From NCBI RefSeq assembly GCF_004777465.1, contig NZ_CP038462.1, forward strand, positions 3,410,001-3,474,000: DNA of 64,000 nucleotides. Direction: 5' to 3'. Under the pieces are notes generated by a model. That model worked only from the letters and a program-made list of their open reading frames with translations, did no database searches and was not told the origin of the DNA. Below, piece after piece: positions 1-64,000 of this stretch; positions within the stretch are counted from its first letter, which is position 1; every line of letters starts with the position of its first letter. The translations under genes were made by a program, and so were the position numbers. The DNA comes from Nocardioides daphniae (GTDB lineage Bacteria > Actinomycetota > Actinomycetes > Propionibacteriales > Nocardioidaceae).

Positions 1-242
1 GCGCCGAGGTCGAAGTCGGGGTCGCGCACCGCCACCGGCGGCTGCAGGTCGCCGGGCACGCCGACGATCCGCCAGCGCCACGACGGCAGCTCGTCGAGCC
101 GGGAGTCGAGGTGGGCACGGAGCTCGGCCAGCGTGAGGGTCGCGTGCTCGCCGGCCAGCACCCCGATCACCATCGAGTTCATCGGTTGCCCTGGCAGGTC
201 CATGTGCAGGAAGCCGGCGTCCTCGCCGTTGAGCCGGTGCAT
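1..242 (-). CDS. Wax ester synthase/diacylglycerol acyltransferase (WS/DGAT), N-terminal part only
   Basis: The minus strand from the ATG at 242 reads MHRLNGEDAGFLHMDLPGQP, the usual opening of bacterial WS/DGAT acyltransferases (family pattern M-RL-x-DA-x-F-x-x-x-x-PG-x-PM). These enzymes esterify acyl-CoA to long-chain alcohols or diacylglycerol to make storage wax or triacylglycerol at the membrane. About 80 codons are visible and the gene runs off the left edge, so the HHxxxDG catalytic motif lies outside the window. No strong Shine-Dalgarno precedes the ATG. It is divergent from the lipid synthase cluster starting at 656, which suggests shared lipid physiology. The family call rests on the N-terminus alone. 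Confidence 0.72.
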   Translation of the reverse strand, partial: MHRLNGEDAGFLHMDLPGQPMNSMVIGVLAGEHATLTLAELRAHLDSRLDELPSWRWRIVGVPGDLQPPVAVRDPDFDLG

Positions 243-460
243 CACGCCGCCTGCTCGCCGACGCTGCGTCGACGTGCTGCTCTCGGCGCAGGTGTCTGCG
301 CAGGTCTCGGCATGGCTCTCTGCATTGGGACGGCCCCCTCCAGGCGTGCTCCCGCGGTCCTGACGAACTCGCCGGACGCCCTCACGTCCGGACAGGAGCG
401 ACGAGCATGACACGGACCGCGCGATCGAGTCACGTGTCTCGTTTCGGAGGGCGGACGACG

Positions 461-482
461 GACTGGACTGGCATGTCCAGTC
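461..482. promoter_or_regulatory. Inverted repeat, candidate repressor operator
   Basis: GACTGGAC and GTCCAGTC form perfect 8-bp arms around six bases. It lies just upstream of the CRP-type site and promoter, a normal place for a TetR- or GntR-type operator. The cognate regulator is unknown. Confidence 0.4.
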
Positions 483-498
483 AGGTTTGACCCCTCAA

Positions 499-514
499 TG
501 TGATCTGGTTCACA
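499..514. promoter_or_regulatory. CRP/GlxR-type cAMP-receptor operator
   Basis: TGTGATCTGGTTCACA is a full match to the CRP consensus TGTGA-N6-TCACA, which is also the core recognised by actinobacterial CRP-family regulators such as GlxR. Its centre is about 47 bases before the inferred transcription start of the lipid synthase operon, so it could act as activator or repressor site. Confidence 0.6.
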
Positions 515-518
515 CTCC

Positions 519-547
519 TTGGAGTTGTCTGAGACGTGGCTTACAGT
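519..547 (+). promoter_or_regulatory. Candidate sigma70-type promoter of the lipid synthase operon
   Basis: TTGGAG (519-524) and TACAGT (542-547) are separated by exactly 17 bases. Start of transcription would be near 554, leaving a leader of about 100 bases before the ATG at 656. Confidence 0.4.
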
Positions 548-655
548 CGACGAGCACGTAAGTGACCGGCCGGTAACGAGGGAGACGTTGCCGACCCGGA
601 CTCTTGAGGGAGGGTCCGGCGCATCCCGGTCATGCAAGGGACGAGGGAGCCCCAC

Positions 656-3600
656 ATGCCGCAGTGCGCCAGCTCGACCCTGCCCGCAGGATCGGAGACG
701 GTGGTCGCCGCCGACCCCACCGGCCAACCCAACCCCGCGCTCGTCGCAGCCGCGCTGCGTGCCGGCGGCACCGGGCTCCTCGACGCCCCCACCCCCACCG
801 CGTACGCCCGTGCGCACGCCGAGCTGACCCGTCGCCGCGCGCTCGACGCCTGGCTCCGTCCGGGCCCTGCGCTGGACGCCGCGGCCGAGCAGGTCGCCGC
901 CGCGGTCGTCGTGCTCGAGCTGGCCGGCCGCGGCGCACCGGCTGAGGTCGTCGCCCGGTGGACTGCCCCCGGTCGGCGCCTCATCGCCCAGGTCACCAGC
1001 CGCGCGGAGGCCCTCGCGGCCCGCGACGCCGGCTTCGACGGACTGCTCGCCTCGGGCTGCGAGGCCGGTGGCCGGGTCGGCGAGACCGAGGCCTTCATCC
1101 TGCTCCAGCAGACGCTCGACCTCGGGCTGCCGGTCTGGTTGCGCGGCGGCATCGGCCTGCACACCGCGGCGGCCGTGGTCGCCGGCGGTGGCGCCGGGGT
1201 CGTGCTCGACACCCAGCTGGGCCTGACGCGCGAGTCCCTGTTCGACGCCGCGACCCGCACCGCCCTGACCGCGATGGACGGCAGCGAGACCCGTGTGGTC
1301 AACGGCGTCCGCTTCTTCACCCGCCCCGACCTGCCGTCGGCGCAGGTCAGCGAGGAGACCGGCACCGACGAGCTCGTCGGCCGGCTCGGGGCCTCGATCA
1401 CGACCCACCTGGTGCCCTTCGGCCAGGACAGCGCCACCGCTGCGGGGCTGGCCGAGCGCTTCGTGACCGTCGGTGGGGTGGTCCAGGGGATCACCACCTC
1501 GATCACCGAGCACCTCGCCGCGGCGGCGACGGCTCCCCCGCTGGCGCCCGGCGCCGGCGTGAGCGTCGCGCACGGCACGACGTACCCGATCGCCCAGGGC
1601 CCGATGACCCGGGTGAGCGACCGTGCAGGGTTCGCCGACGCGGTGGCCACCGGCGGCGGCCTGCCCTTCCTGGCGCTCGCCCTGCTGCCGGCCCACGAGG
1701 TCCGCGCGCTGCTCACCGAGACCAAGGAGCTGCTCGGCGACAGGCCGTGGGGCGTCGGCCTGCTCGGCTTCGCCCCGCCGGAGCTGCTCACCGAGCAGCT
1801 GGCCGTGGTCCACGAGGTCGCGCCGCCCTTCGCGCTCGTCGCGGGCGGTCGCCCGTCGCAGTCCGCAGCGCTCGACGCGGCCGGCATCGCGTCGTACCTG
1901 CACGTCCCCTCGCCGGGGCTGCTCGACCGTTTCCTCGCCGACGGCGCCCGCGCCTTCGTCTTCGAGGGCCGTGAGTGCGGCGGCCACGTGGGCCCGCGCT
2001 CCAGCTTCGCTCTGTGGGAGGCGCAGATCGAGCGCCTGATGGCGGTCGAGGACCCGGAGAACCTGCGCGTCCTGCTCGCCGGCGGCATCCACGACGCCCG
2101 CTCGGCCGCAATGGCCGGCGCCGCGCTCGCGCCGCTCGCCGCGAAGGGCGCCCAGGTCGGCGTCCTGATGGGCACCGCCTACCTCTTCACCACCGAGGCC
2201 GTCGCCGCCGAGGCGATCCAGCCGGCCTTCCAGGAGGTGGCCGTCGCGTGCGACACCACCGTGCTGGTCGAGACCGCCCCGGGCCACGCCACCCGCTGCG
2301 TGGAGACCGACTTCGTACGCGCCTTCGCCGCCCGCCGTGACGAGCTGGTCGCTGCCGGCGTCGACGCCAAGGAGCGCTGGGCCGAGCTCGAGCAGCTCAA
2401 CCTGGGCCGCCTGCGGATCGCCTCGAAGGGGCTGACCCGCGGCGAGTCCGGCCTGGAGCCGGTCGACGTGGAGCAGCAGCGCGCCGAGGGCATGTACATG
2501 ATCGGCGAGGTCGCCACCCTGCGCCACGAAGTCACCACCGTGGCCGACCTGCACGCCGAGGTCAGCGCCGGCAGCGCCGCCTGGCAGCTGCCCGGCATGG
2601 AGACCGAGGCCGCAGCGGCCCCCGAGGCCGACCCGTTCGACATCGCGATCGTCGGCATGGAGTCGTTCTTCCCCGGCGCGGTCGGCGCCGAGCAGTTCTG
2701 GGCCAACGTCGTCGCCGGCACCGACCACGTCACCGAGGTGCCGGCCGACCGCTGGGAGGCCGACCTCTACTACGACGCGGAGGCCACCGGCCGCAGCGCC
2801 GGCCACAAGACCCCGTCGAAGTGGGGCGGCTTCATCGAGGCCGTCGGCTTCGACCCGCTGGCCTACGGCATCCCGCCGGCCTCGCTCGCCGCGATCGAGC
2901 CGGTCCAGCTGCTCAGCCTGGAGGTCGCCGCCCGCGCCCTGGCCGACGCCGGCTACGCCACCCGCGACTTCGACCGCGAGCGCGCCTCGGTGGTCTTCGG
3001 CGCCGAGTCCGGCAACGAGCTCGGCGGCATGTACGGCGTACGCGCCTTCCTGCCGCAGCTGCTCGGCGAGGTGCCCGACGAGCTCCAGGACTGGCTGCCG
3101 ACGCTCACCGAGGACTCCTTCCCCGGTGTGCTCGCCAACGTGATCGCCGGCCGCATCGCCAACCGCCTCGACCTCGGCGGGGTCAACTACACCGTCGACG
3201 CCGCCTGCGGCTCGTCGCTCGCCGCCCTCGACGCGGCCTGCAAGGAGCTGCGTACCGGCACCTCCGACCTGGTCATCGCCGGTGGCGCCGACCTGCACAA
3301 CGGCCTCAACGACTACCTGATGTTCTCGTCGGTGCACGCCCTGTCGCCGACCGGACGTTGCCGCACCTTCGACGCCGACGCCGACGGCATCGCGCTGGGT
3401 GAGGGCATCGCCGCGGTCGTGCTCAAGCGCCGCGTCGACGCCGAGCGCGACGGCGACCGGATCTACGCGGTCATCGACGCCGTCGCCGGCTCCTCCGACG
3501 GCCGCCACCTCGGCCTCACCGCGCCCCGCAAGGAGGGCCAGCAGCGGGCGGTCGTCCGGGCGCTCGAGGCCTCCGGCGTCGACCTCCACGAGGTCGGGCT

Positions 3601-6190
3601 GGTCGAGGCCCACGGCACCGGCACCGTCGTCGGCGACCGCACCGAGATGGCCACCCTCACCGAGCTGTTCGCCGAGGCTGACGTCGAGGCCGGCTCGGTC
3701 GTGCTCGGCTCGGTGAAGTCGCAGATAGGCCACACCAAGTGCGCGGCCGGGCTCGCCGGGCTGATCAAGGTCGCCAAGGCCGTGCACCACGGCGTGCTGC
3801 CGCCGACCATCAACCTGGTCGACCCCAACCCGTACTACGACCCCGAGGCCAGTCCCTTCCGCTTCCACGACAAGGCCCGCCCCTGGGCCGCGGAGACCCG
3901 CCGTGCCGGCGTCAGCGCCTTCGGCTTCGGCGGCACCAACTTCCACGCGGTGGTCTCCTCCTACGACGCGGGCGACCGCCCCGCCCACAGCCTCACCCAG
4001 TGGCCGGCCGAGCTCTTCGTCGTCCGCGGCGCGACCGAGGCCGACGCCGCCAAGGCCGTCGCCGGGCTGCGTACGACCGTGGCCGCCGTCGCCGAGAGCG
4101 ACCCGGGCGCCCAGCGCCACCGGCTGCGTGACCTCGCCTGGGCGGTCTCGCGCCAGGGCCGCGGCCCGGTGCGGGCAGCGTTCGTCGCCTCCTCGTTCGC
4201 CGAGGTGCTGCGCCGCCTGGACGAGGCCGAGGCGCGTGGCTTCGCCGCGACCGACGCCGCCGAGCGCGGTCAGGTCGCCTTCCTCTACCCGGGTCAGGGC
4301 AGCCAGCGTCCGGGCATGCTCAACGACCTCTTCGTCACCTTCGGCGGTCTCGACGACCTGCTGCGTGAGGGAGCCGAGTGGGCGGGGCCGATGTTCCCGC
4401 CGACCGCCTTCACCAAGGAGCAGCGCGCCGCCCAGCAGGCCGCGATCACCTCCACCGACGTCGCCCAGCCCACGCTCGGCATCGCCGCCGTGGCGATGAC
4501 CCGCCTTCTCGGCCGGGTCGGGATCACCCCCGACGTCGCCGCGGGCCACTCCTACGGCGAGCTCGCCGCGCTGGCCGCCGCCGGCTCCTTCGACGACGCC
4601 ACTCTGCTGTCGCTGAGCGCGGCCCGCGGTCGCGCCGTGCTGACCGCGGTCGAGCGCTCGGGCGGTGACCCCGGCACCATGGCCGCCGTCTCGCTGACGC
4701 TGCCCGAGGTCACCGAGCGGATCGCCGCCTGGCCCGACGTCGTGGTCGCCAACCACAACGCCCCCCGGCAGGTCGTCGTCTCCGGCCCGACCTCGTCGGT
4801 GCGCGCGTGCGTCGAGGCGCTGGAGGCCGACGGCGTACGCGCCACCCTGATCCCGGTCGCGTGCGCCTTCCACTCGCCGCTGGTCGCCGAGGCGTCGACG
4901 ATCCTGGCCGAGCGCCTGGCCGAGGTCGAGGTCTCCGCCCCTGCCTTCCCGGTCTGGTCGAACAGCACCGCCGAGCCGTACCCGAGCGACCCCGCCGCCG
5001 TCCGCGCGCTGCTCGCCGACCAGGTCGCCGAGGGCGTCCGTTTCGTCGACCAGGTCGAGTCGATGTACGCCGCCGGCGTCCGCACCTTCGTCGAGGCCGG
5101 CCCCGGCCGCGTCCTGTCGGGCCAGGTCGCGAAGATCCTGGGCGACCGCTCGCACACCGTGGTCGCCACCGAGGTGCCCGGTGAGCCCGGCGTACGACGC
5201 TTCCTCGAGGCCGTCGCCCAGCTCGCGCTGCTGGGCGTCGAGGTCGACGAGTCCAGCCTCTTCGCCGGTCGCGCCGACGCCGTCGACCTGCGTACGTGGC
5301 CGCTCAAGGCCCCCGGCTGGACCATCGACGGCGCCTTCGTACGTCGCGCCGACGGCACCGTGCTGCCCAACAGCTTTCAGCCCGCCGGGACCATGCCGGC
5401 GCTGGCGGCCGCCGCTCCCGCGCCGGTCGCGGACCCCGTCCTCACCAGCAGTGCCGTCGCCAGCGACGAGGAAGGACTCCACATGACTGCCTACGACGCG
5501 GACACGTCCGGCCACGCCATGGACGCCCCCACCTTCGCCGGGTCCGGTGCCGACGCCGTGGTCCACGAGTACCTGCGCTCGATGCGCCAGGTCGTGGCCG
5601 CCGAGCGCGACGTGCTGCTGCGCTACCTGGGCGCGCCCGCTGCTGCGCCCGTCGCCGCGCCCGTTGTCGCCGCCCCCGCAAGGCAGCGTCATCACGAGGG
5701 GTCGGCCCAGCAGCCGCTCGTGATGACGTCCGCAGAGCCGACTCCGCAACGTGATCACGAGCGGTCGGCCCAGCAGCCGCTCGCGATGACGCCCGCCGCC
5801 CCGATCGTGCCCGTCGCCCCTGCCGCAGCCCCGGCCCTCGACTACATGGCCGAGGTCCAGGCCGTCGTCTCCGAGCGCACCGGCTACCCCGTCGACATGC
5901 TCGAGCCCGACCTCGACCTCGAGGCCGACCTCTCCATCGACTCCATCAAGCGCATCGAGATCGTCGGCGAGCTCGCCGAGCGCATCGGCCTCGGCACCGG
6001 CGGCACCCTCGCCGACGACGTCGTCGAGGAGCTCTCCCGCCACAAGACCCTGCGGGCGATCGTCGACTGGGTCACCGCCCAGGTCGGCGCGCCGGCCACC
6101 CTGCCCCGGCAGCCGAGGCACCTGCCGCGGTCTCGGCCGCCGGGGCACCCGCCGCCGCAGCTCCCCCCGCCGTGCTCGCCGTCGACCTGA
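656..6190 (+). CDS. Pfa-type secondary-lipid synthase, 5' part: nitronate monooxygenase-like ER - KS - AT - ACP
   Basis: This iterative type I synthase resembles PfaD fused to PfaA. Residues 1 to about 640 hold two nitronate-monooxygenase-like stretches (a glycine-rich EAGGRVGE region, then a second with ECGGHVGPR and LLAGGIHDA), likely the FMN enoyl reductase. The KS spans about 660-1080, with active-site Cys851 in DAACGSS and histidines in EAHGTGT and IGHTKCAAG. The AT has Ser1299 in GHSYGE. An Ala/Pro linker carries two REP-like inserts, and an ACP follows with Ser1763 in DLSIDSIKR. I prefer the ATG at 656 (GAGGGAG at 645-651) over the ATG at 632. A one-base loss near 6100 shifts the frame, so the last 30 or so residues are nonsense and the protein continues at 6172. 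Repaired length with the next entry is about 2460 residues. Confidence 0.85.
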   Translation: MPQCASSTLPAGSETVVAADPTGQPNPALVAAALRAGGTGLLDAPTPTAYARAHAELTRRRALDAWLRPGPALDAAAEQVAAAVVVLELAGRGAPAEVVARWTAPGRRLIAQVTSRAEALAARDAGFDGLLASGCEAGGRVGETEAFILLQQTLDLGLPVWLRGGIGLHTAAAVVAGGGAGVVLDTQLGLTRESLFDAATRTALTAMDGSETRVVNGVRFFTRPDLPSAQVSEETGTDELVGRLGASITTHLVPFGQDSATAAGLAERFVTVGGVVQGITTSITEHLAAAATAPPLAPGAGVSVAHGTTYPIAQGPMTRVSDRAGFADAVATGGGLPFLALALLPAHEVRALLTETKELLGDRPWGVGLLGFAPPELLTEQLAVVHEVAPPFALVAGGRPSQSAALDAAGIASYLHVPSPGLLDRFLADGARAFVFEGRECGGHVGPRSSFALWEAQIERLMAVEDPENLRVLLAGGIHDARSAAMAGAALAPLAAKGAQVGVLMGTAYLFTTEAVAAEAIQPAFQEVAVACDTTVLVETAPGHATRCVETDFVRAFAARRDELVAAGVDAKERWAELEQLNLGRLRIASKGLTRGESGLEPVDVEQQRAEGMYMIGEVATLRHEVTTVADLHAEVSAGSAAWQLPGMETEAAAAPEADPFDIAIVGMESFFPGAVGAEQFWANVVAGTDHVTEVPADRWEADLYYDAEATGRSAGHKTPSKWGGFIEAVGFDPLAYGIPPASLAAIEPVQLLSLEVAARALADAGYATRDFDRERASVVFGAESGNELGGMYGVRAFLPQLLGEVPDELQDWLPTLTEDSFPGVLANVIAGRIANRLDLGGVNYTVDAACGSSLAALDAACKELRTGTSDLVIAGGADLHNGLNDYLMFSSVHALSPTGRCRTFDADADGIALGEGIAAVVLKRRVDAERDGDRIYAVIDAVAGSSDGRHLGLTAPRKEGQQRAVVRALEASGVDLHEVGLVEAHGTGTVVGDRTEMATLTELFAEADVEAGSVVLGSVKSQIGHTKCAAGLAGLIKVAKAVHHGVLPPTINLVDPNPYYDPEASPFRFHDKARPWAAETRRAGVSAFGFGGTNFHAVVSSYDAGDRPAHSLTQWPAELFVVRGATEADAAKAVAGLRTTVAAVAESDPGAQRHRLRDLAWAVSRQGRGPVRAAFVASSFAEVLRRLDEAEARGFAATDAAERGQVAFLYPGQGSQRPGMLNDLFVTFGGLDDLLREGAEWAGPMFPPTAFTKEQRAAQQAAITSTDVAQPTLGIAAVAMTRLLGRVGITPDVAAGHSYGELAALAAAGSFDDATLLSLSAARGRAVLTAVERSGGDPGTMAAVSLTLPEVTERIAAWPDVVVANHNAPRQVVVSGPTSSVRACVEALEADGVRATLIPVACAFHSPLVAEASTILAERLAEVEVSAPAFPVWSNSTAEPYPSDPAAVRALLADQVAEGVRFVDQVESMYAAGVRTFVEAGPGRVLSGQVAKILGDRSHTVVATEVPGEPGVRRFLEAVAQLALLGVEVDESSLFAGRADAVDLRTWPLKAPGWTIDGAFVRRADGTVLPNSFQPAGTMPALAAAAPAPVADPVLTSSAVASDEEGLHMTAYDADTSGHAMDAPTFAGSGADAVVHEYLRSMRQVVAAERDVLLRYLGAPAAAPVAAPVVAAPARQRHHEGSAQQPLVMTSAEPTPQRDHERSAQQPLAMTPAAPIVPVAPAAAPALDYMAEVQAVVSERTGYPVDMLEPDLDLEADLSIDSIKRIEIVGELAERIGLGTGGTLADDVVEELSRHKTLRAIVDWVTAQVGAPATLPRQPRHLPRSRPPGHPPPQLPPPCSPST
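5687..5728. repeat. REP-like palindrome copy 1 inside the synthase linker
   Basis: CGTCATCACGAG and CTCGTGATGACG are perfect 12-bp arms around a GC-rich loop. It is translated in frame as part of the Ala/Pro linker (QRHHEGSAQQPLVMT). Related palindromes occur between genes at 32591-32648 and 60835-60878. Confidence 0.7.
5751..5791. repeat. REP-like palindrome copy 2 inside the synthase linker
   Basis: A close direct copy of the 5687-5728 element, differing at a few bases and encoding QRDHERSAQQPLAMT. The two lie in tandem just before the first ACP. Confidence 0.65.
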
Positions 6191-6415
6191 TGGTGGCCGT
6201 GCAGGAGGTCGTCTCCGAGCGCACCGGCTACCCCATCGACATGCTCGAGCCCGACCTCGACCTCGAGGCCGACCTCTCCATCGACTCCATCAAGCGCATC
6301 GAGATCGTCGGCGAGCTCGCCGAACGCATCGGCCTCGGCACCGGCGGCACCCTCGCCGACGACGTCGTCGAGGAGCTCTCCCGCCACAAGACCCTGCGGG
6401 CGATCGTCGACTGGA
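5864..6415 (+). repeat. Near-identical direct repeat encoding the two tandem ACP domains
   Basis: About 205 bases from 5864 recur from 6208 with only a few differences; each copy encodes an ACP with the DLSIDSIKR motif. The offset is 344 bases, one short of a multiple of three, which independently supports loss of one base between the repeats. Confidence 0.8.
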
Positions 6416-8037
6416 TCGAGGCGCAGTCCGGTACGAGCGCCCCCGCGGCCCCGGCTCCTGTCGCGCCCCCCGCTGCCACCGCCCCGTCGACTCCCACCCA
6501 GGCAACTGCCCCCGCCGAGGAGCTGGTCCTGCCCACGGCCCTCTTCGAGGTCGTCGTCGAGCCGCTCGGCCCGACCATGGCCCTGGGCGACCTGTCCGGC
6601 GCGACCGTCGCCCTGGTCGAGGGCCACGCCACCCTCACCGACGAGGTCGAGTCGACACTCTCCGACCGCGGCGCCCAGGTGGTCCGCGTACGCCACACCG
6701 ACGCGCACGAGCACCAGGAGCTGCTCGCCCAGGTCGACGTCCTGCTCGACCTGGGCGCCACCGCAGGTGACCCCCGCGTCGACGCCCGCACCGTCTTCGG
6801 CACGGTCCAGCCGGCCCTCCTGGGCCGGGCCGGCCGGATCCTCGCCGTCGGCGTCGCCCTCCACGCCGACCCCGAGCGGGTCGACGCGAGCGGCACCCCG
6901 ACGGGCCTGCCGGGGATGTTCCGCTCCCTGGCCCGCGAGTACGCCGACCGGGTGCTGCGCTCGGTCGAGATCGACGCCGACGACCTCGTCGGTGACCTCG
7001 CCCCGCTGGCCGCTGCCGTGGTCGACGAGCTGCTCGACGTGGACGCCCCCGCGGCGCTGTCGTGGGCCGGCGGCCTGCGCACCACCCGGGTCGCGGGCGA
7101 GGTCCGTCGCCTCGAGGAGCAGGTCGCAGCGCTCGACCTGACCCCGGAGTCGGTCGTCGTGCTCACCGGCGGAGCCCGCGGCATCACCGCCCGGATCGCC
7201 GAGGGAGTGGCCCGCGCGGCCCGGTGCCGTCTGGTCCTGGTCGGCCGCTCGCCCTACCCGACCGAGGCCGAGGACCCGCGCCTCGCCGACGCCCGTACGC
7301 TGCCCGAGCTGCGCCGCCGCCTCCTCGACCTCGGCGAGGTGCGCACGCCGGCCGAGGTCGAGCGCGCCTGCTCCGAGGTGCTCGCCTCCCGCGAGGTGAT
7401 CGGCACGCTGGAGCGGCTGCGTGAGCTCGGCGCCGACGCCGAGTACGTCGCCATGGACGTCCGCTCCCCCGGGTTCGGTGCGCTGCTCGACGCGCTGCAC
7501 GCGACCTTCGGCCGTCTCGACGGCGTCATCCACGGCGCCGGCGTGCTCGACGACCGCTTGGTCCGCGACAAGACCGCCGACGGCTTCGACCGGGTCTTCG
7601 GCACCAAGGTCGACTCCGCCCGGGCGATCCTCGAGCGCCAGCACCTGGGCATCCGCTTCGTCGTGCTTTTCGGCTCGATCAGCGGCGTCTTCGGCAACAA
7701 GGGGCAGGTCGACTACGCGGCCGCCAACGACGCCCTCGACACGCTCGCCCACGCCCACGACGGCCGCCACGGCTGCCGCGTCCTGTCGCTGGACTGGGGC
7801 CCGTGGGCCGGTGGCGGCATGGTGTCGCCCGAGCTCGAGCGGGAGTACGCACGGCGCGGCATCGGCATGCTGCCGCCCGCCGACGGCGTACGAGCGCTGC
7901 TGCAGGAGGTCGCCCGCCCCGGCGGCGCCTCGCAGGTCGTGGTGATGGCCGGCAGCCCCGACGCCTTCGCGCCCGCTCCGCCGGCCCGCCCGGCCGGTGC
8001 TGGGGCCCGGATCCGCCAGGGGACGCTCGCCCCATGA
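6172..8037 (+). CDS. Pfa-type secondary-lipid synthase, 3' part: second ACP - ketoreductase
   Basis: This is the continuation of the preceding synthase in the next frame; upstream of the nominal GTG the same frame already reads as Ala/Pro linker, so it is not a separate gene. It starts with the second ACP (phosphopantetheine Ser in DLSIDSIKR), then a long Ala/Pro linker, a degenerate structural part and a ketoreductase with a Rossmann glycine motif in TGGARGI and the catalytic SDR region around FGSISGVFGNKGQVDYAAAND. KS-AT-ACPn-KR is the standard PfaA order. The stop overlaps the next start in an ATGA, so translation is probably coupled. Confidence 0.85.
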   Translation: MLAVDLMVAVQEVVSERTGYPIDMLEPDLDLEADLSIDSIKRIEIVGELAERIGLGTGGTLADDVVEELSRHKTLRAIVDWIEAQSGTSAPAAPAPVAPPAATAPSTPTQATAPAEELVLPTALFEVVVEPLGPTMALGDLSGATVALVEGHATLTDEVESTLSDRGAQVVRVRHTDAHEHQELLAQVDVLLDLGATAGDPRVDARTVFGTVQPALLGRAGRILAVGVALHADPERVDASGTPTGLPGMFRSLAREYADRVLRSVEIDADDLVGDLAPLAAAVVDELLDVDAPAALSWAGGLRTTRVAGEVRRLEEQVAALDLTPESVVVLTGGARGITARIAEGVARAARCRLVLVGRSPYPTEAEDPRLADARTLPELRRRLLDLGEVRTPAEVERACSEVLASREVIGTLERLRELGADAEYVAMDVRSPGFGALLDALHATFGRLDGVIHGAGVLDDRLVRDKTADGFDRVFGTKVDSARAILERQHLGIRFVVLFGSISGVFGNKGQVDYAAANDALDTLAHAHDGRHGCRVLSLDWGPWAGGGMVSPELEREYARRGIGMLPPADGVRALLQEVARPGGASQVVVMAGSPDAFAPAPPARPAGAGARIRQGTLAP

Positions 8038-11000
8038 CCCGCCGCCGCACCCTCGACCAGGGCCCCCGCCCCGACGACGTCGCCATCGTGGGCGTCGCCG
8101 GGGTGTTCCCGGGCGCCGGCGACGCGGCCACCTTCTGGCGCAACGTCGTCGACGGGGTCGACTCGATCACCGACGCCCCCGCCAGTCGCTGGGACCCGGT
8201 CTTCTTCGACGCCGACGCCAAGTCGGCGGACCGCTTCTACACCCGGCGCGGGGGCTTCGTCGACGACGTCGCGACCTTCGACCCGCTGGCCTTCGGAATC
8301 ATGCCGGTGGCCATGGAGGGCTGTGAGCCCGACCAGCTGCTCGCCCTCGGCGCCGCGGCGGCCTGCCTGGCCGACGCCGGCGACGTCCACGAGGACGTCG
8401 ACCCGAGCAAGGTGGCGGTGCTGATCGGTCGCGGTGGCTACCTGGGTGACGGGATCGCCCGCCTCGACCAGCGCGTACGCACGGCGCAGCAGGTCGTCGA
8501 GGTGCTGCGCAGCGTGGTCCCCGGCATCACCGAGGCGCAGCTCGACCGGGTGAAGTCGCAGTTCCAGGACTCCCTGGGCCCGGAGCGTCCCGAGGGCGCG
8601 ATCGGCCTGGTGCCCAACCTGGCGGCCTCGCGGATCGCCAACCGCTTTGACTTCCAGGGGCCGGCCTACACGGTCGACGCCGCGTGCGCGAGCTCGCTGA
8701 TCGCCGTCGAGCAGGCCGTCGACCTGCTGCGCTCGGGCCGCAGCGACCTGGTGCTGGCCGGCGGCGTGCACCACTGCCACGACCTGACGTTGTGGAGCGT
8801 CTTCTCCCAGTTGCGCGCGCTGTCGCCCAGCGGCGGGATCCGCCCCTTCTCCGACGCCGCCGACGGTGTGCTGATCGGGGAGGGCACCGGCCTGATGGCG
8901 CTGCGTCGCCTGGCCGACGCCGAGCGCGACGGCGACCGGGTCTACGCGGTGATCCGCGGCACCGGCGTGGCCAGCGACGGGCGCGGCTCCTCGCCGATGA
9001 GCCCGCGCCTCGAGGGGCAGGTCCAGGCCGTCACCGCTGCCTGGCAGGCGGCCGGGCTCGACCCGCGCGACGTCGGGCTGGTCGAGGCCCACGGCACCGC
9101 GACCCCGCTCGGCGACCGCACCGAGCTCGCCACCCTGCGCAGTTTCTTCGGGGCGTACGACCCCGCCTCCGGCCCCCGCGCGGTGCTCGGGTCGGTGAAG
9201 TCCAACATCGGTCATGCCATGCCGGCCGCCGGCGCCGCCGGGATGATCAAGGCAGCGCTCGCGCTGCACCACCGCGTGCTCCCCCCGACCCTGCACGCCG
9301 AGGAGCCGCACGCCGACGTGGAGTCGACGCGCTTCCGGCTGCTGTCCCAGGCCGAGCCGTGGGAGGGCGACGGCGAACGGCTGGCCGGCGTCAACGCCTT
9401 CGGCTTCGGCGGGATCAACGCCCACGTGGTGCTCTCGGAGGCCCCGGGACGCGATCACGAGGGTGGCCCGGGGGCGACGCTGACGACGGCGTCCGGCGAG
9501 CGGCCCGCGCCCGCCCCGACCGCCGACGAGGAGATCATCCTGCTCGCCGGCACCGACGCGATCGACCTGCTGCGCCAGCTCGACGAGCTCACCGCCAGCG
9601 GGCGCACCGCGACCACCGTCGTACCGCCCGCCGACGCCGGCCCCGCCCGCCTGGCCGTCGTCAACCCCGACGAGCGCCGCCTCACCCTCGCCCGCAAGGT
9701 GCTTGCCCGCGGCACCGCCTTCCGCGGCCGCAACGACGTCTGGTTCGACCCGACGGGCCTGCTGCGCGACGGCGAGGTCTGCTTCCTCTTCCCGGGCGTC
9801 GAGCCCGAGTTCGACCCGCAGGTCGACGACCTCGCCGAGCTCCTCGGCCTGCCGTGGATCAGCACCGCGTCGGCCGCCGACGGGGTCCAGGGCCAGGGCA
9901 TCGGCATCACCGAGGTCGGCCACTTCCTCGCCGACGCGCTGGCCGCGATCGGGGTCCGCCCCGACCAGATCGCCGGCCACAGCCTGGGCGAGTGGACCGG
10001 CCACGTGGTCAGCGGGATGATCCCCTACGAGCACGTCCACACCATGCTGGCCGGGCTGCGGCCGGGCGTGATGGAGTTTCCCGACGTCGTCTTCGTGGCG
10101 CTGGGCTGCGGGGTCGAGGTGGCCGGCGAGATCATCGACGGGGTCGCCGACGCCCACGTGAGCCACGACAACTGCCCACGCCAGTCGATCGTCTGCGCGC
10201 CGCAGGCGGCCGTGCCCGAGCTGCTCGCCCGCGCCAAGGAGCGCAGGGTGATGGCCCAGGAGATGCCCTTCCGCTCCGGCTTCCACTCGCCGCTCTTCGC
10301 GCCCTACGTCGACGGGCTGCTCCAGCTCTTCCGCACCCTGCCGATGAGCCCGGCCGCGGTGCCGCTCTGGTCGGCCACCACACTCGAGCCCTACCCCGAC
10401 GACGAGGCCTCGATCCAGGCCCTCGCGACCCGGCACCTGCTCGAGCCGGTCCGCTTCCGCGAGCTCACGCTGAAGCTCCACGCGCGCGGCGTCCGGGCCT
10501 TCGTCCAGGTCGGCTCGGGCAGCCTCAACGGCTTCCTCGACGACACCTTACGCGGCGAGGACGTGCTCACTGTCTCGGCCCTGCCGGCACCCGGCGCCCG
10601 GTCGTCGCACTCGAGCGTGGGGCAGCTGCGACGAGTGGCGGCGGCGCTGTGGAGCGCCGGCTACGACGTCGACCTGGCCCCGCTCGGCCACGGTGACCGC
10701 AGTGGCCGCAGGGACCCCAAGGACCGCAGTGGCCGCACGGTCGAGGGGGCGCCGCGCGACGACGTACGCCCGTCACCGCGCGCGGGCATGCCCGTACGCC
10801 TGGGGTCGACGCTGGTCCGCGACCTGACGCCGCTGGCTCCCCAGGCCCCCTCGGGCGTCACCGCCCCGGGCACCGCACCGGAGCTGCCGGCGCCGACGCC
10901 CACCACCTCGCCGTTCGCCAGCGAGTTCCAGGCGCTGGTGCGCGACGCGACCCAGGCCGCGCAGCAGGTCGTCGCAGCGGCCGGCAGCGCCGTCCGCCCA

Positions 11001-11906
11001 GCCGTCCGCCGAGCCGCGCGCCCGGCCACGCGCCCCGTCGCGACCAGGCACGTGCAGCAGGCCCCGGCACGCGTCCTCACCCCGACCGCGCAGGAGTCCG
11101 AGACCGTCCTCGAGCTCTCGGTCGCGGCGCAACCGTGGTGGGGCGATCACGCCTTCTACCCCCAGCCTGAGGGCTGGGAGTGCCTGGAGGACCGGTTCCC
11201 GCTGGTCCCGATGACCGCCCTGATCGAGATGCTCGCCGACGAGGCGCAGAAGCTGGTGCCCGGCAGCGTCGTCGTCGCGGTCGAGCAGGTCAGGGCCTTC
11301 AAGTGGCTGGCCGTCGAGCCCGCCGCCACGGTCACCGTCCGGGCCACCCTGGACGCCGAGGCCAGCACAGCCGCCGGACCCGGGAGCTGGTGCGTCAAGG
11401 CATCGATCGACGGCCACACCCGGGCCGTCGTACGCCTGGCCGCCGAGCACCCGCAGGCCCCCGCGCCCGCCCGACCCGGATCACCGGCGAGATCCCCCGG
11501 GAGTGGACCGTCGAGCAGATCTACGCCGACGGCCATCTCTTCCACGGGCCCGCCTACCAGGGCATCGCCTCCGTCGAGGCCTTCGGCACCGACGGGGTCG
11601 CCGGCCACCTGGAGACCAAGCCGTTCCCCGGGTCGCTGCTCGACAACGCCGGCCAGCTCTTCGGCATCTGGGTCGCGGCCCGCGCCGACAAGGACCGGCT
11701 CGTCCTGCCGACCTCGGTCGACCGCTTCGCCTTCTTCGGGCCGCACCCCGAGCCCGGCACCGTGGTCCGGTGCGTGGTCACCTGCACCGCGCTGGAGGAG
11801 ACGCACGTGCGCGCCGACCTCGAGCTCACCGTCGACGGCCGGGTGTGGTGCCGCATCGAGGGGTGGGAGGACCGTCGCTTCCAGAGCGACGACCGCCTCT
11901 TCATGA
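8034..11906 (+). CDS. Second lipid synthase subunit, 5' part: KS - AT - first half of DH
   Basis: PfaC-like subunit. The KS begins at about residue 15 (VAIVGVAGVFPGA) and keeps the full triad: Cys in DAACASS, His in EAHGTAT and His in NIGHAMPAAG, so it is a condensing domain rather than a decarboxylase-only chain-length factor. The AT has Ser in GHSLGEW. A variable Ala/Pro region leads to a hotdog dehydratase whose likely catalytic His is in WWGDHAF. A one-base loss near 11470 shifts the frame; residues after about 1145 are not real, and the protein continues at 11485. It starts with ATG inside the ATGA overlap with the upstream synthase. Repaired length of the whole subunit is about 1561 residues. 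Confidence 0.83.
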   Translation: MTRRRTLDQGPRPDDVAIVGVAGVFPGAGDAATFWRNVVDGVDSITDAPASRWDPVFFDADAKSADRFYTRRGGFVDDVATFDPLAFGIMPVAMEGCEPDQLLALGAAAACLADAGDVHEDVDPSKVAVLIGRGGYLGDGIARLDQRVRTAQQVVEVLRSVVPGITEAQLDRVKSQFQDSLGPERPEGAIGLVPNLAASRIANRFDFQGPAYTVDAACASSLIAVEQAVDLLRSGRSDLVLAGGVHHCHDLTLWSVFSQLRALSPSGGIRPFSDAADGVLIGEGTGLMALRRLADAERDGDRVYAVIRGTGVASDGRGSSPMSPRLEGQVQAVTAAWQAAGLDPRDVGLVEAHGTATPLGDRTELATLRSFFGAYDPASGPRAVLGSVKSNIGHAMPAAGAAGMIKAALALHHRVLPPTLHAEEPHADVESTRFRLLSQAEPWEGDGERLAGVNAFGFGGINAHVVLSEAPGRDHEGGPGATLTTASGERPAPAPTADEEIILLAGTDAIDLLRQLDELTASGRTATTVVPPADAGPARLAVVNPDERRLTLARKVLARGTAFRGRNDVWFDPTGLLRDGEVCFLFPGVEPEFDPQVDDLAELLGLPWISTASAADGVQGQGIGITEVGHFLADALAAIGVRPDQIAGHSLGEWTGHVVSGMIPYEHVHTMLAGLRPGVMEFPDVVFVALGCGVEVAGEIIDGVADAHVSHDNCPRQSIVCAPQAAVPELLARAKERRVMAQEMPFRSGFHSPLFAPYVDGLLQLFRTLPMSPAAVPLWSATTLEPYPDDEASIQALATRHLLEPVRFRELTLKLHARGVRAFVQVGSGSLNGFLDDTLRGEDVLTVSALPAPGARSSHSSVGQLRRVAAALWSAGYDVDLAPLGHGDRSGRRDPKDRSGRTVEGAPRDDVRPSPRAGMPVRLGSTLVRDLTPLAPQAPSGVTAPGTAPELPAPTPTTSPFASEFQALVRDATQAAQQVVAAAGSAVRPAVRRAARPATRPVATRHVQQAPARVLTPTAQESETVLELSVAAQPWWGDHAFYPQPEGWECLEDRFPLVPMTALIEMLADEAQKLVPGSVVVAVEQVRAFKWLAVEPAATVTVRATLDAEASTAAGPGSWCVKASIDGHTRAVVRLAAEHPQAPAPARPGSPARSPGSGPSSRSTPTAISSTGPPTRASPPSRPSAPTGSPATWRPSRSPGRCSTTPASSSASGSRPAPTRTGSSCRPRSTASPSSGRTPSPAPWSGAWSPAPRWRRRTCAPTSSSPSTAGCGAASRGGRTVASRATTASS

Positions 11907-12153
11907 TGCTGCGCGAGCCCGGCGACCACCTGCTCGCGCTGCCCCAGCCCAGCGGCTGGTTCCTGGTCGTCGAGGGCTGGCCCGACTCGGCGTCGCGCGA
12001 GGTCGTGATGCGCCGCTTCCTCAACCAGGCGGAGCGGGCCACCCACATGGGCCTCAACCCGCGGGCGCAGCGCACGCGCCTGCTCGGGAGGATCGCCGCG
12101 AAGGACGCCGTGCGGGCGCGCCTGTACGCCGCCGGACGGTCCTCGGTCTTCCC
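11485..12153 (+). CDS. Second lipid synthase subunit, middle part: rest of the dehydratase
   Basis: This stretch reads in the frame after the break near 11470. It begins TRITGEIPREWTVEQ and contains HGPAYQGI, the usual second hotdog signature of polyketide synthase dehydratases, and LLDNAGQL, whose Asp is in the position of the catalytic acid. It has no start codon or ribosome site of its own and is a piece of the KS-AT-DH-PPTase protein. The frame breaks again near 12154. Confidence 0.75.
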
Positions 12154-12717
12154 GCTGAGCTCGGGATCGAGAACGCCGACTCCGGTCGTCCGCACGTCCT
12201 GCTCCCGGGCCAGGACGTCGCCGGCACGCCGGGGCTCGGTGACCTCCGGATCTCGATCGGCCACACCCTCGGCGGCCGGGGGGCGCCGGTGGGCCTCGGC
12301 GTCGCGATCGCCGCCGACGGGGTCGACGTCGGCATCGACGTGGAGCGCGTCGACACCCGCGGCGACCAGTTCGCCAGCACCGCCATGGCCCAGCCCGAGC
12401 TCGACCTCTTCGACCACCACTTCGGCGCCCTCACCGGCCGCGACCGCGACCGCGAGCTGACGCGGTGGTGGGCCGCGAAGGAGGCCGCGGCGAAGGCGCT
12501 CGGCACCGGGCTCCAGGGGCGTCCCCGCGACTTCGTGGTCGCCGAGGTCGCGCAGGCCGACGGCGAGGTCGCGCTGCGCGTCGGCGAGCGCTGGATCGCG
12601 ACCACCAGCGTCTTCCCCACCACCACAGATCCCAGCACCACCACGGCGTCGTCCGACGCTGCCGCACCGGAGGAGTACATCGTTGCCTGGACAGACCTCG
12701 AGCCACGCCATGGCTGA
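12154..12717 (+). CDS. Second lipid synthase subunit, 3' part: fused 4'-phosphopantetheinyl transferase
   Basis: After the second frame break the protein reads as an Sfp-type PPTase: GIDVERVD carries the Mg-binding acid, and WWAAKEAAAKALGTGL is the W-x-x-KEA-x-x-K signature. It would load phosphopantetheine onto the two internal ACPs and the free ACP that follows. The break falls at ttcccgctgagc, where one restored base gives a continuous VFPAELGIENA reading. A PPTase fused to the C-terminus is known in enediyne PksE enzymes; in Pfa systems it is usually a separate PfaE. The stop overlaps the ACP start by eight bases. Confidence 0.8.
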   Translation, partial: AELGIENADSGRPHVLLPGQDVAGTPGLGDLRISIGHTLGGRGAPVGLGVAIAADGVDVGIDVERVDTRGDQFASTAMAQPELDLFDHHFGALTGRDRDRELTRWWAAKEAAAKALGTGLQGRPRDFVVAEVAQADGEVALRVGERWIATTSVFPTTTDPSTTTASSDAAAPEEYIVAWTDLEPRHG

Positions 12718-13015
12718 GACCCCCGCACCCGTCACCGTCACCCGGGAGTCCGTGCTGGCCGACCTCGAGCGCATCCTGCTCGAGGTGGTCGGTGACGACC
12801 TCCTCATGGACGGCCCCCTGGAGATGGAGACCTCGTTCAGCGACGACCTCCAGCTGGAGAGCATCGAGTTCGTCGCGCTCGCCGAGGAGCTCCTCAACAC
12901 CTACGGCGAGAAGGTCGACTTCGTGACCTGGATGTCGGGCATGGAGCTCGACCAGGTGGTCTCGCTGACCGCCGGCCAGGTCGTCGACTTCGTCGTCGCG
13001 TCACTGGAGGCCTGA
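12710..13015 (+). CDS. Stand-alone acyl carrier protein
   Basis: A 101-residue acidic ACP. The phosphopantetheine Ser is in the DLQLESIEFV motif. The ATG at 12710 overlaps the end of the synthase subunit; a TTG at 12683 is also in frame but less likely. It may hold the starter or finished acyl chain for the downstream hydrolase and glycosyltransferase. Its sequence differs clearly from the internal ACPs, so it probably has a separate partner. Confidence 0.85.
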   Translation: MAETPAPVTVTRESVLADLERILLEVVGDDLLMDGPLEMETSFSDDLQLESIEFVALAEELLNTYGEKVDFVTWMSGMELDQVVSLTAGQVVDFVVASLEA

Positions 13016-13018
13016 GCC

Positions 13019-13957
13019 GTGCCCTACATCGAGTCCAACGGACTGAAGTTCCACGTGCAGGTCCTCGGCGGCGGCGTCGACGACAGCGGCGCCAAGCGGC
13101 CCAAGGTCGTGATGCTCCACGGGCTGGTCATCGACAACCTGTCGAGCTGGTTCTACACGCTCGGCCACCCGATGGCGCAGCAGGTCGACGCGCACCTGGT
13201 CGACCTCCGCGGCCACGGGCGTACCGAGATCGCCGACTCCGGCTACCACGTCGCCGACCACGTCGCCGACCTGCTGGGCCTGCTCGAGGCGTGGGAGATC
13301 GACGAGCCGATCCACTTCTTCGGCAACTCCTTCGGCTGCGTCGTGGGGCTGGCGCTGGCCAAGCAGCACCCCGAGAAGGTGGCCAGCCTCTTCCTGATCG
13401 AGGCGCACTTCTCGGTGCCCGGCTGGGGCGAGCACATGGCCGGCACCCTGGCGCTGGCCGCCTTCGGGCTCGACGAGGTGGCCGTACGCGAGTACCTCGC
13501 CACCGAGGCCGACCGGAAGACGTCGCGCCTGGCGAAGCGCACCGAGAAGCTCTTCTTCGGCACGTCGCTGATCGAGGACCTGAAGACCGAGACGCCGATC
13601 GACTGGCTCGACGAGATCCAGTGCCCAGTCTTCGCGATCTACGGCTCGGAGTCCGACATCCTCGACCGGGCCCGTGAGCTCGAGGCGAAGGTGCCGCACT
13701 GCACCCTCGAGGTCGTCGAGAACGCGAGCCACTCACTGCTCATCGAGAACGCCGCGCTCATCAAGTCGCGCGCCTTCGCGTGGCTCAACACCCACGTCGG
13801 CACCGACTTCGTCGTCGAGCACGTCGACGTCGCCAGCCGCGAGGGCGCGCTCGGCACGATGGGTGCCCCCGAGGCGATGGAGGTGCTCAACCAGATGGCG
13901 GCGGAGAACAGGCACCTGCTCGACGAGCGGGCCGTCCCCGTACGACGCGTGGTCTGA
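13019..13957 (+). CDS. Alpha/beta-hydrolase, probable chain-release or tailoring enzyme of the lipid cluster
   Basis: This is a 312-residue alpha/beta-hydrolase with GTG start three bases after the ACP stop. The oxyanion region is LHGLV, the nucleophile elbow GNSFG, and Asp (GSESD) and His (ENASHS) follow in order, so the triad is complete. No thioesterase domain is present in the synthase subunits, so release of the chain from the ACP is an attractive role. The last 60 or so residues form an extra polar tail beyond the hydrolase fold. Substrate cannot be told from sequence. Confidence 0.75.
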   Translation: MPYIESNGLKFHVQVLGGGVDDSGAKRPKVVMLHGLVIDNLSSWFYTLGHPMAQQVDAHLVDLRGHGRTEIADSGYHVADHVADLLGLLEAWEIDEPIHFFGNSFGCVVGLALAKQHPEKVASLFLIEAHFSVPGWGEHMAGTLALAAFGLDEVAVREYLATEADRKTSRLAKRTEKLFFGTSLIEDLKTETPIDWLDEIQCPVFAIYGSESDILDRARELEAKVPHCTLEVVENASHSLLIENAALIKSRAFAWLNTHVGTDFVVEHVDVASREGALGTMGAPEAMEVLNQMAAENRHLLDERAVPVRRVV

Positions 13958-13959
13958 GC

Positions 13960-15156
13960 GTGGCGCGCTTCCTCTTCGTCGTCCCGCCCTTCGCCGGACA
14001 CGTCAACCCGACCATCCCGGTCGCGGCGGAGCTGACCCGGCGCGGCCACGAGGTCGCGTGGGCGGGCCTGCCCGGCCAGCTCCGGGCGATGCTGCCCGAG
14101 TGGGGCCGGTTCATCCCGGCGGGCTCGGAGGAGTGGGCGGCAGTGGTGGCCGAGCGCAACGTGCTCCGGTCCGACCTGCGGGGCGCGGCGGCGTACAAGT
14201 TCCTCATGGAGGAGGCGCTGATCCCCATGTGCCTGGTGATGCTCGAGGGCGTCGACCAGGCCGTCACCGACTTCGCCCCCGACGTGCTGGTGAGTGACCA
14301 GCAGACGTGGGCGGGCGCGGTCGTGGCGCGGCGGCGTGGCCTGGTGTGGGCGACGTCGGCGACCACGTCAGCCGAGATGGTCGACCCGCTGGCCGGGCTG
14401 CCGAAGGTCGCCGAGACCTTCCACCGCACCCGGGTCGAGCTGCAGGTCGACCACGGGGTCGCGCCCGAGGTGGCCGAGGCCGGCGACCTGCGGCTGTCGG
14501 AGCACCTGGTGCTCGCCTACACGTCCAGCGCGCTGGTCGGCGACGGGCTGGAGAGCGTCAGCGGGTCGGTGCCCGTGGCGTACGTCGGCCCGTCGGGCCT
14601 GGACCGCGACGAGGTCGACGACTTCGACTGGAGCCTGGTCGACCCCGAGAAGCCGCTGGTGCTGGTCTCGCTGGGCACGCTGAGCGCGGAGTCGGGGACC
14701 CGGTTCTGGCAGGTGGCCGCCGAGGCCTTCGCCGACCAGCCGTGGCAGGGGATCTTCGTGGCGCCTCCGGCGCTCGTGCCCGACGCGCCGGCCAACGTGG
14801 TCGTGCGCGAGCGGGTGCCACAGCTGGCGGTGCTGCGCCGCGCGGCGGCCGTGGTGTCGCACGGCGGCCACAACACGGTGTGCGAGTCGCTGTCGAACGG
14901 GTTGCCGCTGGTGGTGGCGCCGATCCGCGACGACCAGCCGGTGATCGCCGACCAGGTGGTGCGGGCCGGGGCGGGCGTACGGGTGAAGTTTGCCCGGGTC
15001 AGGGCGGAGGCCCTGCGGGCGGCTGTCGACCAGGCGTTGCACGACGAGTCGCTGCGGGCCGGGTCGCAGTCGATGGCCGCCGACCTCGCCTCGTGCGGGG
15101 GCAAGGCGGCTGCGGCGGACGCGCTGCTGGGGCTGGCCGCGCGGGTGCCTGCCTGA
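13960..15156 (+). CDS. MGT-family (GT1) glycosyltransferase
   Basis: This 398-residue glycosyltransferase of the macrolide/UDP-glucuronosyl-transferase type has an N-terminal Rossmann opening FLFVVPPFAGHVNP and the donor-binding C-terminal signature VSHGGHNTVCESL. GTG start two bases after the hydrolase stop marks it as the last gene of the operon; a long hairpin follows at 15167. GT1 enzymes move a sugar from a nucleotide donor to a hydroxyl of a small lipophilic acceptor, so the product of the synthase is probably a glycolipid. Confidence 0.82.
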   Translation: MARFLFVVPPFAGHVNPTIPVAAELTRRGHEVAWAGLPGQLRAMLPEWGRFIPAGSEEWAAVVAERNVLRSDLRGAAAYKFLMEEALIPMCLVMLEGVDQAVTDFAPDVLVSDQQTWAGAVVARRRGLVWATSATTSAEMVDPLAGLPKVAETFHRTRVELQVDHGVAPEVAEAGDLRLSEHLVLAYTSSALVGDGLESVSGSVPVAYVGPSGLDRDEVDDFDWSLVDPEKPLVLVSLGTLSAESGTRFWQVAAEAFADQPWQGIFVAPPALVPDAPANVVVRERVPQLAVLRRAAAVVSHGGHNTVCESLSNGLPLVVAPIRDDQPVIADQVVRAGAGVRVKFARVRAEALRAAVDQALHDESLRAGSQSMAADLASCGGKAAAADALLGLAARVPA

Positions 15157-15166
15157 CGACGTGTGG

Positions 15167-15231
15167 AACGTCGACCAAAGGTGCCGATGAGGGTCTGAAA
15201 CGGACTCCTCACGCGACCTTTGGTCGACGTT
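15167..15231. terminator. Long inverted repeat between convergent genes, probable bidirectional terminator
   Basis: AACGTCGACCAAAGGT (15167-15182) is repeated in perfect inverse at 15216-15231, a 16-bp stem with a 33-base loop that can itself pair in part. It lies between the convergent glycosyltransferase and nitroreductase genes. There is no clear U-tract, so it may instead be a dispersed palindromic element. Confidence 0.55.
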
Positions 15232-15235
15232 TCGC

Positions 15236-15676
15236 TCAGACGCGCTCGAGCAGGAAGAGCGGGATCTCCCGGTCGGTCTTCTTCTGGTACTCGCCGTAGG
15301 TCGACCACGTGGCGACGGCGTGCTCCCACCAGTCGGCGCGCTCCTCGCCCTCGAGCAGTCGCACGGAGTAGGTGTGCTTCTCGGGGCCGTCCTGCAGGTC
15401 GACCTCGGGGTGCGCCACGAAGTTGGCGTACCAGGACGGGTTCTTCGGGCCTCCGCCGTACGACGCCACGGCCAGGTACTTGCCGTCGCGCTCGACGCGC
15501 ATCACCGGGTTCTTGCGGAGGTTGCCCGACTTGGCGCCGCGCGAGGTGATCACCACGACGGGGTCGTCGGTGCCGGGCAAGGTGGTGGCCCGGGTGCCGC
15601 CGGACGCCTCGTACTCAGCGACCTGGTCACGGACCCACTGGGCGTTGGACGGGACATAGGTTCCTTCGAGTGCCAT
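15236..15676 (-). CDS. F420-dependent nitroreductase-family (DDN-like) protein
   Basis: This 146-residue protein of the deazaflavin-dependent nitroreductase family shows the typical core TSRGAKSGNLRKNPVMRVE followed by YLAVASYGGGPKNPSWYANF and PEVDLQDG, forming the split beta-barrel that binds F420. These enzymes reduce quinones, nitro compounds or unsaturated lipids. ATG at 15676 gives the normal family length. It is convergent with the glycosyltransferase, separated by the hairpin at 15167-15231. Confidence 0.85.
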   Translation of the reverse strand: MALEGTYVPSNAQWVRDQVAEYEASGGTRATTLPGTDDPVVVITSRGAKSGNLRKNPVMRVERDGKYLAVASYGGGPKNPSWYANFVAHPEVDLQDGPEKHTYSVRLLEGEERADWWEHAVATWSTYGEYQKKTDREIPLFLLERV

Positions 15677-15751
15677 GTGGGGGCAACCCGCGCGTGACCG
15701 CGGCCATTCCCCGCCCCGTCCCGACGCGCGCCGGCCCGATAGCCTGCCGCC

Positions 15752-16696
15752 ATGAGTGCGATCGACGGAGTGAGCGACACGTTCGACCCCGACGCCTGGG
15801 ACGTGGTTCCCGGGTTCGAGGGCCTGACCGACATGACCTACCACCGGGCGAAGGCGCACGGGACGGTCCGCATCGCGTTCGACCGCCCGGACGTGCTCAA
15901 CGCCTTCCGGCCGCACACGGTCGACGAGCTGATCGCGACCCTTGAGCACGCGCGTACGTCGGCCGACGTGGGCTGCGTCCTACTCACCGGCAACGGGCCG
16001 TCGGCGAAGTCGGGCAAGTACTCGTTCTGCTCCGGTGGCGACCAGCGCATCCGCGGCAAGGCGGGCTACCAGTACGAGGACAAGGAGATCGGCGCGGACG
16101 ACACCGGCGCCGAGGCCCCGTCCCCGATCGACAAGGCCAAGCTGGCGCGGCTGCACGTGCTCGAGGCGCAGCGCCTGATCCGCTTCATGCCCAAGGTCGT
16201 CATCTGCGTGGTGCCCGGCTGGGCCGCCGGCGGCGGCCACTCGCTGCACGCCGTGGCCGACCTGACCATCGCGAGCCGCGAGCACGCGGTCTTCAAGCAG
16301 ACCGACGCCGACGTGGGCTCCTTCGACGGCGGTTACGGCTCGGCCTACCTGGCGCGCCAGGTGGGTCAGAAGTTCGCCCGCGAGATCTTCTTCCTCGGCG
16401 ACGCGTACGACGCCGAGACGATGCACCGCATGGGCGCGGTCAACAAGGTCGTCGACCACGCCGACCTGGAGAAGGTCGCGCTGGAGTGGGGCGCCAAGAT
16501 CAACGGCAAGTCGCCGACCGCCCAGCGCATGCTCAAGTACTCGTTCAACCTGCTCGACGACGGCCTGGTCGGCCAGCAGCTCTTCGCCGGCGAGACCACG
16601 CGCCTGGCGTACATGACGGACGAGGCGCAGGAGGGCCGCGACCAGTTCGTCGAGAAGCGTGAGCCCGACTGGAGCCCCTACCCCTGGTACTACTGA
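15752..16696 (+). CDS. menB: 1,4-dihydroxy-2-naphthoyl-CoA synthase
   Basis: This 314-residue crotonase-fold enzyme closes the naphthoate ring in menaquinone synthesis. MenB hallmarks are visible: FCSGGDQRIRG with the oxyanion glycines, an inserted loop with a GYQYEDKE segment, GWAAGGGHSLH, and QTDADVGSFDGGYGSAYL, followed by the C-terminal SPYPWYY. No other men gene is next to it in the window. Three tandem copies of a 14-base unit overlap its stop codon. Confidence 0.92.
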   Translation: MSAIDGVSDTFDPDAWDVVPGFEGLTDMTYHRAKAHGTVRIAFDRPDVLNAFRPHTVDELIATLEHARTSADVGCVLLTGNGPSAKSGKYSFCSGGDQRIRGKAGYQYEDKEIGADDTGAEAPSPIDKAKLARLHVLEAQRLIRFMPKVVICVVPGWAAGGGHSLHAVADLTIASREHAVFKQTDADVGSFDGGYGSAYLARQVGQKFAREIFFLGDAYDAETMHRMGAVNKVVDHADLEKVALEWGAKINGKSPTAQRMLKYSFNLLDDGLVGQQLFAGETTRLAYMTDEAQEGRDQFVEKREPDWSPYPWYY

Positions 16697-16729
16697 GCCG
16701 CTACTACTGAGCCGCTACTACTGAGCCGC
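16688..16729 (+). repeat. Three perfect tandem copies of a 14-base unit at the menB stop
   Basis: tactactgagccgc occurs three times in a row (16688, 16702, 16716). The first copy contains the last Tyr-Tyr codons and the TGA of menB, so the stop region has been triplicated. Confidence 0.9.
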
Positions 16730-16736
16730 ACAGCGG

Positions 16737-16783
16737 GATGGCGGAAGGTTCGGGTCACCTGGTGACCTGAACCTTCCGCCATC
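16737..16783. terminator. Bidirectional terminator between menB and ald
   Basis: GATGGCGGAAGGTTC pairs perfectly with GAACCTTCCGCCATC, and the inside (GGTCACC-T-GGTGACC) is itself palindromic. It sits between two convergent genes. Confidence 0.8.
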
Positions 16784-16799
16784 TCTCACTTCCTGAGCC

Positions 16800-17924
16800 T
16801 CAGGTCTGCGCCAGCACCTCCTCGTGCCCCACCGACTCCAGCCCCAGCGCCTCTCCGACCGGCGCGCTGGTCAGCAGGCCGGCGTGGGTGCTGAGGCCAC
16901 GGGCCAGACTCGCGTCCGCCCGTAGCGCGCCGCGCCAGCCCTGGTCGGCCACCGCCACGGCGTACGGCAGGGTCGCGTTCGTCAGGGCGTACGTCGAGGT
17001 GTTGGGCACGGCGCCGGGCATGTTGGCCACGCAGTAGAAGGTCGAGCCGTGCACCTGGAAGGTCGGGTCATCGTGGGTGGTCGGGCGGGAGTCCTCGAAG
17101 CAGCCGCTCTGGTCGATCGCGATGTCGACCAGCACGGAGCCGGGCTTCATCTGGGCCACCAGGTCGTTGCTGACCAGCTTGGGTGCGGCGGCGCCGGGGA
17201 TCAACACGGCACCGATGACCAGGTCGGCCTCGCGGACCTGGTCCTCGATCACCAGCTTGGACGAGGCCAGCCCGTGGACCCGGTTGTCGTAGCGCCAGAA
17301 CGACATCCGCAGCTTGTCGAGGTCGGTGTCGAGCAGGGTGACGTCGGCACCCATGCCGAGCGCGATGTTGGCGGCGTTCTGCCCGGAGACGCCGGCGCCG
17401 ATGATGACCACCTTGGCGTTGGCGACACCACCGACGCCGCCCATGAGCACGCCGCGCCCGCCCTCGGCCTTGAGCAGCGCGTGCGCCCCCACCTGCGGCG
17501 CCAGGCAGCCGGCCACCTCCGACATCGGGTAGAGCAGCGGCAGCGAGCCGGAGGGGAGCTGGACGGTCTCGTACGCGATCGCGGTGACCTTGCTGTGGAT
17601 GAGCGCCTCGGTGAGCGGCTTGTCGGCGGCCAGGTGCAGGTAGGTGAAGAGGGTCAGGTCCTCGCGCAGCCGGTGGTACTCCTCGGCGACGGGCTCCTTG
17701 ACCTTGAGCACCATGTCGGCGGAGCCCCAGACCTCGTCCGGGTCGGTGACGAGGGTGGCGCCGGCGGCTGCGTACTCCTCGTCCGTGACCAGTGAGCCGA
17801 GCCCCGCGCCGGACTCGACGAGCACCTGGTGCCCGCGCGAGACGAGCTCGTGCACGCCGACGCGGGTGATGGCCACCCTGTACTCGTTGTTCTTGACCTC
17901 GCGGGGAACGCCGATGACGGTCAT
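16800..17924 (-). CDS. ald: Alanine dehydrogenase
   Basis: This 374-residue NAD-dependent L-alanine dehydrogenase converts alanine to pyruvate and ammonia. It shows the family N-terminus GVPREVKNNEYRVA, substrate-binding Lys in LKVKEP and His in YLHLA, the Rossmann motif GAGVSGQNAA and the DIAIDQSG catalytic Asp segment. ATG at 17924 has AGAAGG about eight bases upstream. It lies 63 bases after the kynureninase stop on the same strand with no hairpin between, so it is probably co-transcribed and would use the alanine that kynureninase releases. Confidence 0.93.
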   Translation of the reverse strand: MTVIGVPREVKNNEYRVAITRVGVHELVSRGHQVLVESGAGLGSLVTDEEYAAAGATLVTDPDEVWGSADMVLKVKEPVAEEYHRLREDLTLFTYLHLAADKPLTEALIHSKVTAIAYETVQLPSGSLPLLYPMSEVAGCLAPQVGAHALLKAEGGRGVLMGGVGGVANAKVVIIGAGVSGQNAANIALGMGADVTLLDTDLDKLRMSFWRYDNRVHGLASSKLVIEDQVREADLVIGAVLIPGAAAPKLVSNDLVAQMKPGSVLVDIAIDQSGCFEDSRPTTHDDPTFQVHGSTFYCVANMPGAVPNTSTYALTNATLPYAVAVADQGWRGALRADASLARGLSTHAGLLTSAPVGEALGLESVGHEEVLAQT

Positions 17925-17987
17925 GGTGGATGCCTTCTCTCTGTCCGCGCCGGTGGGCGCTGGGTGGGGCCGCGGGGGTGTGCGGCG

Positions 17988-19223
17988 TCAGGTGGAGATC
18001 TCGGTCAGCAGCTCGCGTACGTGGCCGAGCGCGAGCAGCACCTCGCCGAAGCTCGTGCTCAGGGGCGACAGGCCGGCGCGCAGGCCGCGCGGGTGGCGGA
18101 AGTCGGGGATGACGCCGCGCTCCCACAGGCCGGCGACGACGTCGCGCATCGCGTCGTGCTCGAGCAGGACGTGGCTGCCCCGGCACTCGGGGTCGCGGGG
18201 TGAGGCGACGGTGACGCCGTGGGGCGCGAGCAGCTCCTCGGCGACCCGGATCGTGAAGTCGGTCAGCAGCACCGACTTGGCCCGGATCGCCGGCATCCCC
18301 GCCTTCTCGACCAGGTCGAGCATGTCCTGCAGCGGCAGCATCCCGACGATCGGCGGGGTGCCGCTGATGAAGCGCCGCATGCCGGCCGCCGGCTCGTAGG
18401 CCCCGCCCATCGCGAACGGCTCCGCGTGACCCATCCACCCGGCGATCGGCTGGACCAGGCGCCCCTGCAGCCGCTCAGCGACGTAGCCGAACGCAGGCGC
18501 GCCCGGCCCGCCGTTGAGGTACTTGTAGCTGCACCCCACCGCCAGGTCGACGCCGTCGGCATCCAGGGCGAGCTCGACCGCGCCCGCCGAGTGGCAGAGG
18601 TCCCAGAGCACCAGCGCGCCCGCCTCGTGGACGGCGGCGGTGATCGCCGGGAGGTCGGCGACGTACGCCGACTTGTAGGCAACGTGGCTGAGCAGGACGA
18701 CCGCGGTGCTCGACGAGACGGCGGCGCGCACCTCCTCGACCGTCACCCCGGCCGCGGGGTCGGGCTCGATCCAGCGCACGGTCAGGCCGCGCTCGGCGGC
18801 GATCGCGTCGACGATGTAGCGGTCGGTGGGGAAGTTCTCGGTGTCGGCGACGACCTCCGTACGCCCGGGGCTGGCGTCCACCGCGGCCCGCAGCAGCTTG
18901 TAGAGCATCACCGTGGTCGAGTCGGCGACGACGGTCTGGCCGGGCGCCGCGCCGAGGACCACCCGCCCGAGCTGGTCGCCCAGCACCAGCGGATGCTCCA
19001 TCCACCGCTCGTCCCAGGAGCGGATCAGGCGTGCGCCCCACTCCTCGGCGACGAACGAGCCGACGCGGTCGCGCGTCCGCACCAGCGGGCGGCCGAGCGA
19101 GTTGCCGTCGAGGTAGGCCAGCACGCCGTCGGGCAGGACGAAGGCGTCACGGTAGGAGGCCAGCGGGTCCTCGGCGTCGAGCCGCCGGGCCTGATCGAGG
19201 AGGTGGGCAGGCAGGTCAGGCAC
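17988..19223 (-). CDS. kynU: Kynureninase
   Basis: This 411-residue PLP enzyme cleaves kynurenine to anthranilate and alanine. It shows YLDGNSLGRPL near the N-terminus, the Asp-containing WDLCHSAGA, and the PLP lysine in GCSYKYLNGGPG, all typical of kynureninases. It starts with GTG inside an eight-base overlap (GTGCCTGA) with the amidohydrolase upstream, so translation is likely coupled. Confidence 0.93.
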   Translation of the reverse strand: MPDLPAHLLDQARRLDAEDPLASYRDAFVLPDGVLAYLDGNSLGRPLVRTRDRVGSFVAEEWGARLIRSWDERWMEHPLVLGDQLGRVVLGAAPGQTVVADSTTVMLYKLLRAAVDASPGRTEVVADTENFPTDRYIVDAIAAERGLTVRWIEPDPAAGVTVEEVRAAVSSSTAVVLLSHVAYKSAYVADLPAITAAVHEAGALVLWDLCHSAGAVELALDADGVDLAVGCSYKYLNGGPGAPAFGYVAERLQGRLVQPIAGWMGHAEPFAMGGAYEPAAGMRRFISGTPPIVGMLPLQDMLDLVEKAGMPAIRAKSVLLTDFTIRVAEELLAPHGVTVASPRDPECRGSHVLLEHDAMRDVVAGLWERGVIPDFRHPRGLRAGLSPLSTSFGEVLLALGHVRELLTEIST

Positions 19224-20208
19224 GAATCTCCTCCAGGGGTGCAGCAGTGAGGCGCCGGCAGTCGGCGAGCCAGGCGATGGTCTCCTCGGCGGTCGTCGGC
19301 AGGGGCCGTGGCGACACGAGCAGCCGGTCGACCGGCACCGGGCCGGGTCCGGTCACCCCGGTGAGGGCGACGAGCAGCTCGTCGCCCGCGAGCCCCGCCT
19401 CACCCAACGCACGGATCTCGCCCGGGTTCACCCCGGCCGGCGCGGGCCCGTTGCCGGCGTCGGTGCCGTACACGACCCGCCCGCCGAGGGCGCGGAACCG
19501 GCGTACGTTGTCGAGCGCGCGCTCACGGTCCGCACCGTCGTGGATGGCCAGGGTCGAGCACCAGGTCATCGACCGGCCGCGACGCAGCAGCTCGTCGGGC
19601 ACGCTCTCGGTCCACGGCGCGTGGGCGAGCAGGTCGGCACCGACCTCGACGGCCCGGGCGACCTGGCCCTCCCCCTCGGCGTGCACGGCGACCGGCAGGC
19701 CGGCGTCGTGCGCCGCCGCGACCAGCGCCGCCAGCGTCGCGTCGTCGAGCAGCGCCATGTCGGCATTGAGGGCGACCTTGACCAGGTCGTACCCGGCCGC
19801 GACGACCGCCGTCACCGCACGCCGTGCCGCCGCCGGGGCGTCGACGGCGCGGATCGACGCTTCCGGCGCCCACGACCGGCCCGACGGGTAGCCCCCGGGC
19901 GCGGTGTGGAACGGCCCCGCGACCCGGACCTGCAGCCCACTCGGCGGGCGGCCCCGCCACCCCAGCGCAGCCTCGGGCTCCCAGCCGAGGTCGTGCACCT
20001 CGACCACGGGCGACTCCGCCAGGTCGGCCAGGTCGACGAGCCCGAGGTGGACGTGCCGGTCGACCACACCGGGCATCACCGTCACAGGCTGCGGTCGTAC
20101 GCCCGCAGGCACCGCCCCGACCCGCTCCACGACGCCGTCGCTCACCCGGAGCAGGGACGGTCCGCGCCGCTCCCCGTCCCAGCAGTCGGCGACCGCGTGC
20201 TCAGGCAC
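19216..20208 (-). CDS. Metal-dependent amidohydrolase, candidate N-formylkynurenine formamidase
   Basis: This 330-residue amidohydrolase-superfamily protein, imidazolonepropionase-like, shows the complete metal site: HVH in VVDRHVHLGL, a Lys in LVKVALNAD suited to carboxylation, His in VAVHAEGEG and LAHAPWTE, and the late Asp in YGTDAGNG. It lies between tryptophan dioxygenase and kynureninase, where the formamidase KynB is expected, and no KynB-type cyclase is present. I infer that it hydrolyses N-formylkynurenine; this activity is not established for the family. GTG start in an eight-base overlap with the dioxygenase. Confidence 0.75.
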   Translation of the reverse strand: MPEHAVADCWDGERRGPSLLRVSDGVVERVGAVPAGVRPQPVTVMPGVVDRHVHLGLVDLADLAESPVVEVHDLGWEPEAALGWRGRPPSGLQVRVAGPFHTAPGGYPSGRSWAPEASIRAVDAPAAARRAVTAVVAAGYDLVKVALNADMALLDDATLAALVAAAHDAGLPVAVHAEGEGQVARAVEVGADLLAHAPWTESVPDELLRRGRSMTWCSTLAIHDGADRERALDNVRRFRALGGRVVYGTDAGNGPAPAGVNPGEIRALGEAGLAGDELLVALTGVTGPGPVPVDRLLVSPRPLPTTAEETIAWLADCRRLTAAPLEEIRA

Positions 20209-21055
20209 CGATCTGGGTCCGCACGCGGTAGAGCTCGGGGAAGAAGGTCAGGTCGAGCGCCCGCCTCAAGAAGTCGACGCCCGAGCTGCCGCCGGTGCCG
20301 GTCTTGAAGCCGATGGTGCGCTGCACCGTGCGCAGGTGGCGGAAGCGCCAGAGCTGGAAGGCGTCCTCGAGGTCGACCAGGTCCTCGCAGACCGCGTACG
20401 CCGCCCAGTGCCGCTCGGGGTCGCCGTAGACCTCCGCGAAGACGTCGACCAGCTCGGGCACCTCGACCCACGCCCGGCGGACGTCGCGCTCGAGGACAGC
20501 GGCCGGGACGTCGAGCCCGGTCCGCGCGAGGTGGCGCAAAAACTCGTCGTACACGGTCGGCTCGTCGAGCAGCCGGGCCAGCGAGGCCTGCGTCCCGGGC
20601 CGCGCGTGGAAGACGGGCAGCATCTCGGCGTTCTTGTTGCCGAGGATGAACTCGACCGAGCGGTACTGGTGCGACTGGAAGCCCGACGAGGAGCCCAGGA
20701 AGCCGCGGAACTCGGCGTACTCGCTCGGCGTCAGGGTGGCGAGCACCGACCACTGCTCAGCCAGCGTGCGGAAGATGTGCTTGACCCGGGCGAGCGCCTT
20801 ACGGGCCCGGCTCGGCTCGTCGGCGGCGAAGTGCGCGCGCACCGCGGTCAGCTCGTGCAGGACCAGCTTGAACCAGAGCTCGGTGGTCTGGTGCTGGACG
20901 ATGAAGAGCAGCTCGTCGGGGTGCTCGGGCTGGCTCAGCGGGTGCTGCGCGGCGAGCAGCTGGTCGAGGCCGAGGTAGGAGGCGTAGTCCAGGACGCTGG
21001 AGAAATCCGTGCGGATCCCCTCCTCGAGCGGACGTTCGCCGGGTCCGCCTGCCAT
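20201..21055 (-). CDS. kynA: Tryptophan 2,3-dioxygenase
   Basis: This 284-residue heme enzyme opens the indole ring of tryptophan to N-formylkynurenine. It shows the active-site His in FIVQHQTTELWFKL, the SSSGFQSHQYR substrate segment and the heme-ligand His in RFRHLRTVQRTIG followed by TGTGGSSG. I start at the ATG at 21055 rather than further upstream because GGTGGTGAGG precedes it and the family begins near this point. First gene of the kynA-amidohydrolase-kynU-ald unit, divergent from the AlkD-type gene. Confidence 0.93.
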   Translation of the reverse strand: MAGGPGERPLEEGIRTDFSSVLDYASYLGLDQLLAAQHPLSQPEHPDELLFIVQHQTTELWFKLVLHELTAVRAHFAADEPSRARKALARVKHIFRTLAEQWSVLATLTPSEYAEFRGFLGSSSGFQSHQYRSVEFILGNKNAEMLPVFHARPGTQASLARLLDEPTVYDEFLRHLARTGLDVPAAVLERDVRRAWVEVPELVDVFAEVYGDPERHWAAYAVCEDLVDLEDAFQLWRFRHLRTVQRTIGFKTGTGGSSGVDFLRRALDLTFFPELYRVRTQIGA

Positions 21056-21146
21056 CCACCTCACCACCTTTCGTTGCGGAGCACTGTCACCATCTTGACC
21101 GAGGAGGTGGCGTGCGTCACATCGTTGCACCCGCCAGACTGACGGC

Positions 21147-21881
21147 GTGCCCACCGCCTCCGACGTCCGCTCCGCCCTCGCCGCAGTCGCCGACCCCGAC
21201 GACGCGGTCGGCTACGCGCGCTTCTTCCAGACCCAGCCCGGCGGCTACGGCGAGGGCGACGTCTTCATCGGCGTACGGGTGCCGAAGGCGCGGAAGGTCG
21301 CGACGGCGTACGCAGCCCTTCCGCTCGACGAGGTGCGCGACCTGCTCGACGACGTCGAGCACGAGCACCGGTTCACCGCGCTGGTGATCGCGGTCGAGGC
21401 GTTCAAGCGGGCGCTGCGGCCGCGTACGCGCGACGACGAGCTGCGCGCACGGCTCCACGCGCTCTACCTCGACGCGGTGCTCGCCGGCTGCGTCGACAAC
21501 TGGGACCTGGTCGACGTCTCCGCCGAGTGGCTGGTCGGTGAGCACGTGCGTACGACCGGGGCCGGCACCGCGCTCCTCCACCGGCTCGCGGGCGACGACG
21601 ACCTGTGGCGGCGACGCGTCGGGGTCATCGCCACCGTTGCCTTCATCAAGGCCGGCGACCCCGCGCCCACCTTCGCGGTGGCCGAGCAGGTGCTCGACGA
21701 CCGGCGCGACCTCGTCCAGAAGGCGACCGGGTGGATGCTGCGCGAGGTCGGCAAGCGGGTCGACCGGGCCCTGCTGGTCGACTTCCTCACCGACCACGCC
21801 GCCGGCATGGGGCGCACCGCGCTCTCCTACGCCACCGAGCACCTCGACGCCGAGCTGCGTGCGCACCTGCGCTCCCTGTGA
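21147..21881 (+). CDS. AlkD-type DNA alkylation repair protein
   Basis: This 244-residue all-helical HEAT-like-repeat protein has an N-terminal segment FFQTQPGGYGEGDVFIGVRVP and the NWDLVD motif that are typical of AlkD-family glycosylases, which remove positively charged alkylated purines without base flipping. GTG start 91 bases from the divergent dioxygenase. No neighbouring adaptive-response gene is visible. Confidence 0.85.
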   Translation: MPTASDVRSALAAVADPDDAVGYARFFQTQPGGYGEGDVFIGVRVPKARKVATAYAALPLDEVRDLLDDVEHEHRFTALVIAVEAFKRALRPRTRDDELRARLHALYLDAVLAGCVDNWDLVDVSAEWLVGEHVRTTGAGTALLHRLAGDDDLWRRRVGVIATVAFIKAGDPAPTFAVAEQVLDDRRDLVQKATGWMLREVGKRVDRALLVDFLTDHAAGMGRTALSYATEHLDAELRAHLRSL

Positions 21882-21972
21882 GGCTCCGTCGACGTGACGC
21901 GCCACCACTTGCGCGCCACAATGGGCCGGCGCCCGCTCCACCGGAGACGTGGGCGGACGGTGAGGGGGTCAG

Positions 21973-22665
21973 ATGAAGGTCGTCGTGCTGACGGGAGCCG
22001 GCATCTCCGCGGAGAGCGGCGTGCCGACGTTCCGCGACAGTGACGGGCTCTGGGAGGGCCACGACGTCATGGAGGTGGCCACCCCCGAGGGGTTCGCCGC
22101 CGACCCCGCGCTGGTGCAGCGCTTCTACGACCTGCGCCGCGCCCACCTCGCCAAGGTCGACACCAACCCGGCGCACCTCGCGCTGGCCCGCCTCGAGCAG
22201 GCGCTCGGCGACGACCTGCTCGTCATCACGCAGAACGTCGACGACCTCCACGAGCGCGCCGGCTCCACGCGCGTCCTGCACATGCACGGCGAGCTCAGGT
22301 CGGCGCTCTGCCTGGCCTGCGCCGACCGCTTCCCGTGGGAGGGCGACCTCGCCCACTCCCCCGCCTGCCCCGGCTGCGACGAGGCGATGCTCCGCCCCGA
22401 CGTGGTCTGGTTCGGCGAGATGCCCTACCGCATGGACGAGGCGCTGCAGGCCCTGCAAGAGGCCGACCTCTTCGTCGCCGTCGGCACCTCCGCGCACGTG
22501 CAACCGGCCGCTGCCTTCGTCCACTGGGCGGCCGAGCAGGGCGCCCGCACCCTGGAGATCAACCTCGCGGAGACCCTCTCCACCGACGACTTCGACGAGT
22601 CCCGGCAGGGGCGTGCTGGCGACCTCGTGCCGCGCTGGGTCGAGGAGCTCCTGGCCGGTCGCTGA
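21973..22665 (+). CDS. cobB: SIR2-family NAD-dependent protein deacylase (CobB-type)
   Basis: This 230-residue sirtuin shows the GAGIS NAD motif, TQNVDDLHERAG, catalytic His in MHGEL, two Cys pairs (CLAC, CPGC) for structural zinc and GTSAHVQPAA. FYDLRR supplies the Tyr-x-x-Arg pair linked in class III sirtuins such as SIRT5 and CobB to succinyl-lysine removal, so both deacetylase and desuccinylase activity are possible. Stand-alone gene. Confidence 0.9.
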   Translation: MKVVVLTGAGISAESGVPTFRDSDGLWEGHDVMEVATPEGFAADPALVQRFYDLRRAHLAKVDTNPAHLALARLEQALGDDLLVITQNVDDLHERAGSTRVLHMHGELRSALCLACADRFPWEGDLAHSPACPGCDEAMLRPDVVWFGEMPYRMDEALQALQEADLFVAVGTSAHVQPAAAFVHWAAEQGARTLEINLAETLSTDDFDESRQGRAGDLVPRWVEELLAGR

Positions 22666-22700
22666 GCAGCCGCTGGGCAGTCGCTGGGCAGTCGCGGGCC

Positions 22701-23348
22701 TCAGGGCCAGGGCGGCAGCTCGGGCAGCCCGGGACGTCCGCGGCCGACCAGCCAGGCCAACGTCTGGCGCTCGTCGAGCCCGCCCGGGACCTCGACCCCC
22801 GGCGCCCGTCGCGGCAGCCGGCGCAACTCGCCGGGCAGCAGGAAGGCGACGAAGTCGTCGGACCAGTCGTCGGCGGTGAAGCCAAGGTCGAGGTCGATGC
22901 GGTGGATCTCCACCTCCCGCCAGCGCGCGACCAGCAGTCGGGTCGCGGGGCGCAGGTGCCCGTCCCACTCGAGCTCGTACGTCCACCCCTCCGCGTCGAC
23001 GGCCCGGATCGCGGCCAGGCAGCGGGTGTCGGCGGCGACGAGGTCGTGGACCAGCGCGGAGGCCGGCTGGGTGGCGCTGCTCTCGATCTCGGCCTCACGC
23101 CCGGCGGTGCCGCCCGGGTAGCGCACGGCCGGCGTGCGGGAGCGTGCTCCCTCCGCCAGCCGGGTCGTGGAGTCGGCGTGCCGGGCCAGGTGGGCGATGA
23201 CGTGGGAGCGGTCCCAGCCGGGCAGCGGGCTGGGCTCGTCGACCTGGCGCTGGGTCACGCCGGCGAGCTGCGCCTCGAGCGCGGCGTGGCTGCGCGCGAT
23301 CTGCTCGACCAGCGCGGGCGCCTCCTCGGGCGTGGGCAGCGGACTCAT
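22701..23348 (-). CDS. Maleylpyruvate isomerase-family (mycothiol-dependent, DinB fold) protein
   Basis: This 215-residue member of the mycothiol maleylpyruvate isomerase/DinB superfamily shows metal-binding His in SHVIAHLARH and the late E-x-x-x-H pair in REVEIHRIDLDLGF, matching the zinc site of the family. No aromatic ring-cleavage gene is close, so its substrate is open; mycothiol transfer or isomerisation is inferred. Its ATG overlaps the stop of the histidine kinase (ATGA), so the two are co-translated. Confidence 0.78.
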   Translation of the reverse strand: MSPLPTPEEAPALVEQIARSHAALEAQLAGVTQRQVDEPSPLPGWDRSHVIAHLARHADSTTRLAEGARSRTPAVRYPGGTAGREAEIESSATQPASALVHDLVAADTRCLAAIRAVDAEGWTYELEWDGHLRPATRLLVARWREVEIHRIDLDLGFTADDWSDDFVAFLLPGELRRLPRRAPGVEVPGGLDERQTLAWLVGRGRPGLPELPPWP

Positions 23349-25130
23349 GCGTCGGCCGCCGGCAGGAGGACGCGGATGGTGGTGCCCACGCCCAGCTCGG
23401 AGTCGACGGTGACCCGGCCGCCGTGGCGCTGGACGATGCGGCGCAGGATCGGCAGGCCGAGCCCGGTGGGTCGCTTGAGGGCGTCGGGGTTGGTCGACCG
23501 GAAGAACTCGGCGAAGAGCATCGAGCGGTCGGTCTCGGAGATGCCGATGCCCTCGTCGCGGCACTCCAGCACCACGCACTCGCTCGCGGGCGACGCTGAG
23601 GGTGACCTGGTCGCCGGGGTCGGAGTACTTGATGGCGTTGGAGAGCACGTTGGTGACCACGCGGACCAGCTCGGCCCGGTCGCCCTCGACGACCTGCGGC
23701 TGCTCGCAGGGCTCGATCCGTACGCTGACCCCGCGCCGCTCGGCGGCCAGCTGCTGCATCTCGACGGCCTCCTCGAGCACCCCGACGAGGTCGATCCGCA
23801 CCCGTTCGAGCGGGTGGGCGGGGTTGCCCAGCCGGCTGAGCGTGAGCAGGTCCTCGGCGAGGCGGTCGAGGCGTTGGGCGCCCCTGCCGATCGCGGCGAG
23901 CGACCGCTGCCAGTCGTGCGGGACGTCGGGGGAGGACTCGAGCAGCTCGAGGTGGCCGAGGATGACGCCGATCGGGTTGCGCAGCTCGTGGGACATCGTG
24001 GAGATCAGCTGGCTGCGGTAGGCGTCGAGCCGCAGGAGCTGCTCGGTCAGCTGCTGCTCGCGCTCGTGGGCCCGGGCGTTGAGCACCGCCCGGCCGAGGT
24101 CGCGGCCGACGTCGAGGGCGGCGACGCTCTCGCTGGCGGTCCAGCGCGGGGTGTCGAGCGCGCGGACGATGACGATCGTCCCGATGAACTCACCCGCCGC
24201 CCCGATCGGCACCAGCACGCAGGTCCCGATGCCGGTGGAGCTCATGAACTTCTCCACGACCATCACGTGCTCGGCGGTGAGGATGTCGTCGGCCCACACC
24301 TCGCCGGGCTCGAAGACGACGACCGTGTTGGTGCGCCAGGCACGCTCCACCATCAGGTCGAGCGCCTCGAAGAGGAACCGCCCACCTCGCATCTTCTCCG
24401 GGATCACCTTGTAGGTGCCGGACTCACGCAGGTGCACCTGGAAGTCGGTGGCGCTGAAGCCCTCGCGCAGCTTGGAGTGGGCCAGTTCGAGCAGCTCGTC
24501 CAGCCCCATGGCGTTGCTCGCCTGCCGGATGAACCGGCGGGTGAGGTCGGCGAACCGGACGCGCTGGAGCAGCTCCTCGCGCTCCACGGCGTTGACCACG
24601 GCGGTGAAGCCGAGCTGGAGGCGGTCGGAGAGCTCGAGCAGGTCGTCGCCCTTGGGCCGTCGCCCGTCCTCGGGCTCGTCGAGGTGCAGCACGGCACGCA
24701 GCCGGTCGTCCTCGTCGGTGAGCAGCGCGACGATCATGTCGTCGGTGTGCCAGGCGTCCGGCCCCTCGATCTCCTCGAACGTCGGCATGTAGCCGTAGGT
24801 CTCGAGCAGGTCGTAGGTCTGCGGCGTACGCCACTCGCGGGCGATGAAGGTGAAGGCGCCGTAGGTCGCCCCGGTCTCGTAGACCGGGGCCATCACGTCG
24901 AAGGGGCGGGCCTGGCCGAGCAGCTTCGCCTCGGCGTCGGGGTTGTTGTGGATGGCGACGAACTCGAGCATCCGGTCGGCTCGGAGCACCTCGATGGCAC
25001 AGACCTTGAAGGGGGTCTGCTCGGCGATCGACTCGGCGAAGCGTGCGATCGCCTGCCGGTCGGCAGGCGTGCCCCACATGTCCGTGCGCACGCGCTCGGC
25101 AGCCGGCGCTGGCTGCTGCCTTTCGTCCAT
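23345..25130 (-). CDS. GAF-domain sensor histidine kinase (frameshifted near 23590)
   Basis: A cytosolic sensor kinase with no membrane segment: about 330 residues of GAF-like sensing region, a HisKA helix with phospho-acceptor His in STMSHELRNPIG, and a HATPase domain with the N-box NVLSNAIKY, then after the break DEGIGIS and PTGLGLPI. The frame changes near 23590 within the ATPase domain; both halves are well conserved, so a base-call error is likely. ATG at 25130 follows GGGGGACGGG; an ATG at 25145 is also possible. No response regulator is adjacent, so it may act on a distant one. Confidence 0.82.
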
Positions 25131-25201
25131 CGACCCGTCCCCCATTGGCTCACTGTGCCACCGATCACATCAAACACGGGAACGTCACGCTCCTGTACCC
25201 C

Positions 25202-25237
25202 TTCGACACCGGGAAAATTCTGGTTACTCTTCAGTAC
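25202..25237 (+). promoter_or_regulatory. Candidate leaderless promoter of the acyl-CoA dehydrogenase gene
   Basis: TTCGAC (25202-25207) and TACTCT (25225-25230) are 17 bases apart, and the -10 ends only seven bases before the ATG at 25238. With no Shine-Dalgarno visible, the transcript probably begins at or next to the start codon. Confidence 0.4.
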
Positions 25238-26381
25238 ATGACGCGCGAGATCTACAACGAGGACCACGAGGCATTCCGAGCATCGGTCAAGGAGTTCCTG
25301 GACCGTGAGGTCGTCCCCCACCTCGACACCTACACCGAGAACCACGGCCTGACCCGCGACTTCTGGCTCGCGGCCGGCGCAGCGGGCCTCCTGGGCCTGG
25401 AGATCCCGGAGGAGTTCGGCGGCTCCGAGGCCGGCGACTACCGCTTCAACGCGGTCATGACCGAGGAGCTGGCCAAGGTCAACATGACCCTGCCGAGCTG
25501 CCTGGGCATCCACGCCGACATCACCGTGCCCTACCTGGTGCACCTCACCGACGACGAGCAGAAGAAGCGCTGGCTGCCGAAGGCCGCCTCCGGCGAGCTG
25601 CTCACCGCCATCGGCATGACCGAGCCCGGCGGCGGCTCCGACCTCGCCAACCTGAAGACCACCGCGGTGCGCGACGGTGACGACTGGATCATCAACGGCT
25701 CCAAGACCTTCATCACCAACGGCGGCTCGGCCGACCTGGTGCTGGTCGCCGCCCGCACCGCCCCGGAGAAGAAGGCCAAGGGCATCTCGCTCTTCGCCGT
25801 CGACACCTCGCTGCGGGATTCTCCGTCGGCCGCGTGCTCGACAAGGTCGCCAGGACGACTCCGACACCGCCGAGCTGGCCTTCGAGAACGTCCGCGTCTC
25901 GAACGACGACCTGGTCGGCCCCCTCGACACCGGCTTCATCTCGATGATGCAGTTCCTGCCGCAGGAGCGCCTCGGCTCGGCCGTCACCAACCTGGCCCAC
26001 GCTGCGCAGATCCTCGAGGAGACGATCCAGTACGCCAAGGACCGGAAGGCCTTCGGCGTCTCGATCGGCTCCTTCCAGAACACCCAGTTCCTGCTGGCCG
26101 AGCTGACCACCAAGGTCGAGGTCACCCAGGCCTACATCGACCAGTGCGTCATGAAGCACACCCGCCACGAGCTCACCCCGGTCGACGCCGCGAAGGCCAA
26201 GTGGTGGTCGTCGCAGGTGCAGTCGGAGGTGCTGGACCACTGCGTCCAGATCCACGGCGGGTACGGCTACATGAACGAGTACCGCGTGGCGCGTGCCTGG
26301 CGCGACGCCCGCGTGACGAAGATCTGGGCCGGCTCCAACGAGATCATGAAGATGCTGATCGGTCGTGATCTGGGTCTCTGA
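25238..26381 (+). CDS. Long-chain-type acyl-CoA dehydrogenase (two frameshifts near 25816 and 25853)
   Basis: This FAD enzyme of beta-oxidation shows the expected blocks: AIGMTEPGGGSDLANLKT for FAD and substrate, WIINGSKTFITNG, PQERLGSAV, and C-terminal CVQIHGGYGYMNEYRVAR and WAGSNEIMKMLIGR. The catalytic Glu is not in the usual medium-chain position (the site reads WAG), but ILEETIQYAKDRKAFG matches the long-chain/isovaleryl arrangement. The text needs one base restored near 25816 and another near 25853 to read GFSVGRVLDKVGQDDSDTAE. Both breaks lie within 40 bases of conserved sequence. Confidence 0.85.
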
Positions 26382-26477
26382 CCCTGCATCCGACTCCACG
26401 GAAGGCCGTCACCCCTCGGGGTGGCGGCCTTCCTGCGTCCGGGCGGCTCCGCTCGACGGGCGCCAGGAGGGTCCCGA

Positions 26478-26503
26478 GAAATGAACGGCCGTTCGATCAT
26501 TTC
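26478..26503. repeat. 26-base palindromic element, copy 1
   Basis: GAAATGAACG, a central GCCGTT and CGATCATTTC form a near-perfect palindrome between the acyl-CoA dehydrogenase and lipoprotein genes. An identical 26-base copy lies at 55407-55432. The rest of the gap 26382-26615 shows only a GGGAGGG ribosome site. Confidence 0.8.
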
Positions 26504-26615
26504 CCACACCCGCCCCCGGGCGGGCAACGAGCCGGCCCGTCAGGCAAGACACCCGGCGCCCTGTCGGCGCCAACTGCTTGGGTGGTCGTACGCACATTCC
26601 TCGGGAGGGCATGCG

Positions 26616-27452
26616 ATGCGACGCTTCACCTTGCGTACGACGACGGCACTGGTCGGCACGGCACTGGCGGCCTCACTGGTCGCGGGGTGTGCCCAGGAAC
26701 CGCCCGCGGCCGAGCCGCGACGCAGCGTCAGCCCCGAACCCAGCGCGGAACCGTCCGACTCACCCTCGGAGTCTCCTTCCGAGTCGGTCGACCCCGAGGA
26801 GCCGCAGGAGGTCGAGACGGCCGTCGAGCGGCCCTCCCCCTTCCGCCGGATCCCCGACGGCCTGGTGGAGACACCGTCGGAGGTGGAGCTCGGGCGGCTC
26901 TCGGTCGGGGGACGGGACAGGCTGAGCGGTGAGAAGTTCGCGATCGCCGTGGCCCAGTTCATCGTCGACACCGGTGAGGCCCGCAACCAGGGCGCGGTGA
27001 TCGACGCGGTCGCCTCCCCGCGACTCTCCGAGACGGCCCGAGACCAGGTGGTCGCCGACTACGACGGGCAGCGCGGCCTCCAGGTGGAGCGGGTCCTCAC
27101 GGCCGACGGAGAGACCTGGATGCGCTCCGGCACCACCGGCAAGCGGAAGGCGCCCCGCGAGGTGCGCGTCGAGCTGGCCGGGGTGATGGACAACGGCGTC
27201 CCCGACCAGGTCTTCGTGGGCGCGGTCCGCGTCGACGTCGTACGCCGCGCCGGTCGCTGGGAGGTCTCGCACGTCGCCGGCCCCGCCGTGCGCGCCCCGC
27301 TCCCCACGCGGCTCGCCAGCGTGAAGCCGTTCCTCGAGGGGCGGCACTGGCGCCAGCTCCCGGCAGTCGGTGACGCGAGGAAGCCGGCGGCCGAGCCCGG
27401 GCGCAAGCCCAGGCCCGACCGAGCCTCCGCCAAGAGGAAGAGGAAGCGCTGA
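26616..27452 (+). CDS. Secreted lipoprotein of unknown function
   Basis: A 278-residue lipoprotein with a short basic N-terminus, a hydrophobic stretch and lipobox LVAGC (Cys25). A Pro/Ser/Glu-rich spacer of about 45 residues leads to a 150-residue mixed domain (SGEKFAIAVAQFIVDTGEARN to WEVSHVAGPAV) and a very basic tail ending KRKRKR. I do not recognise the domain; the fold resembles small extracytoplasmic domains that follow lipobox linkers. ATG at 26616 has GGGAGGG seven bases upstream, which excludes the nearby ATG at 26611. Confidence 0.75.
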   Translation: MRRFTLRTTTALVGTALAASLVAGCAQEPPAAEPRRSVSPEPSAEPSDSPSESPSESVDPEEPQEVETAVERPSPFRRIPDGLVETPSEVELGRLSVGGRDRLSGEKFAIAVAQFIVDTGEARNQGAVIDAVASPRLSETARDQVVADYDGQRGLQVERVLTADGETWMRSGTTGKRKAPREVRVELAGVMDNGVPDQVFVGAVRVDVVRRAGRWEVSHVAGPAVRAPLPTRLASVKPFLEGRHWRQLPAVGDARKPAAEPGRKPRPDRASAKRKRKR

Positions 27453-27453
27453 C

Positions 27454-28494
27454 TCAGCTGGTCGCCAGCCGCGTGTTGTCGATCTCGGGGTAGTGCCGAC
27501 GCATCGCGACCTTGCGCTCCAGCTCCTCGATGATCCGCGGCGCGAAGTCGACGCCGTTGAGCTCCTGGGCGCTGCCCAGGCCGCCGGGGCTGAAGACGTT
27601 GATCTCCATCAGCTTGTCGCCCACGATGTCGAGCCCGACCAGGAACATCCCGTCGGAGACCAGCTTGGGCCGGACCACGTCGACCAGCTCCAGCATCTCG
27701 TCGGTCACCGCCACCTTCACCGCCTTGCCGCCGGCCGACATGTTGGAGCGGATGTCGCCCTTCGGCGTGGTGCGGCGGAAGGCGGCGTACGAGCCGTCGA
27801 CCTCGAGCGGGCGCCCGTTCATCACGAAGAGCCGCACGTCGCCGTTGACCGCGTCGGGCAGGAACTCCTGCGCCACCACGTAGCCGTCACGGGCGATCGC
27901 CTCGATGATCTGGTTGAGGTTGGCAGACTCCTTGTCGTCGATCAGGAAGACACCCGCGCCACCGGACCCCTGCAGCGGCTTCAGGACCGCCTTGCCGCCG
28001 AGCTCGTCGACGAACGCGCTGATCTGCTGCTCGTCGCGCGAGATGAGGGTGCGCGGGCGGACCACCTCGGGGAAGTGCTGGAAGTAGGCCTTCGAGAGCG
28101 CGTTGGCCAGGCTGGTGGGGTCGTTGACGACCAGGACGCCGGTGCTGGCGATGAGCTGGCCGAAGGCGACGCCTGCGTTGTTGGCCCACGGTGACGAGTC
28201 GGCGTCGTCAGCGGGGTCGTTGCGGAGCATCACGACGTCGAACTCGTCGAGCGCGATCAGCCTCTCCATGTCGGGGCGCTGCACGTCCTCGAGGTGCTTC
28301 TTCAGCGAGCGGTAGTTCTTTGCCTCCCCGGCCCGCGCCTTGGCGGTCAGCGTGCCGTCGGGCTGGTAGGAGAAGTCCCCGATGCCCATGAACCAGGCCT
28401 CGTGACCCATCTGGCGTGCGGTGACGGCGAGCCGGTTGGTGGTGTAGTACTCCTGCTCGGTCTCGATCGCGTTGACCACGAATCCGATCTTCAT
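27454..28494 (-). CDS. Glutathione synthetase-like ATP-grasp ligase
   Basis: This 346-residue ATP-grasp enzyme related to GshB and RimK has an N-terminal prokaryotic-type domain (MKIGFVVNAIETEQEYYTT), the glycine-rich lid LKPLQGSGGAGVF and the Mg-binding MEINVFSPGGLG. These enzymes form an amide bond between a carboxylate and an amine at the cost of ATP. Actinobacteria normally use mycothiol rather than glutathione, and the gene is coupled (ATGA) to a DUF1704 metallopeptidase, so a different ligation substrate is likely. Last gene of a three-gene unit. Confidence 0.85.
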   Translation of the reverse strand: MKIGFVVNAIETEQEYYTTNRLAVTARQMGHEAWFMGIGDFSYQPDGTLTAKARAGEAKNYRSLKKHLEDVQRPDMERLIALDEFDVVMLRNDPADDADSSPWANNAGVAFGQLIASTGVLVVNDPTSLANALSKAYFQHFPEVVRPRTLISRDEQQISAFVDELGGKAVLKPLQGSGGAGVFLIDDKESANLNQIIEAIARDGYVVAQEFLPDAVNGDVRLFVMNGRPLEVDGSYAAFRRTTPKGDIRSNMSAGGKAVKVAVTDEMLELVDVVRPKLVSDGMFLVGLDIVGDKLMEINVFSPGGLGSAQELNGVDFAPRIIEELERKVAMRRHYPEIDNTRLATS

Positions 28495-29660
28495 GCGTGT
28501 CCTTCCACTAGTTGGCTCAGGTCAGTCACCCCTGAGGCCCACCCGAGTCGCTCGGTCGACGTCGGGTCGTCCAGGTAGCGCGGCAGCAGCCGCGGCGGCG
28601 CGAGCGCGCCTCGTTCGTCGAGCTCGGCGATGAGCGGCAGGTCCTGCAGGGAGAACTTGCCCAGCCAGAGCAGGTCGAGGTCGCCGTCGTCGGCGAGGTG
28701 GGCCAGCAGGTCGACGACACCCCGCAGGTAGATCGCGTCCTTCGTCGTGCCGCCCGCGCGGTAGACGCGCATGACGGTGGTGAAGGCGCTGCCCTCCGGC
28801 ACCCCCGCCTCGACCAGGGCCGCGTACGCCTGTGCGAACGACGCGCCGTCGACCATCCGGTGCACGGTGAGCACCCGGTCGGCGAGCTGGCGCAGGCGGA
28901 AGGGCGTCAAACCGCCGCAAGCCACCTCGCCCAGCACGGCGAGCCCCTCCTGGGTCTCGTCGTAGCCGGCGAGCCCGGTGCCCAGCACCTTGACCGGCTG
29001 GGCCAGGCCGTTGACGTGGGTGACCAGGTGGGTGCCGACCTCGTGGTGGAGCAGCGCGGCGGCGCGGTTGCGCTGGATCGTGCTCTCCGGGCCGATCAGC
29101 AGGGTGTCGCCGGAGACCATGACGCCGTTGACGTCGGGCCGGATCTCGGCGTGCATCTCGATGCCGGGCGCCTGCTCGCGGTAGTAGCCGATCTCCTCGG
29201 TGGCGAGCGCACAGAACTGCTCCGCGTCCAGCGGGTCACCTGCCGGTTCGACCCACCCGATCCCGGCCAGCACCCGCTCGGCGTGCTCACGCAGGCCGGG
29301 CGAAACGCCGCCGTACAGCTCGATGCTCAGCGCGTGGAAGTCGGCGGTGTCGCGGGCCTTCAGCATCTCGAGCTGGAGGGCCAGCTCACGGTGCTTGGCG
29401 CGCAGCAGGTGCGCGAGGGTGCGGTCCTCGACGGTCGTCACGTCGATCCCGGCGAGCTGCTCCTCCAGGACGGCGGGCTCGTCGGAGAGCTCGCGGTAGG
29501 TGAAGACCGGGTCGGTGACGCGGCCGGCGAGGAACTCCTGCTTCGCCTCGTCGGCGTCGACCGGGGTGATGTGGAGCAGGAAGCTGAAGCTCTCCGAGAC
29601 CTGCGCGAGCGCCCGGTCGACAGCCAGGTCGGCGGCGGAGAAGGGGGAGGTGCCGCTCAT
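28491..29660 (-). CDS. DUF1704 metallopeptidase-like protein (QEGLA motif family)
   Basis: This 389-residue member of the family named for the motif QEGLA is annotated elsewhere as 'flavohemoglobin expression-modulating' and is related to the eukaryotic MATCAP tyrosine carboxypeptidases. The zinc site is visible as HHEVGTHLVTH (HExxxH type) followed by GYDETQEGLAVLGE with the third ligand or catalytic Glu. The N-terminal third is helical. It starts in an ATGA overlap with the amidohydrolase upstream and ends in one with the ATP-grasp gene downstream. A carboxypeptidase role is inferred from homology; the substrate is unknown. Confidence 0.82.
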   Translation of the reverse strand: MSGTSPFSAADLAVDRALAQVSESFSFLLHITPVDADEAKQEFLAGRVTDPVFTYRELSDEPAVLEEQLAGIDVTTVEDRTLAHLLRAKHRELALQLEMLKARDTADFHALSIELYGGVSPGLREHAERVLAGIGWVEPAGDPLDAEQFCALATEEIGYYREQAPGIEMHAEIRPDVNGVMVSGDTLLIGPESTIQRNRAAALLHHEVGTHLVTHVNGLAQPVKVLGTGLAGYDETQEGLAVLGEVACGGLTPFRLRQLADRVLTVHRMVDGASFAQAYAALVEAGVPEGSAFTTVMRVYRAGGTTKDAIYLRGVVDLLAHLADDGDLDLLWLGKFSLQDLPLIAELDERGALAPPRLLPRYLDDPTSTERLGWASGVTDLSQLVEGHA

Positions 29661-30445
29661 CGGTCGAGGTCGGCCAGGGACTTCTCGAGCACCGGGAGCG
29701 TGGCCGTGAGTGCGGCACGGATCTCCTCGAGGTGGTCGTCGCGGACCTCTCCGGTCCACTCGTCCATCCAGGTCTTCTTGAACTCCAGCGCCAGCACGCA
29801 GCCGACCCCGGGATATCGGGTGTGGACGAACCAGGCCAACGCCCGCCCCTTGAAGGCGACGTTCTCCCGGGCGTCGACCCGATGTCCTCGCACGACCTGC
29901 TCCCCGAGGGCGCGGACGAAGCGGTCGACCAGCGGCCCGAAGACCTCCTGGTTGACGCTGCCGGTGCCCACGTTGACCTCGGGGTTGTCCGCGTCGGGCG
30001 CGGGCTGGGCGGCGGCACCGTCGCGGCGGTGGTTGTACGAGTGCACGTCGAGCAGCACGAACGGGCCGCGGGCGGCAACCTCGTCCAGCCGCTCGGCGAG
30101 GGCTGCGTACACGTGGTCGTAGACGGCGAGGCTGCCCTCGGTCAGCTCCTTCGACAGCGGCGGGTCGCGCCACACGTCGAGACCCCAGCAGTCGTCGGGC
30201 TCGCGGTAGACGGCCTCCTCGCGGGGCCGGTTGAGGTCGACCTCGAAGCGGGAGCGGTGGGTGACCATCCGGCTCGGCACCACCGAGGCGATCCGGTCGG
30301 TGAAGGGGTCCTCCTCGCGCAGCCGGGTGTCCTCGTCGAGCACCATCTCGGGCTGCAGCTCCGGTCGCACCTCGTGGCCGGCGTGCACCGACGTGGCGAC
30401 GACCTGACCGTCCCAGGGGCCGACGAACTCAACGATCTCGTCCAT
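29657..30445 (-). CDS. N-formylglutamate amidohydrolase-family protein
   Basis: This 262-residue protein of the N-formylglutamate amidohydrolase (HutG-type) family shows likely metal ligands in SVHAGHEVRPE, FEVDLNR and LLDVHSYNHRR, and ends with ALEFKKTWMDEWTG. No histidine-degradation gene is near, so formylglutamate is unlikely to be its real substrate. It heads the three-gene coupled unit with DUF1704 and ATP-grasp and is divergent from the transporter gene at 30563. Confidence 0.82.
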   Translation of the reverse strand: MDEIVEFVGPWDGQVVATSVHAGHEVRPELQPEMVLDEDTRLREEDPFTDRIASVVPSRMVTHRSRFEVDLNRPREEAVYREPDDCWGLDVWRDPPLSKELTEGSLAVYDHVYAALAERLDEVAARGPFVLLDVHSYNHRRDGAAAQPAPDADNPEVNVGTGSVNQEVFGPLVDRFVRALGEQVVRGHRVDARENVAFKGRALAWFVHTRYPGVGCVLALEFKKTWMDEWTGEVRDDHLEEIRAALTATLPVLEKSLADLDR

Positions 30446-30562
30446 GGGGGTTCCCTACCCACGGGCGGCGCTGGCTCAACCATCAGCGGGCTGAGCGGTG
30501 ACGCGACACCCACCCAGCACAGCCTCACCTTCGTTGCGTCGCCCCGCCGCCGGAGTCACGAT

Positions 30563-31303
30563 GTGGGCGTGAGCTTCGACATCGGCACCGACGACGACCC
30601 GCAGCACTTCCACGACCAGATGAAGGGCTCCGTGACGGGCCGTCTCAACTGGCTGCGCGCGGCCGTGCTCGGCGCCAACGACGGCATCATCTCCACCGCT
30701 GGCGTGGTGATGGGTGTCGCGGGCGCCACCACCGACGAGTCCGCGATCCTGCTGGCCGGCGTGGCCGCGCTGACGGCCGGCGCGATCAGCATGGCCGCCG
30801 GCGAGTACGTCTCGGTCTCCACCCAGCGCGACTCCGAGAAGTCGATCCTGGCCATGGAGAAGATCGAGTTGGAGCAGATGCCCGAGACCGAGCGCAACGA
30901 GCTGGCCAGGATGCTGCGCGACAAGGGTCTCAGTGAGGCGACGGCCCAGCAGGTCGCCACCGAGATGCACGAGCACGACGCGCTGGCCGCCCACGCCGAG
31001 ATCGAGTTCGGCATCGACCCCGACGAGCTCACCAACCCGTGGCACGCGGCCTGGGCGTCGATGGTGGCCTTCACCCTGGGTGCCCTCGTGCCGCTGCTGG
31101 TGCTCGCCCTGCTGCCGGCGTCCGTACGCCTGCCGCTCACCGTCGTGGTGGTCGCCGTGGCGCTCGCCGTCACCGGCGCCGTCAGCGCCCACCTGGGCTT
31201 CAGCCCCAAGCTCCGCGCGGTCATGCGCAACGTCGTGGGCGGCCTCCTGGCGATGGGCATCACCTACCTCGTCGGCATGCTCTTCGGCGTGACCGTGGGC
31301 TGA
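30563..31303 (+). CDS. VIT1/CCC1-family Fe2+/Mn2+ transporter
   Basis: This membrane protein of about 246 residues shows the family signature GANDGIISTAGVVMGVAGA in the first transmembrane helix, then AGAISMAAGEYVSVSTQRDSE, a long acidic/helical cytoplasmic segment with His and Glu for metal, and three C-terminal hydrophobic helices. It moves ferrous iron or manganese out of the cytosol. GTG at 30563 has CGGAG seven bases upstream; GTG at 30569 is possible. It is followed after 12 bases by thpR. Confidence 0.88.
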   Translation: MGVSFDIGTDDDPQHFHDQMKGSVTGRLNWLRAAVLGANDGIISTAGVVMGVAGATTDESAILLAGVAALTAGAISMAAGEYVSVSTQRDSEKSILAMEKIELEQMPETERNELARMLRDKGLSEATAQQVATEMHEHDALAAHAEIEFGIDPDELTNPWHAAWASMVAFTLGALVPLLVLALLPASVRLPLTVVVVAVALAVTGAVSAHLGFSPKLRAVMRNVVGGLLAMGITYLVGMLFGVTVG

Positions 31304-31315
31304 CCCCGGGCCGCC

Positions 31316-31879
31316 GTGCGCTGCTTCGTCGCCGTCCTGCCACCGCCCGAGGCCGTCGAGCACCTCGCCGACTTCCTCGAGCCACGCCGGGCGGCGGCCG
31401 ACTTCCGGTGGACCGCGCCCGACCAGGTGCACCTCACGCTCGCCTTCGTCGGCGACCTCGCCGAGCGCCGGCTCGACGACCTCGTCGAACGCCTCGAGCG
31501 GGCGGCGGGCCGGCGGCGTACGGTCGAGACGGCGATCACCGGAGGCGGTGCCTTTCCGCACGTCGCCGGCGCGAAGGTGCTCTGGGCGGGGCTCGACCTC
31601 GACGAGGACGACGCGGTGGAGGTACGCCGGATGGCCGACGGCGCCCGGGCCGCCGCCAACCGGGCGGGGGCCGCGGTCGACGGCCAGCGCTTCCGGCCGC
31701 ACCTGACCGTGGCCCGCTGCGGCAGGCCCACCGAGGTCAGCGACTGGGTGCGCCTGCTCGACACCTACCGCGGCCCGGCGTGGACGATCGACACCTTCAC
31801 GCTCGTGGAGTCACACCTGGGCGAGGGGCCGCGCGGGCGGCCGCGGTACGAGGTGGTGGCGGAGCTCCCGCTGGGCTGA
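31316..31879 (+). CDS. thpR: RNA 2',3'-cyclic phosphodiesterase (2H family, LigT/ThpR)
   Basis: A 187-residue 2H phosphoesterase. The two catalytic motifs are HLTLAF and HLTVAR, correctly spaced, after the family start RCFVAVLPPPEAVEHL. It hydrolyses 2',3'-cyclic phosphates to 2'-phosphates in RNA. GTG start 12 bases after the transporter stop suggests one transcript. Confidence 0.92.
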   Translation: MRCFVAVLPPPEAVEHLADFLEPRRAAADFRWTAPDQVHLTLAFVGDLAERRLDDLVERLERAAGRRRTVETAITGGGAFPHVAGAKVLWAGLDLDEDDAVEVRRMADGARAAANRAGAAVDGQRFRPHLTVARCGRPTEVSDWVRLLDTYRGPAWTIDTFTLVESHLGEGPRGRPRYEVVAELPLG

Positions 31880-31885
31880 CGCCGC

Positions 31886-32569
31886 TCAGCTGCGCCGCAG
31901 CACGGTCAGCCCCACCAGGCGCGAGACCACCATCGCGACGTAGAAGACGCCGATGACCTGCTCGACCATCACGAACGAGCGCGCGTGGTCGACGACGGGG
32001 TAGACGTCGGAGAGCCCGACGCTGGTGAGCGTCGTGAACGACAGGTAGAGCAGGTCGAACCAGGCCAGCGGCTCCGCGCCGTCCGGGCTGGCGGCCCCGA
32101 CGAAGGAGCCCGGCCAGACCACCTGGACCGCGGCGTACAGGTAGGCGAACGCCCAGGCCACGACCGTGAAGGCCGCGCCGGTCGCGAAGAGCTCGTCGCG
32201 GGTGACGTGGTCGTCGTGGAAGAGATGGCGGAGCATCGCCCACGAGACGAAGAAGTAGAACGGCACGTGGAAGGCCGCCGACACCAGCACCACCGGCCCC
32301 GAGTCCGGCACCACCGCCTCGGCCACCGCCAGCCCCATCGCCGGCAGGCCGAGCAGGATCGCCACCCAGGTGAGCACCTGCGTACGCCGCACCACCATCA
32401 CGGCCGCCAGCACGGCAACCATCTGGAAGACGCCGGCCACCGCCCGCCCCAGCGTCGACTCGTCCAGGCTCGGGTAGGAGAGCACCACCAGCAGCTGGGC
32501 GGCGAGCAGCACGGCCGAGGGGTAGCGCGCCATCAGCGCCGGCAGCGTACGCCGCTCTGTCATCTCCAC
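31886..32569 (-). CDS. Two-helix-pore potassium channel-family protein with divergent filter
   Basis: This 227-residue membrane protein has about six hydrophobic segments and, near the C-terminus, a pore loop FTTLTSVGLSDVYP. This aligns with the K+ channel filter T-x-GYGD but reads SVGLSD, so selectivity may be changed. No RCK/TrkA domain is attached. GTG at 32569 has AGGA eight bases upstream. It lies downstream of pntB but is separated by a strong hairpin. Confidence 0.75.
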   Translation of the reverse strand: MEMTERRTLPALMARYPSAVLLAAQLLVVLSYPSLDESTLGRAVAGVFQMVAVLAAVMVVRRTQVLTWVAILLGLPAMGLAVAEAVVPDSGPVVLVSAAFHVPFYFFVSWAMLRHLFHDDHVTRDELFATGAAFTVVAWAFAYLYAAVQVVWPGSFVGAASPDGAEPLAWFDLLYLSFTTLTSVGLSDVYPVVDHARSFVMVEQVIGVFYVAMVVSRLVGLTVLRRS

Positions 32570-32590
32570 GAGGTGATCCTAGGAACGACC

Positions 32591-32648
32591 TCGGCGGACG
32601 TCATCACCATTGGCTCCCGCAGGAGCCGCTGACGATGACGTCCGCCGA
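32591..32648. terminator. Strong hairpin after pntB, REP-like family
   Basis: TCGGCGGACGTCATC and GATGACGTCCGCCGA are perfect 15-bp arms enclosing a second GGCTCC/GGAGCC stem. It can terminate pntAB transcription. Its ACGTCATC...GATGACGT core is shared with elements at 5687-5728 and 60835-60878. Confidence 0.7.
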
Positions 32649-32673
32649 AGGGCGACCGTACGAGGTCACGTCG

Positions 32674-34116
32674 TCAGGAGAGCGCCTTCACGATGTCCTC
32701 GACGCGGTCCTTCGCGTCGCCGAAGAGCATCCGGCTGTTCTCCTTGAAGAAGAGCGGGTTCTGCACGCCCGCGTAGCCGGTGGCCATGGAGCGCTTGAAG
32801 ACGACGACGTCCTTGGCGTTCCACACCTCCAGCACCGGCATGCCCGCGATCGGCGAGTTGGGCTCCTCGATCGCGGCCGGGTTGACCGTGTCGTTGGCAC
32901 CGATCACCAGCACCACGTCGGTCTCGCCGAAGTCCTCGTTGATCTCGTCCATCTCCAGGACGATGTCGTAGGGGACCTTCGCCTCCGCGAGCAGCACGTT
33001 CATGTGGCCCGGCAGGCGACCCGCGACGGGGTGGATGCCGAAGCGCACGTCCACGCCCTTCGCCTGCAGCTTGCGGGTCATCTCCGCGACCGGGTACTGC
33101 GCCTGCGCCACGGCCATGCCGTAGCCGGGCGTGATCACCACGGACCTCGCGTTGGCCAGCAGCTCGGCGGTCTCGTCCGCGAGGATCTCGCGGTGCTCGC
33201 CGTAGTCGCGGGCCTCACCCTGCACGGCGCCGTCGGAGCCGAAGCCACCGGCGATCACGGAGACGAACGAACGGTTCATCGCCTTGCACATGATGTAGCT
33301 GAGGATCGCACCCGAGGAGCCGACCAGCGCACCGGTGATGATCAGCAGGTTGTTGCCGAGCATGAAGCCGGCGGCAGCCGCGGCCCATCCGGAGTACGAG
33401 TTCAGCATCGAGACCACGACCGGCATGTCGCCGCCGCCGATAGCCGCCACGAGGTGGAAGCCGAGGAAGAGCGCGAGCGCGGTCATCACGACCAGCGGGA
33501 TGGTGCCGAGGTGCTCGTCGGCGTAGCCGTCGATGTTCATGAACCAGACCATCAGCACCAGCGAGATGACGATGACGGCCAGGTTGAGCCAGTGGCGGCC
33601 CGGCAGGACCACCGGCGCCGACTTCATCTTCGCGCTCAGCTTGAGGTTGGCGATGATCGAGCCGGTGAAGGTCACCGCACCGATGAAGACGCCGAGGAAG
33701 ATCTCGACGCCGTGCGCGCCACCCGAGGCCTCGGGGTGCGCGAAGTAGGTGTTGAAGCCGACCAGGACGGCCGCGAGGCCGACGAACGAGTGGAGCAGCG
33801 CCACCAGCTCGGGCATGCCCGTCATCTCGACGGTCTTCGCCTTGCGGGCACCGATCACCGCGCCGATCGCGATCGGGACGAGGATCAGCACCAGGGTCAG
33901 GCCGACGCCGTGGCCGTAGCCGAACTCGGCCTGCTGGAGGGCCAGCAGGATGGTCGCCACCAGGGCGATGCCCATGCCGGCGATGCCGGCCTGGTTGCCG
34001 CGCTTGGCGGTCTCGTGCTTCGACAGCCCGGCGAGGGCGACGATGAAGAGGACGCCGGCGACGACGTACGCGCCCTGGATCAGGCCCGAGAGCTTCTCGG
34101 AGGTCAGGAGGTCCAT
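32674..34116 (-). CDS. pntB: NAD(P) transhydrogenase subunit beta
   Basis: This 480-residue protein has about nine transmembrane helices (domain II) followed by the NADP(H)-binding domain III, visible as [27 protein letters not shown] and [11 protein letters not shown]. With PntA it couples proton entry to hydride transfer from NADH to NADP+. It starts one base after the pntA stop on the minus strand. Confidence 0.95.
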
Positions 34117-34117
34117 G

Positions 34118-35647
34118 TCAGTCCTTCCTGAACATCTCGAGCATGCGGACGGTCACCAGGAAGCCACCGAAGATGTTGATGGAGGCGACCAGGATCGCCA
34201 CCACCGCCAGCACGGTGACCAACGGGTTGTCGTTGCCGACCTGCAGGATTCCGCCGACCAGGATGATCCCCGAGATCGCGTTGGTCTCGGCCATCAGCGG
34301 GGTGTGCAGGGCGTGCGCCACGTTGGAGATCACGTAGTAGCCGACGAAGACCGACAGCATCAGCACGGTGAGCTGCTCGAGCAGCGTCGAGGTCGAGAAC
34401 ATGGCGACCGCGCCGAAGAGCACGGCGGCGGCAGCGGCGGCGTACAGCTTGACCTTGGGGTCGACCGGCTTCTTCTCCGCCTTGACCGGGGCCGCGGCCT
34501 CGGGGGCGGCGGCCGGGGCGGCCGAGACCTGCACGGGCGGCGGCGGCCACATCGACTCACCGTCGAGCGTGACCGTGATGCCGCGCTGGATGACGTCGTC
34601 GAAGTCGAGGGTGACCTGTCCGTCCTTGCCCGGGGTGAGCAGCTTGAACAGGTTGACGATGTTGGTGCCGTAGAGCTGGCTGGTCTGGGCAGCCAGGCGT
34701 CCGGCCAGGTCGGTGTAGCCGAGGACCACGACGCCGTTGTCGGTGACCACCCGCTCCCCGGTCCTGGTTGCGGCAGCGTTGCCACCGTTGGCGGCAGCCA
34801 TGTCGACGATGACGCTGCCGCCACGCATGGCGGCGATCGTCTCGGCGGTGATGAGCTTCGGGGCCGGGCGGCCCGGGATCAGCGCGGTGGTGATGACGAT
34901 GTCGGCGTTGCGCGCCTCCTCGTCGTACATCAGCGCGGTGGCCGCCTCCTGCTCGGCGGTCATCTCCTTGGCGTAGCCGTCGGAGGAGACCTCCTGCTCC
35001 ATCTGGACGTGGACGAACTCCGCACCCATGGACTCGACCTGCTCCGCCACCTCGGGGCGTACGTCGAAGGCACGCACGACGGCGCCCATCGACGACGCCG
35101 CACCGATCGCGGCGAGGCCGGCCACGCCCGCGCCCACCACGAAGACCCTGGCGGGGGCGGTCTTGCCGGCGGCGGTGACCTGGCCGGTGAACATCCGGCC
35201 GAACTCGTGGGCCGCCTCGATGACGGCGCGGTAGCCCGCGACGTTGGCCATCGACGACAGCACGTCCATGGACTGCGCGCGCGAGATGCGCGGCACCGCG
35301 TCCATGGCCAGGGCGGTGACGCCCGCGGCGGTGAACTTCTCGATCAGCTCGGGGCTTCGGCCCGGAGCCATGATGGACACGACGGTGGAGCCTCGGCGCA
35401 GCTGGCCGATCTCCTCGTCGGTGGGGGCGTTGACCTTGACGATGACGTCGCTCGACCACACGGTCGCGTGGTCGCCGACCCTGATGCCGGCGGCGGTGTA
35501 CGCCTCGTCCGGCTGGTCCGCTGCCTGTCCGGCGCCGGACTCGACGACGACGTCATAGCCGAGCTTGGTCAGCTGCTCGGCCGTCTTCGCCGTGGCTGCG
35601 ACGAGTGACTCGCCGGGCCAGGCTTCCCGGGGGATCCCGATTCGCAC
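34118..35647 (-). CDS. pntA: NAD(P) transhydrogenase subunit alpha (full-length fused form)
   Basis: This 509-residue protein combines the NAD(H)-binding domain I ([12 protein letters not shown] at the start, [17 protein letters not shown], Rossmann [13 protein letters not shown]) and a C-terminal membrane part of about four helices joined by an Ala/Pro linker. Many bacteria split this into PntAA and PntAB; here it is one chain, as in E. coli. I chose GTG at 35647 because AGGAGGT lies at the right spacing (35652-35658), which removes 23 residues from the longest reading. Confidence 0.95.
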
Positions 35648-35809
35648 GACTACCTCCTGTAGGGGCTCCCCCACCGGCTCTGCCGTCGTGCAACGACAGG
35701 GGTGGGGCAGCGTCAAGGTACCTGCCGAAGCCGGAGGTCACAGGAGGGTCTCATCGTGGGCCGCCTCACACGGGGCGTGACCGGCGACCACGGGTCGGAC
35801 CGGGCGTGC

Positions 35810-35920
35810 TCAGCCCAGCATCATCACGAAGGGCGCCACCAGCAGAAACAGCGTGATGCTGAAGGCGACCAGCGGCGGGGGTGCAGGCTGCTCGGTGGAC
35901 TGCGGCTCGAGGATGGCCAT
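35810..35920 (-). CDS. Small single-helix membrane protein upstream of pntA
   Basis: A 36-residue reading starting MAILEPQSTEQPAPPPLV and ending with one hydrophobic helix (VAFSITLFLLVAPFVMML). GGAAGGA lies about 12 bases before the ATG. It is on the same strand and 162 bases upstream of pntA, so it could share its promoter. The Pro-rich, then single-helix design looks like a real small membrane protein, but I know no family for it. Confidence 0.45.
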   Translation of the reverse strand: MAILEPQSTEQPAPPPLVAFSITLFLLVAPFVMMLG

Positions 35921-36091
35921 GACGTACGTCCTTCCACTCGGACTCCCCGGGCCGGATGCCCGGGACGCCTCGAGCGTCGGCGTACGCAGTGTCGTCGCGG
36001 CGACCCGTGCGGGTCGCCGAGGTGAACAGGGCGCGAAGGTGCGCACCCGTCAGTCGGCCAACGTCAGTCGGCCGGGCTCAGGGGGTCGGGC

Positions 36092-36733
36092 TCAGTGGGC
36101 CACGCCGTAGAGGCGGTCGCCCGCGTCACCGAGGCCGGGCACGATGTAGCCCCTCTCGTTGAGGCGCTCGTCCATCGCGGCGGTCACGATCGAGACCGGC
36201 ACGGTGAGGTCGGCGATCCCGGCCTCGAGGCGCTCGCAGCCCTCCGGGGCGGCGAGCAGGCAGATCGCGGTGATGTCGTCGGCACCGCGGTCGGTGAGGA
36301 AGCGGATCGCCGCGGCGAGCGTGCCGCCGGTCGCCAGCATCGGGTCGAGGACGTACACCTGACGACCGGAGAGGTCGTCGGGGAGGCGCTCGGCATAGGT
36401 GTGCACCTCGAGGGTGTCCTCGTTGCGGACCATGCCGAGGAAGCCGACCTCGGCGGTCGGGAGGAGGCGCATCATCCCGTCGAGCATGCCCAGTCCGGCG
36501 CGCAGGATCGGCACCACGAGCGGGGTCGGGGTCGACAGCTTCACGCCGGTGGTGGGGGCGACCGGGGTGGTGATGTCGACGCTCTCGACGCGGATCCCGC
36601 GGGTGGCCTCGTAGGCGAGCAGGGTGACGAGCTCGTCGGTGAGGCGACGGAAGGTCGGTGAGTCCGTGCGTACGTCCCGCAGGGTCGTGAGCTTGTGGGA
36701 GACGAGCGGGTGGTCCACGACCTGGGTGCGCAT
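36092..36733 (-). CDS. upp: Uracil phosphoribosyltransferase
   Basis: This 213-residue type I PRTase salvages uracil to UMP. It shows [16 protein letters not shown], the PRPP loop [18 protein letters not shown] and the C-terminal uracil-binding [16 protein letters not shown]. It is divergent from the tadA unit. Confidence 0.95.
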
Positions 36734-36856
36734 GGGGCAACCCTAGACGAAATGGGCGTGAACTCCCCGGTCGAGCAGCCCGCTCCGGGGTTGGCCCCGC
36801 CGCCGATCTCTGTCAGTGTGGACGAGGTCCGGAGGGTCCACGAACGAGGGCGAGCG

Positions 36857-37363
36857 ATGTCGGAGTCTGGGTCGGTCACGCGGGTGGTGCACGACGACAC
36901 CATCGACTTCGCGCTGGCCGCCTACCGCACCGACGGCGAGTGGCAGCTCGGCGAGCTCGCCGACACCGCGCTGGAGTCGGTGGAGACGCTGGCCGCCGGG
37001 CTGCGTCGCTTCGACACCGGCGAGGGCGCCCTCGGCATGGTCGGGGTCGACGAGGACTTCTTCGTGCTCGTGCGGGTCGACGGACACGCCACCCGCGTCC
37101 TGCTCTCCGACGTCACCGCCGCGCAGGAGTGGGAGATCGCCGAGTCGGTGGTCGACTTCCTGGGGCTGCCCGACCCGGAGGACGACGACTACGGGCCCGC
37201 CGGCGACCTGGGGATCGTGGCCGACCTCGGGATGCACGCCGACGACATGGGTGCGCTGGTCGACGACGTCGAGCTCTACCCTGACGAGATGCTCTCTGAC
37301 ATCGCCACCCGTCTCGGGTTCGGTCCTGCCTTCGACGACGCCGTCGGCCTCGAGGGTCTCTGA
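36857..37363 (+). CDS. tRNA adenosine deaminase-associated protein
   Basis: This acidic 168-residue protein is found next to tadA in many actinobacteria and is named for that position. It has no recognisable catalytic motif; the core is an alpha/beta region (FALAAYRTDGEWQLGEL, VLLSDVTAAQEWE) with a very acidic middle (PDPEDDDYG). ATG at 36857 follows GAGGGCGAG. Its stop is two bases before the tadA start, so the pair is co-expressed. Confidence 0.8.
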   Translation: MSESGSVTRVVHDDTIDFALAAYRTDGEWQLGELADTALESVETLAAGLRRFDTGEGALGMVGVDEDFFVLVRVDGHATRVLLSDVTAAQEWEIAESVVDFLGLPDPEDDDYGPAGDLGIVADLGMHADDMGALVDDVELYPDEMLSDIATRLGFGPAFDDAVGLEGL

Positions 37364-37365
37364 GC

Positions 37366-37827
37366 GTGACGGGCCACCACTGGGACGAGGCGATGCGCCT
37401 CGCCCTCGCCGAGGCTGACGCCGCGCTGGCGACCGAGGACGTGCCGATCGGCGCCGTCGTGCTCTCGCCGACCGGACAGGTGATCGGCACCGGACGCAAC
37501 GTGCGCGAGGCCGACCACGACCCCACCGGCCACGCCGAGGTGGTGGCGATCCGCCGGGCCGCGCAGGCGGTCGGCGAGTGGCGACTGGAGGGGTGCACGT
37601 TGGTCGTGACGCTGGAGCCCTGCACGATGTGCGCCGGCGCGATCGTGCTGTCGCGCCTGGAGCGGCTCGTCTTCGGGGCGTACGACGTCAAGGCCGGCGC
37701 CGTGGGCTCGCTGTGGGACGTGGTGCGCGACCGTCGGCTCAACCACCGTCCCGAGGTGATCGCCGGGGTGCTGGCCGAGGAGTCGACGCAGCGGTTGGAC
37801 GCCTTCTTCGCGTGTCAGCGCGGCTGA
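37366..37827 (+). CDS. tadA: tRNA(adenine-34) deaminase
   Basis: A 153-residue zinc deaminase that makes inosine at the wobble position of tRNA-Arg(ACG). HAE (in PTGHAEVVAI) and PCTMC carry the zinc ligands and the catalytic Glu. GTG start. The neighbouring tRNA-Ser has a C at position 34 and is not a substrate. Confidence 0.93.
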   Translation: MTGHHWDEAMRLALAEADAALATEDVPIGAVVLSPTGQVIGTGRNVREADHDPTGHAEVVAIRRAAQAVGEWRLEGCTLVVTLEPCTMCAGAIVLSRLERLVFGAYDVKAGAVGSLWDVVRDRRLNHRPEVIAGVLAEESTQRLDAFFACQRG

Positions 37828-37843
37828 GGTCGCCCACTCCTCC

Positions 37844-37901
37844 GCAACTGTGGAGCTGATGGGCCACACGCCGGCGGCAGACGCATCAACTCGACAGTTG
37901 C
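37844..37901. terminator. Inverted repeat between tadA and a convergent gene
   Basis: GCAACTGT-x-GAG-x-TGAT and its inverse at 37885-37901 pair at 15 of 17 positions around a GC-rich loop. Likely a bidirectional terminator. Confidence 0.55.
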
Positions 37902-37913
37902 GCTCGTACGACG

Positions 37914-38255
37914 TCAGCCCAGCTGCGGGTCGTCGCGGCGCAGCGTGTCGATCACGATGACCGCCAGGTCGGGCTCCTCGCCACGGTGCTCCCGGGCCAG
38001 GGCCAGGACGTCCTCGACGGCCTCCTCCAACGTCCGGACCGGGTCGTCCTCGTGGAGGCCCCGGGTGCGGGCGATGATCGCGCCGGCGAGGTGCGGGGAG
38101 ATCTCGTCGTGGGCGTACGCCAGGTCCTTCGCCGCCTTGACCTGGCGCCTGACCCGCTCGAGCCGCACCGGCGAGACCGCCGGGCGGCTGGCGTAGAAGT
38201 AGACGACCGCGACGACGGCCGCGATCACCAGCACCATCAGCAGGAGCCTGATCAT
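37914..38255 (-). CDS. Small membrane-anchored protein of unknown function
   Basis: This 113-residue protein has one N-terminal hydrophobic helix (LLLMVLVIAAVVAVVYFYA), then a basic and largely helical cytoplasmic part (RVRRQVKAAKDLAYAHDEI; TLEEAVEDVLALAREH). No known domain is visible. It is convergent with tadA. Confidence 0.65.
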   Translation of the reverse strand: MIRLLLMVLVIAAVVAVVYFYASRPAVSPVRLERVRRQVKAAKDLAYAHDEISPHLAGAIIARTRGLHEDDPVRTLEEAVEDVLALAREHRGEEPDLAVIVIDTLRRDDPQLG

Positions 38256-38344
38256 GGCCCGAGTCTAGGAGCCGGAGACGCCTCCGGAGGGGCAGGTGGG
38301 ATCCGATTTAGTGCCCGGGTGAGGGGTCCGGTAACGTTCGTCGC

Positions 38345-38434
38345 GGTGACGTGTCCGAGCGGCCTAAGGAGAACGCCTCGAAAGCGTTTGTGGGCGCAAG
38401 TCCACCGAGGGTTCAAATCCCTCCGTCACCGCCA
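38345..38434 (+). tRNA. tRNA-Ser (anticodon CGA)
   Basis: The acceptor stem GGTGACG pairs with CGTCACC, followed by G and an encoded CCA. The anticodon stem-loop is AACGC-CTCGAAA-GCGTT, giving anticodon CGA; the variable arm is long (GTGGGCGCAAGTCCAC), as in serine tRNAs, and the T loop is TTCAAAT. It reads UCG codons. Confidence 0.97.
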
Positions 38435-38436
38435 GC

Positions 38437-38468
38437 AGTGAAGCCCCGTCCTCGGACGGGGCTTCACT
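38437..38468. terminator. Terminator after tRNA-Ser
   Basis: AGTGAAGCCCCGTCC and GGACGGGGCTTCACT form a perfect 15-bp stem starting three bases after the tRNA. It also lies after the convergent SGNH hydrolase gene and may serve both. Confidence 0.85.
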
Positions 38469-38488
38469 CGTTCCTGGACCCCTCCTCG

Positions 38489-39807
38489 TCAGGGGATCCA
38501 GACCGATGCCGTGCTGGACCAGGTGCCCTTGCCGTACTGCGTGTAGCCGCGCACCTGGTAGTCGTAGCGACGGCCGCCCGGCAGCATGAAGTCGTGGAAC
38601 GAGGTCGACGTGGTCGGCCACAGGAGCTCCCACTCGCCCTGGCCGACCCGCTTGCGGATCTCGTAGCCCTGCACGTGGTTGATGCTGCTCCACGAGAGCC
38701 AGAGCTGGTTCGCACCGCCGGTGGCCGACACGGTCGGCGCCGGGGTGGTGTGCAGGCGCGTGTTGGACCACGCCCCCGGGTCGCGGCCGAAGAACGACTT
38801 CACCGGCCGCACCGCGTACTCCGACCGCTCGCCCGGGTGCAGCGGGAGCGACACCGAGCGCTCGTTCCAGTGCCGCAGGGCCGTCACCGGGAACCACGGC
38901 GCGTCCGGATCGGTGGTGACCAGGCGGCGGTAGACCTGGTACTGCATGGCGCCCGGCACCTTGCTCCACGACAGGTCCACGTTGAACCCGTCGGGAATGC
39001 TGGTGAGCGTGGGCGGCGTACGCGGCCCCAGCGGCGGGTTGGCGAGCGGGCGCGGATAGCTGGTGCCGACCCCGAAGCCGGCCAGGGCGTCGGCGAAGGC
39101 GGCCGCGATCCTGACCTCGCCGCGCGAGTTGGGGTGGACCCCGTCGTAGGTGTGCAGCGCCGGGTCGAAGTCGGTCCGGGTGAAGGCCAGCCGGATGGGT
39201 GACCGGGTGGTGCTCATCGTGTCCCGGATGTCGACGATGCCGAAGTTGGCCGCGCGCGCCAGGTCACGGAAGTCGGTGCGGTCGGCCTGCAGCTCGATCT
39301 CGGTCGGCACCAGGGTGCCGAGGACGATCCTGACGTCGGGCTTCGCCGCCCGCGCGTTGCGGATGACCTGCTTCAGCGCGGCCGTCGGGTCCTGGTCGGC
39401 GGCGACGTCGTTGATGCCCATCAGCAGCAGGAGGTAGTGCGGCTGCGTCGCCTGCACCTCAGCCTGGATCTGGCTGACCTTGTCGGCAGCCCTCTGGCCC
39501 CACCAGGCGGCGTGGTCCTGGTCGAACGGGTGCACGTAGGCCATCCGGTCGGGGCCGGTCTGCGAGTCGGCGACGTTGTCGAAGAGGTGGCGCCGCACCC
39601 CGACCATGTCGGGCGTCACGTCCGAGGCCTTCAGGTGGGTGTAGAGCCGGTAGCGCCAGGTGAAGTCACCGGCGCTCCCCTGGGAGATCGAGTCCCCACC
39701 ACCATGATCCGTGGCGTCCCGCCGTCGGCGGCCACGGCGGACGAGGTCGGAAAGGCCAACCCCACCACCACCATCGACACGGCCGCGATCCACGCGCGTC
39801 CCCTCAT
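38489..39807 (-). CDS. Secreted SGNH/GDSL hydrolase with two fibronectin type III domains (frameshift near 39703)
   Basis: A secreted esterase of about 439 residues. From ATG 39807 it reads a signal peptide (MRGRAWIAAVSMVVVGLAFP, cleavage probably after the following SSAVAA), then the catalytic GDSISQGS, Asn in GINDV and Asp/His in DGVHPNSRG. The C-terminal 200 residues form two fibronectin type III domains (each with an LSW-S core and a Y-x-V-R strand). At 39703 a GGGG run must be GGGGG for the signal peptide frame to join GDSISQ. Likely substrates are acylated polysaccharides or lipids outside the cell. Confidence 0.85.
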
Positions 39808-39900
39808 CTGTCCTCCCGAGATCCTGACCGCTCCCTGCGGCCCTCAGCAACCTAGGGGTCACCGGCGACACCTTCGGGTGTGGTCACCGCTCGGACGTAC

Positions 39901-39934
39901 GAGGTCCCGGCCGGAGCGCTCCGGTCGGGACCTC
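39901..39934 (-). terminator. Terminator of the RTX-like gene
   Basis: GAGGTCCCGGCCGGAGC pairs with GCTCCGGTCGGGACCTC (17 bp, one G-U pair), downstream of the minus-strand gene ending at 39969. Confidence 0.7.
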
Positions 39935-39968
39935 GTCAGTGGTGTGCGAAGGACTCGGTGCGTCCCCC

Positions 39969-40898
39969 TCAGTACGGCCAGTCGTCCGGCGTCGAGGTCC
40001 GGTAGACCACCGACTCGCAGTCCCAGTTGAAGTAGTCACCGGTGGGCGTGCCGTTCGGCGCCACGATGTAGACGATGTCGTCGCCGTCGCCGCAGTAGAC
40101 CGCGTCGTAGTTGCCGTCGAAGTACAGCCAGACCGTGTCGGCACCGTCGCCGGCGTCGACGTAGTCACCGCCCGCACCGACGTAGAACAGGTCCTTGCCG
40201 CTGCCGCCGTAGACCGCGTCGTAGCCGTCGCCGTCGATCAGGAAGTCGGCACCGTTCTGACCCTCGATCGAGTCGGCACCGTCGCCGCCGTCCATGTAGT
40301 CGTTGCCGGAGCCGCCGGTCATGTAGTCGCCGTCGTCCTCGCCACCCATGAAGTCGTAGCCGTCGCCGCCGTGCATGGTGTCGTAGCCGTCGCCACCCCA
40401 CATGGAGTCGTCGTCGTTGTCACCCGACAGGTAGTCGTCGTCGCCGCGCCCCTCCAGGGTGTCGTAGCCGTTGCCGCCGTAGAGCTGGTCGTGGCCGGCC
40501 GCCCCGATCAGCGAGTCGCTGCCGTTCTGGCCGTACAGCTGGTCGCTGCCCAGGCCGCCGCGCACGATGTCGTGGCCGTTGTTGCCGTAGCCCTTGTCGT
40601 CGCCCGCGTCGAGCAGCAGCTCGTCGTTGCCGTTGCCACCCCAGGCGCGGTCGTTGCCGTTGCCGCCGACGACCCGGTCTCGCCCGGCGTCGCCGTAGAG
40701 GCGGTCGTTGCCGCCGAAGCCGCGGACGCGGTCGTTGCCGGCCCGGGCCGAGATCGTGTCGGCACCCGCCGTGCCGCGCAGGTTGTCAGCGTTCTTGGTC
40801 CCCACGATCACCGCTGCGTACGCCGACGGCGCCATGATGCAGACGGCGACGGCACCGATGAGTGCCACCCGCAGTGGACGCTTCCCCCGAATGTCCAT
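39969..40898 (-). CDS. Secreted RTX-like (hemolysin-type) calcium-binding repeat protein
   Basis: This 309-residue protein has a signal peptide (MDIRGKRPLRVALIGAVAVC, cleavage likely after APSAYA) followed almost at once by about 23 nonapeptide repeats of the type GG-x-G-x-D-x-h-x (for example GGNGNDRAW, GGDGYDTMH, GGSGNDYMD), which fold as a calcium-binding beta-roll. There is no attached enzyme domain and the last 40 residues close the roll with a likely disulfide (YCGDGDD, WDCES). Some repeats carry unusual YDTM/YDFM positions. Function outside calcium binding is unknown. Confidence 0.85.
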   Translation of the reverse strand: MDIRGKRPLRVALIGAVAVCIMAPSAYAAVIVGTKNADNLRGTAGADTISARAGNDRVRGFGGNDRLYGDAGRDRVVGGNGNDRAWGGNGNDELLLDAGDDKGYGNNGHDIVRGGLGSDQLYGQNGSDSLIGAAGHDQLYGGNGYDTLEGRGDDDYLSGDNDDDSMWGGDGYDTMHGGDGYDFMGGEDDGDYMTGGSGNDYMDGGDGADSIEGQNGADFLIDGDGYDAVYGGSGKDLFYVGAGGDYVDAGDGADTVWLYFDGNYDAVYCGDGDDIVYIVAPNGTPTGDYFNWDCESVVYRTSTPDDWPY

Positions 40899-41328
40899 GA
40901 TTGTTCCGTTCTGTGTGTGCTCGCCCGTGAAGGGTCGTTCTCCTGGACCACGCGGGACTGGACGTGCCCGGTGGACGTGGTGGTGCGCAGCACGGGACAC
41001 GGCGCCCACGCACGGTGGCGCCGACCACGTCGTACGTGGCTGACGGCCGGCGGTGTCACCCAGATGTCGGGCCGCGAAGTGGCACCGTCGACGGAGTCGT
41101 CGCCGGTGGTCGAGGCCGGAGACCGCAAGTGGACCTTCCCCCGAGATGTCCACGTCCTGTCTAACCCCCTCGACCGGCGTTGACCACCTCCCGATTTGGG
41201 GATTGGTCTAGACCAGCGAAGCGTCGGCGCGCTCCACCGGGGTGGACATCACGCAAACCGTCGCCTCGGGCCGCTAGCCTGCGACGCCGTAGTCCACCAG
41301 CACCGAAGACCGAAAGCCCGAGGTACAC
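40899..41328. other. 430-base region with a duplicated start segment and a DasR-type palindrome
   Basis: I find no convincing gene here. A segment at 41125-41152 is an imperfect copy of 40872-40897, which encodes the first residues of the RTX-like protein; it may be a relic of a second copy. A perfect 12-base palindrome lies at 41204-41215. The region should hold the promoters of both flanking, divergent genes. Confidence 0.5.
41204..41215. promoter_or_regulatory. DasR-type (GntR/HutC) operator
   Basis: TGGTCTAGACCA is a perfect palindrome identical to the core of the Streptomyces DasR site (dre, ACTGGTCTAGACCACT), which links N-acetylglucosamine supply to gene control. It lies 113 bases before the DUF4234 gene and about 305 before the RTX-like gene. 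Confidence 0.5.
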
Positions 41329-41763
41329 ATGTCCACCGAAGCCACCCCCGGATCCGCGCCCTACGCCCCGCCCGCGGGCGACCAGTACGCCGGCTCCGGC
41401 ACCGGCCCCGTCGGCAAGGTGCGCGGCACCGGCCTCGTGATCGTGCTGACGATCGTGACGTTCGGCATCTACTCGCTCTACTGGTACTACAAGATCCACC
41501 AGGAGATGAAGGCCCACTCGGGTGCCGGCATCGGCGGCCCGATCGCCCTCCTCCTCGCCTTCTTCGTCGGCTTCGTGATGCCCTTCATCTCGTCGCACGA
41601 GATCGGCAGCCTGCGCGAGCGCGCGGGCCAGGAGCCCAAGGTCTCCGCCGTCACCGGCCTCTGGGTGATCCCCGGCTGCCTCCTGCTGGTCCTGCCGCTG
41701 GTGTGGCTCGTCAAGACCAACGGCGCCATCAACGACTACTGGCGCTCGCTCGGCGCCGCCTGA
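41329..41763 (+). CDS. DUF4234-family membrane protein
   Basis: This 144-residue protein has a Pro/Gly-rich N-terminus of about 30 residues, then VLTIVTFGIYSLYWYYKIHQEM, typical of DUF4234, and two further hydrophobic helices with a basic/polar loop between. Ends INDYWRSLGAA. Function of the family is unknown. GAGG lies six bases before the ATG and a strong terminator follows. Confidence 0.78.
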   Translation: MSTEATPGSAPYAPPAGDQYAGSGTGPVGKVRGTGLVIVLTIVTFGIYSLYWYYKIHQEMKAHSGAGIGGPIALLLAFFVGFVMPFISSHEIGSLRERAGQEPKVSAVTGLWVIPGCLLLVLPLVWLVKTNGAINDYWRSLGAA

Positions 41764-41784
41764 CCGTACGCCGTTGACGCGCCG

Positions 41785-41818
41785 ACAGCGCCCCGTGCCA
41801 CGATGCACGGGGCGCTGT
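41785..41818 (+). terminator. Terminator after the DUF4234 gene
   Basis: ACAGCGCCCCGTGC and GCACGGGGCGCTGT form a perfect 14-bp stem with a six-base loop, followed by TTG. Confidence 0.85.
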
Positions 41819-41885
41819 TGCATCCCGCCCGCGACGACGGACCGGCACCCACCGGCACCCACCGCGACTGACCCAGGAGACACCG

Positions 41886-42836
41886 ATGGCGAGCGACTGC
41901 TGCGGCCCCGCCGCCGGCGGCGCGCCCGCCGCCCCGGGTGACGGCTGGGTCGACGCCCCGCGCCCGCCCTCCCCCGCGACCCCGAGCCGCAAGGGCCAGG
42001 TCCTGGTGCCCGGCGGCGACTTCTGGATGGGCGACTCGTTCGGCGAGGGCTACCCCGCCGACGGCGAGGGCCCTGCCCGCGTGGTCACCGTCCCCTCCTT
42101 CTGGATCGACGAGACGGCCGTGACCAACGACCGGTTCGCCGCCTTCGTCAAGGCCACCGGGCACGTCACCACCGCCGAGGCCGAGGGGTTCTCGGCGGTC
42201 TTCCACCTGGCGTACGACGGCGAGGCCCGCCACGTGCGCGGCCGCCCCGCCCAGGCCCCGTGGTGGCTGATGGTCGACGGTGCCGACTGGCGCCACCCCG
42301 AGGGGCCGGGCAGCGACGTCGCCCAGCGCGGCAACCACCCGGTCGTGCACGTCACCCACGCCGACGCCACCGCGTACGCAGCGTGGGCCGGCAAGCGGCT
42401 CCCGACCGAGGCCGAGTGGGAGAAGGCGGCCCGGGGCGGTCTCGACCGGGCCCGCTTCGTGTGGGGCGACGAGCTGCTGCCGCGCGGGCGCTGGATGGCC
42501 AACCTCTTCCAAGGTGACTTCCCGACCCGCAACACCCTCGACGACGGCTGGCTGACCACCGCGCCGGTGAAGTCCTACACCCGCAACGGCCACGGCCTGT
42601 GGCAGATGGCCGGCAACGTCTGGGAGTGGTGCGCCGACTGGTTCTCCCCCGAGACGCCGCTGCACCGCACCGACGACCCGACCGGTCCCGCGCAGGGCGA
42701 GAGCCGGGTGATGCGGGGCGGCTCCTACCTGTGCCACGACTCCTACTGCCACCGCTACCGGGTCGCGGCGCGCACCTCGTCGCCACCCGACTCGAGTGCT
42801 GCAAATCTCGGCTTCCGCTGCGCGAACGACGCCTGA
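41886..42836 (+). CDS. Formylglycine-generating enzyme (sulfatase activator)
   Basis: A 316-residue FGE/SUMF1-type oxidase that turns a sulfatase Cys into formylglycine. The C-terminal block GGSYLCHDSYCHRYRV with two copper-binding Cys, then ARTSSPPDSSAANLGFRC, matches the human enzyme's active site closely. RLPTEAEWEKAARGG and NVWEWCADWF are the other family blocks. AGGAGA precedes the ATG. The next gene encodes a Cys-type sulfatase, its likely substrate. Confidence 0.95.
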   Translation: MASDCCGPAAGGAPAAPGDGWVDAPRPPSPATPSRKGQVLVPGGDFWMGDSFGEGYPADGEGPARVVTVPSFWIDETAVTNDRFAAFVKATGHVTTAEAEGFSAVFHLAYDGEARHVRGRPAQAPWWLMVDGADWRHPEGPGSDVAQRGNHPVVHVTHADATAYAAWAGKRLPTEAEWEKAARGGLDRARFVWGDELLPRGRWMANLFQGDFPTRNTLDDGWLTTAPVKSYTRNGHGLWQMAGNVWEWCADWFSPETPLHRTDDPTGPAQGESRVMRGGSYLCHDSYCHRYRVAARTSSPPDSSAANLGFRCANDA

Positions 42837-42898
42837 GTCCGACGCCCCAGCCGATAGTCTCGTCGGGGCGTCCACACCAGAAGTCGGGAGAAGCCTGG

Positions 42899-44476
42899 AT
42901 GAAGAAGCGGCCATGGCTGGTCGGCCTCGCGGCGGCAGCGACGGTGGCGACGCTGACCTCGGGGTGCACCCTGGGTGACGAGCCCGAGGCGAAGCCCGGA
43001 CCGGGCACCGCCTCCAAGGTGCCGAGCGCCCCCGAGGAGGAGCGCGTCGGCAAGCCCAACATCCTGCTCATCACCGTCGACGACGCCTCCGCGACCGACG
43101 TGCTCGACATGCCGCACGTGCAGCGGCTCATCGCCGACGAGGGCGCCACGGTCGACACCGCGCTGGCGCCGACCCCGATCTGCGTCCCGGCCCGCGCCTC
43201 CCTGCTCACCGGGCAGTACACCCACAACCACGGCGCCCTGGGCATCTCCGGGCCCTACGGCAGCGTCACCTCCTTCATGGGCGACGGCAAGGACGACGAC
43301 ACCCTCCCGGTCTGGCTCAACGCGGCCGGCTACGAGACCTTCTTCGTCGGCAAGTACCTCAACGGCTACGGCAAGAACAACGGCACCGAGACCTACGTGC
43401 CGCCGGGCTGGACGCGCTGGCTGGCCAGCGTCGACACGACGACGTACGACTACGACAAGACGCAGCTCTCCAACAACGGCGCGGTCGAGGAGGTCTCCTC
43501 GACCTACAACGCCGACGGCTTCGCGGAGCGGGTCGACGACCTGCTCGGCCAGCCGCGGCGCACGACGCGCCCCTGGTTCCTGAACGTCAACTACGTGGCG
43601 CCGCACTTCGGCGGCCCGTGGGAGGACGACGACCCGAAGTACGTCGAGCAGGAGGTGCGCGGCAACGACTCCGCGCGCACCAACCCGCGCTTCCCCCCGA
43701 CGCCGTACGTCCACCCCGACGACCGCGACAGCTTCGCGACACGCGAGCTGCCCGACGACCCGAGCATGTTCTACGACGTGCCCGACCAGCAGGCGGGCCG
43801 GGAGCGGAAGTTCCTGGCGAAGCCGAAGCGCAAGCGCTACCTGCGTGAGCTGCACCAGCAGCGGCTCGAGTCGCTGCAGGCGGTCGACCGGGCCGTGGGC
43901 CGGCACGTCGAGACCCTCGAGGAGTCGGGCCAGCTCGACGACACGGTCATCGTCTTCACCTCCGACAACGGCTACAGCGTCGGCCAGCACAACCTCGACG
44001 GCAAGCTCTTCTTCTACGAGCCCCAGCTCACCGTGCCGCTGGTGATCCGCGGGCCGGGCGTGCGGCCCGACTCCACCGTGGAGTCGGTCGTCACCCATGC
44101 CGACCTGCCGGTGACGCTGGCGGCGATGGCGGGCGCGACCCCGAGCCGCCCGGTCGACGGGCTCGACGTCTCACGACTGCTGGAGCAGCCGGAGAAGTAC
44201 GTGGACCGCGTCGTCCCGCTCGAGGCGTACGCGGTCGATGCCCAGGACGACCAGCGGCTCTACTCGGGCATCCGGGTCGGCAACCGGTGGAAGTACGCCC
44301 GCATGAAGAGTGGCTTCGAGGAGGTCTACGACCTGGTCGAGGACCCCTACGAGCTGACCAACCTGGCCGAGCGCCGCCCGGCGCTCACCGCCCAGCTCCG
44401 CAGGCTCGACGAGCGCTACCGCGACTGCGCGGCCCGGACCTGCCCGCAGCTGGGCGAGGTGCCCGCCGTCAGGTGA
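42899..44476 (+). CDS. Lipoprotein sulfatase (formylglycine-dependent)
   Basis: A 525-residue type I sulfatase anchored outside the cell: lipobox TLTSGC near residue 23, metal-binding NILLITVDDASATD, and the formylglycine motif CVPAR in PICVPARASLLTGQ, where the Cys is the target of the adjacent FGE. FTSDNGYSVGQHN supplies later Ca/sulfate ligands. It would release sulfate from sulfated sugars or similar compounds. GGGAG is eight bases before the ATG; 62 bases separate it from the FGE gene. Confidence 0.92.
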   Translation: MKKRPWLVGLAAAATVATLTSGCTLGDEPEAKPGPGTASKVPSAPEEERVGKPNILLITVDDASATDVLDMPHVQRLIADEGATVDTALAPTPICVPARASLLTGQYTHNHGALGISGPYGSVTSFMGDGKDDDTLPVWLNAAGYETFFVGKYLNGYGKNNGTETYVPPGWTRWLASVDTTTYDYDKTQLSNNGAVEEVSSTYNADGFAERVDDLLGQPRRTTRPWFLNVNYVAPHFGGPWEDDDPKYVEQEVRGNDSARTNPRFPPTPYVHPDDRDSFATRELPDDPSMFYDVPDQQAGRERKFLAKPKRKRYLRELHQQRLESLQAVDRAVGRHVETLEESGQLDDTVIVFTSDNGYSVGQHNLDGKLFFYEPQLTVPLVIRGPGVRPDSTVESVVTHADLPVTLAAMAGATPSRPVDGLDVSRLLEQPEKYVDRVVPLEAYAVDAQDDQRLYSGIRVGNRWKYARMKSGFEEVYDLVEDPYELTNLAERRPALTAQLRRLDERYRDCAARTCPQLGEVPAVR

Positions 44477-44501
44477 CGGGCACCCTCCCTGCTGGGCGGG
44501 C

Positions 44502-46790
44502 CTACTGCATCGCCGCCAGCAGGGCGTAGGTCCGGCGACCCAGCGCGATCGAGCGCTCCCACATCACGCCGACGACGAGCAGCACCGCGCCCGAGCCGAC
44601 CAGCAGGACGAAGTTGGGGACGTACGCGAGCAGCGGACCGCCCTGGGTGAAGGCCACGATCCCGAGCGCCAGCGCGCCCAGCACCAGCGGCGCCCGCCAG
44701 CGCCGGGCGATGCCGACGACGAGCAGCAGGGCCGCCACCAGGGTGACCACGGTCAGGCGCCACGGCGAGTCGTCGGCGATCCCGGCCATCAGGCTCGGCA
44801 GGAGGCCGATGACGATCGCGGGACCCATGGTGAGGAAGGTCGGCGCCTGCCGGTCGCGCAGCCACTGCAGCGCGCCGAGGCCGGCGAGCAGGGCGGCGAC
44901 GGGCAGGACGTACGCCTCGACCGTGGAGACGTCGCGGTCGACGAGCTGGACCCACAGGCCCGCCCCCAGCAGCACGATGGCGACGTAGGCGACCTCGAGG
45001 CGGCCGGGCAGAGCTGCGTACGCGGCGAGCAGCGCTCCGAGGGCGACGAGCACGGTCGCCAGCACGAAGGCGTCGACGTCGAGGCCCGCGGTGACCGCCG
45101 TGACGGCGTACGCGGCGGCAGCGGCCAGCGCGATCGGCTCCATCGCCCAGTGGCCCCGCTCGAGCGCCGACCAGCGGGCTCCGCCCGCGACGGCGACCGC
45201 CACGACCGCGGCCACCAGGGCCGCGACCGCCGAGGTGACGGGCTCGGCGTCGCGCAGCGCCACCAGCACGCCGGCGACGGCGGCGGCGTGGGCGAAGGCC
45301 GCCATCGACGGGTCGTTGCGCCGGACGGCAGTGACCGTCGTGGCCAGGGCCAGCGCGACCAGCGGGACCACCGGCAGCCACCAGTCGGCCGGCCCGGCAC
45401 CGCCACGCAGGGCGGCGAGGTCGAGCCCGCTGGCGTGGCCACCCTCGGCCAGGGCGAGCAGCAGCGCGGAGAGGAGCACCAGGGCCAGGCGCAGGGTCCA
45501 GCTCAGGAGGTCGCCCCAGCCGAAGCGGTGCCCGAAGGTCCCGTCCCGGCCGAGGACGGCGAGCCCGAGCAGGACCAGGCCGACGACCGCGGCGACCGCC
45601 GCCACCGCGCCCCGGGGCGCGTCGACGACCGGCACACCCAGGGCCACGAGCAGCCCCAGCAGGCCGACCATCCGCAGGGCGAGGCGGGCGTCGCCCACCG
45701 CGGGGACCAGGCGCTGCACGACCAGCAGGGCCACCGGCAGCAGCACCAGGAGCACCATCGCCAGGTAGCGGTCGCCCGCAGGGCCGTCCTCGTAGCCGAC
45801 GGCGAAGGCGACGAGGAGGTGGATGAGCAGCCCCACCACCGCGGAGAGCAGCGGCACCACCGAGGAGGGTGAGACGAGGCCCGTACGCCCGTCCAGGCGC
45901 ACCGCAGCCCAGGCGAGGCCGACGCTGGCCACGGCGACGAGCAGGCCGGCGACCGAGGCCCCGAGGCCGTCGGGGTCGGCGACGACCACGGCCGACCACA
46001 GCGCGGCGACCGCGAAGACCAGGGCGACCGGGCGGTAGACGACGATCCGGCGCAGCTCGCCGGTCGCGTCGTGGCGCGGCACGAGGGCGTCGAAGCCGAG
46101 CAGCAGACCGGTGCCGACGAGGCCGGCGACGGTCCAGTACTGCTCGACGGGCAGCGCGTCGAGGCCGGCCAGCCCGAGTCGGTGCGCGGCCCAGAGATCG
46201 AGCCAGACCAGGCCGGAGGCGATCACGGCGGCGGTCTCGGCGGCGGCGGGCAGACGCTTGCGGGTGGCCAGGGCGGCGCCGCCGGCGGCGAGCCCGGTGA
46301 GGACGACCATGACGAGGGCCTGGCCGACCAGGCCGATCAGGCTCCACACGACGAGCAGGAAGAACGAGAGACCCGACAGGAGCAGGAAGGCGGCGATGCC
46401 GAGCAGGACCTGCTGCCCGCTCAACGCCTTGCGCGGCAGAGTCGGGGCGAGGTGGCCCGGGTGCTGCGGCAGGGGTGCCGGGGAGCTCGGGCGTACGCCC
46501 TCGGAACGGCCCTGGGCGACCTCCGCCGGGCTGGGCGGCTGGAGGAGCAGGGCACGCAGGCGCCTCGACTCGGCCGACAGGCTGCCGATGCGCTGCTCGA
46601 CCTCCCACAGCTGGCGCGCGAGCGGACCGGTGAGCCGGATGCCGCAGGTGGGGCACAGCGGCGTACCGACCGGAAGCGCGGAGCGGCACTCGGGGCAGGC
46701 GAAGGTCGTCGGCAGCGCGGAGCCGGGGGCGGGGCGCTCCTGGGCGGCTCGTTCCCGGGCCGCCTGCTCCGGGGCAGGGAGATCGTTCAT
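44502..46790 (-). CDS. Large multi-pass membrane protein with N-terminal zinc ribbon (SCO7613-like)
   Basis: A 762-residue protein with an N-terminal double-Cys zinc ribbon (CPECRSALPVGTPLCPTC), a coiled-coil-like stretch (ARQLWEVEQRIGSLSAESRR), then some 20 hydrophobic helices to the end. This plan matches actinobacterial proteins named for Streptomyces SCO7613. No transport motif is visible and the function is unknown. ATG at 46790 has GAGG nine bases upstream; ATG at 46799 is less well placed. Confidence 0.72.
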   Translation of the reverse strand: MNDLPAPEQAARERAAQERPAPGSALPTTFACPECRSALPVGTPLCPTCGIRLTGPLARQLWEVEQRIGSLSAESRRLRALLLQPPSPAEVAQGRSEGVRPSSPAPLPQHPGHLAPTLPRKALSGQQVLLGIAAFLLLSGLSFFLLVVWSLIGLVGQALVMVVLTGLAAGGAALATRKRLPAAAETAAVIASGLVWLDLWAAHRLGLAGLDALPVEQYWTVAGLVGTGLLLGFDALVPRHDATGELRRIVVYRPVALVFAVAALWSAVVVADPDGLGASVAGLLVAVASVGLAWAAVRLDGRTGLVSPSSVVPLLSAVVGLLIHLLVAFAVGYEDGPAGDRYLAMVLLVLLPVALLVVQRLVPAVGDARLALRMVGLLGLLVALGVPVVDAPRGAVAAVAAVVGLVLLGLAVLGRDGTFGHRFGWGDLLSWTLRLALVLLSALLLALAEGGHASGLDLAALRGGAGPADWWLPVVPLVALALATTVTAVRRNDPSMAAFAHAAAVAGVLVALRDAEPVTSAVAALVAAVVAVAVAGGARWSALERGHWAMEPIALAAAAAYAVTAVTAGLDVDAFVLATVLVALGALLAAYAALPGRLEVAYVAIVLLGAGLWVQLVDRDVSTVEAYVLPVAALLAGLGALQWLRDRQAPTFLTMGPAIVIGLLPSLMAGIADDSPWRLTVVTLVAALLLVVGIARRWRAPLVLGALALGIVAFTQGGPLLAYVPNFVLLVGSGAVLLVVGVMWERSIALGRRTYALLAAMQ

Positions 46791-46918
46791 GGGCGTCATC
46801 CTCGTGGACTTCACGTCGACGGGGAATGGGCACCCGTACTCAACGCCCCACCGGCACCGACCAAGCCCTCGCGAGGTGAAGAGTCGCATGGTCCTGCGAG
46901 GAGTGCTACCGTGATTTC

Positions 46919-46936
46919 ATAACCCCCGGGGGGATA
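46919..46936. promoter_or_regulatory. CsoR/CstR-type operator
   Basis: ATAACCCCCGGGGGGATA is a near-palindrome of the G/C-tract type bound by CsoR-family regulators, including the persulfide sensor CstR. It lies 15 bases before the GTG of the persulfide dioxygenase gene, so binding would block its transcription or translation start. Confidence 0.55.
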
Positions 46937-46950
46937 GGAGAGGAAGCACA

Positions 46951-48375
46951 GTGACCCAGTCCAGCGCAGTCCAGTCAGGCACCACCGTCAGCGTCGTCCC
47001 CGTCGAGACCCCGAGCCTCGGCGACCGCAGCTACCTCGCCCACGACGGCGAGGTCGCCTTCGTCGTCGACCCGCAGCGCGACATCGACAGGTTCACCAGC
47101 CTCCTCGACGAGCTGGGCGTGCGGCTCACCCACGTCTTCGAGACCCACATCCACAACGACTACGTCACCGGCGGCCGCGCGCTCGCCGACGCCACCGGCG
47201 CGACGTACGTCGTCAACGCCGACGACCCGGTCAGCTTCGAGCGCCTCGGAGTCCGCGACGGCGACGTGATCGAGGTCGGGTCGATGCAGGTCACCGCCGT
47301 GGCCACCCCCGGCCACACCTACACGCACCTCTCGTACGCCCTCGCGCACGACACCGGCTCGGGCGAGCCCACCCACGTCGCGGTCTTCTCCGGCGGCTCG
47401 CTGCTCTTCGGCGCCACCGGCCGCCCCGACCTGCTCGGCCCCGAGCACACCGACGCGCTGGTCCGTCACCAGCACGCCTCCGCGCACCGTCTGGCCGACC
47501 TGCTCCCCGACACCGCCGAGGTCTTCCCGACCCACGGCTTCGGCTCCTTCTGCTCGGCCAGCCAGTCCGACGCCACCGCCTCCACGATCGGGCAGGAGCG
47601 ACGCAGCAACCCCGTCCTCACCCAGGACGAGGAGACGTACGTCCGTGAGCTGCTCGCCGGGCTCAACGCGTGGCCGACCTACTACGCCCACATGGCGCCG
47701 GCCAACCTCGCCGGCCCCGACGCGCCCTCGCTGGAGCTGCCCGCGCTCGCCGACGCCACCGAGTTGCGCCGCCGGATCGAGGCGGGCGAGTGGGTCGTCG
47801 ACCTGCGCAACCGCACCACCTTCGCCGCTGGCCACGCCCCCGGCACCCTCAACTTCGGCATCGACGGCCAGTTCGCGACCTACCTCGGCTGGCTGATCGA
47901 GTGGGGCACCCCGCTGACCCTGCTGGGTGAGAGCGCCGACCAGGTCGCCGAGGCCCAGCGCGAGCTGGTCAGGATCGGCATCGACCGCCTCGAGGCGCAC
48001 GCCACCGGCGGCCCCGAGCAGTGGACCGACGGCCCGCTGGCCTCCTTCGAGACCGCGACCTTCGCCGACCTCGCCCAGGTGCGGCACCACCGCGAGGTCG
48101 TCGTGCTCGACGTGCGGCGTGACGACGAGTACGCCTCCTCCCACGTCGACGGCGCGGTCAACGTGCCGCTGCACGCGCTGACCCGCTCGCTCGCCGACGT
48201 GCCCGCAGGTGAGGTCTGGGTGCACTGCGCCGGTGGCTACCGCGCCTCGATCGGTGCCTCGCTGCTCTCCGCGGGCGGGCGCCACGTGGTGGCGATCGAC
48301 GACTCCTTCGACAACGCCGGTTCGTCGGGGCTGCCGCTGGTCAGCGACCCCGCGGGCGAAGACGCCACCGACTGA
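46951..48375 (+). CDS. Persulfide dioxygenase-rhodanese fusion (MBL fold + two rhodanese domains)
   Basis: This 474-residue protein has a metallo-beta-lactamase domain (residues 15-260) with FETHIHNDYVTGG and TPGHTYTH iron ligands, as in ETHE1-type persulfide dioxygenases. Two rhodanese domains follow: the first (about 270-350) has no Cys in the active loop and the second (about 365-460) has it in VHCAGGYRAS. It oxidises glutathione- or mycothiol-type persulfide to sulfite and can move sulfane sulfur to thiosulfate. GTG start with AGGAGAGGAAG upstream. It is followed after one base by a TSUP transporter. Confidence 0.92.
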   Translation: MTQSSAVQSGTTVSVVPVETPSLGDRSYLAHDGEVAFVVDPQRDIDRFTSLLDELGVRLTHVFETHIHNDYVTGGRALADATGATYVVNADDPVSFERLGVRDGDVIEVGSMQVTAVATPGHTYTHLSYALAHDTGSGEPTHVAVFSGGSLLFGATGRPDLLGPEHTDALVRHQHASAHRLADLLPDTAEVFPTHGFGSFCSASQSDATASTIGQERRSNPVLTQDEETYVRELLAGLNAWPTYYAHMAPANLAGPDAPSLELPALADATELRRRIEAGEWVVDLRNRTTFAAGHAPGTLNFGIDGQFATYLGWLIEWGTPLTLLGESADQVAEAQRELVRIGIDRLEAHATGGPEQWTDGPLASFETATFADLAQVRHHREVVVLDVRRDDEYASSHVDGAVNVPLHALTRSLADVPAGEVWVHCAGGYRASIGASLLSAGGRHVVAIDDSFDNAGSSGLPLVSDPAGEDATD

Positions 48376-48376
48376 G

Positions 48377-49186
48377 GTGGTCACGACGCTCCTGGCGATC
48401 GCCGTCGGCCTGGCGATCGGCCTGACCCTGGGCGCCCTCGGCGCGGGCGGCTCGATCCTGGCCGTTCCGGTGCTGCTGCACCTCTTCGACCAGTCGCCGA
48501 CGACCGCCACCACGGGCTCCCTGATCGTGGTCGGCACGTCGGCACTGGTCGGCGCGGTCACGGCCCGCCGGGCCGGGCGGGCGCTCGTGCTGCGGGGCCT
48601 CGTCTTCGGCGCGACCGCGACCGGTGGCACCGTGCTGGGAGCCCTGGCCTCCACGCACGTGCCGGAGGTCGCCCTCACGGCCAGCTTCGCCGTGCTGATG
48701 CTGCTGGTCGGCGCCCTGATGGTGCGTCAGCTGCGCAGGCGGGAGACGGCCCAGGAGGAGGCCGACGACTTCGCCGAGCCCGTCCTCACCTTCGACCCCC
48801 GACTGACCATCAACTGGCCGGTGGCCCTGAAGGTGCTCGCCACCGCCACCGCGGTGGGCCTGCTCACCGGCTTCCTCGGCGTCGGCGGAGGCTTCCTGAT
48901 CGTGCCGGCCCTGGTGCTCGCGCTCGGACTGCCGATGCGGCACGCGGCCGGGACCTCGCTCGTCGTGATCGCCCTGACCAGCGCGACCGCGCTGGCCACC
49001 CGCGCCGGGCTCGGCAGCCAGCCCGACTGGTCGGTGGTCGTCCCGCTGGCCGCAGCCGCGGTCGTGGGAGCCGTGGCCGGCACCGGCCTGGCCGGACGGG
49101 TCAACCGCCGCGCGCTCTCCGGCGCCTTCGCCGCGCTGGTCATCGGCGTCGGCATCTTCACCGGCGTCGAGGTGCTGCTGGGCTGA
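48377..49186 (+). CDS. TSUP-family (TauE/SafE) sulfite/sulfur-compound exporter
   Basis: This 269-residue protein has about eight transmembrane helices in two related halves, with the family repeats [20 protein letters not shown] and [19 protein letters not shown]. It starts at GTG one base after the dioxygenase stop, so it probably exports the sulfite or related product of that enzyme. Confidence 0.88.
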
Positions 49187-49261
49187 CCGCCCCGGCACCA
49201 CCGCGGGCCCGGCGCCTGCGGTGACCCTTGACGTACGAAGCGCAGCTCACGGACAATGCTG

Positions 49262-49397
49262 CGCACGAGGGGAGTACCCCACCTCGACGCCTCGTCAGTT
49301 CGGTCGGCCCTGTCCGACCCGGTGCGTCGGCCGCACTCGACCCGGTCGAGTCGGCGGGGGAGACCTCCAACCGCCCGCCACGCGGGCAGCTGGAGGT
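49262..49397 (+). ncRNA. yybP-ykoY manganese riboswitch with anti-Shine-Dalgarno hairpin
   Basis: The leader of terC contains the two conserved blocks of the yybP-ykoY Mn2+ riboswitch, GGGGAGTA (49269-49276) and GGCGGGGGAGACC (49353-49365), with paired GC-rich arms between. ACCTCCA (49363-49369) is exactly complementary to TGGAGGT (49391-49397), which contains the ribosome site, with a GCCCGC/GCGGGC stem inside. This suggests translational control: Mn2+ holds the 3' part of the aptamer and frees the ribosome site. TerC-family genes are known targets of this riboswitch. Confidence 0.78.
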
Positions 49398-49402
49398 GTG
49401 TC

Positions 49403-50332
49403 ATGGATGTCCCCATCTGGGCCTGGGCCGCGGTCCTGGCCGTCATCGTCGCGATGCTCGCGATCGACCTGTTCGCGCACCGAACGGCCCACGTCGTGTC
49501 GGTGCGGGAGGCCGCCGCCTGGTCGGCGCTCTGGGTCTCGCTCGGGGTGGCGTTCGGTGGTGTCGTCTGGTGGGCCTACGGCCCCCGCGCCGGCGGTGAG
49601 TACTTCGCCGGCTACCTGATCGAGAAGTCGCTGGCGGTGGACAACGTCTTCGTGTTCGCCCTGATCTTCACCTCGTTCGCCGTCCCCAGGGAGTACCAGC
49701 ACCGGGTGCTGTTCTACGGCGTGCTGGGGGCCTTGGTGTTCCGGGCGGTCTTCATCGCCGGCGGGGTGGTGCTGATCGAGAACTTCGCCTGGGTCCTCTA
49801 CGTGTTCGGGGCCTTCCTCGTCTACACCGGCGCGAAGATGCTCATCCACCGCGCCGACGAATGGGACCCCACCCGCAGCCCCGTGCTGCGCTGGGCCCAG
49901 AGGCGGATCCCCTCGACGCCGGAGCTCCACGGGCAGAGGTTCTGGGTGCGGCGGGCGGGCGGCTGGGTGGCCACCCCGCTCTTCTTCGTGCTCCTGCTGA
50001 TCGAGACGACCGACATCATCTTCGCGGTCGACTCCATCCCCGCGATCTTCGCGGTCACCCAGGAGCCGTTCCTCGTCTTCACCAGCAACGCCTTCGCGAT
50101 CCTCGGCCTGCGGGCGATGTACTTCCTGCTCGCCGACCTCATGCACCGCTTTGTCCACCTCAAGGTGGGGCTGGCGGCGATCCTGGTCTTCGTCGGCGTC
50201 AAGATGCTGCTGCTCGACGTCGTGAAGATCCCGATCTGGCTCTCGCTCGGCGTCATCGCCACCAGCATCACCGTCGCGGTGCTGTGGAGCCTGCGCGCCA
50301 CCGGGGACGAGCGCGAGGGGGCAGGAGTCTGA
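49403..50332 (+). CDS. TerC-family metal (probable Mn2+) exporter
   Basis: A 309-residue membrane protein with about eight helices. [19 protein letters not shown] and [19 protein letters not shown] are the two acidic TerC signatures that form the metal path. The riboswitch in its leader points to manganese as the ion. GGAGG lies six bases before the ATG at 49403. The label 'tellurium resistance' is historical. Confidence 0.92.
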
Positions 50333-50360
50333 GCCGCAGCCCGGGCGTCGGGCGGGCGGG

Positions 50361-50591
50361 TCAGTAGGTGAGGACGAGCAGCACGTCGCCCTCCTGGACG
50401 ACGGCGCCGGGCTCGAAGCGTACGTCGCTGACGACGCCGGAGACCTCGGCGAGCACGGGGATCTCCATCTTCATCGACTCCAGCAGCACGACGGTCTCGC
50501 CGATCTCGACGGAGTCACCGACGGCGACCGGCACCTCCAGGACGTTCGCCACCATGTCGGCGGTGACGGGGAAGGTCTTCTCGCGGGCCAT
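50361..50591 (-). CDS. Stand-alone biotinyl/lipoyl carrier domain protein
   Basis: This 76-residue protein consists only of a biotin carboxyl-carrier fold. The attachment lysine lies in ESMKMEIPV, the biotin-type motif, framed by the hairpin VAVGDSVEIGETV and GAVVQEGDVLLVL. It would serve an acyl-CoA or pyruvate carboxylase encoded elsewhere. It lies 67 bases after the membrane protein gene on the same strand. Confidence 0.9.
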   Translation of the reverse strand: MAREKTFPVTADMVANVLEVPVAVGDSVEIGETVVLLESMKMEIPVLAEVSGVVSDVRFEPGAVVQEGDVLLVLTY

Positions 50592-50658
50592 GCGAGGGAC
50601 GCTAAGCGTTACCGGCAGGTACCAGAAACCCGACCCACGAGCCGACCCGCGGCACCGC

Positions 50659-52161
50659 TCAGAGGGACGAGAAGCGGGGAGGCTCCGGGCGTACGGCGTG
50701 GGCCTCCTCGGCGGCCCGCGCCCGCGCCCCGCGCTGGCCCGTGAAGGCCAGGTCGAGGCGGATGATCAGGTAGCCGACGACCAGGCCGAGCGCGACGCTG
50801 TACGCGGTCTGGAGCCCCGCCTCGACGTACGAGGTGTCGAGGTTGACCAGGCGCTGCGCGACCGGCAGCGTCGCGGCGGCACCGAAGGCGCAGACCCACC
50901 AGCCCTGGCGGCGACGGGCGCGCATGTGCACGCCCCAGACCAGCGCGGGCACGCCCAGGAAGATCGTCAGCGGCCGCGGCACGGCACCGATCGTCGAGCG
51001 CATCCACTCGGCCAGGTCGTCGCCGCTGCGAGCCAGGCCACCGCCGCCGTAGCTGCGCAGCAGCTCGGTGTAGACGAGGCTGACGGCGAGCACCAGGGAG
51101 CCGACGACGACGATCACCAGGCCGCGGGTGCCGAGGCCGTGCAGACCGGCGGCGAAGCGCCAGACCAGGGCGAACATCAGCAGGAAGCCGACGGCGAGGG
51201 TCACGTACTCGAAGCGGGTGGTGGAGGCGACCGGCTCGAAGCCGACCGTCGCAAAGGCGCCGATGGAGGCGATCGCGGTGGCGACCACGACCTCGCGCAC
51301 GGCCGCCAGGAAGGTGCGGGCGGGCACGGTGAGCACCACCGCCAGCAGCGCGCTGGTCACGCAGGTCAGCACCGCGGCACCGCTGCGCAGGATCGGTTCG
51401 TCCCAGGCCACGGCCGTCACCCCGATGGCGACCGCCAGGACCGAGAAGACGACCTGGCGACCGCCGGTGCGCGCCATCACCGCCCAGGCGTACGTCGCGA
51501 GGACGCAGACCGCGCCCGCACCGTCGAGCCACTCGGGGCCACGGTGCAAGGCGGCCGCGCCGAGCAGCATGGTGCCGGCGAGCAGCAGGCAGGACCAGAA
51601 GAACAGACGTGCGCGGGCTGCCCGGCGCCGCTGCAGCGAGGCCTCGGAGCGCTCGCGGTCGACGGCGACCGGCACGGGCGGCTCGGCGACGTAGCCCTCC
51701 GGCGCCCGGAAGTCGGGGTCGGGGGCGGGCGGCAGGTCGAGCGGCGCCGGCGCCAGGTCGACGACCGGCTCGACGACGGGCGGCACCGCTCCGACGACGG
51801 CGTCCTGGGAGACGTGGTTGACCACCGGGCCTGCTGCAGGGAGCGTGACCTCGGGCAGGACGGGGGCGACGGCGGGCGGCAGCACCGGCGGCGCGACCGG
51901 GGCCGGGGCGGCCGGCGTGGAGAGCGCGGCCCGGATGCCGAACGGGTCGGAGTCGAGCAGCGGCCGGTCGAGCGGGTCGGGATGCACCGCCATGGGCTCG
52001 CTCTCGCGCAGCGGCTCCTGCACGACCGGGATCGACGTCGTCGTGTCCCCCGGCCCGGCGATGCGGCGCCCGGCCGGCGGCTTTCCGTTGCGGGTCACCT
52101 TGAAGCCGCCGAAACGGGAGGGCTTCGGGGCAGCTCGGCGACCGGGACGTTGAGCAGACAC
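50659..52161 (-). CDS. Membrane protein of unknown function with long Pro-rich N-terminus
   Basis: A 500-residue protein. The first 185 residues are basic, then Pro/Ala/Val-rich and probably unstructured in the cytoplasm; about ten transmembrane helices follow from SCLLLAGTMLLGAAA onward. No family motif is recognised. It starts nine bases after the nitrilase-family gene and probably shares its transcript. Confidence 0.7.
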   Translation of the reverse strand: MSAQRPGRRAAPKPSRFGGFKVTRNGKPPAGRRIAGPGDTTTSIPVVQEPLRESEPMAVHPDPLDRPLLDSDPFGIRAALSTPAAPAPVAPPVLPPAVAPVLPEVTLPAAGPVVNHVSQDAVVGAVPPVVEPVVDLAPAPLDLPPAPDPDFRAPEGYVAEPPVPVAVDRERSEASLQRRRAARARLFFWSCLLLAGTMLLGAAALHRGPEWLDGAGAVCVLATYAWAVMARTGGRQVVFSVLAVAIGVTAVAWDEPILRSGAAVLTCVTSALLAVVLTVPARTFLAAVREVVVATAIASIGAFATVGFEPVASTTRFEYVTLAVGFLLMFALVWRFAAGLHGLGTRGLVIVVVGSLVLAVSLVYTELLRSYGGGGLARSGDDLAEWMRSTIGAVPRPLTIFLGVPALVWGVHMRARRRQGWWVCAFGAAATLPVAQRLVNLDTSYVEAGLQTAYSVALGLVVGYLIIRLDLAFTGQRGARARAAEEAHAVRPEPPRFSSL

Positions 52162-52170
52162 GCAGCGAGG

Positions 52171-53013
52171 TTACCCGCGTCGGTTCGCCAACGACGGGTT
52201 CACGGTCCTGGCACGGACCAGCTGCTCACGATCCAGCGTCGCCACCACGTTGCCCTCACCGCAGCCGAGCTCGACCAGCACGTCGCCCATCGGGCTGACG
52301 ACGGTCGAATGGCCGGTGTAGCGCGGCTCGGGCTGCCCGACGGCGACCACGAAGACGGTGTTCTCGATGGCGCGCGCGTGCACGAGGGTGCGCCAGTGGT
52401 CGCGCTTGCGCTCGCCGGCCACCCACGCGGCGGGGAGCACCAGCACCTCCGCGCCGGCGTCGACCAGGGCGCGGGCCAGCTCGGGGAAGCGCAGGTCGTA
52501 GCAGGTCATCAGGCCGACCTTGAAGCCGTTGACGTCGACGACCACCGGCTTCCACGCGCCCGCGCTGAGCCGGTCGGACTCCTGGTAGCCGAACGAGTCG
52601 TAGAGGTGGATCTTGTCGTACTCGGCGTTGGCGGCGCCCCGCACGACCAAGGTGTTGTAGGGCCGCGCGGGGTCCTCGCCGGCGCGGATCATCCCGGCCA
52701 CGATCGTGATCCCCCGGTCGGCGGCCGTCTTGGCGAGCGTCGTCACGAACTCGCCGTCGAGCTCCTCGGCGAAGGGCGACAGGTCGCTGCCCGGCTTGCC
52801 GAAGTCGCGGGCGAAGACCTCCGGGAAGACGACGAGCTCACCCGGCTCGGCGTGGGCGACCAGGGCGGTGAGGCGCTCCCGGTTCTCGGCGGGATCCAGG
52901 CTGGCGGCGGCCTGCACGAGCCGCACCTGCAGCGTGGAGTGGTCCTCGGAACTGTCCTGGGAGCTGTCCTGGGAGCTGTCCTGGGAGTGGTCCTCGGTGT
53001 GTCCCGGTGCCAT
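52171..53013 (-). CDS. Carbon-nitrogen hydrolase (nitrilase/omega-amidase family)
   Basis: This 280-residue protein shows the complete nitrilase triad: Glu in VFPEVFA, Lys in YDKIHLYDSFGY and Cys in GLMTCYDLRFPE. The closest branch seems to be deaminated-glutathione/omega-amidase enzymes, which clean up faulty amides. The N-terminal 25 residues are an acidic Ser/Asp/Gln repeat encoded by tandem copies of a 12-base unit (52948-52995), which is not part of the fold; the true start could be later. It is divergent from the MobA-like gene. Confidence 0.85.
   Translation of the reverse strand: MAPGHTEDHSQDSSQDSSQDSSEDHSTLQVRLVQAAASLDPAENRERLTALVAHAEPGELVVFPEVFARDFGKPGSDLSPFAEELDGEFVTTLAKTAADRGITIVAGMIRAGEDPARPYNTLVVRGAANAEYDKIHLYDSFGYQESDRLSAGAWKPVVVDVNGFKVGLMTCYDLRFPELARALVDAGAEVLVLPAAWVAGERKRDHWRTLVHARAIENTVFVVAVGQPEPRYTGHSTVVSPMGDVLVELGCGEGNVVATLDREQLVRARTVNPSLANRRG
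52948..52995 (-). repeat. Tandem 12-base repeats at the start of the nitrilase-family gene
   Basis: The unit gagctgtcctgg and close variants recur four times in a row, encoding the SQDS/SED repeat at the N-terminus. Such repeats can change copy number by slippage. Confidence 0.8.
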
Positions 53014-53062
53014 GCCCTCCAGAGTGGCACGCGGACCCCTCCGATCCCAAGGGGCTGCGAGC

Positions 53063-53645
53063 ATGGTCTCCGTGAGTGGACAGCTTCCTGCCTTCGGCGC
53101 CGTCGTGCTGACCGGGGGGACGGGCGTACGCATGGGTGGGGTCGACAAGGCGGGCGTCGTCCTGCATGGTCGGACGCTGCTCGACCATGCCCTGGCGGCG
53201 GTCGAGGAGGCGGCCGACGTGGTCATCGTGGGGGCACCGGTGGCGGGGAGGCCGGAGGTCCGGACGGCCCGGGAGGAGCCTGCGGGAGGTGGCCCGGCGG
53301 CCGGGCTGCTGGCGGGTCGCGACGCGCTCGGGGCGACCGGGGCCACCGAGTGGCTGGTGGGGTTGGCGGTCGACATGCCGCTGGTGACCCCGGCGACCGT
53401 ACGCCGCCTGCTCGCCGCCGCGACGGAGGGCGACCGCGACGGGGCGGTCCTGGTCGACGGTGACGGCCGCAGGCAGCTCTGCCTGGCGCTGCGCACGGCG
53501 CGGCTCGACGACGTACGCCCGTCGGACGCCCACGGAGGGACTCTTCCGCCTGCTCGCGGGGCTCGACCTGGCCGCGGTCGTGGCGGAGGGTGACGAGGCG
53601 AGCGACCTGGACACACCTGCGGACGTGGCAGCCCTCGAGGAGTAG
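53063..53645 (+). CDS. MobA-like nucleotidyltransferase (frameshift near 53530)
   Basis: A MobA-type enzyme of about 195 residues that adds GMP or CMP to molybdopterin. LTGGTGVRMGGVDKAGVVL is the P-loop-like nucleotide signature, with VDMPLVTPATV the metal-binding Asp region. The frame changes near 53530, after which LFRLLAGLDLAAVV and SDLDTPADVAALE complete the protein. The break cannot be explained by one missing base; two lost or one gained base fits. ATG at 53063; GTG at 53072 is possible. No other molybdenum cofactor gene is near. Confidence 0.8.
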
Positions 53646-53667
53646 GGCCGGGGCTACGCTCGGGGCC

Positions 53668-54651
53668 ATGCGCGCCGTCACGATCACCGAGCCCGTAGGG
53701 CCTGAGGTCCTCACCGTCGTCGACCTGCCCGACCTCACGCCCGGAGCGGGCGAGGTCCTCGTCGAGGTGGTCGCGACCGCCGTCAACAAGGCCGACACCC
53801 TGCAGCGCAAGGGCTTCTACCCGGCGCCGCCCGGTGCGTCGGAGGTGCTGGGCCTGGAGTGCAGCGGCCGGGTCGCCGCGCTGGGCGAGGGCGTCACCGA
53901 CTGGCAGGTGGGCGACGAGGTCTGCGCGCTGCTCGCCGGCGGTGGCTACGCCAGCCAGGTGGTCGTGCCGCAGGGCCAGCTCATGCCGGTGCCGGAGGGT
54001 GTCGACCTGGTCTCGGCCGCGGCGCTGCCCGAGGTCGCGGCGACCGTCTGGTCCAACGTCTTCATGACCGCCGGCCTCGACTCCGGCGACTCGTTCCTGG
54101 TGCACGGCGGAGCGGGCGGCATCGGCACCTTCGCCATCCAGCTCGCCTCCGCGATGGGGATCAAGGTCTTCACCACGGCCGGCTCCGCGGAGAAGCTGGC
54201 GGTCTGCGCCGAGCTGGGCGCCGACGTGACGATCAACTACCGCGAGGAGAGCTTCCTCGAGGTCGTGCGCGAGGCCACCGACGGCCGTGGCGTCGACGTC
54301 GTGCTCGACAACATGGGCGCCAAGTACCTCGCCGACAACGTCTCGGCGCTGGCCGACGACGGACGCCTGGTGATCATCGGGATGCAGGGCGGGGTGAAGG
54401 CCGAGCTCAACATCTCCCAGCTGCTGGCCAAGCGCGGCTCGGTGATCGCGACCTCGCTGCGCGCCCGGCCCGAGGAGCAGAAGGCGCTCATCTGCGCCGA
54501 CGTGGTCGAGCACGTGTGGCCGCTGGTCGCCGACGGTCAGGTGCAGCCGGTGGTCCACGAGGTGCTCCCCCTGGAGGAGGTGGCCCGCGCCCACCAGCTG
54601 ATGGACGACAGCGGCCACGTCGGCAAGATCGTCCTCAAGGTCGCTGACTGA
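53668..54651 (+). CDS. Quinone oxidoreductase-type zinc-free MDR protein
   Basis: A 327-residue NAD(P)H:quinone oxidoreductase of the medium-chain dehydrogenase family (PIG3/QOR-like). NKADTLQRKGFYPAPPG and GLECSGRVAALGEGV belong to the catalytic domain, and HGGAGGIGTFAIQLA is the NADPH-binding loop. The zinc ligands of alcohol dehydrogenases are missing, as expected for this branch. It follows the MobA-like gene after 22 bases. Confidence 0.88.
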   Translation: MRAVTITEPVGPEVLTVVDLPDLTPGAGEVLVEVVATAVNKADTLQRKGFYPAPPGASEVLGLECSGRVAALGEGVTDWQVGDEVCALLAGGGYASQVVVPQGQLMPVPEGVDLVSAAALPEVAATVWSNVFMTAGLDSGDSFLVHGGAGGIGTFAIQLASAMGIKVFTTAGSAEKLAVCAELGADVTINYREESFLEVVREATDGRGVDVVLDNMGAKYLADNVSALADDGRLVIIGMQGGVKAELNISQLLAKRGSVIATSLRARPEEQKALICADVVEHVWPLVADGQVQPVVHEVLPLEEVARAHQLMDDSGHVGKIVLKVAD

Positions 54652-54712
54652 GCGTGCGGTCCGGGGCTCACCTGGCGACGGGCATGACCGACGCCGAACT
54701 AGGGTGGGGCCC

Positions 54713-55362
54713 ATGACTGACGCCCCCGCCGAGAACCCGTCGAGCCCCGACCAGGACGAGGTCGTGACCGAGGTGCAGGTCGAGGTCCCTGAGGGACACG
54801 TCCTGGTGATCGGTCCCGACGGCACCCCGGTCGGCACCGTGCCTGCCGAGGTCGTCGCCCAGGCCCAGGGTGACGCCGACGACGACGGGTCGTCCGCGAG
54901 CGTCACCGAGCTGGTCGAGCAGCCCGCCAAGGTGATGCGGATCGGCTCGATGATCCGCCAGCTGCTCGAGGAGGTGAAGGCGGCCCGCTCGACGAGGCCA
55001 GCCGCGCCCGTCTGCGTGACATCCACCAGGCCTCCATCAAGGAGCTCGAGTCGGGCCTGGCCCCCGAGCTGATCGAGGAGCTGGAGCGCATCGCGCTGCC
55101 CTTCACCGACGACGCCACCCCGTCCGAGGGTGAGCTCCGGATCGCCCAGGCCCAGCTGGTCGGGTGGCTGGAGGGCCTCTTCCACGGCATCCAGACCGCG
55201 ATCTACGCCCAGCAGATGGCGAGCCGCGCCCAGCTGGAGCAGATGCGGCGCGCGCTCCCCGGGATGGCGCCCGGCGGTGACGGCCAGGGCCAGGCTCCCC
55301 AGCAGGGCGGCCAGCAGGCCTCGGACGGTACGCCGCACCCCACGGGCGGCATGTACCTCTGA
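54713..55362 (+). CDS. bpa: Bacterial proteasome activator Bpa (frameshift near 54992)
   Basis: This ring-forming helical activator of the actinobacterial 20S proteasome would be about 216 residues. The N-terminal 70 residues are acidic and disordered; the four-helix core begins VMRIGSMIRQLLEEVKAA and continues after the break as DEASRARLRDIHQASIKELE, LIEELERIALPF and AQAQLVGWLEGLFHGIQTA. The C-terminus GGMYL resembles the GQYL tail that docks into the proteasome. One C is missing in gcggcccgctcgac; restoring it gives an unbroken AAPLDEAS. Shows that the organism has a proteasome. Confidence 0.9.
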
Positions 55363-55406
55363 GGGCGGCGCCCCTGGCTCAGCCGGACGTCTCGGACACC
55401 CTTCGC

Positions 55407-55432
55407 GAAATGAACGGCCGTTCGATCATTTC
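55407..55432. repeat. 26-base palindromic element, copy 2
   Basis: Identical in all 26 bases to 26478-26503. Here the pairing extends outward (TTCGCGAAATGA / TCATTTCGTGAA). It lies between the convergent bpa and TIMP-like genes and could act as terminator or protein-binding site. Confidence 0.8.
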
Positions 55433-55485
55433 GTGAACTACTTCGGAACGGCGGGCCACGTCACTCGTACGCCGTGGCGCCCGCG

Positions 55486-56097
55486 TCAGTGGCGGTTGAG
55501 CCGCCCCACCACGGCGAGGCCGAGCAGGCCGAGCAGGATCGCTGCCGCACCGGGCGCCGCGAGTCGAGCGAAGTCGACGGGCGCCGCGCCCTCGACCTTC
55601 GTGCGTACGGCCTTGGCAGGGTCGGGGGCGGGAAGCCGCTCCCCCACGCCGAGAGACCTCTGCACCTTCACCAGGTCGCGCTGCTTCAACGGGCGCGTGC
55701 CGGAGCAGAGGCCGGTCGCATTGGCGGTCGTGGTGAGGAAGAGCCAGCGCTCCCCCTCCTCCGGCTCGCCGATGCCGCAGCCTGCGCCGATCGCGTCGGT
55801 GACCGTGACGCGAGCACTCGCGAGGTCACCCTTGAAGAGCCGCTGGGCGACCACCTGGAACTGCCGCTGCCCCTCGTCGGTGGTCGAGCTGCTCTGCACG
55901 ACGCCGGTGTAGACGACGTCGGCCTGCTTGGTCAGCTTCCTGAGGTCGCTGGTCTGGCAGGTGCACGCCTGCGCCGGGGTCGCCGTGGCCAGGATCCCGC
56001 CCCCCGCGAGCAACGCGGTGAGCAGCAGGGTCAGGACGGCGCGCGACCACTCACGGGGGTGCGCGCCGCGGCGGGGACGTGGGGCGGCGTACGGCAT
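55486..56097 (-). CDS. Secreted, membrane-anchored TIMP/NTR-like protein
   Basis: This 203-residue protein has a signal peptide (VLTLLLTALLAGGGILATAT, cleaved after PAQA) that leaves CTCQTSDLRKLTKQADVVYTG at the N-terminus. An N-terminal C-x-C followed by a beta-barrel is the hallmark of netrin/TIMP-type modules, which inhibit metalloproteases in animals. A single C-terminal helix (AAAILLGLLGLAVVG) with basic end anchors it outside the membrane. A protease-related role is only inferred. Confidence 0.7.
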   Translation of the reverse strand: MPYAAPRPRRGAHPREWSRAVLTLLLTALLAGGGILATATPAQACTCQTSDLRKLTKQADVVYTGVVQSSSTTDEGQRQFQVVAQRLFKGDLASARVTVTDAIGAGCGIGEPEEGERWLFLTTTANATGLCSGTRPLKQRDLVKVQRSLGVGERLPAPDPAKAVRTKVEGAAPVDFARLAAPGAAAILLGLLGLAVVGRLNRH

Positions 56098-56144
56098 GGC
56101 GACAGCGTAGCGCCGCCCCACAGGGCTGGCTCCGCGCGCCGACC

Positions 56145-56996
56145 TCAGAGGCCGAAGAGCCGCGCCAACGTCCGGGCGACACCGTCGTCGGCGTGGTGCG
56201 GGGCCGCGTGCTCGGCGCTGGCCAGCACCGAGGGGTGGGCGTTCTCCATCGCGTAGGCGTGCCCCGCCCAGTCGAGCAGCGGCAGGTCGTTGGGCATGTC
56301 GCCGAAGGCGACGACCTCGCTGCGGTCGATGCCGAGGTCGCCGCAGAGCGACGCCAGCGTCGAGGCCTTGGTGACGCCCGCGCCGGAGATCTCCACGAGC
56401 GTGCCGACCGACGACCAGGTGGTGGTGACCTCGTGGCCCACCGCCTCCTCGGCCAGGCGCCAGAACTCCTCCGGCTCCTGCTCCTCGTGGCGGGCGAGCA
56501 GCTTCACGACCTGGTCGTCGACCAGCTCCTCCAGCGCGCCGACCGGGAAGCCGGGGTCGGTGTTGACCTGCATCCGCGGCATGAAGTCGGGCTCGCGGGA
56601 GAAGCCGGTCGTCTTCTCCAGGGCGAAGGTGGTGCCGGGCACTGCGGCGCGCAGCAGCGCGGCCACGCGGACCAGGACGTCGGGCGCGATGGTGTGCGCG
56701 CGGCGTACGGAGTGCGAGGCGACGTCGTAGACGATGCCACCGTTGCTGAGGATCGCCAGGCCGTGGCCGCCGACCTCCGCCCACAGCGTCTCCATCCAGC
56801 GGATCGGGCGCCCGGTCACGAAGACCACCGGGACGTCGCGCTCCTCCAGCGCCAGCAGCACCTCACGGGTGTAGCTGCTCACCGCGCCGTCGGGGCCGAG
56901 CAGCGTCCCGTCGAGGTCGGTCGCCACCAGGCGCGGCGGGGCCGGGGGCGCGACGGCGCCGTCCTCGTCGGCCCTCGGCACGTCGCTGGTGGTCAC
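56145..56996 (-). CDS. Cof-type HAD-IIB phosphatase (1)
   Basis: This 283-residue haloacid-dehalogenase-family hydrolase shows the nucleophile motif ATDLDGTLLG, VTGRPIR, the Lys in GVTKAST and FGDMPNDLPLLDWAG for motif IV. Cof enzymes remove phosphate from sugar phosphates or nucleotides. It lies eight bases after a second, related HAD gene in the serS operon. Confidence 0.88.
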   Translation of the reverse strand: MTTSDVPRADEDGAVAPPAPPRLVATDLDGTLLGPDGAVSSYTREVLLALEERDVPVVFVTGRPIRWMETLWAEVGGHGLAILSNGGIVYDVASHSVRRAHTIAPDVLVRVAALLRAAVPGTTFALEKTTGFSREPDFMPRMQVNTDPGFPVGALEELVDDQVVKLLARHEEQEPEEFWRLAEEAVGHEVTTTWSSVGTLVEISGAGVTKASTLASLCGDLGIDRSEVVAFGDMPNDLPLLDWAGHAYAMENAHPSVLASAEHAAPHHADDGVARTLARLFGL

Positions 56997-57003
56997 GGCG
57001 GCC

Positions 57004-57915
57004 TCAGCCCTGGCCGAACCAGCGGTCGAGCTCGACGGCCACGCCGTCGTCGTGGACCGTCGCGGTCACCGCGTCGGCAGCCGCCCGGACCTCCTCGATC
57101 GCCTGGCCCATCGCCACCCCCCGGCCGGCCCAGGCCAGCATCTCGAGGTCGTTGCGGCCGTCACCGATCGCCAGCACGTCGACCGGGTCGACACCGAGGG
57201 CGTCGCAGACGTGCTGCAGGCCCGACGCCTTGGAGACACCCGCCGGCGCGAAGTCGATCCAGGCGCTCCAGCCGACGACGTAGTCGGTGCCGTGCAGACC
57301 CAGCTTGGCGGCGGTCTCGAGGAAGTCGTCGGCCGTCGACTCGGGGTCACGCACGACGACACGGTTGACCGGCTGCCCGACGATCTCCTCGACCGGCGTG
57401 ATCACCTGCTCGCCGTTGAGCTCGCCCGGCGGGAAGGGCCGGTTGACCAGGTAGCCACCGATCTCGCGCTCCTCCGCGGCGACCAGGGCGTCGGGGTGGT
57501 GCTCGAGGATCGCGCGCACGGCCGGAGCCGCGTCGAAGACCTCCTCGTGGACGACCTCCGTCGGGGCGTAGCGGAAGATCACCGACCCGTTGGAGGCGAC
57601 GACCCAGAGCCGGTCGTCGACGTCGGGCGTCGGGTCCTCCGGCGATCCCTCGACCGGCAGCTTGAGCAGGTCGGCGATCGTCGTCATGCCGTGCGGCGAG
57701 CGGCCGCTGGCCAGCACGATGTGGGCGCCGGCGTCACGGGCCCGGTGGATCGCGTCGAAGACGGGCTGGCGGATCGTCTCGTAGGGCACGTCCTGCCCGT
57801 CGACCCACGCCAGCAGCGTGCCGTCGATGTCGAGCGCGACCAGGGCAGGGCGCCACCCCGGCTCGGGCTCGGCGCCCGACCGGGTCCTCCCCTGCTCGAC
57901 CGAGGCTTCAGCCAA
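57004..57915 (-). CDS. Cof-type HAD-IIB phosphatase (2)
   Basis: A 303-residue relative of the preceding protein: [11 protein letters not shown] (nucleophile), [19 protein letters not shown] and [15 protein letters not shown]. It begins with TTG inside an eight-base overlap with the end of serS. Substrate unknown; the two phosphatases probably arose by duplication. Confidence 0.88.
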
Positions 57916-59191
57916 CGGGGATCACCGGCTCCAGGACCTCGCGGCCCATCCACTTCTGCAGCGCCTTCGGCACCTTCACCGAGCCGTCGGCCTGCTGGTG
58001 CGTCTCGAGCACCGCGACGATGGCGCGGGTGATCGCGGTGAGCGTGCCGTTGAGCGTGGCGACCGGGACGGTCGAGCCCTCGGCGTCACGCGTACGCACG
58101 TCGAGGCGACGCGACTGGAAGTCGGTGCAGTTGGAGGTCGAGGTGAGCTCGCGGTACTTGCCCTGGGTGGGGATCCACGCCTCGAGGTCGAACTTGCGGC
58201 TGGCGCTCAGGCCGAGGTCGCCGGCCGCGATCGAGACGACCTGGTAGGCCACCTCGAGCTTGTCCATGAAGGCACGCTCCCAGGCCAGCAGGCGCGCGTG
58301 CTCGGCCTCGGCCTCCTCGAGCGTGGTGTAGACGAACATCTCGACCTTGTCGAACCAGTGCACCCGGATGATGCCCTTGGTGTCCTTGCCGTGCGAGCCG
58401 GCCTCCTTGCGGAAGCAGGGGCTGAAGGCGGCGTAACGGCGCGGCAGCGACTCCGCGTCGAGGATCTCTCCGGAGTGGTAGGCAGCCATCGCGACCTCGG
58501 ACGTACCGACGAGGTAGAGGTCCTCGCCCTCGATCCGGTAGACGTCGTCGGCGGCCTGGCCGAGGAAGCCGGTGCCGTCCATCGCCTCGGGCTTGACCAG
58601 CGAGGGGGCGATGACCTGGGTGAAGCCGGCCTCGCGGGCCAGCTCCATCGCCATGTTGACGAGCGCGAGCTCGAGCTCGGCGCCGACGCCGGTGAGGAAG
58701 TAGAAGCGCGAGCCGGAGACCTTGGCGCCGCGGTCGAGGTCGATCGCGCCGAGGATCTTGCCGAGCTCGACGTGGTCGCGGGGCTCGAAGCCCTCGGCGG
58801 CGAAGTCGCGGGGGGTGCCGACGTACTCGAGCACGACCGAGTCGTCCTCGCCGCCCTCGGGGACGTCGGGGTGGGTCATGTTGGGGAAGGTCTTGAGCAG
58901 GTCGACCCACACGGCCTCGGCGGCCTTCTGGGACTCCTCGGCGGCCTTGACGTCGGCGGCCAGCGTCTTGGTGCGCGCCAGCAGCTCGGCCTTCTCGTCG
59001 GGGGCGGCCTTCGGGATCAGCTTGCCGAGCTGCTTCTGCTCCGCGCGCTTGGCCTCGAAGGAGGCGATCGCCTCGCGCCGCGCGGTGTCGGCGGCCAGGG
59101 CCCGGTCGACGACCTCGTCGGAGTGTCCACGCTTGGCCAGGCTGGCTCGCACACGGTCGGGGCTCTCGCGCAACAGGCGGGGATCGATCAT
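57908..59191 (-). CDS. serS: Seryl-tRNA synthetase
   Basis: A 427-residue class II synthetase. The N-terminal coiled-coil arm (residues about 30-100, [20 protein letters not shown]) holds the long variable arm of tRNA-Ser; motif 2 is [14 protein letters not shown] and motif 3 [12 protein letters not shown] with [10 protein letters not shown]. Its substrate, tRNA-Ser(CGA), is encoded at 38345. Head of an operon with two HAD phosphatases. Confidence 0.96.
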
Positions 59192-59212
59192 GCTGCAAGG
59201 CTAGCCTTTGGG

Positions 59213-59226
59213 CATACTCGCTCGTG
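59213..59226 (+). promoter_or_regulatory. Candidate leaderless -10 of the PAP2-kinase gene
   Basis: CATACT at 59213-59218 ends seven bases before the GTG at 59226, and no Shine-Dalgarno is visible in the 34-base gap to the divergent serS start. Confidence 0.3.
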
Positions 59227-60798
59227 TGCTGGATCGAACCCGACCGAAGCTCCTGACCGCTGCCGGCGTCTGCGCCCTGCTCTTCGCTGCGCTCGCCTTC
59301 GCGGTGACCTGGGAGCGTACGCCGCTCGCCGGCCTCGACGACCTCGGTCAGGAGGCCGCTGGCTGGACGGCGCGCCACGACCTGCTGACCCAGGTGCTGC
59401 TGGTGGTCGAGGACCTCTTCAACACCGTCGGCATGACGGTGCTGACGGTGCTGCTGGCCGGGGCGCTGCTGTGGAAGAAGCATCCGCGCGCCGCGATCAT
59501 CACGGTCGTGGTGATGGTCGTGACCTCACTGCTGACCACCGGACTGAAACTCCTTCTGAGCCGAGAGCGCCCCGACTGGCAGGAGGCGCTCGGGCTGCAC
59601 GACACGCTCAGCTTCCCCTCGGGTCACGCGTCCTCGATCACCGCCTACACCGGGCTGCTGGCCGTGCTCGCCGTGATCTTCCTGCGCAAGCAGGCGATGC
59701 GCCGCGCCGCCATGACCGGTCTGAGCCTGATCTGGCTGGTCGTGGTGCTCGACCGCGTGCTGCTCGGTCGCCACTACCCCACCGACGTCATCGCCGGCAC
59801 GCTGCTGGCACTCTCCGTGCTGCTCGTGGCGCTGGTCTGGTTCGACCCGCGCCCGAAGAGCATCGCGGAGAAGATCGAGCCGTTGCAGGAGGTCTACTCC
59901 TCGCGCAAGCGGCTCGCGGTGGTGCTCAACCCGATCAAGGTGGAGGACGTCGGCGCCTTCCGCGACCTGGTCACCAACCTGGCCCGCGACGCCGGTTGGC
60001 AGGAGCCGACCTGGCACTACACGACCGTCGAGGACCCGGGCACCGGGATGGCGGCCGCCGCTGCCGCCGACGGCGTCGACCTCGTCCTGGTCTGCGGTGG
60101 CGACGGCACGGTGCGCGAGGTCTGCGCCCAGCTCGCCGGCTCCGGCATCCCGGTCGGCATCATCCCCGCCGGCACCGGCAACCTTCTGGCCCGCAACCTC
60201 GACGTCCCGCTCTACATCCGCTCTGCGATCGACGTCGGCCTCAACGGCCAGGACCGCGCCATCGACATGGTCGAGGTGACCGGCGACGGCATCGAGAAGA
60301 GCCACTTCATGTGATGGCCGGCATGGGCTTCGACGCCGCGATCATGGAGGCGTCAACGACGACATCAAGAAGCGAATCGGCTGGGTGGCCTACATCGTGT
60401 CGGGCCTGAAGTCGCTGATGTTCCCCGCGGTGAAGGTGGAGATCTCGATCGACGGGGGCCCGGCGACGACGCACCGCGCCCGTACGGTCGTGGTCGGCAA
60501 CGTCGGCTACCTCCAGGCCGGCATGCCGCTGCTGCCCGACGCGACCATCGACGACGGCCAGATCGACGTCGTGATCCTGCACCCGAAGAGCTTCCTGTCG
60601 TGGGTGCCGCTGGCCGCGCGCGTGCTGGTGCGCAGCAAGCGGACCGACTCCACCATCGACCGGTTGACCGGGTCGACCGTGGCGATCCGGGCCGCGATCG
60701 CGACCCCGCGCCAGCTCGACGGCGACTCGATCGGTGAGGGCCGCGAGCTGACGATGACCTGCGTGCCGGGTCGGTTGCTGGTGCGCGTGCCGCGCTGA
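59226..60798 (+). CDS. PAP2 phosphatase-diacylglycerol/lipid kinase fusion (frameshifts near 60311 and 60350)
   Basis: One protein of about 524 residues joining two opposite lipid activities. The N-terminal 210 residues are a membrane PAP2 phosphatase with KLLLSRERP, FPSGHASS and GRHYPTD. From RLAVVLNPIK a soluble DAGK/YegS-type kinase follows with CGGDGTVREV, PAGTGNLLARN and, after the breaks, AGMGFDAAIM and VGNVGYLQAGM. One base is missing at 60311 and one at 60350; both restore a continuous reading (SHFMVMAGMGFDA; MEGVNDDIKKRIGW). It may recycle or phosphorylate membrane lipids. Confidence 0.87.
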
Positions 60799-60834
60799 TT
60801 CACGGAGCCGCGTTCCGCGCTGATCCAACCCACA

Positions 60835-60878
60835 ACGTCATCACGGGCGGCGGCCCCAGCCACCGGCCATGATGACGT
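60835..60878. repeat. REP-like palindrome after the PAP2-kinase gene
   Basis: ACGTCATCA and TGATGACGT form perfect 9-bp arms around a GC-rich loop, between two convergent genes. It shares its core with the elements at 5687-5728 and 32591-32648. Confidence 0.6.
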
Positions 60879-60897
60879 CCCGCCAGGAAGGGGAGGG

Positions 60898-61296
60898 TCA
60901 GCCCCGCGCGTGCGCGACGGCCTCCTCCTCCTCGGGGGAGAGCTGGGCGTCGCTCGACCACGAGCTGATCGTCTTCGCGTACGTCCGCGCCTCGCTGCGC
61001 CCGTGGATCGAGGTGAGCACCACCCCGTCGCCGGCGTCGTCGAGCAGCGCGACCGACCACGAGAGGTGACCGCCGACGTCACCGAAGGCGTCGTACCGGA
61101 CCACCGAGAGGTGGCGCAGCGCGCCGTTGGAGGCGGCCTGGAGCGCAGCGACCTCGCGGCGCAGGCCGACCACGTCCTCGGGCAGCGGAGCGGCACCGGG
61201 GACCGGGCGGGAGCCGGCCGTACGCCGCAGCGCGACGACCGAGAAGACCACCGCGACGACGGCGAGGAGCAGGGCAGGGACCGCGAGGTAGGACAC
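60898..61296 (-). CDS. DUF4446-family membrane-anchored protein
   Basis: This 132-residue protein has one N-terminal helix (LAVPALLLAVVAVVFSVVAL), a short coiled coil (DVVGLRREVAALQAA) and a compact domain with LSVVRYDAFGDVGGHLSWSV and GVVLTSIHGRSEARTYAKTI, which is the DUF4446 signature. Function unknown. GTG start, divergent from pheA. Confidence 0.85.
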   Translation of the reverse strand: MSYLAVPALLLAVVAVVFSVVALRRTAGSRPVPGAAPLPEDVVGLRREVAALQAASNGALRHLSVVRYDAFGDVGGHLSWSVALLDDAGDGVVLTSIHGRSEARTYAKTISSWSSDAQLSPEEEEAVAHARG

Positions 61297-61384
61297 GGCG
61301 GCAGCCTAGTCGCGGCGACGTGCTGGTGACCGCGCGACGCGGCCTCGGCGCAAACGGGCTCGGGCTCGTGGGAAAGTGGTCCGT

Positions 61385-62239
61385 GTGAGTGCCACCGAGA
61401 AGACCCGCCGCATCGCCTACCAGGGCGAGCCCGGCGCCAACTCCCACATCGTCTGCGCCCAGCACTACCACCACGAAGCCGTGCCGTGCGCCTCGTTCGA
61501 GGACGTCTTCGCGGCCGTCGAGAGCGGCGACGCCGACCTGGCGATGATCCCGATCGACAACTCGCTGGCTGGCCGCGTCGCCGACATCCACCACTTCCTG
61601 CCGGCGTCGTCGCTGCACATCATCGCCGAGCACTTTCTGCGCATCACCTTCAACCTGATGGCGCTGCCCGGGGCCGACGAGGCGGGCGTGCGGACCATCC
61701 ACAGCCACGTCCACGCGCTGGGCCAGTGCCGCAAGGTGATCAAGGAGCTCGGCGCCACCCCGGTCATCTCGGGTGACACCGCCGGCGCTGCCCGGGAGGT
61801 CGCCGAGTCGGGCGACACCTCGCAGGCCGCGCTCGCCCCGCCGCTCGCCGCCGAGATCTACGGCCTCGACGTGCTGCGTACGGAGGTCGAGGACGAGGAC
61901 CACAACACCACCCGCTTCGTGGTGCTGTCGCGCGACTACGTCAAGGCGCCGCAGGGCAACGGCCCGGTCGTCACCAGCTTCATCTTCAACGTGCGCAACC
62001 TCCCGGCCGCGCTCTACAAGGCGCTCGGCGGCTTCGCCACCAACAGCGTCAACATGACCAAGCTGGAGAGCTACATGGTGGGCGGCGGCTTCACCGCGAC
62101 CCAGTTCCTGGCGGAGGTCGACGGCCACCCCGACGACACCGGCCTGGCCCGGGCGCTCGAGGAGCTCGCCTTCTTCACCACCGAGATCAAGGTGCTCGGC
62201 GTCTATCCCGCCGCCCCGGAGCGCGCCGACCACAGCTGA
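61385..62239 (+). CDS. pheA: Prephenate dehydratase with ACT domain
   Basis: A 284-residue enzyme that converts prephenate to phenylpyruvate for phenylalanine synthesis. The catalytic Thr lies in NTTRFVVLS, and the N-terminal YQGEPGANSH and IPIDNSLAGRV are family blocks. The C-terminal ACT domain reads NMTKLESYMVGG in place of the common ESRP motif, as in several bacterial forms, so feedback control may differ. GTG at 61385 follows GGGAAAG; GTG at 61376 is less likely. Confidence 0.92.
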   Translation: MSATEKTRRIAYQGEPGANSHIVCAQHYHHEAVPCASFEDVFAAVESGDADLAMIPIDNSLAGRVADIHHFLPASSLHIIAEHFLRITFNLMALPGADEAGVRTIHSHVHALGQCRKVIKELGATPVISGDTAGAAREVAESGDTSQAALAPPLAAEIYGLDVLRTEVEDEDHNTTRFVVLSRDYVKAPQGNGPVVTSFIFNVRNLPAALYKALGGFATNSVNMTKLESYMVGGGFTATQFLAEVDGHPDDTGLARALEELAFFTTEIKVLGVYPAAPERADHS

Positions 62240-62286
62240 GGCCAGCGCCCACGCAGCATCGCCGCTCAGCTGCCCCACGAATGGCC

Positions 62287-62322
62287 GACGCCGGGAACGA
62301 GATCACTCTCGCTCCCGGCGTC
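62287..62322. terminator. Terminator between pheA and the metalloprotease
   Basis: GACGCCGGGA-x-CGAGA, loop TCAC and TCTCG-x-TCCCGGCGTC form a 15-bp stem with one mismatch between convergent genes. Confidence 0.8.
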
Positions 62323-62360
62323 GCCGTTCTCCTCGACCTCAGAAGGTCATGCGCTGAGCA

Positions 62361-64000
62361 TCACTTGCAGCGGCCGACTCCGATGTCGTCGATGAACCAG
62401 CCGAGCGCGTAGATGTTGACCGACGCCTCGGTGGCGATCCCGAACCGGAGGAAGACCTTCTTGCCGCGGGCCTTCTTCGGGAACTTCACGACCTGCTGGC
62501 GGTAGCCGCCACTCTCACCGGCGAACGCGCGCTTGCCGGCGAACTTGGAGCCCTTGGCGTGCACCTTGTTCGGGTACTTGCCGTTGAAGAGGTCCATCCA
62601 CTTCTTGCCGTTGTACGAGTACTCGACGCGACCGCCGTCGTAGTTCTTGCCGTTGTCGGTGTCGAAGAGGTAGGCGTGGCGGAAGCGCAGGAAGGAGCTC
62701 TTGTGCTTGGGCACCTTGACCTTGTGCTTGGTGCGGACCGAGTAGTCCTTCGCCCGGCCCTTGTTGCTGTCCGGGAACCAGTTGCCCGGACGGTCGAAGC
62801 CCCACATGTTCTTCTTGCCGGTGCTGGCGTAGGTGGCGTCGAAGCCCAGGTTGTTGGGGTTGCCCGGGACGAACCAGGGGCGCTGCGCCTTCCACTTCTT
62901 GCCGCCCTTCTCCAGACCGTCGGAGAAGGTCCAGCTGACCCGCTTGCAGGTCTGCATGTCCTTGGCGTTGGAGCGCGGGATGTCCATCTGGGTCGCCTTG
63001 ACGGCCTTGTCGACCTGCGAGCAGTTGGAGTAGGAGATCCCCTTCGTGCCGACCAGGTTCTTGCAGGCCTGGCGCAGCGCACGGGCCAGGTCCTGGTAGT
63101 CGCTGGCCGAGGTGAGGATGCCGGTGTTGGCCTCGTACCAGACAGCAGCGGTCTTCGCGATGCCGATGCCGGTGACGGTCTGGCCGTTGAACGAGCCGCC
63201 GTCGACCATCAGGGTGGCGGCCTTGTTGCCGACGCCGCTGTTGTAGTGGACGCCGCCGTTGTCACCCGTGCCGCGGTAGTAGAGCGGGTCGTTCATCCGC
63301 GCCGGCTGGTCGTAGAGGTTCGGGTTGGACATGTGGCGGATCGCGCCGATCGGCAGCGACTCGCCGAGCTTCCAGCGGTCGGCGGCGGTGTCGTTCGGCG
63401 AGCTGGTGGCCAGGTCGACGAACTCACCGAAGATGTCGGAGATCGACTCGTTGATCGCACCCGACTGGTACGAGTAGAAGAGCTTCGAGGAGCGCTCGGT
63501 GACGCCGTGCGCGAGCTCGTGGCCCACCACGTCGTCGGCGGAGGCGTAGCCCGCGCCGTAGGTCATCTGCGAACCGTTCCAGAACGCGTTGGCGTAGGGG
63601 CAGCCGGCGTCCGGCGGGCAGTAGCGCACCGTCGAGATGAGCGGCATCCCCTTGCCGTCGATCGAGTCACGGTTGAACTGCGCCTTGAACCAGTCGTACG
63701 TGGCGCCGGAGTAGACGTAGGCCTGCTGGACCTCGGCGTTCTGCGCGGCAGCGTTGCCACCCTCGACCAGGACCGGGCTCTTGCACGGCAGGCCGGCGGC
63801 GGTGTTGCCGGCGTCGCAGACGCGACGGTTCTTGGCGGTGTGGATCTCGTCGAACGCGTCGACGATCGCGCCGATCTGGGCGTCGACGAAGACCTGGCGA
63901 CGTACGTGGTCGGAGAAGGAGACCTCGACCGCGTGGACCGTGCGGGCACCGGGGATCTTGTCGCTGCCGATGATGGCGGCGTCGTAGACCTTGAGGCCCT
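62361..64000 (-). CDS. M4 (thermolysin-family) secreted neutral metalloprotease, N-terminus missing
   Basis: The reading enters from the right edge, so the signal peptide is not visible. About 546 residues are present: the end of the propeptide (VRRQVFVDAQIGAIVDAFDE), then the catalytic domain with HELAHGVTE, the third zinc ligand in GAINESISDIFGE and His in GVHYNSGVGNKA. A C-terminal domain of about 190 residues (WSFSDGLEKGG-like start to FIDDIGVGRCK) is a beta-sandwich of the type that follows secreted proteases and binds substrates. Cys residues suggest disulfides. Confidence 0.92.
   Translation of the reverse strand, partial: GLKVYDAAIIGSDKIPGARTVHAVEVSFSDHVRRQVFVDAQIGAIVDAFDEIHTAKNRRVCDAGNTAAGLPCKSPVLVEGGNAAAQNAEVQQAYVYSGATYDWFKAQFNRDSIDGKGMPLISTVRYCPPDAGCPYANAFWNGSQMTYGAGYASADDVVGHELAHGVTERSSKLFYSYQSGAINESISDIFGEFVDLATSSPNDTAADRWKLGESLPIGAIRHMSNPNLYDQPARMNDPLYYRGTGDNGGVHYNSGVGNKAATLMVDGGSFNGQTVTGIGIAKTAAVWYEANTGILTSASDYQDLARALRQACKNLVGTKGISYSNCSQVDKAVKATQMDIPRSNAKDMQTCKRVSWTFSDGLEKGGKKWKAQRPWFVPGNPNNLGFDATYASTGKKNMWGFDRPGNWFPDSNKGRAKDYSVRTKHKVKVPKHKSSFLRFRHAYLFDTDNGKNYDGGRVEYSYNGKKWMDLFNGKYPNKVHAKGSKFAGKRAFAGESGGYRQQVVKFPKKARGKKVFLRFGIATEASVNIYALGWFIDDIGVGRCK

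Follow-up and report, generated by a model that had tools for sequence, protein, structure and literature searches.

Gene organization of the operon

Which product does the compact operon in this 64,000-nt stretch of Nocardioides daphniae DNA (the window, hereafter) make, and do its genes belong together? Open reading frames (ORFs) and Pfam/NCBIfam profile searches showed five consecutive genes on the + strand between positions 632 and 15156. They encode two large proteins (P1 and P2), an acyl carrier protein (ACP), an alpha/beta hydrolase and a GT1-family glycosyltransferase (GT; Table 1). P1 has the architecture tandem FMN enoyl reductase (ER)-ketosynthase (KS)-acyltransferase (AT)-ACP-ACP-ketoreductase (KR), and P2 that of KS-AT-dehydratase (DH)-PPTase. 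Pfam placed NMO (two stretches), KS, AT and one ACP in ORF 632-6190; ACP and KR in ORF 6172-8037; KS and AT in ORF 7803/8034-11906; PS-DH in ORF 11180-12460; and ACPS in ORF 11503-12717. The P1 stop and P2 start share the sequence ATGA (8034-8037), P2 runs 8 bases into the ACP gene, and gaps of 3 and 2 bases separate the ACP from the hydrolase and the hydrolase from the GT. The Pfam domains, these junctions and the gene order of relatives (see below) bear out the five-gene order with tight junctions described in an earlier reading of the sequence alone (the sequence-only reading). Its P1 start, an ATG at 656, is in frame with the ORF beginning at 632. The domain content it gave for P1 and P2 also stands; its open frames do not, since both genes change frame in the window copy, P1 once and P2 twice.

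Table 1. Features of the operon and of the acyltransferase gene WS/DGAT-A in the window
Feature	Position	Strand	Remarks
WS/DGAT-A (wax ester synthase/diacylglycerol acyltransferase)	1..242	-	first 80 codons of 473 aa
P1 enoyl reductase region	632..2551	+	two tandem FabK/NMO-like barrels
KS1 (P1 ketosynthase)	2639..3949	+	Cys and both His motifs present
AT1 (P1 acyltransferase)	4280..5242	+	profile match
ACP1 (P1)	5852..6073	+	frame change after it, ~6.10-6.18 kb
ACP2 (P1)	6196..6417	+	Pfam, in ORF 6172-8037
KR (P1 ketoreductase)	7153..7809	+	PfaA-like
KS2 (P2 ketosynthase)	8034..9299	+	active-site Cys present, DAACASS
AT2 (P2 acyltransferase)	9873..10517	+	GHSLGEW
DH (P2 dehydratase), PKS type	11130..11887	+	DHAFYPQ, LLDNAGQ; frame change near 11.45 kb
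PPTase (P2)	12328..12717	+	GIDVE, WAAKE, with ISIGH directly before them; preceded by a frame change near 12.15 kb
Discrete acyl carrier protein	12710..13015	+	NCBIfam ACP models, below cut-offs; ACP family kept in relatives
Alpha/beta hydrolase	13019..13957	+	nucleophile elbow GNSFG
GT1-family glycosyltransferase	13960..15156	+	UDPGT/EryCIII-like; macrolide-GT model below cut-off

Conservation among actinobacteria

The order P1-P2-ACP-hydrolase-GT was unbroken in 69 of the 80 relatives examined, more often than chance would give. The association of hydrolase and GT with the synthase had been proposed before; a conserved separation was looked for, and the opposite was found. In 66 of 78 loci the hydrolase and GT genes had an overlap of 1-8 bases. 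Two of the 80 loci had no hydrolase call (L079 and L089), and L068 had no P1 call. Of 92 aligned relatives, 81 have a Ser nucleophile in the hydrolase and 11 a Cys; the His is invariant. The five-gene set spans Streptomycetaceae, Pseudonocardiaceae, Frankiaceae, one Sporichthyaceae-type genome and Nocardioides; it is compact and has spread horizontally.

Next to the GT lay a methyltransferase gene in 54 of the 80 loci and an ABC exporter gene in 10; one or the other takes the next place in many Streptomyces and Frankia relatives. These genes, like the WS/DGAT genes described below, had been overlooked in the sequence-only reading.

Insertion of the operon with acyltransferase genes in Nocardioides

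The rest of WS/DGAT-A lies left of the window on the same contig. The whole gene encodes the HHxxxDG motif, which is shared by a pair of WS/DGAT proteins in Nocardioides jishulii (G233) that scored 335.5 and 355.1 bits against a TIGR02946 cut-off of 309.95. The cluster, traced by KS1, was present in eight of 215 Nocardioides genomes. Close homologues of the second acyltransferase, WS/DGAT-B (E 2.1e-139 or better), were found in six of the 215, all among the eight cluster carriers and none elsewhere, and WS/DGAT-B adjoins the cluster in each of the six. The window strain has retained WS/DGAT-A and lacks WS/DGAT-B.

The insertion site was empty in all seven cluster-free genomes checked, where 66 bp to 3.8 kb separate two anchor genes; in the three carriers tested, 17-29 kb lie between the same anchors. 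The acyltransferase genes and the operon are thus one co-inherited insert at a single site. A different site for the cluster of G027 was considered and rejected, as the same two anchor genes flank it. Outside the genus, two loci from another family (L185 and L186) have a WS/DGAT gene downstream of the GT; the Streptomyces and Pseudonocardiaceae loci, with flanks of about 10 kb, yielded none.

Domain relationships of the synthase

A KS tree was built with PfaA ketosynthases and 24 modular-PKS domains as the sample. The PfaA ketosynthases formed the sister group of KS1 (support 99/96), and the 24 modular domains fell outside. The KS-AT-ACPn-KR order of P1 in Pfam is the PfaA order, and PfaA was its best curated match in NCBIfam. 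Scores against the PfaA model TIGR02813 missed the cut-off of 1010.1 bits (695.1 for the first window ORF, 945.5 for the intact G233 protein and 898.9 for Streptomyces L011), while an Azospirillum control reached 1297.5 bits. The position of KS1 upholds the earlier proposal that two proteins make up an iterative synthase whose core is PfaA-like.

In the P1 reductase, the second barrel has an intact ECGGHVG motif and the first carries GGR in place of GGH. A PfaD-type ER was not found in P1: a BLASTP comparison with a TIGR02814-positive PfaD gave an E value of 0.72. In P2, KS2 has retained both His motifs as well as DAACASS, and an AT comes after it, an arrangement other than a KS-chain-length factor pair; because the cysteine is retained, KS2 is no chain-length factor. 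KS2 was missing from P2 of G027 and was not recognised in G140. Each of the 17 P2 rows aligned from relatives has the AT2 and DH motifs of the window. The dehydratase was of the PKS type (PS-DH) in all 16 relatives scanned, as in the window ORF, and a FabA-type dehydratase/isomerase (PF07977) in none of the 16; the same profile library detected FabA in L219, a true Pfa-like cluster. The window PPTase has the motifs hShxH and x(G/D)xP and neither of the PUFA-type motifs P0 and P1b. Among 16 relatives, hShxH was found in 14, and a single P0-like string was seen, in L186. This dehydratase, reductase, KS2 and PPTase argue against the polyunsaturated chain previously suggested.

The PPTase motifs were lost in three of four Frankiaceae copies. 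The idea that one such Frankia strain is forced to borrow a PPTase from elsewhere was dropped, as its second copy (L220) retains the motifs.

Proposed product and alternatives

With moderate confidence, the locus is interpreted as a mobile lipid-glycoside island comprising an iterative synthase, a carrier, a hydrolase, a GT1 and WS/DGAT tailoring enzymes. We infer that the product is a glycolipid; judging from the encoded proteins, it is probably an O-acylated glycoside of a long-chain (hydroxy) fatty acid. A classical PUFA is unlikely, and a long chain that is reduced and probably hydroxylated fits better. P1 and P2 would form the iterative synthase, in which KS1, aided by KS2, would condense malonyl units, which the ATs would load on the tandem ACPs. 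In each round the beta-carbon would be processed by the KR, the PKS-type DH and the tandem FabK-like FMN reductase, with the ACPs activated by the fused PPTase. The resulting chain, long, largely reduced and probably still bearing a hydroxyl, would be handed to the discrete ACP. The Ser/Cys hydrolase may release or transfer it via an acyl-enzyme, and the GT1 would attach a sugar to it, after which one or two WS/DGAT enzymes may, in Nocardioides, O-acylate the sugar or the chain. This scheme builds on the observed genes, order, motifs, co-inheritance and insertion as a unit; its chain length, saturation, hydroxyl, substrates (every one) and tailoring order are predicted.

The product might instead be a glycosylated polyketide and not a lipid, i.e. 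a partly reduced polyene or polyketide decorated by a macrolide-type GT. The GT is closest to macrolide/enediyne GTs, the DH to PKS DH domains, and the closest solved KS structure is of PKS origin. The acceptors of the nearest solved GT1 relatives are flavonoids, macrolides and enediynes; that of the present GT1 cannot be read from its sequence. However, KS1 falls with PfaA and not among the modular PKSs sampled, the KR-DH-ER set is complete, the Nocardioides P1 has tandem ACPs (a single ACP is commoner in the Streptomyces relatives), and the operon is linked to WS/DGAT genes, all of which makes a polyketide unlikely.

The restriction of close WS/DGAT-B homologues, within the genus, to the company of the cluster would also suit a wax-ester/triacylglycerol system in which the synthase feeds unusual acyl chains to WS/DGAT and the GT is incidental. 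Such a system is very unlikely, given that most relatives yielded no WS/DGAT, whereas nearly all keep the GT.

There is similarly little chance that the cluster is dead in this strain, which would make the three frame changes in P1 and P2 and the loss of WS/DGAT-B, present in six congeners, real decay. P1 and P2 are single open frames in G233 and G109, and of the 19 G233 genes matched in the region, two that lie beyond the cluster, recB and a gene at 25.2 kb, are split in the window as well. Assembly indels are therefore likelier than decay, and pseudogene decay was rejected as first choice. KS1 is moreover 95-96% identical to that of G233. A frame difference near 23.6 kb was not counted, the window's own frame being open there.

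A Pfa-type route to a PUFA or PUFA glycolipid, which the PfaA-like order and best match of P1 might suggest, was rejected as extremely improbable, because the DH is of PKS type and not FabA-like, the reductase resembles FabK instead of PfaD, and a chain-length factor is missing, KS2 being none, to which the sub-threshold PfaA score of even the intact P1 and the PPTase without PUFA motifs can be added.

Relationship with known systems

The present operon shares with the PfaA-E PUFA synthases the domain order of P1 and the sister relationship of KS1, but differs from them in its PKS-type DH, FabK-like tandem ER, active-site-bearing KS2 and fused PPTase lacking PUFA motifs. The heterocyst glycolipid (Hgl) synthase also combines a Pfa-related chain with a glycosyltransferase, a comparable working plan; unlike that system, the present one showed no thioester reductase among the Pfam matches of P1 and P2.

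The layout probably corresponds to the published, uncharacterised 'Type M' secondary-lipid synthases, reported from Actinosynnema, Frankia, Renibacterium and S. avermitilis with product unknown (Shulse and Allen 2011, PMC3098273). The likeness lies in the Frankia occurrence and in the PPTase, which has the motifs hShxH and x(G/D)xP, assigned there to Types M-T, and lacks P0; the word 'glycosyltransferase' does not occur in the main text of that paper, whereas the present operon includes a GT. In one Frankia genome, a locus (L187) whose P2 KS matches that of Frankia sp. ACN1ag at 97% is accompanied by the second copy, L220, and by the separate, true Pfa-like cluster L219, whose presence keeps the equation with Type M at the level of likely. 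The Azotobacter ArsA/ArsD phenolic-lipid system (Type P) is described as a long-chain synthase with its own PPTase (PMC4824345). Set beside that description, the present operon has a GT and a hydrolase instead, and the neighbours scanned include no type III PKS.

Glucolipsin, cycloviracin and fattiviracin are, according to PMC4365757, actinobacterial long-chain hydroxy-acid glucosides joined by sugar esters, some O-methylated. These macrodiolide glycolipids would require a KR, a GT, acyl transfer and a methyltransferase; they are on record here as compounds only, and no title met in a literature search named a gene cluster for them. As a doubtful, speculative extension, the operon might be the missing route to this class and its kin: a C18-C28 3-hydroxy acid would be glucosylated at the 3-OH by the GT, the Ser/Cys hydrolase would form a two-unit dilactone via sugar O-acylation, and the methyltransferase (Streptomyces) and WS/DGAT pair (Nocardioides) would add lineage-specific sugar caps.

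A literature search found no described product for the core set. New here are the restriction of close WS/DGAT-B homologues in Nocardioides to cluster carriers and the joint insertion of the acyltransferases and the operon. The conserved five-gene set suggests that actinobacteria make a single class of glycolipid not described so far. The lineage-specific partners (WS/DGAT, methyltransferase and exporter) and the KS2-less variant offer ready genetic tests of each part, and would supply a product for a kind of synthase seen in genomes, productless, since 2011.

Operon structure and reading frames

Six-frame ORF searches with Pfam and NCBIfam profiles confirmed the five-gene operon proposed in the sequence-only reading, with two synthase proteins (P1 and P2) followed by a discrete ACP, a hydrolase and a GT1 glycosyltransferase, all in the same orientation. 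The tight junctions claimed there were borne out as well: P1 and P2 share an ATGA, P2 runs 8 bases into the ACP gene, and 3 and 2 bases separate the ACP from the hydrolase and the hydrolase from the GT. Genes similar to the quinone reductase family gene found beyond the GT are present in Nocardioides jishulii (G233) and in genomes G109 and G695.

Genes of the cluster and the gene that follows it (window positions)
Feature	Position	Strand	Basis or note
P1: tandem NMO/FabK-like reductase, KS, AT, two ACPs, KR	632-8037	+	Pfam, NCBIfam
P2: KS, AT, DH, PPTase	8034-12717	+	Pfam, NCBIfam
Discrete ACP	12710-13015	+	NCBIfam models, below cut-off
Alpha/beta hydrolase	13019-13957	+	Pfam, NCBIfam
GT1	13960-15156	+	Pfam, NCBIfam
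F420H(2)-dependent quinone reductase family gene, PF04075	15236-15676	-	between GT and enoyl-CoA hydratase gene

Neither P1 nor P2 forms an uninterrupted reading frame in this assembly, with frame changes near 6.1, 11.45 and 12.15 kb; their sequences were left unrepaired in the analysis. The orthologues are open in the congeners G233 and G109. Among 19 G233 genes longer than 150 aa with a tblastn match to the window's region, five differed in frame: P1, P2, recB and two further genes, near 23.6 kb and at 25.2 kb. Both recB (left of the window) and the gene at 25.2-26.4 kb are split here, frame changes that G233 does not have; the gene near 23.6 kb has an open frame in the window, and the shift may belong to either genome. 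Since genes outside the cluster (recB and the 25.2-kb gene) are split too, assembly indel errors would be the simpler reading of the changes in P1 and P2.

Conservation of the operon

A scan of GTDB species genomes for P2 relatives (tblastn, E up to 1e-3) yielded 469 stretches, the best 80 of which were examined. The order P1-P2-ACP-hydrolase-GT was kept in 69 of these 80. The 11 exceptions comprised loci truncated by a contig end (L037, L040, L077, L082, L091), loci with an additional gene call (L026, L027, L075), two without a hydrolase call (L079, L089) and one without a P1 call (L068). Downstream of the GT, the same 80 of 469 stretches showed a methyltransferase (54/80) or an ABC exporter (10/80). 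The ketosynthase of Nocardioides P1 (KS1) shared as much as 82% identity with proteins named Acidimicrobiales, others being listed down to 65%, and about 60-68% with the Streptomyces loci. This closer similarity to the Acidimicrobiales-named proteins fits a horizontal spread of the operon. In two Streptomyces (L011, L012) the operon sits on large linear plasmids typed as mobilizable, where a SAM methyltransferase gene follows the same five genes; such plasmids are a possible vehicle for its spread.

Domains of the synthase and the hydrolase

A tree built from 72 KS domains, which holds no heterocyst glycolipid (Hgl), PksE or Azotobacter phenolic lipid (Ars) sequence, placed the 22 KS1 domains in one clade, sister to 8 PfaA KS (99/96) and separate from 24 modular-PKS domains. 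The 15 ketosynthases of P2 (KS2) formed a distinct group with weak support (74/71), and five rows, including FabF and the Azospirillum second KS, had long branches. Intact P1 too scored under the PfaA cut-off. The KS2 cysteine is retained. In genome G027, P2 (L145:15749-19105) has an AT and a PPTase and no KS domain, and no KS2 was recognised in G140 (L144/L182); KS2 is therefore not indispensable. Since these two genomes are sisters in the KS1 tree, KS2 was likely lost once.

The reductase consists of tandem FabK-like barrels by motif and profile match. The GGH motif, whose His is catalytic in FabK, was present in the second barrel in 21/21 sequences and in the first in 0/21. BLASTP against one PfaD gave no significant similarity (E 0.72). 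The DH of 16 relatives matched PS-DH in all 16, PKS_DH_N in 12 and FabA in none, and its nearest PDB structures were PKS DH domains; as a control for the FabA negative, the same library detected FabA in the Frankia Pfa-like cluster. P1 contains two ACP motifs in Nocardioides, against a single one in most Streptomyces. Among 92 aligned hydrolase sequences, many of them near relatives, 81 have Ser and 11 have Cys as the nucleophile, and the His is invariant; the Cys variant suggests that the enzyme carries out acyl transfer rather than plain hydrolysis.

The PPTase contains hShxH and x(G/D)xP, and lacks P0 and (F/S)NxSH, the pattern reported by Shulse and Allen (PMC3098273) for their Types M-T. 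Three Frankiaceae P2 copies (L187, L188, L190) have lost the PPTase GIDxE and KE motifs. L220, a further copy that shares its genome with L187, retains them, and its PPTase could serve both copies.

Assignment and possible product

Both the taxa and the PPTase motif agree with Type M, the actinobacterial secondary-lipid class whose clusters are catalogued without a product by Shulse and Allen (PMC3098273). The assignment is likely rather than certain, because the Frankia genome G271 also has a Pfa-like cluster. That cluster (L219, G271:3456001-3476000) is separate, with three ACPs, a FabA-type DH and an NMO/FabD-insert ER, and lies in the genome that carries operon copies L187 and L220. Listings of open-licence PMC literature gave no product for this gene layout; passages of a 2026 survey of PUFA-synthase hybrids describe hybrid PKS-NRPS clusters (PMC13291983).

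In the mechanism that we propose, a malonyl-fed iterative synthase would build a long chain, reduced for the most part and bearing one or more hydroxyls. The chain would pass to the discrete ACP, the hydrolase would move it by way of an acyl-enzyme, and the GT1 would glycosylate it; in Nocardioides, wax ester synthase/diacylglycerol acyltransferase (WS/DGAT) enzymes would add further acylation. Glucolipsin, cycloviracin and fattiviracin, from Streptomyces, Kibdelosporangium and Nocardia, are described in a review of actinobacterial surfactants as dimers of glucosylated long-chain hydroxy acids (PMC4365757). They are therefore a testable product class for the operon, and no more.

The Nocardioides island and WS/DGAT genes

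KS1 was found in 8 of 215 Nocardioides genomes. Two WS/DGAT genes (A and B) lie divergent to P1; in G233 both products exceed the TIGR02946 cut-off, and HHxxxDG is present. Homologues of WS/DGAT-B at E 1e-60 occur in 46/215 Nocardioides genomes; close ones (E 2.1e-139 or better) occur in six, all carrying the cluster and all with the gene adjoining P1. The window's genome has WS/DGAT-A only, WS/DGAT-B, located between WS/DGAT-A and P1 in six congeners, being missing (window 242-632). The eighth carrier, G660, is represented by a 4.9-kb contig too short to show WS/DGAT-B.

The island is bordered on one side by a gene whose 208-aa product looks ACT-domain-like by eye only, and on the other by an enoyl-CoA hydratase gene. 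The distance between these two genes is 17.0, 20.4 and 28.7 kb in the three carriers tested. In 7/7 cluster-free genomes it is 66 bp to 3.8 kb (with the first gene inverted in G134). The synthase operon and the acyltransferases therefore form a single insert.

No WS/DGAT gene was seen within the flanks of the Streptomyces or Pseudonocardiaceae loci. L185 and L186, two loci of another family, have one downstream of the GT, a link apparently independent of that in Nocardioides. In L186, from a Sporichthyaceae MAG, the WS/DGAT gene is accompanied by an ABC-transporter-like gene and by another GT1, an extended tailoring set.
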